From NCBI GenBank assembly GCA_963662175.1, contig OY759223.1:16346249-16410248 (forward strand): DNA of 64,000 nucleotides, in the 5' to 3' direction. Under the pieces are notes generated by a model that saw only the letters and a list, made by a program, of their open reading frames with translations, was not told the origin of the DNA and did not search any database. This DNA comes from Aradus depressus (taxonomy: Eukaryota > Arthropoda > Insecta > Hemiptera > Aradidae). This document shows, piece after piece, positions 1 through 64,000 of this stretch. The position numbers and the translations under genes were made by a program. The first letter of the stretch is position 1; each line of letters begins with the position of its first letter.

Positions 1-433
1 AATTATAAAGATGTGGGTTTCTCGATATTTGTAAAATTGTGTGTGTTCTCGGTTAAATCAACTTAATCTACTTATTTGAGGAATCATTCACGAAATGACT
101 GCATTTAACCATTTATTCACTACGGCTATTCCAAGTGAAGAGGGTGATTTCGGTTCAATCAACTTGCTCAACTTAAGAGAGGCATCATTCACGAGTATTT
201 CAAAAATTATGGTTAATAATTAGGTAAGTGATGGGGAATGATTAGGTAACTAAGGGAAAATCCGAGAAAATATTAATAATATTCATTTTCATTCACTCGT
301 ATAGATTTAGAAGGTATATGATTAATAATGATGAAAACATAATTTATTTATTCCAAAAACTGGATTTACACGATTAATGTAAAAATAAAAAAATGCTGCC
401 CTGAAAAGTTACGAATTTATTCCCTGTGACCAC
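1..433. repeat. 430-bp dispersed repeat, copy 1
   Basis: This block runs almost colinearly with 5559-6001. Shared landmarks include 'gaggaatcattcacgaaat', 'taagtgatggggaatgatta' and 'gccctgaaaagttacgaat'. The short terminal segment around 'ccctgtgaccacagaatt' also occurs inverted at 5425-5455, so it may be a terminal inverted repeat of the family. No coding potential is visible. The family is not recognised. Confidence 0.8.
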
Positions 434-658
434 AGAATTGTCTATGTCCCTAACCTTACCCTCCATAACGATACCAGGAAGAAAGATGACTTTCGAATAA
501 CTAAACATTGCTCTTCTCTTTTTGAGAAAAGTATAACTCATAATGGAATTAATTTATTTAATGCCCTTCCCCACGTCAATAGATACATGTTCATGTTAGA
601 GGAAACCCTTTACACGGAAACGGAATTTTATTCTCACTGTTCAAAAAGAATAAAATAA
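434..658 (+). pseudogene. CR1/L2-like LINE ORF2 C-terminus fragment
   Basis: This 74-codon open stretch has no start codon. It contains TRKKDDFRITKH, SLFEKSI and GINLFNALP before a TAA. The pattern of TR, a basic stretch, a short S-rich stretch, then LFN-LP corresponds to the last ~60 residues of CR1/L2-type ORF2 proteins. The intact LINE at 32721-35624 has HTRSRPSDLFIPSHRSS then LWNSLPPPIR at the same place. It would be the far C-terminus of a reverse-transcriptase polyprotein, outside the catalytic domains. Everything upstream is missing and replaced by an unrelated repeat, so this is a 5'-truncated dead copy. Family assignment is by motif order only. Confidence 0.55.
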
Positions 659-1147
659 CCACATAAAAAAAAAAAAAGCGTGTTTCATATCCAAAAACAT
701 TATTTGATACAAAGCTTTCATTTTTATTTTTTGGGGAGAATTCCTCCAAACCTTAAAGGTCAGTCGAATGTACGTTATTGTTTTTTTTATTAATTTATCA
801 TTTTTTATTTATTTAGACTTGTTTATTTATTCATTTATAATTGATTAATCTTTATATATATATTTTTTTTTCTTCATTTTTTGTTATAGTTACATTGTTT
901 TTCTTTTGTTTTTTCTATATCTCGCACATTGGGATCTGATGATGGGACGTAAGAACGTCCCGAAACATCGTTGGGATAAAGACACTTCCGAAGAGTTAAA
1001 AAAAAAAAATAGTTATCCTAATTTTTATAAAATTGAAAAATGTGTCTACTTATTATACCACTTGTATTAATTTGTTTATACACTCGCATCCTATGACGTA
1101 TCATATTACCGGTTTAACGGAAATAAATTTATTATTATTATTATTAA
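659..1147 (+). mobile_element. LINE-like 3' region with (ATT)n tail
   Basis: AT-rich sequence follows the truncated ORF and ends with 'aacggaaataaattt' plus ATT repeats (1125-1147). The same end occurs at 62620-62668, and the segment 966-1090 recurs diverged at 11985-12110. A microsatellite tail is typical of several non-LTR families. It may be the 3'UTR of the fragment at 434-658, or a second element joined to it. Confidence 0.5.
933..975 (+). ncRNA. Hammerhead-like ribozyme core (stem I weak)
   Basis: CTGATGA (936-942) is followed by one T, then a perfect 7-bp stem II GGGACGT/ACGTCCC (944-950 and 955-961, loop AAGA), then GAA and ACATCGT, a 2-bp stem III with H17 = T972. These are the conserved CUGANGA and GAA parts of a hammerhead. 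Flanking stem I pairing is poor (GAT against GGG), so this copy is probably inactive. It is related to the cores in the fold-back elements described further right. Confidence 0.45.
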
Positions 1148-1779
1148 TGACTCGGAATTTCCTTTTGTGATTGACCTCAGTATGTCCTATTTCTCCAAAT
1201 TTAACTCTAACCTTTGATTCACTTTTACTTAGATCTATTTGGCTAGTAGTGAGTGGTGATTGTGATGCTAGCTTTGGTCAGCCTCTCAAGATATCAAGGA
1301 CCCCTCTGGACGAGCGGGAGGTAGGGTATCCATCCCCTAGGAAGGCACCCATCTACCCCTAGCCTGACTTTTCAATTTACCTACATCCTACACTCCCTTC
1401 TTGCTCCTTCACAATCCTCCCTTCTTCCTGTTCACTCCCTATAAAAGCCCTCGGGGTTTTATTTAAGTGCCCATTCTACTTTTCTCTTCCTACCCACTTT
1501 TCTAATGTCTTCCTCACTCTCGACAACTCCAAGAGAAAAATATTACCCTTGTTACAAACAGTTCTTTTCCACCTCTTGAGAGTTTTACAAAGTCATTCCA
1601 GTATGCAAATCTCAAAATAGGATTATCATATTTCTTGTCTGTCACCTTGTAGACTTCCGTTTTATTTTCATTTTTATTTTTTACATCTTGCTTGTGCGGA
1701 AATCCGAGATCGTGTTTTCAATAGAATTTTACATTTAAAGTCCCTGACAATTTTTTTAGACATAAAAAAGTATAGGGGA
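1148..1779. other. Unassigned segment
   Basis: No recognised gene. It contains a relatively GC-rich block (1260-1360) with a 63-codon open frame that resembles nothing known to me, a pyrimidine-rich tract (1380-1520) and a TATA-like 'ctataaaagcc' at about 1440. It could be a diverged LTR or transposon promoter, but no second copy was found in the window. Confidence 0.3.
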
Positions 1780-2262
1780 AGTAATCGGTCAGAAATTCGA
1801 AGTTGAGTTTTTACTGGTATTACATGTTTTTCAACACCCTGATTTCAAAAATGAAAAAAAAAATCTGTGTGTGAACACGATATCTCGCTATAGTGTGAAA
1901 GCATCATTACGTAATTTTATATGTATATCCAGACACCCATAAGGACGTCACCAGGCAGAAATTCGACATTGAATTTTCCCCAAAATTGCATGTTTTCCGA
2001 CCCCCTGATTCTAAAAAGGAAGATAGAATTTGTATCGAAACAAACTTTTATATGTCTATCCAGAACCTCATAAGGACGACACCTAATGATTTTCAGCCAT
2101 ATGATCAGAGGGGGTCAACTGAAAGTCTTTAATAACTGCCGATGTATTGAATGTATTGACACAAAATTTAGCATGAGGATTCTGAATTCTTTGTGTAAGT
2201 CAACTATTAATTTTGTTGAAAGAGAAAAAACGTAATTGAATATTTCGTGTATATATGTTCAG
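1780..2262 (+). repeat. MR modular repeat block
   Basis: MR family landmarks are present: 'agtataggggaagtaatcgg', 'gtatatccagacacccataa', 'aaggacgacacctaatgatt', 'aactgccgatgtattgaatg', 'aatttagcatgaggattctg', 'gtcaactattaattttg'. Near-repeated submodules (start of 'atatgt..atcca') are spaced about 110-150 bp. No open frame. The same succession is seen in both orientations at roughly twenty places in the window. Confidence 0.75.
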
Positions 2263-3041
2263 GCCTACATTATGTTGTGGTCAGTAGGGGATTAGCGGAC
2301 GTAAGTCTTACCCCCTCTCTGAACGGACTAGGTCCTAAGTTCAGTTTTGGACCCTGCGTCAATGTGTGTGGTTGAAGCCGGTCGTTCTCGTGTTGAATTC
2401 GACTTATAAAGTCAGCTCGTGTGTTAGGCTCAAGAGTTTGTGTGAGTCTAGGACCCAGTGCCAACCTAGTTCTCGTGACAGAAGTACTGTCTTATAAGCC
2501 GTATTGTGTGCAGTTATTGGTTACTCAGTGTGTGAAAGTACATGTGGTACTTCGCTTCTTATGTAGTTTCCATCGTGGGAAACCGTTCATAACGCGTTAA
2601 TTACGTTTTCTCAGTTTATGTTTGCTTATAGACAAACGAGCAGTCAAGCCTTTTTCTATTTAATATAAGCCTGCCCAGGCACTATATATTAATACAATAT
2701 ATCATTGTTTCCCCCCTTATTATGTACCTTATAGATGGGGCTAAATCTAGTTTCAAGAGAGCCACGAATCCGTGAGTACATAATTATGTGTTTTAAGAAA
2801 TATTAAAAGAACCCATCGAATACAGTCCACTCAGAAAGGGCCATGTTGTGCGTAGACAATCCAAAAATATGGACATTAAATATTTTAAAATGTTTCAAGT
2901 AAAAATGATAAATGAAAGCAATACCACTTAAGGAAGGGTGTGGACCACCTGACATGGGCAGCCAATCGGTGTGAAGGAAAATCCCGCCGGAAGAATGGCG
3001 GGAGAGGGGGACGAACCCAGCTAGGCTTCACTTAGCTAGTC
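2263..3041. other. Unassigned segment between MR and SINE-A
   Basis: No gene or known repeat recognised. GC content is somewhat higher than average at 2280-2480. AT-rich stretches follow, and there is a short GC-rich block (2930-3040) immediately before the SINE. Confidence 0.3.
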
Positions 3042-3288
3042 GAGGGCGCCGGTAGCTCAGTGGTATGCGTGCTTGGCTTCTGAGCTCAAGAACGTGGGTT
3101 CGAAACCCGACTGAGGCCCTTAGTTTATTTTATCTGGGAGGTAAAATAAACTTAAGCACGCCGCAAAAATTTAGGGTAGGCACAATTTAGGACTCCCCCA
3201 GTAGAGTCGGACTCATATTCACCATTGACAAAAGAGCGCTCTGGTAGTAGGCGATATGACTTCGTAGTTAAAGACCGGGCATGAGTCA
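3042..3288 (+). mobile_element. SINE-A copy (tRNA-derived), internal deletion
   Basis: The tRNA-like head starts GGCGCCGGTAGCTCAGTGG (A box) and continues to a B box GGGTTCGAAACCC at about 3097-3109. The body then runs to 'gcacgccg', jumps to 'aaaatttagggtagg', and ends '..gggcatgagtcac'. About 90 nt of the body found in full copies (for example 41441-41779) is missing. The pol III internal promoter boxes look intact, so the head could still be transcribed. Confidence 0.85.
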
Positions 3289-3414
3289 CCTTCGCAGAGG
3301 AAGGTTCACTTCTTCAGACAATTTCGAGAAGGATAGACATGTTGGAGGAGCTCTCAACCGTTTTGAGGTGTGAGTTGTAGAACTTTGTGTCAGTATAATT
3401 TTTATTATATGAAA

Positions 3415-3710
3415 AAGAAAAGGAGTCAGTAGAATATTGAAGAAATCCGACCCCAGCAGAAATCGCGGTAGACAACGCAACGCAGCAAGGTACCTGTAGA
3501 TTATAAGTAATACGCAAATGTATTCTAGGATAGTTGTATAGAAAAGGATTCTGATGAATAATCATAAATACATATGAATAATGCTTTCAGCAAATATATT
3601 TATTAAAATAATCATGGAGTAAGTTTCTTTTTGTGTATTTTCCAATCCTCATGTCATCTTAGTTTTTCAAAACTGTTAGTAATCTTGGCGAACCCACGAA
3701 ACAAATAAGA
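3415..3710. repeat. Dispersed repeat, inverted copy at 20390-20670
   Basis: Segments such as 'cctcatgtcatcttag', 'tcagcaaatatattta', 'gcagaaatcgcggtagacaa' and 'aaggtacctgtaga' match the reverse complement of 20390-20670 in the same order. No coding potential. Family unknown. Confidence 0.65.
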
Positions 3711-3751
3711 AATAGAATTAACAATAAGAATAATAATAGTGAAGAAAAAGA

Positions 3752-4560
3752 GAAAATAAATAATTACAAACTGCATCCCTGGTGAGGATAAAGTTAAACT
3801 AAATAATTATAATTATAAACAATAATTACATTTGTTGTGCGATTACATTGACATAAAAACATAAAAATTCCACAGAAAATAAATAATTACAAATTTCATC
3901 CCTGGTGAGGATAAAGCTAAACTAAATAATTATAATTATAAACAATAATTACATTCGTTGTGGGGTTAAATTGACATAAAAACATAAAAATTCCATAGAA
4001 AATAAATAATTACAAATTGCATCCCTGGTGAGGATAAAGTTAAACTAAATTATAATTATAAACAATAATTACATTCGTTGTGTGGTTAAATTGACATAAA
4101 AACATAAAAATTCCACAGAAAATAAATAATTACAAATTGCATCCCTGGTGAGGATAAAGTTAAACTAAATAATTATAATTGATGGGGTTAGAAGCAAAGG
4201 GATGTGACAATTCGGCTGAAATAGAGATATGTGTGTTAACATCTTCCTTGGCACCTACCCTGACTACTGGCTAATGATCAGAACGATTTTTAGTACCAGT
4301 AATGCTGTTAACTAGTGGAAAATATCTGAGTAATACCTGCATTTACGATGTTACTATAATTTTGAAGGTAATTATCTCGAAATTACTACAATAATTACAT
4401 TCGTTGTGGGATTACATTGACATAAAAACATAAAAATTCCATAGAAAATAAATAATTACAAATTGCATCCCTTGTGAGGATAAAGTTAAACTAAGTAATT
4501 ATAATTATAAAAAATAATTACATTCGTTGTGGGATTACATTGACATAAAAACATAAAAAT
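3752..4560. repeat. ~122-bp tandem repeat, five copies with an interruption
   Basis: Landmark 'gcatccctggtgaggat' recurs near 3773, 3896, 4018, 4138 and 4463, giving a period of 120-122 bp. Each unit holds 'aataaataattacaaatt', 'ttacattcgttgtg' and 'acataaaaattcca'. Between 4181 and about 4375 a ~195-bp unrelated segment interrupts the array, then the phase resumes. The units are more than 90% alike by eye, so the array is young or homogenised. Confidence 0.85.
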
Positions 4561-5096
4561 TCCACGGGAAACTCAAGATGGAATTTCTGTCCGATTACAT
4601 AACTTCTCCAATACCTGTGGAGCCTTCCTGAGTCATGTCTCTTTAGGAGGGTATTGTTCCTTATTTCCTTGCCGACTGGAGTTGAGTCAGGACGGTACTC
4701 TGAAGGTGAAGATATTGACAAGGTTCGGATGGTACTGTCTAGGTCCTGCTAAGTCCTGCTAATCCTGTCCTACAGGTCCCCTATTGAACGGGTCTTCCTG
4801 ATCCTCCATCCTCTAGGTTCCCCTTAAGCCTCCAGCTCCTTCCTGCCTCTACAGCTAATGATACCACTCTTGAAAGCTATCCTCTTCAATTAGACAAACA
4901 CTTCTAAGACCCCTACACTATAAGTGGCTCTTTTCTACAAGACTTTTTCAACATGAAAGAAAAAAAACTGATTTGCATAAAACTAATTTGTAATCATTCT
5001 TTGGTTGATAGTCTAAATTACTATAATGTAATATATGATATTATCTGTACCGTAATATTATAATATTATATTTATACAGAGAAATCTCACGTAGTT
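4561..5096. other. MR end fragment followed by unassigned sequence
   Basis: The first ~60 bp ('ggaatttctgtccgattaca', 'taacttctcc') are an MR terminus in minus orientation, joined directly to the last tandem unit. The rest (4620-5096) is unassigned and includes a CT-rich tract at 4740-4860 and an AT-rich tract at 5030-5090. Confidence 0.4.
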
Positions 5097-5205
5097 AGTT
5101 ATTGTAACTCATGCCCGGGCTTTCACTAAGAGGTCATATTGTCTACTACCAGAGCGCTCTTTTGTCGCTCTGGTGGTCATGAGCACGACTCTATAAACAC
5201 TAAAT
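5097..5205 (-). mobile_element. SINE-A 3' fragment
   Basis: In plus orientation it reads 'actcatgcccgggctttca', 'ctactaccagagcgctct', 'gtggtcatgagc', the 3' third of SINE-A reversed. The tail is 'taactaac' type. The tRNA head is absent (5' truncated). Confidence 0.75.
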
Positions 5206-5558
5206 TTCGTTATACAATCGTTACATCGACAGTTATTAGGGTTTTTGAGTTAGACCCCGTCTTATCCATCACTTCCCTCTGACCAATTTGGCTTTAACGA
5301 CACGTCCGAAGGACGGAGTGCTCAAGATTTTTTGCAGATATTGTGCTGTTATGTCCAAAATACATATTTATTTTCTTTATTTTTAATTTTAAAAAATAAT
5401 ACTAATAATAAAAACCACCTGTGAACAATTCTATGGTCATAGGGAATAAGTTGTTAAGTCGTAAAATGGCCAAAATGAGTTAAGTGTACTGTGATGATCT
5501 CCCAAGTCATCTGCGCACTGTGAAGAAGTTGGGAGCTCAGGACTATAATATTTTCGGA
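5206..5558. repeat. MR fragment and AT-rich spacer
   Basis: 5206-5335 carries MR phrases ('cgttacatcgacagttatta', 'ggtttttgagttagacccc'). The rest is AT-rich. 5425-5455 is an inverted match to 418-437, the end of the 430-bp repeat. Confidence 0.5.
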
Positions 5559-6001
5559 ATTATAAAAATGTGGGTTTCTTGGGATCTCGTAAAATTGTGT
5601 ATGTTCTCTGTTAAATCAACTTAATCTACTTCTTTGAGGAATCATTCACGAAATAACTGCATTTAACCATTTATTCACTACGGCAGACTATTCCAAGTCA
5701 AGAGGGCGTTTTCGGTTAAATCAACTTAAGAGAGGCATCATTCACGTGTATTTCAAAAAGTATGGTTAATAATTAGGTAAGTGATGGGGAATGATTAGGT
5801 AACTAAGGGAAAATCCAAGAAAGGATCAACAATATTCATTTTCATTCACTTCTATAGATTTAGAAGGTATATGATTAATAATGATGCAAACATAATTTAT
5901 TATTTCCAAAAGCTGGATTTACACGATTAATGCAAAAGTAAAAAAGTGCTGCCCTGAAAAGTTACGAATTATACTCACCAATTGATTCCCTGTGACCACA
6001 G
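5559..6001. repeat. 430-bp dispersed repeat, copy 2
   Basis: Second copy of the block at 1-433, same orientation, with small indels. An extra 'atactcaccaattg' precedes the shared terminal 'attccctgtgaccacaga'. Sequence beyond 6001 differs from that beyond 433, so the repeat boundary lies here. Confidence 0.8.
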
Positions 6002-6593
6002 ATATTCAGTGCTAAATGCAGTGTGTACATCCTGAATGATGATTCCTCTTGGCTTCTACCAAATCACCACGACTGGATTTGCGATAGAGAGGGTCTGTCC
6101 AAAAGATGGTCAGCCCCGATCAAAGTGAACAATATTCGCGATTTTTATCCAAATGTTTGCATTAATTTATAACAAACGTCATATCAAACACCATCATTAA
6201 TAACGAAAAACAATCATTTATAAGCGATGGGGTTAGCGTTGTGCTTGTTAGAGATCAATTGACTTCAATTGTTATGCAAATTAGTTTGTTTAATCAGCAA
6301 GTACTAGTTTTGCATTTCGATTTCAAACTTTATCATGGATCCATTGTTAAAATTCCAGTCACAAGATCAGCATTGTTAAATAAAGTTCCTTGCCTCTTCA
6401 ACATTCAAAAAGTCATTTTTAAGTTCCCCAGCCATAAAAAGTATAGGGGAAGTTATGTATTCGTTCAGAAATTCGATGTTGAGATTCCACTGGAATTCCA
6501 AGTTTTCCAACCCATGGTTCCAAAAAAATGAAAAAGTGTGTGAATAGTTACATCTTCTAAGTAGAGGACCGCGGACATATTGTGGAATTTGTA
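6002..6593. other. Unassigned sequence with an MR fragment
   Basis: 6002-6240 is unrecognised. 6425-6535 is MR ('aagtataggggaagttatg', 'cagaaattcgatgttgag') with a 96-codon open frame running through it that has no protein similarity I recognise and is probably chance. 6557-6593 matches the first ~35 bp of the fold-back element at 53694 ('gcggacatattgtgg'). Confidence 0.45.
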
Positions 6594-6822
6594 ATAAATA
6601 AATAAAACAAACTTATTTTTTGAAATATTGTCTATTCCACTAAAGATATTTATAAAACTACCGGTTTCGGCCTCACACCATCGTCAGGTCTAGTTATGAA
6701 CATAATTAATAATTCATAACTAGACCTGACGATGGTGTGAGGACGAAACCGGTAGTTTTATATATTTATATCTTTAGTGGAATAGACAATATTTCAAAAA
6801 TATGTTTGTTTTATTTATGTAT
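6594..6822. mobile_element. Fold-back element A with paired hammerhead-like cores
   Basis: Two ~105-bp arms are near-perfect reverse complements around a centre at about 6706 ('gttatgaa'/'ttcataac'). Each arm contains the CTGACGA..GAAACCGGT core (plus strand at 6721-6760, minus strand at 6657-6693). It is the same family as element B at 53694-54083 but lacks B's spacer. No clear target-site duplication was found. The layout recalls inverted pseudo-LTRs of Penelope-like elements, though no reverse transcriptase gene is present. Confidence 0.8.
6721..6760 (+). ncRNA. Hammerhead-like ribozyme, family A/B
   Basis: Core CTGACGA at 6726-6732, one extra T, stem II loop region, GAA at 6745-6747, palindromic stem III ACCGGT (6748-6753), and A6754 as the nucleotide before the predicted cleavage site. 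Stem I is GAC (6723-6725) against GTT (6755-6757). Stem II is damaged in this arm (GGAC instead of GGCC), while the opposite arm keeps GGCC. With a zero-loop palindromic stem III, activity would be expected mainly from a dimer. Confidence 0.6.
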
Positions 6823-7190
6823 GTATTTTGTTGATAACATTTATTAAATTGACAAATATGTACATACTTTACTAGTTAAGTGCTCATTTCCCGATAAGAC
6901 GATATGTATTTATTATAATTTATTTATAGGATATTAGAGAAGTAATAAAATATTGTATTAGCGCTCCCTTCATTATAAATACAATGTACATATATATGTA
7001 CAATAAAAATACATAAAAGATTCGTGATTTACGGAATTATTATGTGCTCGTAAATACACATGGCTCATATAATTGATAATCTAATAATTGATCGTTAATT
7101 TTTAACATATTTGATATTATTTTGCGAGCGCCGGATAAGGGAGCGCGCCGGTTAACAGAACGAGGGATAAGGGAGAGTCTACTGTACTTT
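6823..7190. mobile_element. AT-rich sequence ending in a pogo/Tigger-like terminus
   Basis: The right end, read on the minus strand from 7184, begins CAGTAGACTCTCCCTTATCC, the look of pogo/Tigger inverted ends, followed by a TA (7185-7186). The matching left end was not identified, so element length is unknown. The rest is AT-rich with no open frame. Confidence 0.4.
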
Positions 7191-7539
7191 AACTGGAGAA
7201 GTTAAGAAGATAATTTAAACTCTAAAATTAGTTGTTGTAGATAATAGAACTATCAAGAACAGAGAACAATTTTTGAATGCTAATTTGAAGAAGTTGAATT
7301 GGTAGGCATTTTAAGCGCAATTCTTGGGGGAGGGGGGAGGGGGGGGGGGGGAAGGCAGGAGGGTACAAAGGCAGTGTGACTCCAAACTCTGCCATGCCCA
7401 CTTTTGCCATGCAAATTGCCAATTATTCTCTGAGCTGCCTATTGTCCACCGATTTGCATTTTAATTGAACCTCTTTTTGTCACAAATGTAAGCAGACATT
7501 GGCCTCCAGTCACTTTCCAGTTATATGAGAAAGAAATTC

Positions 7540-7573
<34 letters not shown>

Positions 7574-7593
7574 TTCCACTATATTATGAAGTA
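7191..7593. other. Unassigned; G-rich and poly-T tracts
   Basis: Contains an impure poly-G run (about 7324-7352) and a ~31-nt poly-T (about 7540-7570). A minus-strand open frame over the G tract is a low-complexity artefact. Nothing else recognised. Confidence 0.4.
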
Positions 7594-8361
7594 CGAGGTG
7601 TGTTCAAAAAATAACAGGAATTTTCGGTATTTGAAAATAATTTTATTCGTCTATTATATCCACTTCAAAATAGTCCTCATTAGATATTATATACACTTAT
7701 GCCAGCGCTTCTTCCAATTCCCTAAACACTTCTGGAACTCATTGGGATAGCATTTAGCTCTCTCAGCAATGCACGTTTAATCTCATTTATGCTTGTGAAA
7801 CGACAGCCCTTTAAGGTTCTATTTATTGTTGGGAACAGAAAAAAGTCACATGGAGCCATGGCTGGGGCATCATTACAGTGTTGTTTTTGGCCAAAAATTC
7901 ACCAACAAGCAATGAAGTGTGAGCAGATGCATTATCATGGTGCAAAAGCCATGAATTGTTTCGCCACAAATCCGGGTTTTTTTCCGGATTGCTTCACGCA
8001 AACGGCATTGCATTTGTAGCTAGTACTCCTTATTGATCGTTTGACCTTGTGACAAGAACTCATGGTGCACTATGCCGTTAAAATCGAAAAACACAGTGAG
8101 CATGACCTTCACATTCGACCGCTTCTTGGAAACCCTAGTTTCACTCATAGCATCCCGAGATCACTCGGCGTAAGGAGCCGGGAAAACATAGAGTGATGTG
8201 ACCGACCCCCCTAAGGGGTCAGGAGCACCCGAAAGAAAAAAAAAAAAAAAAAAAGTTTCACTCATAGCAGACTCACCAAAAGCAATATTTAACATTTCTA
8301 AAACTTTGCTGCACTTTATTCAATTATTTTAGTAAAATTTAATGCAAATTCTCTGATCCAT
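7594..8361 (-). pseudogene. Mariner-family transposase pseudogene
   Basis: Reading minus, an ATG at 8361 opens MDQRICIKF, followed after stops by EMLNIAFGESAMSETRV, the start of an irritans-type mariner transposase. The frame then jumps to VMLTVFFDFNGIVHHEF, EYYLQMQCRLREAI, APCDFFLFP and ELNAIP, ending with FGNWKKRWHKCI-like remains. Most of the N-terminal DNA-binding half after the first ~40 residues is deleted, and several frameshifts and stops follow. The catalytic-domain blocks around FDFNG and CDFFLFP are recognisable. At the 3' side an inverted end 'cgaggtgtgttcaaaaa' follows a TA at 7592. A 101-nt poly-A-tailed insert (8153-8253) interrupts the gene. Confidence 0.85.
8153..8253 (+). 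mobile_element. 101-nt poly-A-tailed retro-insert in mariner
   Basis: The insert is flanked by perfect 16-bp direct repeats 'agtttcactcatagca' (8137-8152 and 8254-8269). It starts 'tcccgagatcactcggcg', contains a hairpin GACCCC/GGGGTC, and ends 'cacccgaaag' plus about 20 A. Removal restores a continuous mariner reading. It is either the extreme 3' end of a LINE or a retro-copied small RNA; which one cannot be told here. Confidence 0.8.
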
Positions 8362-8570
8362 TTTGTAAACAAATAAATAATCGCCGGACGTACCAAAACA
8401 CATGTAACCTCTTCGACTGCTGACATCAGACTAAACATCCGGTTCGGCTAACAATGTACAGATACTTTACAGACATGTTTACCAACACAGTTAATTTCTG
8501 ACGGGGTCCGGTCCCATCTAGTCCGGATTACCTGGACTCTACTGTATTTCCATCTGCATTTTTATATTAC
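8362..8570. mobile_element. Mariner 5' flank and pogo-like terminus
   Basis: 8362-8410 looks like the mariner 5'UTR. The stretch ending at 8544, read minus, begins CAGTAGAGTCCAGGTAATCC, a pogo/Tigger-like end with TA next to it (8545-8546). Its partner end was not found. Confidence 0.4.
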
Positions 8571-8800
8571 AGGTTAGGTTAGGTTATATGACTCATGCCC
8601 TGGCTTTAACTACGAGGTCGCCTACTAGCAGAAAGTCTTTCCTCGCTCTAGTGAACATGAGCCCGTCTCTACAGTGTGAATCATAAATGTTGCCTACTTT
8701 AAATTTTTTATTCACCTAGGGTGAGTCTTTAAGGAGTACCCGAAATCGTATAGGCTCGGGACCATTGCTTAATATCTCATCCAAATTACGGTGGAAGGTT
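8571..8800 (-). mobile_element. SINE-A copy, diverged, TTAGG-type tail
   Basis: 'ggttaggttaggtta' directly precedes 'tgactcatgcc', so on the SINE strand the tail is a run of AACCT units. Body phrases are present but diverged. It is truncated before the tRNA head. Confidence 0.7.
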
Positions 8801-8879
8801 TTTCCACTTAAGAAAACCTAAGCTGTGCTACCGACGTCCTCAAGACCCTACTTGAAATGTCCTAGGTCCCTTAATCTTC

Positions 8880-9660
8880 ATATTAAATTTTGTATCGTAA
8901 CATTCATTACATCGACAGTTATTTGAATATTTGAGTCGATCTTCCCTTAGATCGATCTCGCGGAAAGTTAATAGTTGTCATCCTTATGAGGTTTTGAATT
9001 TAAATATAAAATTTCATGTCGATATATTCGTTATTTAGGCACATATTGAAGAGCGCTAATACGCTCATACTAAATTATGTTTTGTGTTTGTCTCGAATTG
9101 AACAAATGGGCAGCTACTACGGTTTTTGAATTGAGCCCCATCCCCCTGAACTCCCTTACCCTTCTGTCGATTCAGCTGAAAATTGATATGAAAATTTCGT
9201 ATCGATACATTCATTCTATCGGTAGTTATTAGAGCTTTTATGGTAAGCTTCTCCCCAAATCCTTCACCTTTGGTCGATTTGGCTGAAAAACAATAGGTAT
9301 CGTTGATAGAGGGTTCTGAATTCACATATAAAATTTCGTGTCGAAACAAAAATAACAGAGAACACAAAATAACAGATTTATCTGTCTGTTTCAGGTGAAG
9401 GGACTGTACCGATCTCAGTCCCGAACCAAGCGAGTGGATTCCTCTCTTTGCAGACAAAACTAGGATGCAGTTCAGAGTTATGCCCTACGAGAGCTGCAAC
9501 TGGTTATATATATCGACATGAAATATATCGACAGACACATAGATGGACCGACATTTTTTTTTTCACATTTGAAATCTAGAGGTCGGAAAATTGGAAATTC
9601 CGATTAAAAACTCAGTATCGAATTTTTGACCGATTACATAACTTCTCCTATACTTCGTCT
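8880..9660 (-). repeat. Large MR modular block
   Basis: Several submodules follow one another: 'aaatttcgtgtcgatacatt' type phrases at about 9010, 9195 and 9330, 'gaggttttgaatttaaatat', 'tcgaccgattacataacttc'-like end at about 9630. The 130-codon minus-strand open frame (9065-9457) lies entirely in the repeat and has no recognisable domain, so it is regarded as fortuitous. The block ends with the 'ttacataacttctcctatac' terminus. Confidence 0.7.
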
Positions 9661-9789
9661 AGCTGGGGAGTAAAAAGTCGGTGAATCATCGGCAATGTAC
9701 CTCCCCAGCACAAATAAATCAATGAGATGTTCCGATTCGAACCCCTCTCCTCTGTTCCTTCTCTTCCTTTCGACCGATTTCGCGGAACA
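9661..9789. other. MR remnant spacer
   Basis: Contains 'ggtgaatcatcggcaatgta', an MR terminal phrase, joined to a diverged MR start. No gene. Confidence 0.4.
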
Positions 9790-10113
9790 TTAATAGATGC
9801 ATTTATTTCAACTAAGAGGTCATATCGCCTACAACCAGAGCGCTCATTCGTCACTCTGGTGGACATGAGCCCGATTCTACTGTGAAAGTCCTAAATTTTG
9901 CCTGCCCTAAATTATTATTCACCTAGAGCAGGGATCTTTAACGAGTACCTGACATCGTACTCTGGATCATCGCTTAACGTCCCATCCGAAGGACGGCGTG
10001 CTTAAGTTTATTTTACCTCACAGATAAAATAAAGTAAGGGCTCCGGCCGGGTTTCGAACCCACGATCTTGAGCTCTGAAGGCAAGCACGCATACCACTGA
10101 GCTAGCGGCGCCC
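9790..10113 (-). mobile_element. SINE-A copy, nearly full
   Basis: Complete body plus the tRNA-like head: B box as 'gggtttcgaacccac' (about 10049) and A box as 'ccactgagctagcgg' (about 10094), ending 'cgcccc'. The last part of the 3' tail is replaced ('ttatttcaactaagagg'). Confidence 0.85.
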
Positions 10114-10530
10114 CTTAAAAAAATATATACTGGGGAAGTACATTTCTGGTGAATCACCGACAACTTTTTCTACCTTGATGAAGTGCACTCGCCCACTCCA
10201 ATGGTAAACACAGAACCTTCCCTTTCTAATTGTAAACACTCATTAGATCAGAGATAAGTACATCTTCAGATATCGTTCAAATAGAGTTTCCTTCTCTTCG
10301 GCTTCCAACTCCTCTTAAATAAACCTCTTCCCATTCTGTCTTGTTCTGCCCTACCTCGTCAAGAACAACCTTACCTTGTGGCAAAGGTCTGGGCAAACAG
10401 ACTACCTACTCAAAACATGTCGAGCACTTGTGTTCAAGGTACTTTTGATATTTTCTTAACAAAGCTAAAACATTTTCCTTTTAAGTAAGCTTGTAAAGAA
10501 GACGAAGTATAAGAGATGTTTGAACCCCCT
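10114..10530. other. MR end plus unassigned sequence
   Basis: 10125-10165 is an MR terminus ('tggggaagtacatttctggt'). 10166-10530 is unassigned, moderately GC-rich, with no convincing open frame. Confidence 0.35.
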
Positions 10531-10818
10531 AGTCTACGAGGTCATATCGCTTACTACCAGAGCGCTCTTTCGTCACTCTGGTGGACATGAGCCCGACTCT
10601 ACTGTGGGAGTCCTAAATATTGCCTATCCTAAATTTTTATTCACCTAGGGCAGGGATATTTAACGAGTACCTGACATCGTACAGGCTCGGGACCATCGCT
10701 TAACGTCCCATCCGAAAGACGGCGTGCTTAAGTTTATTTTACCTCCCAGATAAAATAAACTAAGGGCCTCGGTCGGGTTTCGAACCCACGTTTTTGAGCT
10801 CAGAAGCCGGCGCCCTCG
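10531..10818 (-). mobile_element. SINE-A copy, head partly deleted
   Basis: Full body with B box 'gggtttcgaacccac'. Between 'gagctcagaagcc' and 'ggcgccctc' the A-box region is deleted (about 25 nt). Confidence 0.85.
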
Positions 10819-11540
10819 AATATATATCTTCTGTGAAATCGATAACTATTGATATAATGGATATATCGATAATAATTTTCATAAGACGATCTGGGGATCA
10901 GTAAGAACGACACCTGTCGATTTTGAACGCAAGGAAAAAGGTGATTAGTCGGAGGACAAAGCACAATCGCCACTTCATCATTTCTTTAAGGACACTACAT
11001 TTATTTTATCAAAAGGTTTTAGTAATTAAAATGATGTGCTATACAACTGTATATGTGGACAAAGCACAATCATCTCTTCATCAGTTCTTTAAGGACACTA
11101 CATTTATTTTATCTAAAGGTTTTAGTAATGAAAATGATGTGCTATATAGCAACATATGGGGAGAAGACATGACCATCATGAGTACTTTAAGGATACCTTA
11201 TTTAGTTTATCTAGTTTCTATTTATGGAGAAAGTAAGTACGAATACTATAATAATTGTGAACAGTGACAGTGAACTCTTCTCAGTAATACGATTATTATA
11301 AAAGCTATGATCCATGCGGCTCATGGCTCAGCCATAAGTTCCTTTTATAATAATTAAATTTTGTCTTATTAGCTAGGATAGAGGCTCCCCAGCCTGGGTT
11401 TCATCCCTATAAAACCCATTAACTAACCGGGGGGCCTTCCTTCACTAATTTCATCTTGTAACTTTATAAAATGGAAATTATTTGAAGGTAACTAAATATT
11501 AACTAATTTTCTAAAAAAAAAAAAAAGAAGAGAGAGTTTT
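10819..11540. repeat. MR fragment and ~100-bp direct duplication
   Basis: 10820-10925 is MR. 10957-11056 and 11057-11158 are two tandem ~100-bp copies ('gacaaagcacaatc', 'aaggacactacatttatttt', 'aaaatgatgtgctata'). The 114-codon open frame across them is created by the duplication and resembles no known protein. 11270-11540 is AT-rich and unassigned. Confidence 0.6.
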
Positions 11541-11984
11541 AGAGTTAAACCTCTCCTTTAATCCTCCTTCCCCTTTGGCCGATGTGGCTAAAAATTAGAA
11601 GGTGTCAACGCTAGAAGATTCTGGATTAACATTTAAAATTTCGTGTCGATACATTCATGCTATCGGGAGATATCGTGTTCAAAGTCACACAGACAGACTT
11701 TTTTATTCATTTTTGGAATTTGCAGGTTGGAAAACATTTTTGGCCGATTATATAACTTCTCCTATACTTTTCCAGAACGAATTAATTAAGTTTTCGCTCT
11801 CCCTCCACTAACCAATCGACAGTTTGGTCTAAAAATCAATAGTTTTAGAATCGAGCGCCCTTCTATGATCCTTCCCTCTCGGATTGAAAGTTTGATAGGT
11901 ACCGTCCTTATTAGGTTTTGGTTTTAAATATAAAATTTCATATCGATACATTTATTCATTTTATGTAGACTTTTTTATACATTC
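11541..11984 (-). repeat. MR modular block
   Basis: Phrases 'aaaatttcgtgtcgatacat', 'tatcgtgttcaaagtcacac', 'ccgattatataacttctcct' and 'ttaattaagttttcgctctc' appear in the order of the MR family. No coding potential. Confidence 0.75.
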
Positions 11985-12180
11985 ATCGTTGGGATAAAAA
12001 CATTTCCGAAGACTTTTTTTTGGAAAATAGTTATCTTAATTTTTATTAAATTGAAAAATTTGTCTACTTATTATAAACGTATCATGTATTAATTTTGTTC
12101 ATGTACTCATATATTTTTTATGTATTTATTTGTTCAGTTTTTATTAATTTCATTTTACTTTATTTATGCTCACATTTTCA
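11985..12180 (+). mobile_element. LINE-like 3' fragment, second copy
   Basis: Starts 'atcgttgggataaaaacat' and continues in parallel with 966-1090 ('ttccgaaga', 'atagttatcttaattttta', 'tgtctacttattata'). It begins just inside the hammerhead-like core of the first copy, so it is truncated there. Confidence 0.6.
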
Positions 12181-12665
12181 CAACACAGGATAACAGTGTT
12201 CGATAACAGTTATTCATTTAAGAAGGGCTTCAAATTGAGTTACGACCCTGATCACCGCAGATAAGTCCCTGATAGCTTCTTCTGAGGGGCTAAGCCAATA
12301 TTATAATGTTATTTCTCAACCAATTTTTCAACTTTTTAAACAGTATATCTGTCGTAAAATACACAAAACTTTATCGAGCACATATTTTAAATGGATATAA
12401 TAATAAAAATAATATTTATGTTCGTTAAAGCATAATAAATCATAAAATAACTTATAAATTATATACCTGGAGTTAAACACAAATAAAATAAATAATAGAA
12501 GAAAAATGAATATAAAATGTATAATATGATATTAAGCCGAGAGAACTGTTACACAGAAGTAGCAGTTATTTAGGGAGTGCGGGTCACTGGTCAATTTCAC
12601 CTGTCCCTCTCGGTCTGTCACCACTGCTGGTGATGATATATTGGAGGTTCTCCAAGCTGAATTTA
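12181..12665. other. Unassigned AT-rich segment
   Basis: No gene recognised. A short GC-richer stretch (12560-12650) has 'gtccctctcggtctgtcacc' and looks like part of a LINE or its 3'UTR, but cannot be assigned. Confidence 0.3.
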
Positions 12666-12900
12666 TTTATTTATATTTTTTATTTCTTCTTCTTATTATT
12701 TTTTTTAAGTACCTATCTATTATTTTTATTGATTTCTATTTTTTGTGCATAGTATATATTATATTTTTCCCGTTGTATATAGTTTGCTTATTGTGTATAT
12801 AGCTTATATATCATTTATTTTTGTACATATTATTAACGATTTTACAGAAATTTCTATTTTTATTTTATTTTACTATTAAATTTAAATCTTAAAACTACTC
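12666..12900. repeat. ~235-bp direct repeat, left copy
   Basis: Matches 13408-13615 ('tatttcttcttcttatt', 'gattttacagaaatttcta'). The two copies flank the Jockey fragment, which suggests either a duplication or insertion between tandem copies of an older repeat. Confidence 0.65.
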
Positions 12901-12904
12901 AAAT

Positions 12905-13407
12905 CATTAATTGGACGACGATCATCACTCTCATTGACTAACAAACTCACTATTTACAATTCGCTTCTCAAGCCGATATGGACGTACGGCTTGGAACTCT
13001 GGGAATCTGCGGCGAAGTCCAATTTGAATCGGATTCAAGCCATGCGGTCCATCTTACGGCACATCACTAACGCACCATTCTACATCACTAACAACACCCT
13101 TCATAACGACTTACAAGTGCCATTTGTTTCCACAGTTGTAACTGAGAGATACACAAACTTCCACGCCAAACTCGACTAGTCACGTCAATCTTCTCATTCA
13201 AACACTAGCTTCAAATACCTTGCCCACAAACCTACCTCGCTGACTCAAACGAACATGGCAGCGTGACTTGCTCGAGATGGCTGCGCTTCTTAACGCCACG
13301 TACCTTTGCAGTGTAGTGATCTCACCAGCAAAAATCATTAATGGCAGTATTACTTTTGCCGTCATGATGCCTATGTAACATTCTCTATGTAATAAATAAA
13401 TAAATAT
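12905..13407 (+). pseudogene. Jockey-clade LINE, C-terminal ORF2 fragment with 3' tail
   Basis: The open frame through about 13179 reads SLTNKLTIYNSLLKPIWTYG, ELWESAAKSNLNRIQAMRS and TNNTLHNDLQVPFV. This is the thumb/C-terminal region after the reverse transcriptase palm of insect Jockey elements. A stop after FHAKLD is followed by further recognisable remnants (YLAHKPTSL). The copy ends 'ctatgtaataaataaataaa', a typical Jockey polyadenylation-type end. Endonuclease and catalytic RT motifs are absent, so it is a 5'-truncated dead copy. Confidence 0.85.
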
Positions 13408-13700
13408 TTTTTATTTCTTCTTCTTATTTTTTTTTTTATGTACCCATTATTTATATTGATTTATATTTTTTGTATATAGTTTGCTCATTGTACATATATA
13501 TATATCACTTATTTTTGTATATATTATTTACGATTTTACAGAAATTTCTATTTTATTACTATTATTATTTTATTTTTGTAACATCAAACTATATTTATTC
13601 TTAAAATACAAACACTATGTTAGTTTCATATCAATATCAAGACTCAGAAATTTTATATCCTCAATATGGAAAGAATATTAACTGCTCAGAGCGGGTTATA
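13408..13700. repeat. ~235-bp direct repeat, right copy, and spacer
   Basis: Diverged second copy of 12666-12900, with a short AT dinucleotide run (13492-13505). The rest is AT-rich. Confidence 0.6.
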
Positions 13701-13808
13701 GGACTCCCATAGTAGATCATGACCACCGGAGTGACGAAAGAGCGCTCTGGTAGTAGGCGATATGAACTTGTAGTTAAAGCCCGGGCATGAATCATAATAA
13801 CTAACTAA
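13701..13808 (+). mobile_element. SINE-A 3' fragment
   Basis: From 'ggactcccatagtag' through 'gagcgctctggtagtaggcg' to 'gggcatgaatcataataact'. The tail is of TAACTAAC type. 5' truncated. Confidence 0.8.
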
Positions 13809-14079
13809 GGCACTTTAATTGAATGTGTTATTTGGTGCAAATAGGTACCAAATTAGTTATAAAGCGCAAAATAGCATATATAGGACAGTTTAATCTAGTT
13901 CTGGAAAGCCAGAGTTAGTTCAAATTTAATCAGGGTGTTCTTGGCAAACTCGGAGGGCCCCAGGATCAAGGAATGTAACTCCTTTAAGTCAACCGAAGCC
14001 ACCGGGTTAAAACCGTTCCAATCTAAGTCCTAACTGTGCCAGACAGGGCTTAACACAAAATGAATGGAACGTTTTTTTT
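13809..14079. other. Unassigned
   Basis: No recognised gene or repeat. Moderately GC-rich from 13920 to 14050. Confidence 0.3.
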
Positions 14080-14284
14080 AGAAATGAATCAGAGGCAATG
14101 TGACTTCCCCAGAACAAATTATTCAACTAACTTGAAAATCAATCGGTCGGTACTTTCGAATCCCTTTGAAAAAAATAATCGAAAGTTATTAGTAGAAAAT
14201 TAATAAGTGTCGTCCTTATGGTGTTTTGAATCTACATATGAAATTTTGTGTCGATACAATTCATTACATCGACAGTCATAAGAA
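14080..14284 (-). repeat. MR block
   Basis: 'ttatggtgttttgaatctac', 'tttgtgtcgatacaattc' and 'ttacatcgacagtcata' are MR submodule phrases. Confidence 0.65.
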
Positions 14285-14413
14285 GAGGATAGAGGGTTGA
14301 GATTTCGAGTAATGGAGGTTTTGGGGCTTGAAGGGAAAGGAACAAAACTTTTTTTTCGAGTTTTGGAGGTTTACGACTTATCGAGGTTCGACTTAGAGGT
14401 TCTACTGTATAAA
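14285..14413. mobile_element. Pogo/Tigger-like MITE end, copy 1
   Basis: Nearly identical (about 95% by eye) over 125 bp to 56780-56905, including 'tcgagtaatggaggttttgg' and 'cttatcgaggttcgactta'. Read minus, the terminus begins CAGTAGAACCTCTAAGTCG, the look of pogo-type ends. Closeness of the two copies suggests recent activity. Confidence 0.55.
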
Positions 14414-15046
14414 GTCAAATCTGCATCAGGTCGACACCTAATAAATTAACAGCAAAATCAGCCGAAGGAAGGGATCCAGAAAAGGGGGCTCATCTCAAAA
14501 ATCATAAAAACTGAGTTCATTATTGATTTTTAGCCAAAACGTTCGATTGGGAGAGCGCAAACCTAGTTGATTAAATATGGGGAAGTACATAGCTGGGTTT
14601 TCACCGATATATTTTTCTTTTCGCTAATAAATTTTCTCTCATTAGGATTTTTATATTTTTATTATTATAATTTTTTTTGTCGAAAAAAGTGAGATTGAAG
14701 TTGAAATTTTGTTTTTATATTCTTAACCTCAATTTTCCCAACCCTTCAGTAGCAGACAGTGTAAAATAGAACAAAAAAAAAGTGTACACAAAAAAAGGTG
14801 TACACAAAAAATGCTGACATTACATCACGGTTGGTTAGGGTTGCCAGGTCAGAGAGAGGGCGTGATTTTGTGAGGAAAACACCTGAAGGGACGGGGAAAA
14901 AAGAGGGAAAAATAACATAGGGGAAATAAATAATAAAGAAAGTGGGAATTTATAGGAAGAAATATTCTCTTGTCTATCGAACTATTTTATGAATGAACTT
15001 GTCAAAGAACAGACAGGAAATCGTTTTTTAGTTAACTATGTGAGAG
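14414..15046. repeat. MR block then unassigned sequence
   Basis: 14414-14630 is MR ('gaagggatccagaaaagg', 'atatggggaagtacatag'). 14640-15046 is AT-rich and includes two short 'gtacacaaaaaa' repeats (14782-14810). No gene. Confidence 0.5.
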
Positions 15047-15335
15047 GGCGCCGGTAGCTCCCATGGATCGCGGGTTCGAAACCCGGCAGAGACCCTTAGA
15101 TTTTTAGCTTGGTGATGAAAAAAACATGAGCGCGCCGTCCTTCGAATTGAAGTTTAGCGATTGTTCAAAGCATCTACGGTGTCAGGTACTCGTTAAATCG
15201 AGTCGCCAGGGCCTCATGCTAAGTGAATAAAGCAAGGTAGGCAAAATTTACGACTGCCAGAGTAGAGACGGGCCCAGGTAATATCACCTCTTAGTTGTTA
15301 TTATGACTCACGCCCGGGTTTTAACTAAGAGATAT
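15047..15335 (+). mobile_element. Diverged SINE-A variant joined to an inverted SINE-A end
   Basis: The head 'gggcgccggtagctc' is joined directly to 'gatcgcgggttcgaaacccg', so the anticodon-arm region is deleted while the A-box start and B box remain. The body is diverged. At 15291-15335 'cctcttag' meets 'ttatgactcacgcccggg' in the opposite orientation, so two SINE ends are fused head to head. Confidence 0.7.
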
Positions 15336-16161
15336 TATATAATAAACATAAACAAAAACAGGGATGTAAACAATTATTTTATTATGCCAATGTATAAATA
15401 TATATATATATATATATATATTATGACAGTTCGAGTAACCGTCAAATGTATAATTTGTATAAAATTGTATAAAAAGGGGGGGGGGGGGGGGGGGGGGGGT
15501 TGTGAAAAGAAACCACGTAAAATGATAGAAAAAAAATTCGATATATTTCTATTCAGTTCCATATCGACTGACGGCAAAATGAAAATACATTGTCAATTGT
15601 AAATTTATAATATGATTGGAAAATAGTAATAATATAATTATAGTTATTAATATAATAAACAAATCATAACAAATAAAAAAAATACAGGCATAAAAAAAGA
15701 AATAAAAATGTAATGGCAGTGATCAGAGGAGAGAGAAAGGACACCAGCTGGCCAAAGGAAAAATATGGCAGTCTATTTCTGGATTTTGGACACATAGTGT
15801 GGCAAATTCGCGACTCCAGGTGGATCACCTGTTTCTTGCTATACAGCAAATTCATTTTTGTATCCTAATGTTACAGTAGTGCAGTATATTGGCAGAGGAG
15901 AGTTGATGCAACAATATCCCGTTGTATGGAGGCAACCTTGGAATTGTGGCTTGAATGATCGATGTGTGCGATATAACTGGATGAAAGACCACATGGATGC
16001 AGAGGTACCTTTTTGGAGTTCCACGAGGAAAGGATGACTTCGAACACCATGTTTGGATGAGTACTCCATATTTCACTATTTAATCAAACATAATTTCAAA
16101 TATGCCTAAAAATAATACTTTTAAATAATAAATTTTTCTAACTTACATAAAAGAGTTTCAA
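15336..16161. other. Unassigned; microsatellites
   Basis: Contains (TA)n at 15401-15422 and a 25-nt poly-G (about 15476-15500). Overlapping open frames here are low-complexity artefacts. 15720-16070 has two overlapping minus-strand frames of 74-76 codons with no recognisable family and no splice context, so no gene is called. Confidence 0.4.
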
Positions 16162-16718
16162 TCATATATATAAAGCTGAAAATGTGTGTGCGTTGTACCG
16201 CTATAACTCACGAACGGCTTGATGGATTTGATTAATTTTTTTTTTAATTTGTTCGTCATCGTCTGTGGAAGGTTATAGGCGTATTAGTACCTCAATATCT
16301 GGTCCATCCCAGCATCCACTCACGCAATCTTTGTAACTCGAAAACCATTGCAACGATAAATGAGAAATCTTTTTGAATAAATTAGTTTTAGCTCCAGGAT
16401 GGTTGAAGTCTATGTTTTAATCAACCTGGTGGTCACAAGCGTTCTCAAGTACGCACTGGCTAGGACGTCCACTGATGCTAAGTATTCACTAGCTGTGGTT
16501 TCCGCCGTTGAATGGCGCGTACTAGCCATGGTGCCCAGGGGTCCTAAAAACTTGCTAGCTGGGATGTCTGCCGTTGAAGGACTATAAGCGTTATTCCGTA
16601 TGAATAATTGAAAATTATAACATCATGAATGTACTATTGAAGAATTGAAATGGATTCGAACGAGAGATATTAGGAGAAAAGTCAAAGTTCCCCGGGCAAC
16701 GCCGGGTATTACTGCTAG
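16162..16718 (+). mobile_element. Non-autonomous Helitron, copy 1
   Basis: The 5' end is TCATATATATAAAGCTGAA, as in animal Helitrons. The 3' end has a GC hairpin (CCCGG..CCGGG at 16691-16706) about 9 nt before CTAG at 16715-16718. The element lies exactly between host A (16161) and T (16719), the expected target for rolling-circle transposition. There is no Rep/helicase gene; the 62-codon frame inside has no known domain. A second copy at 60454-60982 is alike in both ends but differs in the middle. Confidence 0.9.
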
Positions 16719-17209
16719 TTCGCAATAAAGGACGTTAAGTGGTAGTTATTAAGTGTAACCAAAGCTACTCGCAACTCATTTTATATGTTTTTATATATGA
16801 TACCCAAATGTTAATTATGATGAAAAAATATAATATTTTCGTTTTATTTAGTAACATGAAAGTAGCCAACCAATTCCATTACAGGTATTTTACTCTCTTC
16901 GCATATTTATGCAGCCACAAAGGAGGTTTTTTAAGGTAAATCCGTTCTATTTCATCACCCGCTCCTTAAAAGAACCTTCGGTTAAGATAATTATTTAACT
17001 CTGAGAAAAGAGCAAAAATGGTGCAATCATCTTAATTTTTTTAAATTACTCTGGTAATTTTAATGGCGCCCAACCCAAGCCATTGCAACCATTACAATAT
17101 ATATATATATGTTATTAGTCCTCATGTTGCCCAGTGCGCGTAAAGAAGTTTCACTTCAAAAAACTTCCTTTTGCCTTCCGTTAAAATTTATGTTTTTTGA
17201 GTTAGAACA
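16719..17209. other. Unassigned AT-rich sequence
   Basis: No gene. A short (AT)n at 17098-17110. The small open frame 16739-16939 has no family resemblance. Confidence 0.3.
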
Positions 17210-17270
17210 CTAGAAAAATTGAAAATTTCTGGCTTTATATTATAAAGCCAGAAATTTTCAATTTTTCTAG
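17210..17270. repeat. 61-nt perfect palindrome
   Basis: Two ~30-nt arms beginning 'ctagaaaaattgaaaatttc' are exact reverse complements around 17240, with essentially no loop. No second copy was seen. As RNA it would form a long hairpin with no loop. Confidence 0.9.
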
Positions 17271-17609
17271 TTACGGTTCTACGCTGGAGGGTGTCTACCC
17301 CTTAGATTATACCGTTCCTCCTCCTGAGAGTCCACCCTTCTGTATTAGATTTAGTCGAAGGGGGGGGGAGGGGGGGGGGGGGGGGGGGGGGGTTGCTAAA
17401 AGCTGACAGAACTGTACAAAGCCCTTCGGAGCTTTTATTGTACCATCAGCAGATCCCTAATGAAATCCAGGGACTCCTTGTCTCACCTCGTCCTGTTCCA
17501 ATCTACCTCTTGGGTCTGTCCCAAAATTCGTCCTCTATTCTTTCGTCTGAGCAAACGCTTGGGAAATATAAATAATTTAATGGAATTATTTATTATTTAT
17601 CATAAAAAT
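17271..17609. other. Unassigned with poly-G
   Basis: Impure poly-G run 17359-17392. The 60-codon frame at 17393-17575 is not recognised. Nothing else. Confidence 0.3.
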
Positions 17610-18010
17610 TAGCATTCATTACAGGACTTTCTTATACAAATCACGCTTACAGATCACTCTCTCTGCGGTATTTTTTTGTTTTTTTGTATAGCATAGTTCT
17701 GAGAGTGACGAGATGATGTTCGGCATGTATCTCGAAAACTGGATGACCTGCGAAAAATCGTATTCCATATAAAATATGTATTTCAGTTTTTTCTAATACA
17801 TTTACATGAAGTTTTCATTAGCTCAATAACTTAAGCGCTATCTTGTAAAATAGGAACCAGAGTAAAGCTGTCTCAATTTTCGGCTGATTTCGGCCAAAAT
17901 CTAATTAGATCTATGTTAGCATACGTATATATATGTATATAGTGGTTGAGAGCTCACAATTTTCCAATCACATACACACACACACACACACACGACCATC
18001 GCGGAAATTG
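17610..18010. repeat. MITE end and dispersed repeat shared with 38560-38990
   Basis: 17618-17675 matches the end of the fold-back MITE family ('caggactttcttatac', 'cacgcttacagatcactctc'). 17705-17960 parallels 38565-38920 ('ggcatgtatct', 'gatttcggccaaaatc', 'taagcgctatcttg'). A (CA)n run lies at 17972-17992. Confidence 0.6.
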
Positions 18011-18700
18011 TCAAAACGTATTCAATGGCCTTGAAACGTAAAGAAATCGTTATTTCTAGAAAAAAAAAAAAAACTTCCTTATATGAAAACATTTTTTTTC
18101 AAAAATGTACTATAATTTTGGAGGAAGATTATGGATACTGGATACACATATAAAATTTCGTGTTCATTTTATCGGAAGTTATCGTGTTCATGGACACACA
18201 AACGGACAGACTGAGATCGGCGCCATCCTGCTCAATTTCCACAAATTATATTTAACGAAGGGAAATGTCCTCTCCGATGGATGGCTTGCTCATGTTTTTT
18301 TTTTTTAATCTGCGAAATAAAAAAAAAGCTTAAGGGTCTCGGTTGGGTTCAAACCGGTTGTTGTTCTTTCAAGGTGGTAAGAAACATAAAAAAAAAAAAA
18401 TACCATCTGCTTTTCCAGGTCGTTTTTCCTCCATTTGCAAATTTTGCCCTGGTAATGCTATCCTCAGTCCACTGGCATCCCCTCAAAACCTCATTTTTTC
18501 CCCACTTTTTTATACATTCTCACACTCTCTCCTCTGAACTGAGCCAGTCCAATGGAGTCAGTTTATTTCCCCAGTTATACGGTATAGAGGAAGTTATGTA
18601 ATCGGACAGAAATTTGTGTTTTCAACGAAATTTTATGTTTTCCCTCTGAATTTCAAAAATAAAAATAAAAAAAATGTGTGAGTGACGCGGTACTCACGAG
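18011..18700. repeat. MR fragments and unassigned sequence
   Basis: 18130-18260 ('aaatttcgtgttcattttat', 'ttatcgtgttcatggacac') and 18575-18690 ('gaggaagttatgtaatcgg') are MR. The intervening 18265-18570 contains A-rich runs and an open frame of 106 codons without recognisable domains. Confidence 0.5.
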
Positions 18701-19139
18701 AATTGATGTGTAAACATCTGCTTTAGTTTCAAAAATTTGCTATCGTGCACGTGATTAAAATTTGTTTTGTAATGATACAATAAGAAATATAGTATGAGAT
18801 TAGAAATTAAACTTTCAAATTTATTGTTCTTTAATTTCTTAGCTATAATTTTAGTGTCTCTAAATACCGCGAAAATTCAGCGTCGATGATAGTTTTCGAA
18901 TTTGTAGTTAAAATGCTTCGATTCGTATACATTTGTAGATTAAGATTGTCTTTTAAAAATGAAATAAGCTGTTCGGTATCTCCTGAAATGGGTAAAAACA
19001 TTATATTATTTGTTGAGACAGTATGATAACAATTATATTATTTATTGATCGACATTTTTAGAAGTTATTATTATTATTATATATTAATAACAATATTATA
19101 TAATATCATATAATAATATATTGAAATATTATATATTAT
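18701..19139. other. Unassigned AT-rich sequence
   Basis: No features recognised apart from AT-rich simple sequence. Confidence 0.3.
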
Positions 19140-19390
19140 ATCTTTTATACAACTTATTTCCTCTCTAGAGTTGAGGAGGGAGCACTCTCTCTTCCTCCTT
19201 TCCAATTTAATTTCTATACTTTCTAAGATATCAATCTTTCTCCTTTTTTGGATATGGTCTAGCAACGAGACTGAATCGCCCCTCCTCAAATGTTCCCTCA
19301 CTCTAGTCCTCAGCTTCCGGCCTGTTTGCCCAAGATAAAAACATTCACAATCTTTACAATTAATCACACGCCGGATTTGTCACTTTATCT
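19140..19390 (-). pseudogene. Penelope-like element GIY-YIG endonuclease fragment
   Basis: The minus-strand peptide reads INCKDCECFYLGQTGRKL then RTRVREHLRR, ILESIEIKL and SLLNSREE. This is the GIY-YIG nuclease layout of Penelope-like element proteins: conserved Cys pair, Y-GQTGR, R-REH, then the E in the ILE motif and LLN. About 80 residues are open. An in-frame stop precedes INCKDC, and the upstream reverse transcriptase is missing. In an intact element this domain nicks DNA for target-primed insertion. Its presence matters because the hammerhead-bearing fold-backs in this window look Penelope-related. Confidence 0.75.
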
Positions 19391-19901
19391 TTAACTTATT
19401 GTCACTTTTAAACATTATGAAGTAACTCTTTGTGCAAAATAATGTTGATTATTATCCATGATCCATAGATAATATTGTCCAGTTGGTCACCTCTCCATGA
19501 AACCCTTTGCTGCCATTACAAGTCCTGAGGGGTTCCCCTAGCTCACGATACACAGTATACAACGGCATCATATTATACATTGCATTTAGCTCTTAAGCAT
19601 TATTGATTTAGAATGTCACCTCAAACTTGACATATAGTCATGCTGGAAGAGACGGTATACACAAAGGGACCGTAGAATTCAACGCTCCACAACCTTTCAG
19701 GTTGCTATTCATCCCAAGAGATTATGATGTAACTCCATCAAGAATTGTTTTAAAGCAGAATATAAGAGTTTGGATGATAGAATTGAAAATTCTGTACGTA
19801 AAAACTCTAAAAAATGAAAAAAAAAAAAATGCATATAAAAAACTCACACTGTAAAAAACTGTTTCTATATCACAGTATATGTATTATTATGTTTATTTCA
19901 G
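19391..19901. other. Unassigned
   Basis: No recognised gene. The 75-codon plus frame at 19627-19854 has no known motifs. An A-rich run lies at 19817-19829. Confidence 0.3.
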
Positions 19902-20045
19902 AGGGCCATGGTGGCCGTGCGGGCTAGAGCGTAGGGCTCTGGTCGAATGGTCTCACCTCGTAGATAAAACTCCCTCCCGGGGTCGTGGATGTTATAAATA
20001 ACTAAATACTACACCGTTATGAGGCATGGCTAAAATTTGAATACC
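19902..20045 (+). mobile_element. SINE-B copy (second tRNA-derived family)
   Basis: Head 'gggccatggtggccgtgcgg', 'gctagagcgtagggctctgg' resembles a Leu/Ser-type tRNA A-box region. The body ends 'ctccctcccggggtcgtgg' and 'gaggcatggctaaaattt'. The middle part with the B box is deleted in this copy but present in the minus-strand copy at 37115-37280. Confidence 0.7.
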
Positions 20046-20389
20046 CAGCCTTTAAGTATAAAGGAAGTTATGGTAATCTGTCAAAAATTCGATGCGAAAT
20101 TTCAACAGAATTTCGTATTTTCCGACTTCCAGATTCCAAATAGGAAAAAAAGAAGGAAGGAGGGGTTCAGGGGAGGGGGCTCAATTGAAAAACCAAAATA
20201 ACTGCAAATGAAATGAATTTATCGACCCACAATTTAGTATGAGGATTTAGGAGCCCCTATGTAAATGAAATATTGAATATTAGCGCAAACGGTCGACTGG
20301 TCTTGAAGGACGTGTAAAGATTATTAATGTTGTTTGTAAAAATAAATCTTGTTCTATATAAAATGATGATAATTCTTACCTATTTCGGT
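20046..20389 (+). repeat. MR block
   Basis: 'agtataaaggaagttatgg', 'atttcgtattttccgactt', 'aatttagtatgaggattta', 'gcgcaaacggtcgactgg' are successive MR phrases. It ends in AT-rich sequence. Confidence 0.7.
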
Positions 20390-20670
20390 TCGTTGCGCGG
20401 GTTCGCCAAGACTCAACAGTTTGAAAAAGTAAGATGACATGAGGAGCAAAATCATAAAAGAAAACTTATTCCATGCTTATTTCAGCAAATATATTTGTGA
20501 AAAACATCATTAAACTTTATAATTATTTATTACTCAGAATTCTTTCTATAATTAACTATTATCATAAATTATATTGATATTATTGTTTATGGTCTAAAGG
20601 TACCTTGTTGCTTTTCGTTGTTCGTTGCGATTTCTGCTGGTCTTCGGATTTCTTCACTGTTCAATCTCTG
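20390..20670. repeat. Dispersed repeat, inverted copy of 3415-3710
   Basis: See the matching entry at 3415. Landmarks are 'gtaagatgacatgaggag' and 'ttgcgatttctgctgg'. Confidence 0.65.
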
Positions 20671-21000
20671 TTGTCTGTCTCAAAATAATAGAGAGCATGT
20701 TCTTCTCTAGTAAGGTGACCGGCTGAGTCCTACCTCTGGGGTGTTGAAGGACCAAGGGCTGGTTCCAGATTGTGAATCTCCCTCCTCGATGGTGACTCCA
20801 GAAGTTGACGATCCTCCCTCCACGGAGGTAACTAAAGTAACGAAGTGCCTATCTGGATGCGGCTAGCTCGCTTCCATTTTTTCCCGCCGGGACTTTTCTG
20901 AGCTCCTATTGGTTGGCCAGTTCATCCCTTGCTTATATTGTACTGCTGACATGGTTTTCTCACTACATCCTCCCAAGTTCTTGGTTGGCGAAAAGTTAAT
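20671..21000. other. Unassigned, GC-richer
   Basis: Phrases 'ctccctcctcgatggtga' and 'gatcctccctccacgg' are near-repeats. No gene recognised. Confidence 0.3.
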
Positions 21001-21240
21001 TGATTAATCCGTTCTGGAAAAGTACATTGCTGGTGATGCACCGACGACTTTTTTAAAATATGGTTTATGTATTGGTAGTTATTTTGAAAAATTATAAAAA
21101 TTAAGAAAAATATATGTGATGTGGCCATTATAGGACTTTCTTATACCAACCACGCTTACAGATCACTCTCTCCCCCTCCCCTTCTCAAAATCATTTCATT
21201 TGTCTCTTTGTACAGCGTTATGAAATAATATATTCATATA
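21001..21240 (-). mobile_element. MR terminus and fold-back MITE half
   Basis: 21010-21055 is an MR end ('gtacattgctggtgatgca'). 21060-21230 is one arm of the MITE family ('gtgatgtggccattatagg', 'accacgcttacagatcactc') together with its usual neighbour 'aattataaaaattaag'. Confidence 0.6.
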
Positions 21241-21779
21241 TTTTTTTTTTCTACGAATATGAGTACGTAAAAGAACAGAAAGAATAGTATATTTCAGACG
21301 GAGGTATATGAAATATCGTGAAAAAGACCAACGGGTCTGCCTCTACGAAGCTCACCAGACAATGGATTAAGCAGCCACTACAGAAACAAGACAAGCTAAG
21401 CCTCGTATTTGTGTCGCATATATCACCCTGAAGTCAGGTCCAGCTAATTCATGGGCTTTCCCAGTCGCATGGGGACCCCCAGGGGTGGTTTAAAGACTGC
21501 CGCAGTGTCAGTGGACGGGGGGTGGCTAAACCCTACCCCCTCAGTGGCAAAATCCTCCATGCTGTTTGACACTGTCCTAAATCATATAGAATCCAGTTTA
21601 AAGCTATCCGAGTGTGACAATTAGCACATTCCACGGAAATTGCAGAAGATGGTACAATATTTTTATATTTTCCAGAAATGTCTTCAAGAGGAGTATTCTT
21701 TCACGACGATACTTACAAATATTGTAATTGAATCACCGGCATGAATTAATCAATTAGGTTCCCGTTCTCCTTGCAAACC
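21241..21779. other. Unassigned, partly GC-rich
   Basis: 21330-21560 is GC-richer than the surroundings and open in one frame for about 100 nt, but no protein family is recognised and splice signals are not convincing. It may be part of an old LINE. Confidence 0.3.
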
Positions 21780-22117
21780 CAATACTTTACTCAGAGATCG
21801 ATTTCGCGGTAAATTAATAGGTGCCATAGGGGATTTTAAACTCAAATATAAAATTTCGTGTAGATACATGCATTACATCAATAGTTATTGGGATTTTTGA
21901 GTTGAGCTTAATGTGATTCCGCTAAAAATTAATAGGTGTCGTTCTTATTATACTTTGAATTTACATATGTTTTATCATCATATGTTTATGATTCATTATA
22001 ACGGCAGTTATTAGTTTTTGTGTTAAGCCTCCCTCTCATTCCCCCCTTCCCATTGGCCGATTTGGCTGATTATCAATAGTTGTCATCATTAAAGGTTCTG
22101 GATACACTTAATGATAA
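21780..22117 (-). repeat. MR block
   Basis: 'atcgatttcgcggtaaatta', 'aaatttcgtgtagatacatg', 'ggccgatttggctgattatc' are MR submodule phrases. Confidence 0.7.
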
Positions 22118-22200
22118 TTAAAATGACAAATAATCTTTATTCTGGAACATACGTCCCCTAAGAATAATAACATTATAAATAAACAGAAGATTACAAGTAA
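22118..22200 (-). mobile_element. CR1/L2-like LINE 3' end remnant
   Basis: 'tctttattctgg' followed by 'cgtcccctaagaataataa' matches the 3' end of the LINE at 32043-32100 ('ttattattctgg', 'gtcccctaagaataaatac'), same orientation. Only about 80 bp remains. Confidence 0.6.
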
Positions 22201-22202
22201 GT

Positions 22203-22410
22203 AACCACGTGGTCATGTCGCCTACTACCAGAGAGCTCTTTCGTCACTCTGGTGGAAATGAACCCGACTCTACTGTGGGAGTCCTAAATTTTTATTCACC
22301 TAGGACAAGGGTCTTTAACGAGTACCTGACATTGTACAGGTTCGGGACCATCTCCTAACGACCCATCCGAAGGACGGCGTGCTTAAGTTTATTTTACCTC
22401 CCAGATAAAA
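22203..22410 (-). mobile_element. SINE-A copy lacking the head
   Basis: Good match to the SINE-A body from 'gtggtcatgtcgcctact' to 'cctcccagataaaatgg', then an abrupt switch to a MITE arm at 22411. Slightly deleted around 22283. Confidence 0.8.
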
Positions 22411-22540
22411 TGGCAGCGATGTCACGATGTACAAAGAGACAGAATGAAATGATTTTGAGAAGGGGAGGGGGACAGAGTGTGATCTGCAAGCGTGGTTGGT
22501 ATAAGAAAATTCTGTACTTTATATTTTTTTATTATCGACA
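22411..22540 (+). mobile_element. Fold-back MITE arm
   Basis: 'gtacaaagagacagaatga' to 'gcgtggttggtataag' matches the right arm of the family at 53223-53310 and 55110-55200. Confidence 0.65.
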
Positions 22541-22778
22541 TGGGAGTCCTAAATTTTGCTTACCCTAAATTTTTATTCATCTATGGTAGGGGTCTTTAAT
22601 GAGTACCTGACATCGTACAGGCTCGGGACCATCTCCTAACGACCCATCCGAAGGACGGCGTGCTTAAGTTTATTTTACCTCCCAGATAAAATAAACTAAG
22701 GGCCTCAGTCGGGTTTCGAACCTACGTTCTTGAGCTCAGAAGGCAAGCACGCATACCACTGAGCTACCGGCGCCCTCC
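22541..22778 (-). mobile_element. SINE-A copy with complete tRNA head
   Basis: From 'tgggagtcctaaattttg' to the A-box end 'ccactgagctaccggcgcc'. The 3' tail third is missing. It overlaps in content with the copy at 22203, so it is a separate insertion, not a continuation. Confidence 0.85.
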
Positions 22779-23083
22779 TTCTACTCTAGAAGAGGATGCT
22801 CATCATCGGGATGGGCAACAGGAGAGAAATTTAATTATTTCAACAGGTAAAATATGCATAAACCTTGCTCAGTCCAGCTATACAGTAGCCAGCTATACAG
22901 TAGCCACACAGATACAAAACAATTAAAATTTCATTAATAGAAGGGCTAAATCCTGCCATGAAAAATTAACAACACAATTTCCTTTCTCTTTTCAGAAGCT
23001 ACACACAAAGGGGTGTGCTCATATAGAATACAGGAGTCCATGTCTAACTTATACTTAGCAAACAATTACATGAACTTAATTAT
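22779..23083. other. Unassigned
   Basis: No gene recognised. A short direct repeat 'ccagctatacagtagcc' occurs at about 22884 and 22901. Confidence 0.3.
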
Positions 23084-23475
23084 AAATTATAAATGAATAT
23101 ATAAATATTGTGACTCATGCCAGCATATAAATGAATATATAAATATTGTGACTCATGCCAGCATATAAATGAATATATAAATATTGTGACTCATGCCAGC
23201 ATATAAATGAATATATAAATATTGTGACTCATGCCAGCATATAAATGAATATATAAATATTGTGACTCATGCCAGCATATAAATGAATATATAAATATTG
23301 TGACTCATGCCAGCATATAAATGAATATATAAATATTGTGACTCATGCCAGCATATAAATGAATATATAAATATTGTGACTCATGCCAGCATATAAATGA
23401 ATATATAAATATTGTGACTCATGCCAGCATATAAATGAATATATAAATATTGTGACTCATGCCAGCATATAAATG
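23084..23475. repeat. 38-bp minisatellite, 10 copies
   Basis: Unit 'gccagcatataaatgaatat' continuing 'ataaatattgtgactcat' repeats with almost no variation about ten times (period exactly 38). The 'gtgactcatgcc' portion equals the 3' end of SINE-A, suggesting the array was seeded from a SINE tail. Confidence 0.95.
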
Positions 23476-23971
23476 TTTACTCTGTTACAACTGTAGCATT
23501 GTAAGTGTGCGAAAATCCGAGATCGAGTTTGATGGGTTTTCACGCTCGAAGGTCCTCCGAATATTTTTTGATCATTTTCTCGATGATGTAATGGAATGGA
23601 ATTACTTATAAATTGATATTTTAATTTTAATATATATATATATATATCTTGTCTATTATTTATAAAGATACAATTGTTGCTAGGGTGCAACAACCAGCAT
23701 CTATGACGGTATTGGTATGTTGGCGTGAATGGCATGTGAGAGGAAGGCCACCCAGTGGTAGGTCGTCGGGACGAAAATTTATCTTAATTATTAGGACAAG
23801 GTCAGAAAAAAATAATAATAATAAAATAAATAAGTAGGTAAATAAATAAATAAATAAAATAAAATAAATAAATAAAAAGGAATTGAAAGACAATTTTGAT
23901 GGATGGGTAAGAGAGATGATAAAAGTAAAGGAAAATAATGTATAAAAAAAAATTTGAGGAACGAATATGAT
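23476..23971. other. Unassigned, AT-rich
   Basis: Contains (TA)n at 23628-23647 and AATA/AAAT-type simple repeats at 23810-23880. Overlapping minus-strand frames here are low-complexity artefacts. A ~35-nt stretch at 23505-23540 resembles MR/LINE sequence but is not assigned. Confidence 0.35.
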
Positions 23972-24475
23972 TCAAGGTGGCAATAAGTCGCGGTTCCATC
24001 TTCTCTTCAACCTTCGTGGGGGGTTTTGTGGTAAATGTTGTGAAGATAAAGTACGTATTTCTGGGTTTGTATTTGTGTAAAGATTTCTAAAAAAACGTAT
24101 GTAAATAGTTTGTATAGTGTCGGGTACTGTGTGTATCATAAGATCGTTATGAAGTGTTCTGTTGTTTATGTATGGGGGGCACTGTGTTATCAGTTTGAGG
24201 GTTTTTGACTGAAACGCCTGAATTCGTTTGATGTTGCATGTTTTTGCTGAACCGTATATCTGTGATCCGTATGTCCATAATGGTCTAAGAAAGTAAGTGT
24301 AACAGTTCCGTTTTTGTGTCATGTCTAATTTTCATCGTCTATTTAGAAGTCCGTAGTGTATTTTGAGTCGACGGTTCAGTGTAAGACATGTGTGAGGGTT
24401 CCATGTCAGTTTTCGATCTAATATCAGTCCTAGGTATCGTACAGTACTAGTTTGCGGGAGGAGCGTGTCGTAGAT
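23972..24475 (-). pseudogene. Jockey-clade LINE ORF2 C-terminal fragment
   Basis: Minus-strand peptide: TVRYLGLILDRKLTW upstream of the ATG-led frame, then FLRPLWTYGSQIYGSA, IKRIQAFQSKTLKL, NNRTLHNDLMI and NPPRRLKRRWNRDL. These are the post-palm blocks of Jockey reverse transcriptases, nearly in one frame with one shift near 24322. RT catalytic YADD/FADD and endonuclease are absent (5' truncated). It ends at about 23975 after RDLLPP. Confidence 0.85.
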
Positions 24476-24523
24476 GAAAACGGGGATTTAAATTTTAAAA
24501 TATAGTTCTATTATTTAGTTATT

Positions 24524-24690
24524 GTGGTCATGCTTACTACCAATGCGTTCTTTCGTCGCTCTGGTGGATAAGAGCCCGACTAAATTTTGCCTACACTGGT
24601 TTATTAATCTCGATAATCTCGGAAACCTGTCATTGTACAGGCTCGGGACCATCGCTTAACATCCCAACCGAAGGACGGCTGGCTCAAGGT
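24524..24690 (-). mobile_element. SINE-A copy, diverged fragment
   Basis: 'tttcgtcgctctggtgga', 'gtacaggctcgggaccatcg' and 'ccgaaggacgg' are SINE-A body phrases. Head and tail are missing, with several indels. Confidence 0.7.
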
Positions 24691-25010
24691 TCCCTTACCT
24701 TAAAAAACCTCACATAGAGGGTTTTGAATCTGTATATAAAATTTCACTTTGATACAATTATTACATCGGCAATTATTAGAGTTTTTGTTTTTTCCCTCTG
24801 AGCGGCTTCCGTTTCACTGAAAATTCATAGTTCTCATCGGCAGTTATTATACTTTTTGTATTAAGCGTCCCCCCTAATCCTTCAATTCCTTTGGTCTGAT
24901 TTGGCTGAAAATAATAGGTGTCCCAATGGGTTTCTAGATATAAATAAGAAATTTTATGACGATACGTTAATTTTGTTGTGTGTTATCGTGTTCATAGACC
25001 AGGGGCATAG
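24691..25010 (-). repeat. MR block
   Basis: 'agggttttgaatctgtatat', 'cattatatcggcaatt'-type phrases, 'gtgttatcgtgttcatagac' at the right edge. The hAT-like end at 25012 interrupts it. Confidence 0.65.
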
Positions 25011-25011
25011 C

Positions 25012-25705
25012 TACCGTTATATCAATTGTAGCGATGACAGAGGGCCCCCGAGCTAGAGGGCCTCAACATGCGCAAGCAAAAAAATTATGGCATAGTCAAG
25101 GTTCATGCCATAGACTTTCCGTGATAACGTTGGAATAAAATCATTTTTTATTTAATTTTCGATGCTGCCGTAGCTCTTGCATTTACTCGGCACTAGACTT
25201 TTTAGGTTTTTTAAATTCCTTTTGATGCGAGCTTTCCTCTGATTTGCGTTTTTTATAATTTCGCGCATATTTACGATTCATATGAGACATCTTTAATTTT
25301 TTTGCAATTTTCAATTTAATACCGATTTTTACATATATTTCGTACTTAGGCGAATATTTTTATTGTTTCACTTTGAGTCCTAGTAGTGCTCCTCAAGCTC
25401 TTTTCAATGACAACCGAATCAACGTTCTACCTAAACGCGTTATCACGCTACACTAATTTCTAATTTTACACAACGCTAATTCGTAACAATCATCCGCCGG
25501 CGTCAACACTAGCCCGATAACGTCACAGGCAAAACAAACACTGCACAACAAACACGTACAGACATGCTCTATCCATTGTGTCCTCAACCGTTGTTATCGC
25601 ATCATTAGTCTTGTAGTTATTATCGATTGAAATCTGACGGTATTTTGTAACACAAGAAAGTTTGACCGCTTAACGAGCGAATAGACGTTTTCACGTCAAA
25701 ATCGT
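25012..25705 (-). mobile_element. hAT/ZMYM-like element, terminal region with short lysine-rich ORF
   Basis: The plus-strand edge begins CAGGGGCATAGCTACCG, a hAT-type CAGGG end. The interior matches 37315-37950 in inverted orientation for about 640 bp. On the minus strand an ATG near 25292 opens MSHMNRKYARNYKKRKSEES and HQKEFKK, with an internal stop (SAE, stop, MQELRQHRK). It could be the first coding exon of the transposase, basic and probably nuclear, or a non-conserved frame. Both genomic copies keep the frame over ~45 codons. Confidence 0.6.
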
Positions 25706-25852
25706 GAACTTCTAAATTATCTGAAAACGTCTATGGGACAAGAACGGTTATGGGAGTTATCAATACTGTCCACAGAAAAAGAAGAACATGAGAAACTAAA
25801 ATATTCTTCAGCTATAAAAGAAATAATAAATACTTTCGCCGAAAAAAAATAC
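25706..25852 (+). pseudogene. hAT/ZMYM-like transposase C-terminus
   Basis: The open stretch encodes QNRELLNYLKTSMGQERL, then WELSILSTE, and EIINTFAEKKY before TAG. The pattern S-M-QERL..L..LSIE..FA.KK is the last ~50 residues (hATC dimerisation region) of ZMYM1-like hAT transposases. It lies head to head with the opposite-strand terminal region on its left, so the original element has been rearranged (inversion or deletion). Nothing else of the catalytic domain is seen. Confidence 0.65.
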
Positions 25853-26386
25853 TAGAATATTTTTTTTAGAGTTAAGTTTTTTAATAGCTATTGTTGTTTT
25901 TGGTATTTTCAAATATACTTTGTTTATGCGAGAAATTTTGATACAGGGCCTACTCAGGACTAGCTACGCTACTCTCATAGACACATATTTTTGGGAATCA
26001 TGGGATGGAATAAATATTCAACATATAATTTCTCGACGCAATTACATAACTTCTCTTATACTACAGTATAGCTGTGGAAATAAAAAAGATTACAGAGACC
26101 TCAAAGATAAAATGGAAAAGGCAATAAGATGGGCTTATAGGAGGAGGCTGTTTTTGTTTGTATATATCCAAGTTTATTTACCTCTAAAGGTAGGATTGTA
26201 GGTCGGCTACAAACTCAGGGCCTCTGTTTCAATGAAAGCCCGAGCCCGGGCACAGTTGCTGTAAACTTCTCGTTAAACCTGATAATTGAAACTGTAACCT
26301 ATAGGAAGGGGAGGCCTTCGCGGCTTATCCAGTCCAAATACAATAGTTCGCCATTCAATAAAACAATATTTACATCTCTCCCAACT
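25853..26386. other. Unassigned with short MR end
   Basis: 26015-26060 holds 'acgcaattacataacttctc', an MR terminus. The remaining sequence has no recognised gene; the 93-codon frame at 25920-26201 runs through repeat sequence. Confidence 0.35.
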
Positions 26387-26990
26387 GGTCTTGTTAACCA
26401 CATATACCTATTTACATACAATATAGTATATATTGTTACAAACAGATAATTTTTACATGTAATAATAAAGATGAATAAATTTACGTATTATATAGTAGTA
26501 TATATAGTTACAAACTGATAATTTTTACATGTAATAATAAAGATGAATAAATTTACGTATTATATAGTAGTATATATAGTTACAAACTGATAATTTTTAC
26601 ATGTAATAATAAAGATGAATAAATTTACGTGCAATATAGTATATATAGTTACAAACTGATAATTTTTACATGTAATAATATTTACATCTCTCCAATCTGG
26701 TCTTGTTAGCCACATATACCTATTTGCGTACAATATAGTATATATTGTTACAAACTGATAATTTTTACATGTAATAATATTTACATCTCTCTCAACTGGT
26801 CTAATTAACCACATATACCTATTTACGTACAATTTCTCCCAACAGGTCTTGTTAACCACATATACCTATTTACGTACAATTTCTCCCAACAGGTCTTGTT
26901 AACCACATATACCTATTTACGTACAATTTCTCCCAACAGGTCTTGTTAACCACATATACCTATTTACGTACAACATAGTATATATATTGT
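26387..26990. repeat. Complex tandem repeat (units ~72 and 47 bp)
   Basis: 26440-26690 has three to four ~72-bp units ('aatttttacatgtaataata', 'aagatgaataaatttacg'). 26800-26970 has 47-bp units ('tttctcccaacaggtcttgt', 'taaccacatatacctattta'), with mixed units between. The minus-strand open frame across it is repeat-derived. Confidence 0.85.
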
Positions 26991-27157
26991 TATAAACTAA
27001 TAATTTTTGATTGTTACTCATCATTTCATGTATTCATTATTGATTTTAGGATGATCTGAGGCAAGTTCAATCTGCAATTACGGTACTAGCCGTCCTGGTG
27101 CTCGAAATTGAGCAAATTTATTTAAATTGTATTAGTTTCTTACACCTATAATATAAG
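26991..27157. other. Unassigned
   Basis: AT-rich, nothing recognised. Confidence 0.3.
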
Positions 27158-27265
27158 TTAGTTATTATGACTTTAAATATTAAGGTCATATCGCCTACTA
27201 CCAGAGCACTCGTCACTCTGGTGGACAGAGCCCAACTCTACTGAGGAAGTCCTAAATTTTGCCTG
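27158..27265 (-). mobile_element. SINE-A 3' fragment
   Basis: 'ggtcatatcgcctactacc', 'cgtcactctggtggacag', 'gtcctaaattttgcctg'. The end 'agttattatgact' is interrupted by 'ttaaatatt'. Confidence 0.75.
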
Positions 27266-27765
27266 TAGAAGTAACTATGTGGGTTAGGAGGAAGGAGTTA
27301 CACCTAACACGTTTTTACAGACCACTTTCTCTCCCCTCTCTCAAAATAATTTCATATTGGCATTATTGGGGATATTTTTTTTCATTTTTTAGTCTATTAG
27401 CAGTCTAATAAAGATAAGTATACCAAAAAAAAAAAAATGTTATAAGCAGAAAAAATGAGTAAAGTTTTTTCTTAATGAATGAGAAAAGATCATTTTTTTT
27501 CTGAGATTTAATGACGTCGTAAAAGTCTTAGGTTTTATTAAAAATTTAAAAAAATATATATATATATACCCAAATGAAGAAAAATTGGTGGGGTCGTAAC
27601 GTAGTCAGTTAGGTAATAACGTTAACGAGACAGGACCGTGTAATTAGCCCCCTCAAATAATTATTTTACCTGAATTTTTTTAAATATTATTATATAATTT
27701 TTAATTATATGTAAGAGAGTATATTTTAGCGTATTTTTTACTTTCTATACCTGATGTTTATAAAA
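27266..27765. other. Diverged MITE arm then unassigned AT-rich sequence
   Basis: 27275-27360 resembles the fold-back MITE arm ('cagaccactttctctcccc', 'caaaataatttcatattgg'). The rest is AT-rich with (TA)n at 27555-27570. Confidence 0.4.
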
Positions 27766-27950
27766 TTAAGCATGCCGTCCTTCGGATGGGACGTTAAGCG
27801 ATGATACCGAGTCTGTACGATGTCAGGTACTCGTTAAAGACCCCTGCCCTAAGTTAAAAAAAATTTGGGGTAGACAAAATTTAGGACTCTCACAGTAGGA
27901 TCGGGCTCATGTCTACCAGAGTGACGAAAGAGCGCTCTGGTAGTTTACAT
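27766..27950 (+). mobile_element. SINE-A body fragment
   Basis: 'catgccgtccttcggatggg', 'gatgtcaggtactcgttaa', 'gaaagagcgctctggtag'. Head and final tail absent; it joins MR at 27950. Confidence 0.8.
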
Positions 27951-28094
27951 ATGAAATTTCGTGTCAATACATTCATTAGTTATTAGAGTGTTAAGCCTCA
28001 CCCCTAATATCCCTTTTCCCCTCAATCGATTTGGCTGATAATTGATAGATGTCATTCTTAGAGGGTTCTAGATACGTACATAAAATTTCGTGTC
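27951..28094 (-). repeat. MR block
   Basis: 'acatatgaaatttcgtgtca', 'tcgatttggctgataattg', 'ataaaatttcgtgtca' are MR phrases. Confidence 0.7.
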
Positions 28095-28395
28095 ATCTGG
28101 TTAAATAGATGTTTTGATTGTCGCGAACAGGCAGCAATTGTTTATTTGAAATTGTAGAATTTTATTTTGGTTTGATAGATCAAGTAGACTGAACCAATTT
28201 GAAATCTGAAAAGTATTTTTCTGCACGTGTGTGTAAGCTGATATTTTCCAAAAATTGAATAGATAAAAATAGTTTAAAATAGTTTAAAAAATAAAAGCCG
28301 ATGGACCCTTTATTTGGATCATCATACTGGCAAAAAGGGGGGAAAAGTGTACCCCCAAAAGTGGTGCCATCTCTTATCTCAGAAACACACTAAAC
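28095..28395. repeat. Dispersed repeat, inverted copy at 36650-37025
   Basis: 'aacaggcagcaattgttta', 'agactgaaccaatttgaaat' and 'gccatctcttatctcaga' match the reverse complement of 36650-37025 in order. No open frame. Confidence 0.6.
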
Positions 28396-28399
28396 TGCC

Positions 28400-28616
28400 A
28401 TTTTCCTTATAGTAGCGCCGGTATACCTTCGCCCTTCTGGGGGGTGTGGCAAATTCGCTTGGAGAGGGGAAACGGGAGGGAATAGCATATAGGAACCCAT
28501 GAAAACGACTATAAGAACGTCTCCTTATTGGCTATCCCCTCCCTTTTCCCCCTCTAAGCGAACTGGCCACACCCCCTCCGAAGGCCCAAGATATACCGGC
28601 GCTACTATAATGAATA
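28400..28616. mobile_element. Fold-back MITE (TAGTAGCGCCGGTATA ends)
   Basis: Arms of ~100 bp: left 'tatagtagcgccggtata' to 'ggagaggggaaacgggagg', right the reverse complement ending 'tataccggcgctactata', centred at about 28508. An 81-codon open frame across the right arm is not recognisable as protein. Superfamily not assigned. Confidence 0.8.
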
Positions 28617-28930
28617 ATGGACAAAGTATATGGACTTGCGGTACTCCTATCAGAATGCTTTCCTGCATAGAATATTTGCTTACAAAACTACTAAAAATCT
28701 GTCACAATGGGGAGGTTCATGACTCAATAGAGCTGCGAGGGTAAAAAAATAGGGGTTGTAGACCCTTTAAGACCAGCAGCTGAAGGAACGATGGACAAGA
28801 AATCCAGATTAAATCTGAAATATTCAAAGGAGACTGCTTTGACCCCTAAGCCACCCACTTCTGTTGAATTACAAAAACTAACGTTATTAATACATTTTCC
28901 TTACCCACTACGATAAAAGTTTATTTTTTT
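28617..28930. other. Unassigned
   Basis: No gene recognised. Confidence 0.3.
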
Positions 28931-29353
28931 AAAGGGTCTAGCCGGATAAAAGTACGAAAACAATTTTCATTTTTTGTTTTCGTTGCGGTTATTTATCGTT
29001 ATTATCGTTAACTGTCGATTTTTTAAAAAGTTCTTATGCTTCAAATACACCTACCTATATAGTATTTTTTTATTATCTTCCGATTTAAATTCGATTTTTT
29101 TATCGATTGTAGAAACATTTTAAATGACCTTTTCGAATGTTATTTTTGAGTGACACACCAAATTTTCACAAAATACGTGTTTTTTATATCAAAATATTCC
29201 TGTTTTGCTATTTTTTTTTTCTCAACAAATAATGGGAGTTGGGAGCTGAAATTTTCAGGAAAATTTTCTTTTTATATGTGCAAACTGTCGGTGAATTGCC
29301 CATTTGAAAATCGTTGGGGGCAGTTTTCTTACTCTTACCCGGCTAGGCCCTTT
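28931..29353. mobile_element. 423-bp DNA transposon with ~30-bp inverted ends
   Basis: Left end AAAGGGTCTAGCCGGATAAA continues 'agtacgaaaac'. The right end, reversed, is AAAGGGCCTAGCCGGGTAAG continuing 'agtaagaaaac'. The interior is AT-rich with no transposase, so it is non-autonomous. Target duplication is unclear because both flanks are T- or A-rich. Confidence 0.75.
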
Positions 29354-29701
29354 ATTAAAAAAAAGAGTTGTGGGTGAATTATCGACAATGTACTTCCCCG
29401 GGTGAATTGATCAATTAAATGCTCTCCTGCTAAAACCAATTAAACGATTTGGTTGTAAATAAATGGGTATTTCACTCAGTCATCATACTAAATTTCGTAT
29501 CGATACATTCATTACATCAACACTTTTAAGTTTTTTTTTTAAATTGATTTTCGCTAAAAAACGAAATTAGTTAACCTTATGCTATTATGGATTTAAATAT
29601 AAAGAGGAGTTATTGAATTCATACAGATAGACAGAAGGGCATTTTTATAATCAGGGGTTCGAAAAATAAATGCCAAGGACTACTGACCTCTTGATATTTG
29701 G
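29354..29701 (-). repeat. MR block
   Basis: 'gggtgaattatcgacaatg', 'aaatttcgtatcgatacatt', 'ttattgaattcatacagata' and a following low-similarity part. Confidence 0.65.
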
Positions 29702-30052
29702 GAGGGCGCCAGTAGCTCAGTGGTATGCGTGCTTGACTTCTGAGCTCAAGAACGTAAGTTCGTAACCCGACCGAGGCTATTAGTTTATTTTATCTGGGAG
29801 GTAAAATAAACTTAAACACGCCGTCCTTCGGATGGGACGTTAACCGATGGTCCCGAGCCTGAACGATAACGAGGTACTCGTTAATGACCCCCTAACCTAG
29901 GTGAATAAAAATTTAGGGTAGGCAAAATTTAAGATTCCCACAGTAGAGTCGGGCTCATGTCCACCAAAGTGACGAAATAGTGCTCTGGTAATAGGCGATA
30001 TGACCTCGTAGTTAAAGCCCGGGCATGAGTCATAAAACCTAACCTAACCTCT
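29702..30052 (+). mobile_element. Full-length SINE-A with TTAGG-type tail and TSD
   Basis: The tRNA-like head 'gggcgccagtagctcagtgg' (A box) and 'taagttcgtaacccgac' (B box, mutated) lead into the full body, ending 'gagtcataaaacctaacc' plus further AACCT units. Flanks 'cctcttgatatttgg' (left) and 'cctctatatatttgg' (right) are a 15-bp imperfect target-site duplication. One of the best copies for defining family ends. Confidence 0.9.
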
Positions 30053-30469
30053 ATATATTTGGATGAAGAGGGAAGATACTAATATGGATTTCAATTTTAG
30101 AAATTAACATTGAGTAGAACATCGTTTTAAAAGTCCTTGATACTAACCTACTTAAAGTTACTAACCTACTTAAAGTTATTGACCTACTTAAAGTTACTAA
30201 CCTACTTAATGTTACTAACCTGCTAATGTAACTCAGGGCGAAGCCGTGTAACCTGCTAGTAAATAATATAGGAAATATTCGTGAGTACTGTATAGCAACA
30301 AAATGAATAATTTATAACTCATTTGGGATATTAAAACAGGAAATGTAATTACAAAACGGGCTTTTAACTGGTTCATGTACGATATCCTTCATTTAATCTA
30401 ATGAAGCAAAATAAATAATGAAAAAATAATGTTTGATCTTAACTCTTAGCCAGAAATCCAATAAATCCC
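30053..30469. repeat. 18-bp minisatellite and unassigned sequence
   Basis: 30145-30220 repeats 'cctacttaaagttactaa' about five times. The remainder is AT-rich with no gene. Confidence 0.6.
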
Positions 30470-30730
30470 GAATCCCATCCCTAAAACAGAAACTGTAATG
30501 AATGTATCGATACATAGTATAGTATTGCGATTCAGAGGTCCCTACATAAGTCAACTAATGGTTTGTAGCCCGAATGGCTTTAGTGGGAGAGTGGAAACAT
30601 AATTGTTTAATTTGTTAATGTGGCGGAGGAAAACATGAAATTTCAGTGAAAATTCAACATCGAATTTTTGAGCAATTCCATAACTTCCCCTATACTTCAT
30701 ATATTTGGGGATATAAAAAAAATCAATTTG
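30470..30730 (+). repeat. MR block with mixed orientation ends
   Basis: 'gtaatgaatgtatcgataca', 'agtcaactaatggtttgta', then the opposite-strand terminus 'attccataacttcccctat'. The mixed polarity suggests an MR insertion within an MR. Confidence 0.6.
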
Positions 30731-31002
30731 TCAAAGTGAGATTCTGTATAATTATTTGTTATAAAGTTCCAGTGAAATTTAAATAATTTTTTTACATACA
30801 GAAACTGCACAAAGAAGATTGGAAAGAATTACTATGTTCCGTTGAAAAAAATAATATTACAGATACTTAAGTCAGTAACTAAGTTTTCTTGTGATCTTTG
30901 ATATATACATTTTTTTTGTTTAAATACCATATTTTATAGCAAATTAATGAAGCGGCTTCTTTGCGTTCAATCTCTTGAAACCTGGGAACCTTGCCACCTG
31001 TA
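30731..31002. other. Unassigned
   Basis: AT-rich, nothing recognised. Confidence 0.3.
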
Positions 31003-31200
31003 CGTGCGAGGTCTGTTCAAAAAATACGTGGACGGTTTGAATTGCGCGGCTAAAGTAGGTTCCAGGGGAATCCGCTTAGTGTCGCTAGGTTCGTACAGAT
31101 CAGCTGATGATAACGCTGTTTCCCGCTTGCAGATTTGTTGATTAGCTACGAGGTTTATAGTGAAGTACGATTTTTTCGTTTGTCGGATTTATATGCCACT
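31003..31200 (+). mobile_element. Mariner-like 5' terminus
   Basis: 'cgaggtctgttcaaaaaata' following TACGTG is the look of a mariner inverted end with ~100 bp of GC-rich leader. No transposase follows, so it is a solo end or deletion derivative. Confidence 0.4.
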
Positions 31201-31859
31201 TCTACACGTACGTAACCTGTACATGCATGTCACCTCTACCTTTCAGTGACCAACATTTCATCGTACTTCACTGAAAGTGCACAGATCATACCTAAATATA
31301 TTATTGTTTCCCAGGGTAGTAATAAATAAATAATAATTTGTCAAAAATACTCATTGAATAGACAGCACCCCATTACCCTTTTATTCATAAAAAATAAGAA
31401 GTTTTTTCAATTTTAAATATTTCCAATATCAATATTCCCCAATACACCTGTGGTCTTAAAGATTGCACAAGTATGAAATTTTAATGATGAAACTCTTCTT
31501 TCGAATTTATAGGAAAGTTCAAAATTCATTTTTTAAATATGGGAGAATTTAAAATTTTCAGGAGATAAATGAGAGAAAAAAAAAGTAAAATCAGCAACAT
31601 AAGGCGAGTGAAAAAGTTGGTAAGGAAGGGGGGCTTGAATTATCCCCCCCCTCAGTTTAACTTTAGAGGTGGACCTACAGAGCTCGTTACACGAGGTTGT
31701 CAGAGTTTATGATCCAAGGGGTTTTATGTTGATAGTAAAAATGGCACACCGGTGGCCACCCTAAGTAACCTACCTCTTGGAATATATACAACACAGCACA
31801 CCCCTATTTCTAGGGTAATATAGGTCAAAGACCGCAAAATGAAACCCATGAAACATTTT
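31201..31859. other. Unassigned
   Basis: A short inverted pair ('gtgaagtacgat' at about 31160, 'atcgtacttcac' at about 31260) is visible. No gene. Confidence 0.3.
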
Positions 31860-32025
31860 GCCTGGTGCTCGAGTGTGCCAACCAGAAGTAAAAGTAGCCT
31901 GTTTGAGGGAACATTTGTGCCGATTTTATCCGACTTCCGAACCATGATCGTGAAAATAGGATTACGTGGGATTAGGAAGAATGAGTTCATTTTCACTTTC
32001 ATAAATGTGTTTATCCGACCATCTT
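31860..32025. repeat. Half of a fold-back repeat, LINE target
   Basis: 31930-32020 matches the arms of the fold-back at 36160-36430 ('gtgaaaataggatta', 'actttcataaatgtgtttat'). The LINE tail begins right after 'ccatcttgaaaa'. Confidence 0.55.
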
Positions 32026-32720
32026 GAAAATGAAATGAAATGAAATGAAATGAAATGAAAATAAATTTTATTATTCTGGGACCGAGGTCCCCTAAGAATA
32101 AATACATACAGAGAGTGATGAAAATGAAACAATGAAATATAGTATCAGAACATAGAAATAAAAAGATAGGTAGGTAAATAAAAATTAGTGCTACATTGGA
32201 GAAAAACTATACAACTAAAAAATAGATAAACAGGAAATAGAAAAAAAGGAAAAAACATAAAATTAACAACTTCTATATGATGAAACAAAATAAATAAAAG
32301 TATCTACAAAAATAAAAGAGAAAAAGTAAAAAAGAAAAAAAGCAAATCCATAAAGCTAAGAAAGAGATAAAATTGATAATATATATAAATATAAATCGAC
32401 CGAGCATAGTACGGTGGTTGATTATAAAAGAGAAGGAAGGATGCCCAGCCAAGGTTAAAAATAAAATTAATTTAGAAAGCAGAAAATAAGATAAGATAAA
32501 AAATAAATAAATGCATATTAAAAATATATAAATGTGTAAATGAGCCAAAAATCAATATTATTTATTATGAACGAATAATTTAGAAAATATGATAAAAAAA
32601 ATATAATAAACTAGAGAATGACAAAGACAAGAAAGAGCTAGAAAAAAAAAAAGGCGGGGGAAAAGTGATTAGAATGATTAGATAATTAAGGTTGACGAAT
32701 TAGAGAATACGGGGGAGAGA
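32026..32720 (-). other. LINE 3'UTR
   Basis: T-rich on the element strand. Contains the conserved terminal block also seen at 22118-22200 (a hairpin-forming 'aggggacctcggtccc' on the minus strand) before the TTTCA repeats. A minus-strand 91-codon frame here is low complexity. Confidence 0.75.
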
Positions 32721-35624
32721 TCAAAGAGGAGTGGATTGTTTGGTGAAGAGGAATTGGAATAGTGAGGATTTGAAGGAAGCCACGGAAGGAGAGTGACGGA
32801 TTGGGGGAGGCAGGGAGTTCCAAAGAGAGGAGGCCTGGACAAGGAATGAATTGTGGAAGGCTGAGGAGCGATGGGAGGGGATGAAGAGGTCTGAAGGACG
32901 GGATCTAGTGTGCCTCTGGTGAACCGAGGACTGGAATTGAAACATTTGGTAGAGGTAGTAGGGTTCTTTGGATTTAAGCATTAGGAAGAGGAAGGAGCCT
33001 AGGAGGTAGTTTCGGCGGTAGGAGGGTTTGAGCCATTTCAACTCGGAGTACCAGGGCGAAATATGAGCGTCTCTAGGGACATCGAAAACAAATCTGACAT
33101 GAGCGTTCAGGATTCGCTGGAGTTTGATATCGAGTCCCTTACTCAGATCATTATAAACCAGGCACCCGTAGTCGAAATGGGGGAAAACAAAGGATGATAC
33201 GAGGAGTTTCCGGGAGTTATGAGAAAGAGAGTGACGGGAACGTTTAAATTGTGCAAGAGATTGGAACGATTTACGGGAAATATAGGATACGTGGTCTTTC
33301 CAGGAAAGGGTTTGGTCGAGGATGATACCCAGGTTTTTTACTCTGCTAGAGTAGTTAATGTTGGTGTTGTCCAGAGTCAAGAGAGGGGGGTCAGTTAAGT
33401 TATTGAGAAGTTTTTTGTTACCTAATATTATCGCTTGAGTCTTGTGAGGATTAAGGAGGAGTTTGTTCTGTTTGGCCCAGGAGGATATGGAATTGATGTC
33501 ATCAGATATTTGCGAGTATGCGGTAGGGAAACTGGAGGGGTGAAAGGATAAATAAATCTGCAGATCATCCGCGTAGAGGTGGTATTTACAGAATTTTATG
33601 TGCGGAGGAAGATCCAATAGGAAAAGGGAGAATAGGAGCGGGGAAAGAGAGGATCCTTGAGGAACTCCTGAGTGGAGAGGAAGCGAGGATGAGGCGGGAG
33701 AGTTGGGGAACTTGACGGACTGGGAACGATCTGCAAGGTAGGACTGGAGCCAGAGGAGGACATTATTGGAGAGAGGGAGACTGGCCACCTTGGAGAGGAG
33801 GATGGAGTGGTCCACGGAGTCAAAGGCTTTGGAAAAGTCGAACAGTACTAGCAGAGTAAGTTGTCTAGCGTCAATGGCCTGTCGGAAGTCTTCTGTTAGT
33901 TTCAGTAAAGCAGATTGAGTCCCATAACCGGGTCGGAAACCAGATTGGAAAGGGTCGAGGAGTTTGTTGGTAAGAAGGAAATCTGAGATTTGGGAATGAA
34001 CTATACGCTCTAAAGGTTTGGATGTGGAACACAGAAGGGAGATAGGGCGAAAGTCTTTAGGAGCTTCAGGATTAGGGACTTTGTTGAGAGGAAGTACAAA
34101 TGCTTCTTTCCAGGCGGAAGGGAAGACGGAGTTTTGAAGGGAGAAATTATAGATATGTAAGAGGACTGGGAGTATGACTGGTAAGCAAGTTTTAAGGAAG
34201 AGGAGCGGGATGTCGTCAGGGCCAAGGGCATTAGAGCTACTATTAAGGATGATCCTTAGGAGAGTGTCAGGGTAAATATATGAAAAGAAAAAATTATTTG
34301 AATCGAAGGGCTGGGGAGATGTAATCTCAGCTGGAGACGCTAGTGGAAGAATAGGACGGGAGACAAAAAAGGAATTAAGTGTGTCGGGAGAGAAGATTGA
34401 AGGAGAAGGAGGGTTTTTGGGGGAACCTAACGAGAGCTTCCGAAGAGCTGCCCATCTTGACTTGGCGTTAGGTGCCTCCGCTATCAGATTCAGAAGGAAC
34501 TTTGACTTAGCCGCCCTGATCAGCGACTGGGCACGATTCCTCAGGACTTTGAAGGAAGAGTAGTCGACGTCCAACTTGGATCGGTAGAACCTCCTTCGGA
34601 CAGAGTCCCGTTCCTTCATGATTTCCCTGATCTCTGGGGTTATCCATGGGGCCGGGGGTCGTCTGAGCTGCCTCATCTTCAGAGGAGCGTGCTTGTCGAG
34701 CAGCTTCAGGAGGATCTGGTTGAAAGTATTCACCTTCTCGTCGATTGAGGCCAGATCAAAGATAGCTTGCCAGTCCGCTGCGTCAAGGTCCTCTTGGAGC
34801 GTCTCGAAGGTTAAGGACTTCAGGTTTCGGAGGAGTAAAGATCTAGGAGTAAGGTGAGGAGATGGTATGTCGTAGGAGATTTGGATAAGGTCGTGAGCAG
34901 AAAGGAAGGGAACTGGCTGTTGGGCGGAGGAACTAATCTTCTGTTGGGAGTCAGCCAGGTGGAGATCCAACCAGGAGTGAGAAGTAGGGGTATGATGAGT
35001 CGGGGCGTAGGGAACTATGAAAAGGTTTAAAGAATAGCAGAGGTCCAGGAGATACTTGGAGTTGGGAGCTGCAGGAGACAGGAGGTCGGAGTTGAAGTCA
35101 CCGGAGATCAGGATGCAACTATAGAGGGGAATAAGACGGAGGAGAGTAGACTCAAAGGTGGGGTCAAAAGGGACTTTAGGAGGTCGGTAAACTACTCCAT
35201 AAAGAAGTTTGGTGTAATCGATATGTATTTCAAGGAAGAGGAATTCAACTTGGGAAGAAGAAGGCGGGGATGATGAGGAGTCAAGACGACGGCACTTGAG
35301 GCTGTGATGGACAAAAATAGCAACCCCGCCGCCAGGTCTGTCTAGCCGGTCGTTTCTGAAGAGATGGTGGTCAGGAAGAGAGACGGAGGAGGAGGGGATC
35401 CAGGGTTTGAGCCAGCTCTCAGAAATGCCGATGATATGGAAGCTATTTGAGTGGAGGAAATCGGAGAACTCATCGTGATGGGCTGGCAGGGACTGGGCAT
35501 TAACATGGCAACATTGAAGGGTATTATATGTCATGAGAGGTGATGAGAAAGGACACAGACAAAGTAGAGGGAGGGGAGAGGAAGGGAGGTAAAGGAGAGA
35601 AATTAGGAGACAACAAAACATCAA
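32721..35624 (-). CDS. LINE ORF2: endonuclease and reverse transcriptase, 967 aa
   Basis: Intact frame. An apurinic-type endonuclease occupies about residues 35-255, with HVNAQSL (40-46), the catalytic E in GISESW (66-71), SGDFNSD (174-180), HSWLDLHLAD (216-225) and SAHD (242-245). The reverse transcriptase covers about 465-775: GPDDIP, DFRPISLL, QSGFRPGYGTQSALLKL, the catalytic D in LFDFSKAFD (594-602), SGVPQGSSLSPLL and YADD (684-687), then LNPHKTQAI and LGIILDQTLSW. The C-terminus has HTRSRPSDLFIP and LWNSLPPPIR as in CR1/L2 relatives. The protein nicks target DNA and copies its own RNA there. No stop or frameshift is seen, so this copy may be recent. The start at the first ATG gives a hydrophobic 30-residue lead that may not be used; Met31 is an alternative. 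Clade placement (L2, Crack or Daphne-like) is by motif style. Confidence 0.93.
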   Translation of the reverse strand: MMFCCLLISLLYLPSSPLPLLCLCPFSSPLMTYNTLQCCHVNAQSLPAHHDEFSDFLHSNSFHIIGISESWLKPWIPSSSVSLPDHHLFRNDRLDRPGGGVAIFVHHSLKCRRLDSSSSPPSSSQVEFLFLEIHIDYTKLLYGVVYRPPKVPFDPTFESTLLRLIPLYSCILISGDFNSDLLSPAAPNSKYLLDLCYSLNLFIVPYAPTHHTPTSHSWLDLHLADSQQKISSSAQQPVPFLSAHDLIQISYDIPSPHLTPRSLLLRNLKSLTFETLQEDLDAADWQAIFDLASIDEKVNTFNQILLKLLDKHAPLKMRQLRRPPAPWITPEIREIMKERDSVRRRFYRSKLDVDYSSFKVLRNRAQSLIRAAKSKFLLNLIAEAPNAKSRWAALRKLSLGSPKNPPSPSIFSPDTLNSFFVSRPILPLASPAEITSPQPFDSNNFFFSYIYPDTLLRIILNSSSNALGPDDIPLLFLKTCLPVILPVLLHIYNFSLQNSVFPSAWKEAFVLPLNKVPNPEAPKDFRPISLLCSTSKPLERIVHSQISDFLLTNKLLDPFQSGFRPGYGTQSALLKLTEDFRQAIDARQLTLLVLFDFSKAFDSVDHSILLSKVASLPLSNNVLLWLQSYLADRSQSVKFPNSPASSSLPLHSGVPQGSSLSPLLFSLFLLDLPPHIKFCKYHLYADDLQIYLSFHPSSFPTAYSQISDDINSISSWAKQNKLLLNPHKTQAIILGNKKLLNNLTDPPLLTLDNTNINYSSRVKNLGIILDQTLSWKDHVSYISRKSFQSLAQFKRSRHSLSHNSRKLLVSSFVFPHFDYGCLVYNDLSKGLDIKLQRILNAHVRFVFDVPRDAHISPWYSELKWLKPSYRRNYLLGSFLFLMLKSKEPYYLYQMFQFQSSVHQRHTRSRPSDLFIPSHRSSAFHNSFLVQASSLWNSLPPPIRHSPSVASFKSSLFQFLFTKQSTPL

Positions 35625-35923
35625 GTAAAATTATATAAATATTTATGAATAGACCAAGGCTAGGCATCGACTTCCTCTTACATATGTGTAAAGAAAAGAA
35701 GGAAAAAAAAGAATAACAAAAAACAAAATTCAAAAAGGGCTTATAATAGAAAACTAAGAAATAATAACGGATGGAATGAATGTACGCTGAGAGGCTAAGA
35801 CAGCCTGAGATATTATGAAGTGGAGGGGGGAGGGCGCGGTGGAGGAACGAGAGAGTGGGAGAGAGGGGAGGAGCCAGGTGGAGGGGGTCAGTTTGAAACG
35901 GGGAGCGAACGGAACAACAATAA

Positions 35924-36115
35924 CTAAATAAATTGATTCAAATCGGGAGGCTTAGAGATAATAACAACGGGCAGTCCTACATCCTTACGGACGAGGACCT
36001 TGCCTCCGTTCACCCAGACGAATTTCACCTTACCCTCCCTCTTCAACCGTCTAGCCTCGGCGTACATTTTTTTATTATGGAGAGTCAACGATTCATTTAT
36101 ATATATCATATATAA
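35924..36115 (-). pseudogene. LINE ORF1 C-terminus
   Basis: The minus-strand peptide reads INESLTLHNKKMYAEARRLK, then KVKFVWVNGGKVLVRKD and a short hydrophobic end before TAG. The pattern 'NE-LT--NK-L---AR-LK..KF-WV--G-VLVRK' is the C-terminal part of ORF1 proteins of insect CR1/L2-type elements, also found in baculovirus FP-like domains. It probably binds element RNA. The beginning is lost at the 5' truncation near 36115. Confidence 0.75.
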
Positions 36116-36159
36116 TGATAAATAAGGTGGAAGAAATATAAACAAAAGAAGTTTATCCG

Positions 36160-36430
36160 ATTATCCAAGCATGTTTTTGTGGCAGCAGGATTATGTGAGT
36201 TAAGAGCAAGGAGTTTGTTATTACTTTCATATATGTGTTTGTTTATCCAAAATGAAAAATTCATGCAAAATTACGAATTTTTAATAACTCTCCTGATATC
36301 CCCCATTATCGAAAGTGAGATTTTTCATGCCGGAAAAACACATTAAGGAAAGTAATCAGAAAATCCTTGCTCCTAATCCAACTTAATCCTATTTTCACAA
36401 ACATGATTTTGTGACCAAAGTAAAAATGGA
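36160..36430. mobile_element. Fold-back MITE
   Basis: Left arm 'catgtttttgtggcagcagg', 'agagcaaggagtttg', 'tactttcatatatgtgttt' is the reverse complement (about 75-80%) of the right arm 'aacacattaaggaaagtaa', 'ccttgctcctaatcc', 'acaaacatgattttgtg'. Centre at about 36290. A half copy lies at 31930-32020. Confidence 0.7.
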
Positions 36431-36649
36431 TTATTAAATAAGGTTCAACACAAAAGGCCCAAGGGATGAATGTATCGTCACGAAATTTTATACATAAATC
36501 AAAAATCCCTTAAGGACGATACCTATCAATCGTCAACTGATTTGGCCATAAGAAAGTGGGGGTCAGAGGTGAGGGGGCCAAATCACAAGTACATTCCTTG
36601 GAATTCACCGACGCCTTTTTTTTTATATCTTGTTTGTGAAATATAGTAG
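36431..36649 (+). repeat. MR block
   Basis: 'gatgaatgtatcgtcacgaa', 'ttaaggacgatacctatcaa', 'ttccttggaattcaccgacg'. Confidence 0.65.
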
Positions 36650-37025
36650 CATTTAAGGCGAAATTTGTGAGTATCTGAGATAAGGGATGGTACCACATTC
36701 GGGGTTGAACTTCACCCCATTTTTTTGCATAATAAAAATCAACCGATTTGTAATCTGAAAACTGTATTTGTTTCAGTATGATGATCCACTCGATGGGGCA
36801 ATCGGCATTTATTTTTTGATCTATTAGTAATACAGAATTTTGATGCGACATTGTTATCTATTACATTCTTGCAAACTCTGTGTTTATAGACACGTTTAGA
36901 AAAAAATCTTGAATTAAACACACTTTTCAAATTTGAAATTGGTTCAGTACATCAAACCGAACCAGAAATCTATGATTTTAAAGAAATAATTGCTGCCTGC
37001 CGCAACAATCAAAACATCTCTTTAT
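36650..37025. repeat. Dispersed repeat, inverted copy of 28095-28395
   Basis: 'gaaattggttcagtaca' and 'taattgctgcctgccgcaa' and 'caatcaaaacatct' correspond to 28095-28215 inverted. Confidence 0.6.
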
Positions 37026-37114
37026 TCACATGTATCCCTATCGTGGCTGGTCCTATATGGAGAATTTCCTGCACTGGGTTCAAAGTTTAGCCAAATCAAT
37101 AAATTGGTTTCAAA
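37026..37114. other. Spacer
   Basis: Short unassigned stretch before SINE-B. Confidence 0.3.
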
Positions 37115-37280
37115 AACCCTTTATCATATTTTTAGCATATTAGCCACGACTCTTATAGTGTTATCTAGTTATTTACGACATCCATGACCCCGGGAGGGAG
37201 CTCTGTTTACCAAATAAAACTCTCTCCCTGCCGGGATTCGAACCCGCTAACGTCTAGCTCTCAGAAAACTTAGTTGATTA
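37115..37280 (-). mobile_element. SINE-B copy with B box
   Basis: Read minus: 'gagctagacgttagcgggtt' continuing 'cgaatcccggcagggag' is a tRNA B box and T arm. Then 'agctccctcccggggtcatg' and 'gagtcgtggctaatatg' match the 3' part of the copy at 19902. The A-box head is missing here, so the two copies complement each other. Confidence 0.7.
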
Positions 37281-37314
37281 ATTCGCGTTGAAGATGGTGG
37301 TTCAGCAATGACTT

Positions 37315-37950
37315 TTTTTTGACTTGAAAACATCTATTCGCTCGTTAAGCACAGTGATAGCCGGTCAAACTTTCTTGTGTTACAAAATACCGTCAGATTT
37401 CAATCGATAATAACTACGAGACTAATAATGCGATAACAACGGTTGAAGTCACAATGGATAGAGCATGTCTGTATGTGTTTGTTGTGTAGTGTTTGTTTTG
37501 CCTGTGACGTTATAGGGCTAGTGTGGGCGCCGGCGAATGATTGTTGCGAATTAGCGTTGTGTAAAATTAGAAATTAGTGTAGCGTGATAACGCGTTTAGG
37601 TAGGACGTTGATTCGGGTGTCATTGTAAAGAGCTTGAGGAGCACTACAAGGACTCAAAGTGAAACAATAAAAATATTTGCCGAAATATATGTAAAAATTG
37701 GTATTAAATTGAAAATTGCAAAACAATTTAAGATGTCGTCTCATATGAATCATAAATATGCGCGCAATTATAGAAAACGCAAATCAGAGGAAAGCTCGCA
37801 TCAAAAGGAATTTAAAAAACATAAAAAATCTAGTGCCGAGCAAATGCAAGAGCTACGGCAGCATCGAAAATAAAATAAAAACGATTTTATCCCCACGTTT
37901 TCACGGAAAATCTACGGCATGGACCTTGACTACGCCTTAATGTTTTTTTG
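37315..37950 (+). mobile_element. hAT/ZMYM-like element 5' region, second copy
   Basis: About 640 bp matching the reverse complement of 25085-25720. The open frame from 37634 to 37873 contains MSSHMNHKYARNYRKRKSEE and KEFKKHKKSSAEQMQEL, lysine-rich, uninterrupted here. It probably represents the first coding exon (or a short accessory ORF) of the transposon. No CAGGG end is seen at the right side of this copy, and no catalytic domain. Confidence 0.55.
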
Positions 37951-38559
37951 TTTTTTTTCTCGTTCCTATACAAAGACAGTTTATGAGAAGTTTAAGTAGC
38001 TTCAACACTTCTTTTGAGCAGAAAATAAATAGTTATAATTAAATTCCAAGCTTGGAAGTGCTTCGTAAAAATAGCATAAACAAAATTAGTTTTTTTCTTT
38101 ATGCCCAATAAATTTATTAAAAAACCAGAAAGACTGAAGAAAATAAAGTCGTTTTATGTATTCTTTTAAAATTATGTACGAATATACGACCTTTTAATTA
38201 CATGCTACTAAATTTGTTCATTGCTATGTTGATGGATTTAATTAAGATTATTTTTTGTTTATGTAAAGTTTTATATCTCTTTAATGAACATTAAATGCCA
38301 ACATGAAATGATTTTTAGAACGAGTTATTGGTTGCTATATGAAAGTCCTGTTATGGCCCACATCACATATAACTATTTTTTCTTATTTTTTATATATTAA
38401 CTACCAATAATAAAAATAATTTTTAAAATTTATAATCATAGATGATTTAAATTTTAATAAGAAACATTTTTCGAAAGAACCTGTAGGACAAACCGTTTTC
38501 GCGTAAATCGAGGAAACATAAGACAATGCTTTCAAACCGACATTTTTTAATGGGTTATG
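37951..38559. other. Unassigned AT-rich sequence
   Basis: 38345-38440 resembles the MITE neighbour sequence ('ggcccacatcacatataa', 'aactaccaataataaaa'). The rest is AT-rich without features. Confidence 0.35.
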
Positions 38560-39060
38560 GCATGTATCTTTGAATCGGGGCGACCTGCAAAAAATATTAT
38601 TTCACAAAAAAAAGTGCCTTTTAATAAGAAACATTTTTGGTAAGAACCAATTTTTAGATAGGATTAAGCATTTTTGCGTAGATCAACCAAACGTCTAAAA
38701 AAATAGGTTTCCAAACAACATTTTTGAACGATATTCGGAATGTGCGTATCTCGTAAACCATTTTTCACTACATTAAGACATTTCTGATTAGGTCATAAAT
38801 TTAAGCGGTATCTTGAAAGCTGTACTTAAGCCCAGAAGTAAAGTGGTCTTAATGTTCTTCTGATTTCGGTCAAAATCCAATCAGTTCTAAGTTAGCACAA
38901 GACATCTTCAAATCAAATTTCAAAGTTCACAGTTACACTAATTTTCGAATTAGGAGGCTCAAAAATTGTTCAGGGTACCTTGAAACACGTGAATTACTAT
39001 TGGAAATTCGATCTCGGATTTTTTACACAATTACAATATTTCCTTATACTAAAAGTATAT
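38560..39060. repeat. Dispersed repeat shared with 17700-18010, plus MR end
   Basis: 'ggcatgtatctttgaatcg', 'aagcggtatcttgaaagct' and 'tgatttcggtcaaaatcca' parallel 17700-17950. 39000-39055 resembles an MR end. Confidence 0.55.
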
Positions 39061-39227
39061 AAAAAAACTAAAAATGATTTAAATCGCTTTATTGTTTTAA
39101 GAAATATGTAATTAGTATATGAAAAATATGTAAATACATAAAAATCCTGTTATCTAATGATTAGGTAGCTATCATGTACACAGTTTAATTATATACAAAG
39201 TTTAGAGTTGTAATGCGAGCATGGCCA
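39061..39227. other. Unassigned
   Basis: AT-rich, nothing recognised. Confidence 0.3.
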
Positions 39228-39780
39228 GGACAGGTTAACGGGGTCTGTCACTGATGTCCCTGGTATTACCCAAGAGACCAGGGGAGCGGACAAATTAAAC
39301 CATAGAGTAACATGTCATTTCAAGGTATGAGCGAAATAATTGTAAAAAATTGTTTAAATATACATTTATATTTATTAATAAACTATTAGCGGGCAATATG
39401 TTCATAATGAGTTGATAAAAATGTCCTTTATTCGTGAAAATGTTATGTGTCTGGACTACGAGCGCGACATGACATGAGTCCGACTCTACTATTGGAGTCA
39501 TTAATTTTGCCTATAAATATTTATTATATAACGAGTACCTGACATCGTACAGGCTCGGGACCATCGCTTAGCGTCCCATCGGAAGGACGGCATGCTTACG
39601 TTTATTTCACCTCTCGTATAAAATAAACTAAGGGCCGATTTATGTTAACTGGGCTTGTCACTGATGTCCCTGTATTACCCAAGAGACCAGTGGAGCGATG
39701 AAATTAAACAATAGAGTAACATTTCATTTCAAGGTATGAGCGAAATAATTGTAAAAAATTGTTTAAATATACATTTCGCG
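39228..39780. repeat. 145-bp direct duplication enclosing a SINE-A fragment
   Basis: 39228-39370 and 39645-39775 share 'gtcactgatgtccctg', 'ttacccaagagaccag' and 'caaggtatgagcgaaataat'. Between them 39466-39640 is a SINE-A fragment (minus). Confidence 0.75.
39466..39640 (-). mobile_element. SINE-A body fragment
   Basis: 'catgagtccgactctacta', 'gtacaggctcgggaccatcg', 'aaataaactaagggcc'. Both ends absent. Confidence 0.75.
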
Positions 39781-41170
39781 TCCCCACAAAGTTCTGGTGT
39801 TCCACAAGGTAGTAGGTCCTATCCTCTACACAATATACACAGCTGATATCCCCACCCATCCATCAACACAACTCCACACCTTTGCAGATGATACTGCAAT
39901 CCTCTCTCCTCATCCTGACCCAGTCCTATCATCCAGACACCTACAAGAACACCTGATAACCCTTCAGTCCTGGTACAAAGAGTGGTACGAAGGTGAAAAT
40001 GGACAGTTACAGACCACAAATGCTCGCTGCACAAATTAACTAAATATATTCAAAGAGTTGGTTGATGAAATAAACATTTGAGGGTTAATCCTAAAGAACA
40101 ATATGGTCCAGTTCAGCTTCTCTGCCTTCTAAATATGCACATATTTTTAATAGGCAACACGTCTTTAGCTTTTAAATATCTGAAACAAAAAAAAAAAGGG
40201 AAAAGCATTGCTTTCGGGTATAACTAGTAACCTGGTTTCATTCAAAGTGAAAAAGGTTTAGCACATTCATTCAGAAAATTGTCGGTGAATCCACCGGCTA
40301 TGTACTTCCCCAGCAAAAATTAATAACGTTTTCGCTCTCGCTCTAAAACCAGTCGACTGTTTGAACTAATATTCAATAGATGACTTACACATGGGCTCTT
40401 AAATCTTCATACTAAACGTTGTGTCAATAAATTCATTACATCGGCAGTTATTGGGATTTTCGAATTGAGCCTCCTACCCTGAACCTCCCATTCCCTTCTG
40501 CCGATATCGCTAAAATTTGACATATATGGCAGGTTTGGAACGAACCGAAGTTTGGAGTGCCAAATGGAGGATACAATTAAATCCTCAAAAGTCAGCGTTG
40601 GTGCCATTCACATATCTACGGACAGAAGTAGTAGGCCCGCTCACCCTCAAGGAGCTCCTGTTCCACAGACTTCTTCCGTTTGGTACCTAGGACTCATCAT
40701 GGACATCAAGTTGACCTGGGACGAACACATCACCTCGCTGCTGCAGGGGCTAAGAATCGACTCTACCAGCTGACACCTCTCCTCAAGAACTCTCAGCTCC
40801 CCCTCCATCTCAAGAGACTCGTCTATACGATGCTCATCAGGCCCATCTGGGGTTCTGCCTCCGATTCTTAAATAAAACGTATTCAGACATTCCAGAATCG
40901 GGCCTTAGGATAATCACATGTGCGCCCTAGTTTGTCCGAAATACAACACAATACATTCACACTGATCTTCAGATCACTAAGGTGAAAAAATGTCTGCCTA
41001 TTTGTTACACAAGTCTGCTGCGGACCATGCAAGATCATCAAAACCCTCTGCTACGTACCATCCCTCTCCACCTGCCTCCGCACAGACCAGAACGTCGACT
41101 GAAGAGGAAGCATCATAGCGACCTTAACCAAGAGGACTGACGCTGGTCAGCCGCCTCATTCAAGTGTCAA
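39781..41170 (+). pseudogene. Jockey-clade LINE ORF2 fragment, interrupted
   Basis: First block (39781-39990): SGVPQG-like start, PILYTIYTADIPTH, FADDTAILSP (the FADD catalytic motif) and LQSWYKEW. The second block resumes at about 40550: KWRIQLNPQKSALVPFTYL, then after a frameshift YLGLIMDIKLTWDEHI, then in another frame LHLKRLVYTMLIRPIWGSAS and further decayed parts to about 41150. An insertion of ~560 bp containing MR sequence (39990-40545) separates the blocks. Endonuclease and N-terminal RT are missing. Confidence 0.85.
39991..40545. repeat. MR-containing insertion inside Jockey fragment
   Basis: 40275-40530 is a clear MR block ('gtcggtgaatccaccggcta', 'tcattacatcggcagttat', 'cttctgccgatatcgctaaa'). 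39991-40270 is unassigned with an A-rich run at 40188-40200. Confidence 0.65.
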
Positions 41171-41440
41171 ATGTTTTGTTTTATTTGATTTTAGCACAAT
41201 TTAATGTATATTGTACAAAAAATGCCAATAAATGAGAAAAAAAAAAAAATAACAGGTTATATCCTTATTAGGGTTTTGATCTCAAGTATGAAATTTAATG
41301 ACTCCTACAGAAATTGTTCCTTACAAACTTTCCAATCGCCAAAAAGTCCTCCGATTTCAGATAGGATCAATACGACAAAAGTTATAGAGCCCCGAAGAAT
41401 GTAAACTAAATGTATATAAGGAATATATCTAACATAGGTT
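41171..41440. repeat. Repeat R58, copy 1 (left part)
   Basis: 41290-41440 parallels 58680-58807 ('ccaaaaagtcctc', 'caatacgacaaaagttata', 'ccccgaagaatgtaaacta'). The same family continues right of the SINE at 41780-41830. It is preceded by an MR remnant. Confidence 0.7.
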
Positions 41441-41779
41441 AAGTTTGGTTTTATGACTCATGCCCGGGCTTTAACTACGAGGTCATATCGCCTACTACCA
41501 AAGCGCTCTATCGTCACTCTGGTGGACATGAGCCCGACTCTACTGTGGGAGTCCTAAATTTTGCCTACCCTAAATTTTTATTCACCTAGGGCAGGGGTCT
41601 TTAACGAGTACCTGACATCGTACAGGCTCGGGACCATCGCTTAACGTCCCATCCGAAGGACGGCGTGCTTAAGTTTATTTTATCTCCCAGATAAAATAAA
41701 CTAAGGGCCTCGGTCGGGCTACAAACCCACAACCTTGAGCTCAGAAGTCAAGCACGCATACCACTGAGCTACCGGCGCC
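41441..41779 (-). mobile_element. Full-length SINE-A with 19-bp TSD
   Basis: A complete copy, 339 bp. Flanks 'aatatatctaacataggtt' (41422-41440) and 'aatatatctaacataagtt' (41780-41798) differ at one position. On the SINE strand the head has A box TAGCTCAGTGG and B box GTGGGTTTGTAGCCCGACC (mutated). A good reference copy for the body. Confidence 0.92.
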
Positions 41780-42148
41780 AATATATCTAACATAAGTTAT
41801 TGTTAAATCGTAACCCATAGCAACGAACTTTAAAATATGGATGTTTGTGTATTCCCGGTTATAAGGCGCCTTTCTCCTGATTCTTGAGGATATGTGTATT
41901 CCCGGTTATAAGGCGCCTTTCTCCTGATTCTTGAGGATATATGTTACAACGAAGGTTTTTTGTACACAGTTGAAGAAGTGAAAGTTTCAGTAGAGGTTTT
42001 AGTCATCTGAAAACATTTGTCATTGAAATGGATCAATTTTGTTACGCTTTAATGGAGAGGCGAATAATGTTTTTGGAACAGCCTACCGAGAATTGACCGA
42101 CCTCAAGGTTGAAGCTTCACCATACTGACTATAATATGAAGTTCTTAC
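41780..42148. other. R58 right part, 47-bp tandem pair and host intron
   Basis: 41846-41892 and 41893-41939 are two nearly identical 47-bp units ('ttcccggttataaggcgcct', 'ttctcctgattcttgagg'). 41950-42148 carries no recognised repeat and adjoins the host exon, so it is probably intron. Confidence 0.5.
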
Positions 42149-42297
42149 CTGATATTCGGACAGTAGTTTGAGCAAGTACTTCCCTCGACTCAGTAAGAAG
42201 CTGTAGTGTCACATTGACCGGCTGTTGGCTGCCGACGTAGACAAGGACTGCCGTGCCTTGGCCAGGAACAGCCGATTGGGGCCATACCACGGAAAAC
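42149..42297 (-). CDS. Internal exon, probable alpha-2-macroglobulin/CD109/TEP-like protein
   Basis: Minus-strand exon of 149 nt. The acceptor is 'gtgtattttgtag' just upstream (42298-42310) and the donor CAG|gtaagaac (42141-42151), both excellent. The upstream intron is phase 2 and the downstream intron phase 1; 49 whole codons are open. The peptide starts FSVVWPQSAVPGQG, continues VLVYVGSQQPVNVTLQLL and ends VLAQTTVRIS. Alternating hydrophobic strands with 'P.V.VTLQLL....VLAQ' resemble the first macroglobulin (MG1) domain of CD109, CPAMD8 and insect TEPs, secreted thioester-type protease-binding or immune proteins. GC content (over 50%) stands out from the AT-rich flanks. The domain call is an inference from pattern; the exon call itself is strong. 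No neighbouring exons were recognised, so introns would exceed several kb. Confidence 0.7.
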
Positions 42298-42577
42298 CTA
42301 CAAAATACACAAATCAATTAACAAAATATACATTGAGAAATCAAGGAAACGTCTAAAAATGATCTTATCACAATAATATGAAGATGGCTGATGTAGTGAG
42401 AAGTGATTATTTCACTGGTTGTCAAATAAAATGTAGTGTGACACCTCACATATTTTTATTAAAAGTAGCTAGCCGACTTTCGAGGTTTCCCTAATCATCA
42501 GGCAGTCTGATATTGTTGTAATGCATGTATCTACACGAAATTTTATACATGAAAATCCCATATGGCACGTATTAATT
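42298..42577. other. Probable intron
   Basis: Unassigned. Contains 'ttcgaggtttccctaatcat', not recognised as a repeat elsewhere in the window, and a short MR phrase at 42515-42570. Confidence 0.35.
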
Positions 42578-42640
42578 TTCGGGCTCATGTCCACCAGAGA
42601 GACGAAAGAGCCCTCTGGTAGTAGGCGACATGACTAACTA
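42578..42640 (+). mobile_element. SINE-A short fragment
   Basis: 'gggctcatgtccaccagag' to 'tctggtagtaggcgacatga'. Confidence 0.7.
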
Positions 42641-42912
42641 ATTACTATGATGAGATTGAATAAAATAACGTACTAATATTTTAATAACCCGTAAGAAATA
42701 AAAGAAAATATGTGTCTTGTGTTTTTTACAATATTTTTCCATCCATATATATATATATATATCCATTTTTTTTTATCTTTTCCGTTATTTTTTCATCAGC
42801 TCTCAAATATTCCAAAGTCATAAAAAGTGACTACCTCATAAATATTTCCATTTAGGAAGTCAATTGTCAAGATATTGCGTCATAAAAAATAGCAAATGTC
42901 CTTCCATATAAA

Positions 42913-42952
<40 letters not shown>

Positions 42953-42958
42953 TTTCGT
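42641..42958. other. AT-rich with (AT)n microsatellites
   Basis: (TA)n at 42744-42761 and a ~48-bp AT run at 42902-42950. No gene. Confidence 0.6.
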
Positions 42959-43390
42959 CTTACCTTCACAGCTATACGAAGTATAGGGGAGGTTATATAA
43001 TCGGACAGAAATTATATACGGAATTTCAAGTTTTTCGCCTTCAAAAAATATTTTTAAAAAATCATCAGCAATTACTGGGAATTTCGAGTTGAGCCCCCTG
43101 ATCTCCCCCTCCCCTTCAGCTGATTCCGCTGAAAATTAATATTTGCCGTCCTGTGATAAGCCTCCCACCAATGCCTTTTTCTCTTTGGTCGATTTGACTG
43201 AAAATCAATAGGTGTCGTTCTTAGAGGGATCTGGGTACAAATATAAAATTTCGTATAATGTTCAAAAACACACAGAGAGACAATTGTTTTTCATATTTGG
43301 AATCTAGAGGTCAGGAAAAATAAATTCCGTTGAAAACTCAGCATCGAAGTTTTGGACCAATTACATAACTTCCCCTTTACCTGAAAAGTA
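42959..43390 (-). repeat. MR block bounded by both termini
   Basis: Starts 'agctatacgaagtatagggg' (plus polarity) and ends 'accaattacataacttcccc' (minus polarity) with submodules between. It shows that complete MR units can have inverted-looking termini. Confidence 0.7.
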
Positions 43391-43831
43391 TAAATAAAAG
43401 GACTTGAGGTATGTCCCGAGAGATTATGCTATTTTAACGGGACAAAAGCACACAAGAGGGACAAAAGGGAGTCTAATCCCAATTTCAGGGTGTGTCCCAT
43501 GGGACGACGAATAAGTAAACACGGCTTGTAAAACCCTGTTCTCAACGAATTATCCAAAAGGCTTCCTCTATAAAAAATTCATTCTCTTTGTTGGAAGATC
43601 TAAAGAAAAGTTGTCTCCAAGTTATGTCTGTGCTCTTCTGTTCTTTTGAACTTTGGAAGAAGTCTCTAGTTTATTGAATCCGTACATGCGAAAGTCTGGC
43701 AATTGAGATGGAATTCAGAAGTTTCTGTTTAATTCAACTGTTCATTTTCATCCAGAATAGTTGTTTAGTTTTAGAGGGAAAGCGAAAACTTAATCGATTA
43801 ATTCTTGCTGGAGGAGTACATTACCAATGAT
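43391..43831. other. Unassigned, MR end at right
   Basis: 43430-43510 has two 'gggacaaaag'-like repeats. 43770-43831 is an MR end ('agagggaaagcgaaaactta'), which is the target of the hAT element. Confidence 0.4.
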
Positions 43832-44707
43832 CAGAGTTGGACGTATTCGAATAAATTTTCATTCGGATAACGAATAAAAGATAATTTTTCATTTGTTATC
43901 TGCTACTTTAATAACCACAGATGATTGATTATCCGTTATCCGAAATAAGTTTGAATTATCCGTTATTTTTTTATTCGTTATTCGTCCCAAAAAAAAATTT
44001 TTTATTTGTAGTACACTTTTCCAGGTTGTTTCAAGATGGGAAGGGGGGGACAGTGCCATAATGCTATGTAGTAGTAGTATTTGGGTTTTTTGTTTGGCAC
44101 GCAACAGCCAGCCAGGGTCATAGCGCCAACCTAGCGTATTTTACAGTATCACTATATTGTAACGGCTCTTACCTTGTCTACTTAATATTTAATTATAATT
44201 ATTATACTAAATGGTTGAAATAAAAGAAATTAAAAGATAAGACGTACATTTGATATAAGATAATTTTTTATTTAAAAATTTTATTTTTATTTTTTTTGTA
44301 TTTTAAAAAAAGGTTAGTCACACAATTTACACACATACAATTTACCCCAATAAAAATAGGTTTGCATGCTGTATTGAGCTGATGACCGATGCCTCCGTGT
44401 TGAACCACTGATGAGATGGGATTGCTGGTAGACTGCACATTATTCCACATATCTCTCCACCTACACCCGCTCACATCTCACTCTGAACCACGACTCTCTG
44501 TTCTCCTCGTGGGATATCACTACGCAATTTTTTTATGCAATCCTTACGTCTAATTGGCCAAAATTAGCACTGCCTCTTTTTTTTTTTACTATAATTTTAT
44601 TTCCTTACAATATTATCTTTTTATCCTATTTTCACATTACTTCACTATTTTAATATTTACAATTAACCAAGCCCTATAATTAAATCTTATAAATTAATTA
44701 ACTTTTA

Positions 44708-44999
44708 GGTTAGGTTAGGTTAGGTTTTATGACTCATGCCCGGGCTTTAACTACGAGGTCATATCGCCTACTACCAGAGTGCTCTTTCGTCACTCTGGTG
44801 GACATGAGCCCGACTCTACTGTGGGAGTCCTAAATTTTGCCTACCCTAAATTTTTATTCATCTAGGGTAGGGGTCTTTAACGAGTACCTGACATTGTACA
44901 GGCTCGGGACCATCGCTTAACGTCCCATCCGAAGGACGGCGTGCTTAAGTTTATTTTACCTCCCAGATAAAATAAACTAAGGGCCTCGGTCGGGTTACC
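44708..44999 (-). mobile_element. SINE-A nested in hAT, TSD 12 bp, TTAGG-type tail
   Basis: Flanked by perfect 12-bp repeats 'aattaactttta' (44696-44707 and 45000-45011). The 3' tail is 'ggttaggttaggttagg' in plus orientation, that is, AACCT repeats on the SINE strand. The 5' end is truncated just inside the B box ('cctcggtcgggtta'). It is later than the hAT insertion. Confidence 0.93.
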
Positions 45000-45605
45000 A
45001 ATTAACTTTTATATATTATCAAATTGAGACAACCTTTACATAACCTCCCTCTCCATAGAGGTAGGCGTGGCATGTTTATATTATTGTACCTACACTAATT
45101 TTTTTCTTATTTAATTATGTACTGGTCCATGTGGACCATTACAATATATATATTTTTATTTATTTTATTTTATTTATTTTTTTTAAAGAAAATAATAAAA
45201 AACAAGAAAAATAGGTGGTCATATGCAGACATATGATTGGAGGCAGATCAGAGCGGACCGGAGAGACAACATGATGACGGACCGACTATCCCGGGGCCCA
45301 GCTAAGTGACTCTAGGAGAACGGCACATTCCCGCTGCGATCTGGGAGCAGTCACAGTGAGGTCTATGTAAGGAGGCTAAACACACAGCTATCACAGTATA
45401 GTTGAACTTTTTGAATTTTTACGACAGAGAGCTGCAAAGCATATCTTATAGTCCTATGTAATAACTGCCAAAGCGTGATAGGAAATAAATAATAAAATTA
45501 CACATAATGCTATGTCGTCACTATCGAATAATTAATTCAAGTAATAAATATTAATCTCGTTAGATAGCTGTTAGTTAAACTTGTATTTTATTTTTTCGTT
45601 TTTAG

Positions 45606-45796
45606 GTTCTGGAATAGACACCACTTTAATTTCTTTGGAAAAATACGCGACTATCAAAAAACTTTTCTTGAAATACAATACAGGCACCAGTGGAGCGACT
45701 TTTCTCTTTCGCGTCCATTACGGATGCCCCCCAAAAAATAGATTATCTGACGAAATGTTTGAAAAAAGGGTTGTTTTGAAGTCATGGTTAAAATAA
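45606..45796 (+). pseudogene. hAT transposase C-terminal (dimerisation) exon
   Basis: Preceded by an acceptor-like 'ttttttcgtttttag'. The peptide includes ATIKKLFLKYNTGTSG and KNRLSDEMFEKRVVLKSW, then TAA. The pattern 'F.KYNT..(S)SA..ERLFS....P.RNRLSD..FE....L' is the hATC dimerisation domain of hAT transposases; here the SSAPVERLFS core is degraded to TSGATFLFRV, so it would not function. No other exon is left in the element. Confidence 0.75.
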
Positions 45797-46064
45797 AAAA
45801 ATTTTAAATTTTGCTCAATTAATTTTCATTTCTTTCAAAATGACAATTTTATCCTTTGTATGAAATTTTTATCCGTCGAATGAATTTGTTATTAGAATGA
45901 TTATTTTATAAAGATAAAAAATAAGAATAACGTGAATTATTTGTTAACATCTTCGAATAACGGATGATGGATATCCGAACCTCATATATAAAAAAAATAA
46001 CGAATAACCTGATTTATCAGTTATCCGTTGTCTCAAATAATTTTTGGCCATCTCTGCCATTGAT

Positions 46065-46796
46065 ACGCCAACAACTTTTTGCTTCCTCAGGTATACGAAG
46101 TATAGAGGAAGTTATGTAATCGGTCAACAATTCGATAAGAAATTTTTAAGAGAATTTCATAATTTCTGACCTTCAGATTCCAAATTTGAAAAAAAAAAAT
46201 TCGGTCTGTTTGTATGTCTATGATTACGATAACTCCCAATAGAACGAATGTATGGACACCAAATTTTATATGAGGCCAAAACCGTCTACCAAAGAGGGAG
46301 ATTAGGGGTGATGTTTAACTCAAAAACTACCATCACTGCCATTGTAATGAGTGTATTGACATAAAATTTTATATGTGTATTCAAAACTCAATGAGGACGA
46401 CACTTAATAATTTTCAGCGGAATCAGAGGTTGTCGCAATTGAAAAGTCACATTAAAAGCCGATGTAAAGAATGTATCGATACAAAAATTATTATGAGGAT
46501 TTAGAAGCTCCTATGCAAGTCAACTGTTAAATATTACTGCAAACGGTCGACTGGTTTTTGGAGGGGGGGGGGGGGGCGAAAAGTTAATTGATTTATTCGG
46601 TCTTTTTTTCCCCAGCTAATTTCTGTCTGTCAGTGTGTGTGTATTTGGAAACGCGATAACTCCAGATAGAATAGATGTATCGACACGAAAGTTTCTATGT
46701 GTATTCAGAACCCTCTAAAGACGACATCTTTTAATTTTCCGCGAAATCGTGAAAGGGGGGCTTGACTCAAATACCCTAATAACTGCAATGTAATGT
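46065..46796 (+). repeat. Long MR block with at least three submodules
   Basis: 'gtatacgaagtatagaggaa', 'ttgtaatgagtgtattgaca' (46340), 'gatgtaaagaatgtatcgat' (46460), 'gcaaacggtcgactggtttt', and a restart with 'taattttccgcgaaatcgtg'. Submodule spacing is about 120-150 bp. Poly-G at 46562-46576. Confidence 0.8.
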
Positions 46797-47053
46797 GCTT
46801 GCTTACTGAACTCAAGATTCGAGACCGGCCGTGATTTATACGTTTTTATTTGGGAGGTGAAAAAACCTAGAGCATGTCGTCCTTCGGATAGAATGTACGA
46901 TGTCAGGAAGATCCCTATCCTAGGTGAATAAACTTAGATAGGCAACATTTAGTACACCCACAGTAGAATAGGGCTCAAGTCCACCAGAATGGCGAAAAAG
47001 TCTGGTAGTAGGCTATCTCGTAGTTAAAGCCCGGGCATGAGTCAAAATAACTA
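46797..47053 (+). mobile_element. SINE-A copy, diverged
   Basis: Part of the head remains ('gcttgcttactgaactcaag'), the B box is mutated, and the body has several deletions; it ends 'gggcatgagtcaaaataact'. Confidence 0.8.
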
Positions 47054-47067
47054 ATCATTTGCCTTAT

Positions 47068-47398
47068 AAAAATAAAGAAAACGTATGTTTTTTAAATAAT
47101 ATTGTCTATTTCACAAATAATATATAATATGGGAGTACTTTCGGTATTGCTACCATCTTCAGCCACGACTTAACAAATACTGTATTTGTTAAGTCGTGGC
47201 TGAAGATGGTAACAATACCGAAAGTACTCCCATATTATATATTATTTGTGAAATAGACAATATTTTTTAAAAAACATACGTTTTCTTTATTTTTTAAAAC
47301 ATAAAAAATGACATTTCGTCCCAAATTGGGATCTTAAAAATAAAAAATTTAAATTAGTATGTGTTGATTAAATGCATATCTCTGCAAAAATGTTAAAT
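47068..47398. mobile_element. Fold-back element C with hammerhead-like cores, 14-bp TSD
   Basis: Perfect 14-bp direct repeats 'atcatttgccttat' flank it (47054-47067 and 47399-47412). The first ~225 bp are an almost perfect palindrome centred at about 47181, followed by ~105 bp of non-palindromic AT-rich tail. Each arm holds a CTGAAGA..GAAAGTACT core (plus 47195-47233, minus 47131-47166). Asymmetry plus a variable-length TSD points to retrotransposition rather than cut-and-paste. Confidence 0.88.
47195..47233 (+). ncRNA. Hammerhead-like ribozyme, family C
   Basis: Stem I TGG (47197-47199) pairs with CCA (47230-47232). Core CTGAAGA (47200-47206), extra T, stem II GGTA/TACC (47208-47211 and 47216-47219) with loop ACAA, GAA (47220-47222), palindromic stem III AGTACT (47223-47228), H17 = C47229. 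All elements of a type I hammerhead are present, apart from the extra T and a stem III without a loop. Confidence 0.72.
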
Positions 47399-47740
47399 AT
47401 CATTTGCCTTATGGTTTTTTAAAACGTTTTATTGAAGCGATAATAAAATAATCTTGACAACAAGAGAGTAGGGTAAGATAATTTGTAACTTCTAGAATAA
47501 ACTTAACAATTTCAAAATACAAAGATTACAAGACTTAACAATATTTAAAATTAACGGAAATTTTCAGAATAAAATTCAATTAAGTTTGACGAACAACAAT
47601 CATAAGTTTGCAACAAAAATATTTACCTTGTGAAGTTAAAACTTCGTTTGCGATAATCAAATTAACAGGACAGCATTACCTGTTTCTAGGCTAAAATACT
47701 TTAAGTGCAGAATTAAGTAGAATATTTAATAGATTGACAC
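47399..47740. other. Unassigned AT-rich sequence
   Basis: No gene; a weak donor-like 'cacaaggtaaat' on the minus strand at about 47632 has no supporting exon. Confidence 0.3.
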
Positions 47741-48016
47741 TAGAGGGTGCTGGTAGTTGAGCTCAAGATGGAGGGTTCGGAGCCCGGGCAAGGCCCTTAG
47801 GAAGTACGCCGTCCTTCGGATGGGACGTTAAGCGATGGTCCCGAGCGTGTACGATGTAGGTACCCATACCCTAGGGAGTGAATTAATTTAGGGTAGACAA
47901 AATTTAGGACTCTCATAGAAGAGTCGGGCTCATGTCGACCAGAGTGACGAAAGAGTGCTCTGGCAACAGGCGATATGACCTAGTAGTTAAAGCCCGGGCA
48001 TGAGTCATAATAACTA
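47741..48016 (+). mobile_element. SINE-A copy, head shortened
   Basis: 'gggtgctggtagttgagctc' (A box joined to anticodon arm by a ~25-nt deletion), then 'ggttcggagcccgggc' (altered B box), full body, end 'gggcatgagtcataataact'. Confidence 0.83.
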
Positions 48017-48849
48017 TCTAAAAACTCAGGATGACACCTATGAATCTTCCGCTGGATCGACAGAACGGCTTAACTGAAAAACCCTATTAATTGGCTATAT
48101 AATGAATGTATCGTCAGTGGCACATCGATCCCGTACAGTGTGGAATCTAATGAAACACTGACTCCACACTGTACGCGTATGTTCCACAGTTGATGTCGCA
48201 GGTGCGTTGAAACCCGGTTCTGGTTAAAAATAAAACAGTGGGAAGACTATGAGCATTCACATTCATTCTATTAAGAGTTATTAGAATTTTGAACTTATGG
48301 CCTTCTTTGTCCTCTAACTTGTATTCATTCACCACCAAATAATTTTCATTCATTTGGTCGGAAAACGTGAAATTCTGATGAAAACGAGAAATCGAATTTC
48401 TGACGGATTACACATAACTTTCCCTATATTACGTACAGCTAAATTTATAAAAGACAACAGCTTTACAGAGAGAGAAAACTTTTCGAGGTTATTTTTTTTT
48501 AGGTGGGTGACATGAAAAAAGGTGAGAGGAAAAGGGAAGGTAAAGTCACCATGCCCGGGCTTTTTTTTTTTTTCTTTTTTACTAGCTACAACCCTTGGGA
48601 AGGCAGGCTTTGTGAAAAATATCCAAGATCCCTTGTGTGTGGGTGAGGCAATATCCATGAAACTCACCAAGTTCTGACAAAGTCAGGCACACCCAGTCCC
48701 TTACCAAGATGTCCTGTCCCTTAGATACCCTGCAGCGGAACTGAGTGCTTATTCAATGGGGTATATATAATGTATATATATATTTTCCCGAGAAATTGGT
48801 AAAAAATAATAGGCTCTGTCCCTGTGGGATTTTGAATTTAAATATAAAA
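48017..48849. repeat. MR fragments and unassigned sequence
   Basis: 48020-48120 and 48355-48440 are MR. 48133-48175 contains a 13-bp inverted pair 'cgtacagtgtgga'. 48440-48780 is unassigned with a T-rich run (48561-48580). 48810-48850 is MR ('ggattttgaatttaaatat'). Confidence 0.5.
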
Positions 48850-49060
48850 TTTCTTCCAGAGGTGTCTTCTTTTTTCTTTTTTCTGTCAATATTTCGGGAC
48901 ACTTACACGTCCCTTCTTTTGGTCACCAACCATTTGGTTCATAGTGACCAGAAGAAGGGACGTGTTAGTGTCCTGAAATATTGTCAGAAAAAAGAAGACA
49001 CCTCTGGAAGAAATGCCGGAAAAAACCAACAATTCAATGTCCTAGAGAAGTTTAAGAACA
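48850..49060. mobile_element. Fold-back element D, degenerate hammerhead-like cores
   Basis: Arms 'atttcttccagaggtgtctt' and its complement at 48996-49015, with inner arms 'gggacacttacacgtccctt'. The positions equivalent to CTGANGA are CCAGAAGA/CAAAAGA, so the catalytic core is lost, but stem II (GGGAC..GTCCC) and GAAATATT remain. Candidate 9-bp TSD 'aaaatttct' (48846-48854 and 49062-49070). Confidence 0.65.
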
Positions 49061-49528
49061 CAAAATTTCTGCCCCTTTACATCATTTCCCATAGATTTTT
49101 AGATCTCATTTTCAGTATAGACTTCATACAACTGGGGAAGTATGAAATTCATAAAAACGTTGTATACTGAAAAAGAAAAAAAATTTCTCTAAAGTGGGAT
49201 GTATTGATGATATCGTAGAAATGGCAAAACTGGGTAGCTTGTCCACAGGTGCTTGTAAAATGCATTCCTTGTACGCTTTCATTTACCTAATTGGCATTGC
49301 ACTTTATTGTTAACAGGATCACTAAATTATATTAATTGTTTATTAGTTTTCCTAACGTTGACTGGATGACATTTTAATTGAATGTTGTAATAGAGATGAA
49401 CGTCTCATGTGGCCCCGACACTTGCTGATTGACAGTCTCTAAATACCCACCCCCTCATACATATGTGAATACATTTCACAGATTTGGTTTTACACGTATT
49501 TAGAGAACAATTTAAAGAGAAATCTCAC
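49061..49528. other. Unassigned
   Basis: No gene or repeat recognised. Confidence 0.3.
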
Positions 49529-49540
49529 ATTATTCTGTAT

Positions 49541-50016
49541 TGTAGGAATATTGAGGGTCAGTCAAAGATGGAAGAAAACACTATTCAAATGCAAACGTTT
49601 CGATATATTTTATATCATCATCAGAGCCTACAAACATGGGGGGGAAATCAAGATTAGAATCACAAATAAACATTACTGAACGTTGAAACTGACTCACTAT
49701 GAATACATTACTAAACATAAACATAATAATCATGGAAATAGACAAATAGGTGGAACATAATAAAGAGTAAAAATTAAACTGACTTACTATGAATAAGCAG
49801 GGTTGGGGAGAAGGCATGTACACTGAATGGAGTCTTACATTGCAATGAAATGGTACAATAATACTAGGGTTTGATCTAAATACCCCCCATGTTTGTAGGC
49901 CCTGATGATGATATAAAATATATCGAAACGTTGGCATTTGAATAGTGTTTTCTTCCATCTTTGACTGACTCTCAAATATGCCTACAATTAGAATATACAG
50001 TCGCTAATCAACATCT
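49541..50016. mobile_element. Fold-back element E with hammerhead-like cores, 12-bp TSD
   Basis: Perfect 12-bp repeats 'attattctgtat' flank it (49529-49540 and 50017-50028). Arms of ~100 bp (49541-49642 and 49882-49989) enclose a ~240-bp spacer that itself contains a near-repeat 'actgactcactatgaat'/'actgacttactatgaat'. A ~27-nt non-palindromic tail ends the element. Confidence 0.88.
49897..49937 (+). ncRNA. Hammerhead-like ribozyme, family E
   Basis: Stem I GCC (49899-49901) with GGC (49933-49935). Core CTGATGA (49902-49908), extra T, stem II GATATA/TATATC (6 bp, loop AAA), GAA (49925-49927), palindromic stem III ACGT (49928-49931), H17 = T49932. The left arm (minus strand, about 49590-49632) has one change on each side of stem I. 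Confidence 0.72.
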
Positions 50017-50028
50017 ATTATTCTGTAT

Positions 50029-50626
50029 GTTTCAGATCTGTGTTATACGCTATTGTGATGCCCCGGGGTAAACTAGGTCATGTCGTCTATCGCTATGCGC
50101 AGCAGGATATGAGAAGGGGAGCACGACAAAAATACCTCAATATCTGCCGAAGTATTGAATCTATCGACACAAAATTTAGTCTTGAAGATTCAGAAGCCGC
50201 TATGCAAGTCAAATATTGAGTCTCTGAGCCATCAGCCAGGACACTTCTCCAAGATGTGGCTGACCGGGGCTCCTATCCCGTTGAAGAGGTGGACCGAATC
50301 AAGCCAAGACGAAGCCTCCTTCCTACCTATCCGATCTACTTCATCCATATCACTTCTCGAGCTATACAGAGCATAGAGGATGTTATGTATTCAGTCAAAA
50401 ATTCGAAGTAGAGTTTTCAGCTGAATTTCGTGTTTTCTGATCCCGTTTCCACAACAGTACAAAATAAAAAAATGTCTCTATGTATGAATCATTGAAAACG
50501 ATAACTACTGATAGGATGAAATTACATCAATTAATTTTCAGCCGAATCAGCTAAAGAGAAGCGGGGAGTACTAATACAATTGGACAAAAACTTAGTTAAT
50601 TAATTCGCGTTAGGAATGTACTTTAG
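50029..50626 (+). repeat. MR block with an unexplained 140-bp GC-richer insert
   Basis: MR phrases at 50135-50210 and 50345-50620. Between them 50212-50350 is GC-richer and open on both strands (minus frame with MDEVDRIGRKEASSWLDS) but not recognised and without splice sites. Confidence 0.55.
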
Positions 50627-51172
50627 GGTGGAACGAAAAAATCACCTTTTGATTTTTAATTTGGAATAGCGCGGAAAAGTTGCCTTTTAGTGTAGATAAG
50701 ACGAATAAAAAATATGAAAAATATTGTAGTACGTCTTGAGGTGCCGCAAGGACCAGTTTAATGTGGCAATGAAGTAGAAACAAACATTTTGCAGCTGTAA
50801 CATTTGTAATCATTAAGGATACAGGAGTAAGAAATACAAAGTTTGACATTACAAAATATTTTTTTTTTTTTATTATATTTTATAATTAATAATTTTTTCC
50901 AATTCTAATGCTTATATATGTATTTAAAACCATCTTTTGTAACATTATATGTACGAGAAATTCATAAAAAATAATTTATCAAAGTTTAAAATTTTTCATT
51001 TTTTTCAATTTTTTTACAAACATTAAGCTCTTTGCGGCACCTCAAGATGTTGTAGTTTTGCAACCAATTTTTTTAAAATTCGTTTTGAACATAAAAGGCA
51101 ACTTTTCTCCACTATTATCAAACTAATAACTAAAAAAAATTTTAAAAGGCCATTTTCGTTCCACCCTAATGT
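50627..51172. mobile_element. Fold-back DNA transposon, TTAGGGTGGAACGAAAA ends
   Basis: The left end TTAGGGTGGAACGAAAAAAT and the reversed right end TTAGGGTGGAACGAAAATGG match; inner inverted segments 'cttgaggtgccgcaa' and 'ttgcggcacctcaag' also pair. It splits an MR terminus, with 'tgtac' on both sides as a possible 5-bp duplication. No transposase. Confidence 0.75.
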
Positions 51173-51880
51173 ACATTCACCGACAAATCTTTTTTTTTTC
51201 CTTCGGAAGAAAAAAAAAAGAGTGAATCATTGGATCAGATAACTTTTTTGTCTACAGGGGATGTGGATAAGGACATTCTTAGCACCCCTAAGGACAAATA
51301 AATCCTGTAACACGACACCAGACAGATAAGAAACTTTGAGAACCCAGCAAGGGCATTTGTTAAAAGAGAAAAGTGTGTTGTTTGAGGGGGTGACACCCCC
51401 CCACCCCTCATCTAATGAAGACAATTGCTAAACTTTTCTCTCAGCCCCACCCCCCTCCCCCTCCCCCGAGATTAGCATTTCAGAAAACTGGAGGGGACGG
51501 CGTTAGTTAATTACGTGTTTTACAATCTGTTTTAACTGACTACCCGATTTATTCATTAAATTTCCAACTCGAGTTTCTTTCTTCATTCTGTCGACCACTT
51601 CTTTGAAAACTTCACCATTCAAATTCATGAATGAATAAAATGTGTAGAAACGACAGTGAATAAATAAGGAATAGAAAAATTTACTGGTGAATAACCGTGG
51701 TTAATGTTATCAACCGCTTATTGTGATCAAAATGGCTTGGAACGGGCGTATATCTATGTCAAGATCGTAACGGGGAATTATTTTTAGCTTGTTGTTCTCA
51801 AAAATGACAAAAAACCAGCTATTGCTGTTGTGATCATCTCGGACCTAGTTCTTTGTTTCATTTTCTGAGTAGCGAAAAGA
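51173..51880. other. MR end and unassigned sequence
   Basis: 51173-51190 resumes the MR end. 51280-51390 is distantly similar to 57990-58085 ('gacaaataaatcctg'). The remainder is unassigned. Confidence 0.4.
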
Positions 51881-52066
51881 TTGGAGCTAAAGTATATACC
51901 CGCTTCTCCCACCAACAGCAGTCAGAGCTTTGTGTTTTTTTTTGTCTTACAATCGTTAAGTCAAAACTCAAATTGTTTTGTGAAATTAAAGTGTTTTGAA
52001 GTTAAATAAACGAACAAAAATGTCGAAACGTTGTCATCTCAACTCTTCAGAGAAATTAAACATTTA
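51881..52066 (+). promoter_or_regulatory. Promoter-like region with short ORF, speculative
   Basis: TATATA at about 51893 lies ~35 bp before 'agcagtcagagc', a TCAGT-like arthropod initiator. About 90 nt later an ATG opens MSKRCHLNSSEKLNI then a stop. The peptide resembles the first residues of pogo/jerky-type transposases, so this could be the 5' end of a truncated DNA transposon. Confidence 0.25.
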
Positions 52067-52440
52067 GTAGTTTGTTTCCCATGCTCAAACCCAGCTAATA
52101 GTGGTTTAACAATTTAGTTTTTCAAAATTTTCTTAGCTGATCGAACTTTCGCCTTTGGTTTATAGAAATCCAATTTATACATTAAAATCAGTAATTTAAG
52201 TATCGTTCTATAAGATAGGCGATCTGGCATCCATTTAGTATTTTATTTTAGTAACAATCATTTATACAGTTTGAGAAAAACTCGTATTTGAAATAAAGTA
52301 AAGAACAATTATATTTTTAATAACAACGCGAACGATTAGTAATACTACAGTACATACTTATTAGTTTTGTTTCTTAAGATTTATCATAATATGATATGTA
52401 ATTTTATATCAAAATTCAAACTCCCGTAGAGAGTAACTAT
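52067..52440. other. Unassigned AT-rich sequence
   Basis: Nothing recognised. Confidence 0.3.
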
Positions 52441-52630
52441 TATTTTGCTGCGAAATTGGTAATGGATGTCACAAAATTTAGTATGAGGATTCAGAAGCCC
52501 TATGTACGTAAAATTTTGAGTTTTAAACCATACTGTTGTCTTTGGAGGGAGAGCGAAAACGTAATTGATTAATTTATGCTGAGGAAGTTCATAGCCGATG
52601 ATTCACCGACGTTTTTTTTATCTTTATTTT
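52441..52630 (+). repeat. MR end block
   Basis: 'aatttagtatgaggattcag', 'gagggagagcgaaaacgtaa', 'gccgatgattcaccgacg'. Confidence 0.7.
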
Positions 52631-53045
52631 TTTTATTTGGTTGTGCTATGAAATGAAACTCTCCTGGACGGGATTCGAACCCACAACCGTGGTATGAAGT
52701 CCTATCTCTGGTCCCCAAAGCCCTGGTCTATATTGAATATCTAATTGAACTAGCACATTGGTTGCCGTGTAATAGATTTATGCTTGTGTTGGTTACATTC
52801 ATATATTAAAATCCTTTTTACCAAAGCCATGCTTGTCCATGCGAGCTGAGCCAATGAGAACAGCTCAACTTAATGGAAAATCTAGGTAACGTTATTACAT
52901 TTTCTGTATACTCTGCATTGATTTTTCCCTTTTGTTTGTAACATCAAATATGACATGTGAGGGTGCTGAATGCTCTGAGTTAGCGTGCTTGCCTATTCAC
53001 CTCAAAATAACTGGTTTGGAATCCAGTAGAAGCTCTTTTAAGTTT
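52631..53045 (-). mobile_element. tRNA-derived SINE remnants
   Basis: Minus strand 52660-52700 has 'gtgggttcgaatcccgtcc', a good B box. Plus strand 52970-53035 has 'ctgagttagcgtgcttgcc' and 'ctggtttggaatccag', a decayed tRNA-like head. Neither folds as a complete tRNA by eye, so these are called SINE remnants (SINE-B related or a third family). Confidence 0.45.
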
Positions 53046-53336
53046 TACTTCCCCAGAAGTATAAAGGAAATTAAGTAATCGGTCAAACATTTTCGAGAAT
53101 TTTCTGTTTTACAATCTCCAGATTCCAAATATGAAAAAAAAATGATATGGTGGATCTCTCTTCCCCTTCTGAAAACTATTTCATACTTGCATTACTCGGT
53201 ATAAGAATGTCTACTCTCAAAATAACTTTGTACAAAGAGACAAAATGAAATGATTTTGAGAAGGGGAGGGGGAGAGAGTGATCTGTAAGCGTGGTTAGTA
53301 TAAGAAAATTCTGTAATGGCCACATCACTTATATTT
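53046..53336. mobile_element. MR end and fold-back MITE
   Basis: 53050-53130 MR ('agtataaaggaaattaagta'). 53145-53336 is a MITE copy with a diverged left arm and good right arm ending 'ctgtaatggccacatcac'. Confidence 0.65.
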
Positions 53337-53681
53337 ATCTTAATTTTTATAATTTTTCAAAAAAACTACGACCACTATTTTATAATTATAAATTATTTAT
53401 TTATTTTTATTCTATTTTTATTACAATTTGACATTTTTGTGAAACGCGTTTGAATCACCTTCCTCTCAGTTTCCTTGAACGATGGTGCTACTCCTTAGGA
53501 AATAATCAATATTTATTGTGCCAGGTCTTCTAAGAGTATATAATTATGTAACAGCGTACTCATAGTGTACAGTTTAGAAATATGTAAGATTTGCTATAAG
53601 TTGGATCAACGCCCGGTCTATGTTCGGCCTGTTACAATAAATGCTGCTCCACCAAATTGCCTACCCTGGGCCCGGTTGGGC
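53337..53681. repeat. Repeat R53, copy 1
   Basis: Matches 54118-54377 plus 54789-54893 ('ttcttgaacgatggt'-like, 'taacagcgtactcatagtgt', 'cccggtctatgttcggcc'). Interrupted copy 2 is explained by an insertion at 54378-54788. Confidence 0.75.
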
Positions 53682-53693
53682 TAATATCAAATG

Positions 53694-54083
53694 ACTTGAG
53701 GAACGCGGACATATTGTGGAAACTTGTAATAAATAAATAAAACAAACTTGTTTTTTAAAATATTGTCTATTCCACTAAAGATATAAATATATATAACTAC
53801 CGGTTTCGGCCTTACACCATCGTCAGGTCTAGTTATGAACTAAGTTAGTTTACAGAGAGCGACCCTTTGAATACAACTCAGATAGCTAACGGTACAGCCG
53901 GGGGACTCCCAAGTTTTAATAGCACCCTTTGACCTGAGTTGTATTCAAAGGGTCGCTCTCTGTAAACTAACTTAGTTCATAACTAGACCTGACGATGGTG
54001 TAAGGCCGAAACCGGTAGTTATATATATTTATATCTTTAGTGGAATAGATAATATTTTAAAAAACAAGTTTGTTTTATTTATT
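53694..54083. mobile_element. Fold-back element B with hammerhead-like cores, 12-bp TSD and empty site
   Basis: Perfect 12-bp repeats 'taatatcaaatg' flank it (53682-53693, 54084-54095). The paralogous repeat at 54881-54892 shows the uninterrupted site followed by 'gttttact', the same sequence that follows the right TSD. After a ~35-nt lead ('gcggacatattgtgg'), two ~155-bp arms enclose a ~50-bp spacer ('cggtacagccgggggactcc'). Each arm has a CTGACGA..GAAACCGGT core. Total 390 bp. Confidence 0.92.
53984..54023 (+). ncRNA. Hammerhead-like ribozyme, family B (intact arm)
   Basis: Stem I GAC (53986-53988) with GTT (54018-54020). Core CTGACGA (53989-53995), extra T, stem II GGT/GCC (one G-U pair; loop GTAAG), GAA (54008-54010), stem III ACCGGT (54011-54016), H17 = A54017. 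The left arm carries the same core on the minus strand (53795-53832). Confidence 0.7.
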
Positions 54084-54095
54084 TAATATCAAATG

Positions 54096-54377
54096 GTTTT
54101 ACTTCCCCGCTTTACGTATATTAAACTTAATTTTTATAATTTTTCAAAAAAACTACCATCACTATTTTATAATTATGAATTATTTATTTAGTTTTATTAT
54201 ACTTTGACATTTTTGTGAAAGGCGTTTGAATGCCGGACCAAATAAATTAACTTCTTCTCAGTTTTCTTGAACGATGGTCCTACTCCCTAGGAAATAATCA
54301 ATATTTATTGTCAGGTCTTCTAAAAGTATGTAATTATTTAACAGCGTACTCATAGTGTACAGTATAGAAATATGTAA
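54096..54377. repeat. Repeat R53, copy 2 left part
   Basis: Parallel to 53337-53590; it stops at 'gaaatatgtaa'. Confidence 0.75.
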
Positions 54378-54788
54378 AGGCGGCCACACACGCTCCGGTT
54401 TGCCTGCAGAGATATGTAATTTCGCTGTTTTTTTTAGTTTTGTTTTTTAAATGCACAAGTGTACTTTTTATTTATTTACACATATATGCAAATGATAAAT
54501 AGACTACCCCCTGCCAGAAGGCAGAGTCTGAGTGTGGGAGGGGAAGCAGTCAGCTAGGACTGTACAATCACTGTTAAAAATAATAATAAATAAAGTAAAT
54601 ATATATACACTTAGATATAATCAACAATAATAATGAGAATAGTAATACGAATGGACAGTAACTTGATAAATTAATAAAGTACGTATTAAGGTAGAAGAAT
54701 CCCTAAGAATAATGAAGAGAAGAAATACAAAAATATAAAAAAAATAATAATAATAAAAAAAATAAATCCATCAGATTTATGGCAAAGA
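54378..54788 (-). mobile_element. Insertion with LINE-like 3' end
   Basis: Separates the two halves of R53 copy 2. Read minus, 'ctgccttctggcag' hairpin then 'gtaaataaataaaaagtac' resembles a LINE 3' end; the left edge carries 'ggcggccacacacgctccgg'. AT-rich simple sequence at 54560-54780. No coding part. Confidence 0.55.
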
Positions 54789-54893
54789 CTTGCCTTAAGT
54801 TGGATCAGCGCCCGATCTATGTTCGGGCTGTTACAATAAATGTTGCTCCTCAAAATTGCCTACCCTGAGCCCGGTCAGGCTAATATCAAATGG
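54789..54893. repeat. Repeat R53, copy 2 right part
   Basis: 'aagttggatcagcgcccgat', 'ctaatatcaaatggttttac'. Provides the empty site for element B. Confidence 0.78.
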
Positions 54894-55017
54894 TTTTACT
54901 TTCCCGCTCTACGAAATGTAGGGAAACTTATTTAATATGTCAACAATTCGATGCGTTTACAACAGAATTTCATGTTTTCCAACCTCCAGATTCCAAATAT
55001 TAAAAAAAGAAAATGTG
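54894..55017 (+). repeat. MR start fragment
   Basis: 'atgtcaacaattcgatgcg', 'catgttttccaacctccag', 'attccaaatat'. Confidence 0.65.
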
Positions 55018-55212
55018 ATGTGGCCATTACAGGACTTTCTTATACCAACCACGCTTACAGATCATTCTCTTTCCCCTTTATCAAAATTATTTCATATCAA
55101 TATGATAACGCTGTACAATGAGACAAAATGAAATGATTTTTAGAAGAAGAGGGGGAAAGAGAGAGATCTGTAAGCGTTGTTGGTATATGAAAATCCTGTA
55201 ATGGCCACATCA
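55018..55212. mobile_element. Fold-back MITE, complete copy
   Basis: Arms begin GTGATGTGGCCATTACAGGA and are ~95 bp each, with 'accacgcttacagatca' and its complement. Other arms are at 17618, 21115, 22411, 53145 and 59270. In most copies it is followed by 'cttaatttttataattttt', so the palindrome may be part of a longer repeat. Confidence 0.8.
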
Positions 55213-56269
55213 CGTTTAATTATCTTAATTTTTATAATTTTTCCAAAAAACTACCAAAATCATGAAAATATAACTATTTTATAATTATGAATTATTTACA
55301 TTTTATTTCATTTTTGCGCTCATGAATCCAATATTTGTATGTAGGGGGGCAGGGGGGGCGCGTGCCCCCCTGGCCAGAGCAACAAACCAAGATAAAAATT
55401 AAATAAACTGAAAAAATCGTTTTTATTAAACAAAGATTGCTTGCAAGTTACCAATAGGATCTTCAAATTTCTCGTGTTTCTGATTCCTAAATCAGCAATC
55501 AGCTGTTACATAAATGTACATGTACAAAACAAATTTATTTAAATATACATGAATTCGATCACTTTATTTCCTCGCTCAAAATCGTCATTTATGTTATACT
55601 TTATACTCTTAAAGCTGATTTTACATGCGCAGTAAAAATGCAAAGCGCAGCAGCAGCAAATACACGCCATTGGATGTAAGTCAATTAATTTTAAAAGTAC
55701 AGAAACCACAGTGCATGGTGGTAAATGAGGGCGAACTTGCATATAATAATAAAATCTGTGAAAGATACACTTTTATTTTACAACCTGTGAAGTAATCACA
55801 TGGGCTTCATTTAGGGGTGATTAGTCGTAGATCCGCGACTTATTTCAAAATTCTTATGAGAATATATGAAACGAATTATAGAATTAAGGTTATTAATAGA
55901 TAATTCTTCCATCTGTAAGATGGATTAACAAGAGTTATGAAGTAGCACGAAAGCAAACTCTCCGACCTGAGAGTTCCATAATCTCATATATAAACAGCAG
56001 ACATCTTTCCTTAAAACAAGATGGTAGCTGAGGACAAAATTATATATTTTTATTATTATAATTTTTTTTGGTATGGATGAAGTTTTTTTCATTATGCATA
56101 TTTACAATCGGTACAAACCGTGAATAAATTTGTTTACAATAATGGTTAAGTGGACAAAGTTAAATAATAAATGGCAGTATGTACATTATTAGAAAAAAAA
56201 AGGAACTAAATGTATAAAAAAAATAATAATAAAAATTAAAAAAATTAAATTGTCTCTGTCATGTACAAA
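55213..56269. other. Unassigned; possible hAT-like end
   Basis: 55320-55385 has 'aggggggcaggggggg' and 'cgcgtgcccccctggcc', like the ends of ZMYM-type hAT elements, but no partner. 55540-55740 has a short minus frame with Cys runs, not recognised. 56040-56270 is AT-rich. Confidence 0.35.
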
Positions 56270-56906
56270 ATATTAATACTATATAAGTCGAACATCAAGG
56301 GAGACGCCAAAAAATTCGAGTTATAGAGTTTTCGACTTATGGAAGATTTCGACAGGCGGATTTTGATTCGACTTGTAGAGGTTAAGATTCATTCTAACTA
56401 ATTTTGAGAGATGAAATAAATAAAAATTCAAGTTAGAGAGGTAACAAACATATTTATATTTATTATAAATCAACATTATTTCAAAACATCCTTAAAAGTC
56501 AGGAATTTTTTTTTGCTTTAGATAATTAGTAATCCTATTTATTGTATACTCCTAAATTGTTTTCTAAGAAACAATGGTGTACATTGTCGGCAAATTCTTA
56601 AAGTCGGTAACTTATTTTTCTTCGAGCTATAAAGGTAATAAGTTTCAAATAATCGAGTTGTAAAGGTTGTAAAATAAAACATTGCTATGTTCGAGATACA
56701 GAGATGCAATTTATTTTTTCGAGTTATAGAGGGAAAATATGTACCAAAATGGCTTGTAGGGACTCACTGATTATTTGGACTAGTAGAGGGTTGAGATTTC
56801 GAGTAATGGAGGTTTTGGGGCTTGAAGGGAAAGGAACAAAACTTTTTTTTGAGTTTTGGAGGTTTTCGACTTATCGAGGTTCGACTTAAAGAGGTTATAC
56901 TGTATA
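56270..56906. mobile_element. Pogo/Tigger-like non-autonomous element
   Basis: Left end 'tataagtcgaacatcaaggg', right end reversed CAGTATAACCTCTTTAAGTC, both with multiple 'cgagttatagag'-type motifs between. The right 125 bp is almost identical to 14285-14413. A TA follows the right end. No transposase. Confidence 0.6.
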
Positions 56907-57029
56907 CACAATGAGAAAATAATTACAACGATAATATTAATAATAATACAAATAAAAATTATGTTGAATATATATAATAAATAGATACACAAAATATATA
57001 TATATAGCATAATACTTCGAATCAGGGTT
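56907..57029. other. AT-rich spacer
   Basis: Simple AT-rich sequence. Confidence 0.4.
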
Positions 57030-57275
57030 GAATTTAGAATTTTGCCGCCATAGAGTATAATAATGTTTCCGCCCTAGACTACATTAATTTTGCCACCGTA
57101 GACTACAATAATGTAACCGCCCTAGACTACATTAATTCGGTCGCCACAGACTACGTTTACAATAACGTTGCCGCCTTAACTACAATAATTTTGTCGCCCT
57201 ACATTAATATAGTCACCCTCGACTACATTAATTCTGCCGCCCTAAACTGCATTAATTTTGCCTCCATATATTAAT
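57030..57275. repeat. 26-28-bp minisatellite, about nine imperfect units
   Basis: Unit 'ttgccgccctagactac' plus 'attaat'. Units vary by substitutions and small indels, indicating age. Confidence 0.8.
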
Positions 57276-57960
57276 GGATCATAGTGATTAAGTAGAGTAT
57301 AATCAGGAAATGTATGATTCAATAGGAGTGTATAATGAAAACAGAATACTATACAGAGCAAATTAATAAATTATGTTTTCGCTCTCCCTCTAAAATCAAT
57401 TTACCAAATTGATTGAAAATATATAGGCATATATTATTCCGTAACTGTAATCCTCATGTAAATTTCGTTTTGATACATTCTCATGAAAATTCAATATCGA
57501 ATTTCTGAACGATTGACATAATCCTGACAATATCCATTAATTTATTATTATTATTATTATTATTATTAGAGCAATCTACAGATAGACACATAGACAGAGG
57601 GAAAATTTGTTTTTTGATTTTTGGGAGGGATGAGGGGCGTCTTATATTAGACATATTTGTATGTCCTGTGTATTGGACATATTTATATGTGGATCCAAGA
57701 ATCAATAAGGACACCCCTGTTAATTTTCAATGTAATGAAGGGATCTCAACTCAAAAATCTTAATAAATGTCGATATAACGAATCTATCAACACAAAATTT
57801 AGTATGAGGATTCAGAAATTCCTGGTGGCACTGGGGAAGTACAACGTCGGTGATTCACCCGGCCTAGATAACTATAAAAAAACAGTAAAAAGATAGTTTG
57901 AATTTGATCCTTTAAAAACAGTAATCTTCTTTTAGTTCTGATAATAATTATTTTAATGGT
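57276..57960. repeat. MR fragments
   Basis: 57355-57530 and 57650-57860 show MR phrases ('ttttcgctctccctctaaaa', 'aatttagtatgaggattcag', 'gtcggtgattcacccgg'), interrupted by an (ATT)n at 57542-57567. Confidence 0.6.
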
Positions 57961-58249
57961 TTTCTCTTGGCGTCCCAGAGACGGGAGACTAGATAGGACT
58001 CTCAGAACAAATAAATCCTCTCGAGGGGGACAACACACAGATAAGGAATTCGAGGAACGCGACAAAGGAGTTACTCTAAAAGAGAGAACTTAGTTCGATT
58101 TGCGGTTCTAATTCGAAATCCACATAGCAAGAGAAATACATACTCGTACTAAAACAGTTAATTTATTAAAATTTTGAGAAATTGGGAAAATAAGTGAAAT
58201 TACTGAATTTATGAAACAATATTGTACAATGGGATCTTTAGAGTTAATT
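57961..58249. other. Unassigned repeat remnant
   Basis: 57990-58090 is distantly similar to 51280-51390. The rest is AT-rich. Confidence 0.35.
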
Positions 58250-58470
58250 GTGACTTATCTCCGAGCTTTAACTTTAAGTCATATCGCCTACTACCAGAAA
58301 GCTCTTTCGTCGCTCTGATGGCCATGAGCCTCGACCCACTGTCGGAGTCTTTGCTTAACTTTGCCTACCCTAAATTTTTATTCTCTATGGTAGGGGCCTT
58401 TAACGAGTACCTAACATCGTACAGGCTCGAGACTATTGCTTAACGTCCCATCCGATGGACGGCATACCGG
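58250..58470 (-). mobile_element. SINE-A body fragment
   Basis: 'catatcgcctactaccag', 'cgtacaggctcgagactat', 'gtcccatccgatggacgg'. It shares the unusual 'gatggacgg' with the copy at 58808, a subfamily marker. Confidence 0.8.
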
Positions 58471-58793
58471 ACTTTATTAATTTTAGGACTTGTGGGATCG
58501 TAAAACATGAAATTCCGTTAAAAATTCAATATCGAATTACTGACCGATACAATAACTTCCCCTATACTAGTACAGCTGGGGTAGTTGAAATCCAACACAT
58601 CTACTGTAAATGAAATTCTTTGATTCACCAAGACCAAGCAAAAAATGGCCTGGAAATCAATAACGCTGCGACGAATCGCATAAGACACAAGCATGTGTTC
58701 CTTATAAAATTTCCAATAGCCAAAAAGTCCTCAGATTTGAGATATAATCAATACGACAAAAGTTATAGCGCCCCGAAGAATGTAAACTAAATG
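58471..58793. repeat. MR end and repeat R58 copy 2 (left part)
   Basis: 58495-58580 MR ('accgatacaataacttcccc'). 58680-58793 parallels 41290-41420. Confidence 0.65.
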
Positions 58794-58807
58794 TCTATAA
58801 CGAATAT

Positions 58808-59150
58808 GGTTAGTTAGTTATTATGACTCATGCCCGAGCTTTAACTACGAGGTCATATCGCCTACTACCAGAGCGATCTTTCGTCACTCTGGTGGACATG
58901 AGCCCGACTCTACTGTGGGAGTCCTAAATTTTGCCTACCCTAAATTTTTATTCATCTAGGGTAGGGGTCTTTAACGAGTACCTAACATCGTACAGGCTCG
59001 AGCCCATCGCTTAAAGTCCCATCCGATGGACGGCGTGCTTCAGTTTATTTTACCTCCCAGATAAAATAAACTAAGGGCCTCGGCTGGGTATTGAACCCAC
59101 AACCTTGAGCTCAGAAGGCAAGCACGCATATCACTGAGCTACCAGCGCCC
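58808..59150 (-). mobile_element. Full-length SINE-A with 14-bp TSD
   Basis: Perfect 14-bp repeats 'tctataacgaatat' (58794-58807 and 59151-59164). Complete body and head; B box reads as 'gggtattgaacccac' (altered). The tail is TAAC-type. It lies in the same R58 repeat as the SINE at 41441 but at a different, overlapping target. Confidence 0.93.
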
Positions 59151-59400
59151 TCTATAACGAATATATCTAAGTAATTTTTAAATTGTAACTCATAGCAACA
59201 CACTTTAAAATATGGTTTTTTTATTGATAGTTTTTTTGAAAAATTATAAATATTAAGAAATATATGTGTGATGTAGCCATTACAGGATTTCTTATACCAA
59301 CCACGCTTACAGATCGTTCTCTCTCCCCATCCCCTTCTCGAAATCATTTCATTTTATCTCATTGTACAGCGTTATTTTGAGAGTAGACATTCTTATCCCC
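59151..59400. repeat. R58 right part and MITE arm
   Basis: 59165-59215 matches 41790-41840. 59268-59385 is a MITE left arm ('gatgtagccattacagga'). Confidence 0.65.
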
Positions 59401-59992
59401 AGTGATGACAGTAAAGAAGTAAACTGAATAATGAAATAAATCTGTATACTAAATGAACTATTTAAAAATTCAACGACTTTTTTTTTTATATTACAAAAAT
59501 TAAAAGTGTTTTTCATCTGTAACGCATAGCTGTAAAGATTATTTTGAAATCAAAACTAAGAAATGTTCAAATCCGACACGATCAGAAAGTTTCCTGTATC
59601 CTTATATAATGGAGAAATCAATAATTATTCGTTCTAAATTATTGTTTAATTTGAAATTACTTTATAAAACTTTCTGACAGTTGAGGTATTGACAGACGTT
59701 GCATAATTAACTGCAAAAGCTCTCGGGATTGCAAAACCTTTCATCACGCCATCGATTGCATTCGGCACCTCTAGCCTCGACTGTAACTTAACTTTATATC
59801 TCACCTAGATGGGTACAATTTTATGTATTCACATTCGTACTTTCATTGCTATTTTATGGGATAGTAAATATTCGCCTACCAATTACATTTCACGGCCTTA
59901 GATACATTGTCAATAGCCCCCAAACGCGGTTATGCGGTAAATATACTGGGAAGCGGGACAAATGTCATTTTCCAAAAAGGTAAATACTTGGT
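59401..59992. other. Unassigned
   Basis: No gene or repeat recognised. Confidence 0.3.
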
Positions 59993-60275
59993 TATTATGA
60001 CTCATGCCCGGGCTTTATTTACAAGATCATATCGCCCTCTACCAGAGCGCTCTTTCGTCACTCTGGTGGACATGTGCCCGACTCTACTATGAGAGTTCTA
60101 CATTTTCTCTATTCTAAATTTTTATTTACCTAATGTCTTTAACGAGTACCTGGCATCGTACAGGCTGAGAACCATCGCTTAACATTCCATCCGAGGGACA
60201 GTTTCATCTTTAACATAAAAATACTAAGGGCCTCGGCCGGGTTTCGATACCGCGATCTTGACCTCAGTAGGCTAG
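59993..60275 (-). mobile_element. SINE-A copy, diverged
   Basis: 'gactcatgcccgggctttat', 'cgtcactctggtggacatg', B box as 'gggtttcgataccgcg'. The A-box end is lost after 'ctcagtaggc'. Confidence 0.8.
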
Positions 60276-60453
60276 AAACTTTCAGGGAATGCTGACTAGA
60301 TTCTCCTCATATATTTAATTATTAATTATTTATAATTTTCAGCGGAAGCAGCAGAAGGGAATTAGGGATTAGGGGGGAGGCATAAAACACAAAAAATCAA
60401 ATAACTGCATATATAATGAATTTATCGACATGAAATTTTTAATCTGTGTTCAA
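60276..60453 (+). repeat. MR block, left half split by Helitron
   Basis: 'taattttcagcggaagcagc', 'aataactgcatatataatga', 'tttatcgacatgaaattttt'. It continues at 60983. Confidence 0.7.
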
Positions 60454-60982
60454 TCATATATATAAAGCTGAAAATGTCTGTGCGTTGTACCGCTATAACT
60501 CACGAACGGCTTGATGGATTTGATTAATTTTTTTTTTAATTTGTTCGTCATCGTCTGTGGAAGGTTATAGGCGTATTAGTACCTCAATATCTGGTCCATC
60601 CCAGCATCCACCCACGCAATCTTTGTAACTCAAAAACCACTGCAATGATTAATGAGGAATCTTTTTGAATAGATAAGATTTTATCTACCGGAAGGTTATG
60701 GTCTATTTTTTAATCAACCCCTGGTCCATCCCAGCATCCAGTCACGCAATCTTTGTAACTCGAAAACCATTGCAACGATTAATGAGAAATCTTTTGGAAT
60801 AAATTGGTTTTAGCTCCAAAGCTAGCGCTACTACAGTTGAAGGACTATAAGCCTTATTCCCTATGAATAATTGAAAATTATAACATCATGCATGAATGTA
60901 CTGTCGAGGAACTGAATAGCCTTATAGGAGATATTGGGAGAAAAGTCAAAGTTCCCCGGGCAACGCCGGGTATTACTGCTAG
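60454..60982 (+). mobile_element. Non-autonomous Helitron, copy 2
   Basis: 5' TCATATATATAAAGCTGAA and 3' hairpin plus CTAG (60979-60982) as in copy 1. It lies between A60453 and T60983 and exactly splits an MR unit ('gtgttca' | 'tatcctataa'), so insertion without target duplication is directly visible. Contains an internal ~110-bp near-duplication ('cccagcatccacccacgcaa' and 'cccagcatccagtcacgcaa'). Confidence 0.92.
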
Positions 60983-61625
60983 TATCCTATAAAGACAACA
61001 CATCGATTTTCAGCCATATCAGCCAAAGGGAAGGGGGAGATTATGGGAGAGGCTTAACTCAAAAAATATAATAACAGCTGTTGTAATGAATGTATCGACA
61101 CAATATTTCATATGTGCATTCAAAACTAGATAAGGATGACACTTATTAATTTTCAACGGAATCCGGAGAAGGGATAGTGGGAGGGAAGGAGGGGGCAAAA
61201 CTCAAAAACCCGAATAACTGACAATATAATGTATATATTGACATGAAATTACATATTTAAAGTCAAAACACAATGAGGATATAACCTGTCAAATTTCATG
61301 GATATCGGCTGAAGGGAGGGGGGGGGGGGGGGGGGTTGAGGGGAGTGGGCTCAATTCAAAAACACTGATTACTGCCGATGTTATGAACTTATCGTCACGA
61401 AATTTAGTATGAGGATTTAGGAGCCCCTATGTAAGGCAACTGCTGGAATATTAGCGCAAACGGTAGACTGGTAGTGAGGTAGGGAGAAAATATAATTAAT
61501 TTGTTCTGGGGAATTTTTTTTTCATATTTGAAATCTAGAGGTCAGAAAACATGAAAACGCATAAATGTTTTGACCGATTATTTAACTTCCCCTATACATC
61601 GTATAAATGAGAAAGTAAAATAAAT
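60983..61625 (+). repeat. MR block showing three consecutive submodules
   Basis: 'gtaatgaatgtatcgacaca' (61085), 'ataatgtatatattgacatg' (61230) and 'ttatgaacttatcgtcacga' (61379) mark submodules 145-150 bp apart. It ends with the 'gcgcaaacggtagactgg' terminus and a minus-polarity end. Poly-G 61318-61336. Confidence 0.85.
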
Positions 61626-62459
61626 AAATAATATATTTATTTAGCTATATTTTCGAGGAGCAGTACTGCACATTCTAAACCACTGCTTTAGATGGGATAT
61701 TGTGTAAATATTCAATAGAAGCGAATCTAGAAGGGAGCCTTGTCACACCCCAGCCCTAACAACAGTGCACTGATTGGCCTCCCTAGAGAAGGGCCCAAAT
61801 ACTCCTCCCTCCCCCCACCCTAAGTAAATCCTAGCTACTTTTTTTTGCCCTGTTCTCTCCCTTTTTCAGTTCCATATTTCTATTGATTGAATTTTTAGGA
61901 TATGGTTGAGAAGACTTCTACAGTTATTTTAACAATGGATTCAACATTATTTCTGCTATAGTTAGTTAATTTTTTTTTATTATCTTTTTCCGGGTGTTTA
62001 GGCCCCTGATGGAGGTTTCACACCACCCTTCCGCCGCGTAGAGGAGGTAATAGGTCTGTTTTTCTGATTTTTATTATGTGTTTTTATGTGGCTAGTTGTA
62101 GGACCCAGCCACAATTCGAGACGATCGCCTGGGTCCTACAACCTTATTGGCGTTTTCCGAGAGAGGTCACTTGAAATTTGGAATGGAATTTTTCACAGAT
62201 TACATAACTGCCCTTATACCTCTCATAGCTGGGGAAGTAAAAAATGTATTATTAAAACGTATCGTTAGTTATATTTTGATTTATTGAAAGAAAAATTCTT
62301 CAGAAGAAAAACACAGTTGTAAATCCTCGTACCAGAAAAATTAATTCATAAGTTTTAGATAATTAAGTCTGGCTGGGGATGAAGTGGACATATTTGTTAA
62401 ATAATTAATACAGAATTATCAGTCCAACATATTGTATTATATATATTGTCATGTTTATT
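61626..62459. other. Unassigned, with a short MR end
   Basis: 61740-61850 and 62000-62060 are GC-richer but unrecognised. 62195-62240 is an MR terminus ('cagattacataactgccctt'). Confidence 0.35.
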
Positions 62460-62668
62460 ATATATAAATATAAGTATTTATTTGTTCAGTTTTTATAATT
62501 TTATTTTATTTTTTTAATAGTTTTTTTATTACAACTAATCATAGGCGTGTTAGACTCAAGTAATTATAAATCTAATTTATAATCTATCTTAATATATAAT
62601 AATCTTTTGACGTATCCTATTACCTTGTATTGATTTAACGGAAATAAATTTATTATTATTATTATTTT
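62460..62668 (+). mobile_element. LINE-like 3' end with (ATT)n tail
   Basis: 'gatttaacggaaataaattt' plus ATT units as at 1115-1147. The tail directly abuts the left arm of fold-back G. Confidence 0.6.
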
Positions 62669-63105
62669 TACTGGTTTCGTCAATTTGACATCTTCAGGTG
62701 GTGAACCTTATTAGAGAATAATTTATGGTTTCCAGATTTACTTTGTGAAGCTCCATTCTAGGAATAGATAATTAAAATACACAATTTCTTTGTCAAACTT
62801 CACTATATATTTTCAAATACTCAACTAGTTTCGCCGTGTTAAGGCATTATCAAGAGTCACTTACAAAAGTTTGTAAGTGACTTTTGATAATGTCTTAACA
62901 CGGCGAAACTAGTTGAGTATTTGAAAATATATAGTGAAGTTTGACAAAGAAATTGTGTATTTTAATTATCTATTCTTATTAGAGAAGGACACATATCAAT
63001 CAGGGACCAGCTGGATACTCAGTATCCAGCTGGTCCCTGATTGATATGTGTCTCCTTCTCTAATAAGGTGCACCACCTGAAGATGTCAGATTGACGAAAC
63101 TAGTT
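62669..63105. mobile_element. Nested fold-back elements F and G
   Basis: Outer pair (G): left 62669-62716, right 63052-63105, reverse complements, each with CTGAAGA..GAAAC. Inside is F (62760-62976), an almost perfect palindrome with ACTAGT stem III but a damaged core (TTGATAA for CTGANGA). A third palindrome lies at 62977-63066 ('gggaccagctggatact' inverted). F appears to have inserted into G. Confidence 0.8.
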
Positions 63106-63108
63106 GTA
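63074..63108 (+). ncRNA. Hammerhead-like ribozyme, family G
   Basis: Core CTGAAGA (63077-63083), extra T, stem II GTCA/TGAC (loop GAT), GAA (63096-63098), palindromic stem III ACTAGT (63099-63104), H17 = T63105. Stem I CAC with GTA gives only two pairs, so activity is doubtful. Confidence 0.55.
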
Positions 63109-63959
63109 AAAAATATAAGGTAAGGGAATTAAAAATGGGTACTTTTTTTAATTAAAAGTAGATGTTTATTTGACATTTCTTTGTTTGTTGTGTTAATCAA
63201 AGTGTGCCCCATCAGAATCAACAACCTTGGCACATCTATCCTTGCAAGTAATTTTTCACGAATTTTTTTACATGTGGTCTGGATTTGTCATGGAGTAAAA
63301 TCACCTTTTCATGTCTATTCCCCAATTCCGGTCGCTTTTCGTTGGTCGCTTCTCACATTAAACACATTAATTGCAGTCAGCTTCACCCATGCTGGTCTGC
63401 ATTTCGGATTGTTGTAATAAATCCACTTTGCAGGAACAATTCACAAATGGGAGATGTTTTCGCCAGAGGTCTTGTGGAAGTTCATTCCAATACTTCTGAA
63501 TAAAACACCTAGAACAAGACTAGACTCTAGGTTATAAGTCTGTATCCTGTACACTTGACAATGCTCTAACCAGCGAAATATATTGTGTATTTTTATATAA
63601 ATATAGTGGAATTTTTGACTTGTTTTATTCAGTAGAATTCACAAATGGTTTTTCGTCGTGCAATGTCCCCACTCTTTTAACTCATATGGCACCCAATTTC
63701 CAAGTTTTTGAACCATGCCCATAGCATGTAAACGTTTACCAATTATTGATCGATCAACATTTAATGTTTCTGCCAATACCTCAAGTGTCTGACGTGGATT
63801 GTCGTCTAGTAATGCTTCCAATTCCGAGTCTTCAAATAGTTTTGGCTGCCCCGGACGTTCCTTGTCTTTGACACCAAATTCATTGTTTTTGAATCTCTTA
63901 AACCACTTTTCGCAAGTGTTTTGAGAAGGACCATGTTTATTATAGACTTCCAATAGCAA
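63109..63959 (-). pseudogene. Mariner-family transposase pseudogene
   Basis: Minus-strand blocks in order. First come YNKHGPSQNTCEKWFKRFK, VKDKERPGQPKLFEDSELE, LAETLNVDRSIIGKRLHAMG and NWVPYELKE (63639-63959), the helix-turn-helix DNA-binding half. Then KWIYYNNPKCRPAW (about 63385-63430), the region after the first catalytic Asp, with the TGDE core degraded to VPA. Then KVILLHDKSRPHV (about 63280-63320), the second catalytic Asp region. The final KDRCAKVVDSDGAHFD ends at about 63190. Much of the middle and the third Asp block are deleted and frames shift. A 185-bp insert (63451-63635) interrupts it. It continues toward the window edge on its 5' side. Confidence 0.85.
63451..63635. mobile_element. 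185-bp insertion in mariner with 13-bp direct repeats
   Basis: 'aattcacaaatgg' occurs at 63438-63450 and 63636-63648; removing one copy plus the insert rejoins the mariner reading (..KNHL then KWIYYNNP). Content is unrecognised, with 'gaataaaac' and 'gttttattc' near its middle and right part. No poly-A tail is obvious. Confidence 0.65.
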
Positions 63960-64000
63960 ACGGCAGGTTTATGCTGCAGTTTCTTTAGAAAGAAAATAAT

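Follow-up and report, generated by a model that had tools for sequence, protein, structure and literature searches.

The element described here occupies positions 53694-54083 of the window, which is the whole stretch of 64,000 nucleotides that was analysed and lies on contig C9 of the genome assembly. It is a real insertion, and its ends are real. The 12-mer TAATATCAAATG is present, by exact string position, immediately to the left (53682-53693) and immediately to the right (54084-54095) of the element, and the insert between these two copies measures 390 bp. A third copy of TAATATCAAATG, at 54881-54892, belongs to a paralogous repeat on the forward strand (54785-54913) in which the same site is uninterrupted. 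When the flanks are joined through a single TAATATCAAATG they align with this paralogue, from 54785 onwards, over 129 nt with zero gaps. The chance of a 12-nt match at fixed boundaries is about 2.4e-7, as calculated from base composition. An earlier note on this DNA had described a perfect 12-bp duplication, an empty site at 54881-54892 and exact boundaries for the element, and all three are borne out by the string positions and the ungapped alignment. The duplication is of the retrotransposition type, as that note had supposed, and its guess about transposition was correct in outline. The flanks of the insertion are themselves parts of other repeats that recur nearby, 53403-53587 with 54179-54377 and 53586-53693 with 54785-54892.

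Within these boundaries lie the two long inverted arms that had been reported, 53732-53881 and 53934-54083, each of 150 nt and with a single difference between them, which amounts to 99.3% identity within the element (another comparison gave 155 nt at 99%). By BLAST to a family reference, the left arm (53732-53881, reverse strand) was recognised as a pseudo-LTR (pLTR) of a Penelope-like element (PLE), 5'-truncated at reference 834 and differing at 1 of 150 positions from the right arm. The right arm is a pLTR without tail on the forward strand, which extends over 53880-54083, is 5'-truncated at reference 780 and has its end defined by the target-site duplication (TSD). The BLAST ends of the two arms overlap by 2 nt at 53880-53881, and this is the head-to-head junction. 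A neutral loop between the arms was considered and rejected; the stretch in question belongs to the right pLTR, as its 5' part, and is absent from the truncated left pLTR.

The remaining 38 nt, at 53694-53731 on the reverse strand, are found at this end only, and their complement contains ATGTCCGCGTTCCTCAA. A non-palindromic lead of about 35 nt had been noticed here. The lead is real and stands at one end, but its length is 38 nt and it is a family part common to other copies, from which its first two bases (53694-53695) differ. Since in other copies the pLTR is followed at its 3' end by the same lead, which in the copy L048 continues toward coding sequence, the lead is an extension of the repeat that is here present at one end only. 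On the evidence of these alignments the window arms are two 5'-truncated pLTRs of a PLE placed head to head, and the lead corresponds to the "tail" already known from PLEs. The window copy lacks the coding part entirely, and the evidence for RT and GIY-YIG comes from a relative, L010.

Family copies and a coding relative

A search of the 697.7-Mb, 74-contig genome with the 390-bp element yielded 1229 first-look candidates, of which 40 loci were scored. All 40 scored loci were read, and the family counts given below rest on these 40 of the 1229 candidates. Arm coordinates throughout are those of the family reference, L022:4055-5072.

The earlier note had advised looking for longer relatives that carry RT plus GIY-YIG between the arms, and one was found at L010:6182-8055. 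It is made up of a tail-bearing inverted arm, an open frame and then a tail-less pLTR, and it is flanked by the 12-bp duplication TTAATTACTAAT. A single frame (L010:6350-7627) contains both RVT_1 (PF00078, 4.1e-12) and GIY-YIG (PF01541, 2.6e-6), each above cut-off. The top relatives of this protein are 39-44% identical and include insect proteins (among the 100 matches listed, with the 7987 candidates sharing most words having been scored); against solved structures the RT/GIY-YIG fragment gave no match at E<=0.001. Pieces of the L010 coding region are retained in other copies. About 100 nt beyond the repeat and tail of L048 there is sequence resembling the N-terminus of the longer relative (31% over 159 aa), and the translation there contains stops. 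The layout of the family, with pLTR, tail and ORF in this order, is that of a Penelope-like element as far as sequence can tell, and the window element is almost certainly a PLE insertion. The link to PLEs that had been drawn earlier is thus upheld by this layout and by an RT/GIY-YIG relative having the same kind of ends.

Similar organisation is known from the Pen families of Adineta vaga, for which the accessible text of PMC3846280 describes inverted head-to-head pLTRs, a 31-bp tail that may be present at one of the two, a TSD of 8 to 10 bp and RT plus GIY-YIG. As far as that text goes, the two systems are alike in the inverted pLTRs, the one optional tail, the short TSD, the RT plus GIY-YIG and the 5' truncation. 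They differ in the tail, which is 31 bp there and about 46 nt here (38 in the window copy), and in the TSD, which is 8 to 10 bp there and mostly 12 bp here; the window copy is also without a coding part. In the same text the origin of inverted pLTRs is left open.

The window holds other sequences of this kind. Another head-to-head copy of this PLE family, older than the first, is present at 6564-6816, with one tail and no duplication found. The region 47069-47293 is a divergent head-to-head PLE-like palindrome (73-80% identity) which is tail-less at both ends, and 19149-19367 on the reverse strand is a fragment which, in tblastn, resembles the endonuclease end of PLE proteins. On contig C2, two places about 180 kb apart (L049 and L050) have 823 nt of flank and pLTR in common at 98.4%, and their element content differs in extent.

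Target duplications and tails

Ends and flanks were compared in 31 head-to-head pairs. These are the 28 pairs tested first, minus L029, in which the right pLTR continues toward coding sequence, plus L049, L052, L053 and the older pair in L051. L040 was left out, its flank being in common with that of L039 (98.4% over 823 nt), and so were window 47069-47293 (no tail), L015:900-1012 (a small pair with one tail) and other fragments in L010, L015, L022, L023 and L028. L039, L041 and L046 looked single-armed on short stretches and are pairs on longer ones (L049, L053, L052).

A TSD of 11-14 bp was present in 20 of the 31 pairs when 9-14 bp were scanned for the first 28 pairs and 9-15 bp for the later additions. 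Seventeen of these duplications are exact (12 of them exactly 12 bp) and three have one mismatch (L010a, L012, L032); no passing duplication was found by the same scans in the other 11 pairs. In a control with cross-element flanks, the score of an exact 11-mer or better was reached in 1 of 746 cases, and the flank concerned contains the tail of a neighbouring copy. The duplications of L010a and L012 should be taken as soft, because 7 and 15 of the 746 controls, respectively, reach their scores. An 11-mer with one mismatch at L049 was left uncounted as a TSD. In the 20 TSD-bearing pairs the tail ends fall at reference 1019-1031, where they are readable against the reference, and the tail-less ends fall at 977-983 in 19 of the 20, that of L036 being near 915. 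The comparison of copy ends and TSD lengths which had been suggested earlier thus gave consistent ends and duplications mostly of 12 bp. At L023:4912-6718 two PLE pairs adjoin each other, with apparently three copies of one target 12-mer (one of them mismatched), as if the same site had been struck twice.

The distribution of the tail is highly regular. Exactly one tail is present in 29 of the 31 pairs, both arms have a tail in two (L021 and L026), and there is no pair with neither, in a sample which may lean to one-tail pairs, as the 40 loci were retrieved with a one-tail query. If the 33 tails were dealt at random, 15.7 one-tail pairs would be expected against the 29 observed (exact P 6e-7). 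Five pairs were unranked by the query (L010b, L023a, L023c, window 6564 and the older pair in L051); each of them is a one-tail pair. Every one of the 20 pairs with a duplication has one tail, and the two-tail pairs L021 and L026 have no TSD. Among 13 single-arm copies, eight bear a tail, and four of these have a duplication (two exact 11-mers and two 12-mers with one mismatch); among the five tail-less ones a duplication was found in none, these single copies and L052 having been scanned with a wider slack than the 746-pair control covers. For the singles L055 and L057 the TSD test is uninformative because their 5' boundary is misplaced and the arms resume upstream after a gap.

The hammerhead-like motif

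Each arm of the window element carries a hammerhead-like motif, in the left arm at 53797-53826 on the reverse strand and in the right arm at 53989-54018 on the forward strand. These were placed by string position and family comparison, the string starting at 53989 on the forward strand and its complement at 53797. In both arms it consists of CUGACGA, U, a short stem II, GAAA and ACCGGU. A hammerhead-like core had been ascribed to each arm, and the core strings are indeed present, but they go without recognition by Rfam and have an extra base beside stem II. Rfam gave no family at gathering score in the window or in four other loci; over 53600-54200 it gave no hammerhead family at E<=10, and the two weak hits there lie far under their gathering scores.

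The extra base was followed in a sample of 57 distinct CTGANGA..GAAA strings from 283 kb of the genome. When one base behind CUGANGA is skipped, at least three stem II pairs are formed in 29 of the 57 motifs, against a shuffle mean of 3.5 and a maximum of 11 (200 shuffles). Without the skip the figure is 3 of 57, against 3.7 by shuffling. This excess of pairing with a one-base skip suggests that a hammerhead-like fold has been kept with an extra base beside stem II. Nine of the 29 skip-paired motifs are variants of the family of the window element and the others come from different repeats, for example the one at window 47200. The folding energy of the window motif is no better than that of shuffles and a different hairpin is predicted for it; in the motif copy at 47200 stems I and II are shown by folding, and the motif of 47069-47293 has different stems with the same extra base. 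As a candidate hammerhead ribozyme, the window motif may fairly be called "hammerhead-like". In the accessible text of PMC7761336, PLE hammerheads are described as minimal variants which may cleave as dimers. Two more hammerhead-like motifs, of another family, lie on opposite strands at window 62675 (reverse) and 63077 (forward), and one at window 936 (forward) has a stem II of seven pairs with the same one-base offset.

Origin of the head-to-head pairs

The lengths of the arms bear on how such pairs are made. Of the 29 one-tail pairs, 17 have a tail-less arm that extends beyond the tail arm on the 5' side by 10 nt or more (15 of them by 20 nt or more), 8 have a tail arm that extends further 5', and in 4 the two are within 10 nt of each other. 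In these 17 neither arm, as it now stands, is a copy of the other, because each contains sequence that the other lacks. The window element is among these reciprocal pairs, with 54 nt private to the tail-less arm as against the 38-nt tail. L010a and L018 lie right on the 10-nt limit, and at the junction of L010a 11 bases are left unaligned. In L052, inside a 12-bp duplication, the tail arm consists of nothing but tail, about 21 nt of it, and the other arm extends into the endonuclease-coding region. The reciprocal arms of 17 of the 29 pairs appear as if reverse transcription had begun twice, once for each target strand.

The reading we prefer, and consider moderately probable as a full scheme, is that the window element is a dead, 5'-truncated insertion of a PLE with RT and GIY-YIG, made by double target priming. 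The enzyme of the element would cut the two target strands 12 nt apart. From one target 3' end, PLE RNA would then be reverse-transcribed beginning at the tail site, at reference about 1019-1031. The other 3' end would serve as primer for another, independent round that begins at the pLTR-end site, at about 977-983, and uses the same RNA molecule or a different one. The two cDNAs would end early and then be joined head to head. Priming from both target ends at 12-nt 3' overhangs would give the observed orientation and the duplication. The two-tail pairs L021 and L026, which are without a TSD, and the 11 pairs in which no duplication passed speak against this scheme.

With a purified PLE protein, cleavage and extension take place on both strands of the target, and reverse transcription begins at two sites, the interval between them being the tail (PMC11167929). 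The element concerned, Poseidon PAc of Anolis, and the present family are alike in having two internal start sites with the tail as interval, which here would correspond to the two end positions, and in a hammerhead motif, here a hammerhead-like one, near the start of the ORF. Both target strands were cut and extended there in vitro, and the same is proposed here from sequence. In the in vitro assay the two strands did not differ in their start site, whereas here nearly every pair has one end of each kind; one tail per insertion is not predicted by the assay, because the start sites are alike on both strands. A more specific proposal, which is tentative and to which we would give somewhat less than an even chance, is an ordered two-site rule. 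The first start would always be at the tail site, and an optional second start would lie about 46 nt upstream, at the pLTR end and on the other strand; the two starts might be the work of the two halves of an enzyme dimer. Inverted copies would then result from double target priming and not from self-priming.

In L1 twin priming, synthesis is primed from both ends of the target and the joined products lie inverted inside a single TSD; the inverted part derives from further upstream on the RNA. The proposed priming from both ends is alike in the two cases, and the difference is that the two arms of the present pairs span one common 3' stretch. How PLEs integrate is poorly understood, and short truncated PLE copies record single insertion events, the ends and the junction marking where each reverse transcription began and stopped. 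No statement of the one-tail rule or of double priming for inverted PLE copies was found in the titles and abstracts listed by literature searches on the subject, the subscription literature being mostly beyond reach. The one-tail rule can be checked in any PLE-rich genome.

The same end positions could also be obtained by a template jump, in which the cDNA begun at the tail site switches template. The new template would be an antisense PLE transcript with its start close to the pLTR end, and the cDNA would be extended on it in the opposite sense. Such a jump explains the clustered tail-less ends (19 of 20 TSD pairs at 977-983) and the one tail in every TSD-bearing insertion. The single-arm copies agree with it, all four with a TSD having a tail and none of the five tail-less ones having a TSD, and antisense templates and opposite promoter motifs in pLTRs are considered in the accessible text of PMC3846280. 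However, it requires an antisense transcript, which is hypothetical here, and both ends of the tail interval are start sites of reverse transcription in PMC11167929, so the two end positions need no jump. We regard the template jump as unlikely.

Fold-back self-priming of the cDNA, by which the second arm is copied from the first and the palindrome centre is later deleted in many copies, has a published precedent, since the accessible text of PMC3846280 suggests it, on an antisense template, for inverted pLTRs with palindromic junctions. The arms are alike within an element, and two-tail pairs without a TSD do exist, the truncation points of L021 being nearly equal (681 and 683). However, a copy of the tail arm should bear the tail, yet 29 of the 31 pairs have a single tail. 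A second arm copied from the first cannot contain what the first lacks, and the tail-less arm is further 5' in 17 of 29 pairs. Deletion of the palindrome centre in a self-copied pair could imitate reciprocal arms, but in L052 almost an entire long tail arm would have to be deleted. The likeness of the arms (99.3% in the window) is not decisive, because two starts on one RNA source and self-copying both explain it. Self-priming is quite improbable as the source of these pairs, and double target priming remains the reading that we prefer.

It had also been proposed that the inverted pair, though it encodes no protein, is mobile as one unit, and the exact TSD and the long near-perfect arms speak for such a non-autonomous element. 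This was contradicted by the junctions. In the 25 one-tail pairs listed there are 25 distinct combinations of truncation points, and among the copies read (40 of 1229 candidates) none other was seen with the junction of 53880-53881. A pair copied whole would keep its junction, so each pair appears to be its own, separately truncated insertion of PLE RNA. Single-arm truncated copies also exist, and the copy with RT and GIY-YIG has the same kind of ends, which leaves a moving unit very improbable; a new class of mobile element is not supported. A DNA fold-back transposon or MITE with long terminal inverted repeats, although it would account for the TSD and the long inverted arms, can practically be dismissed, as the ends are not inverted copies of each other (the tail is at one end only), truncation points differ between copies, one family member encodes RT and GIY-YIG, and none of the loci read contained a relative in which identical ends enclose a transposase.

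Metazoan retrozymes, as described in the accessible text of PMC7229834 and PMC7761336, are likewise short, protein-less and hammerhead-bearing, and perhaps PLE-dependent. Their units are repeated directly in tandem and carry canonical type I hammerheads, whereas the window element is an inverted pair of truncated PLE ends. A retrozyme was rejected, since the arms are inverted and truncated and are not direct tandem repeats of a hammerhead-bearing monomer. The window element itself is ordinary, a dead PLE copy.
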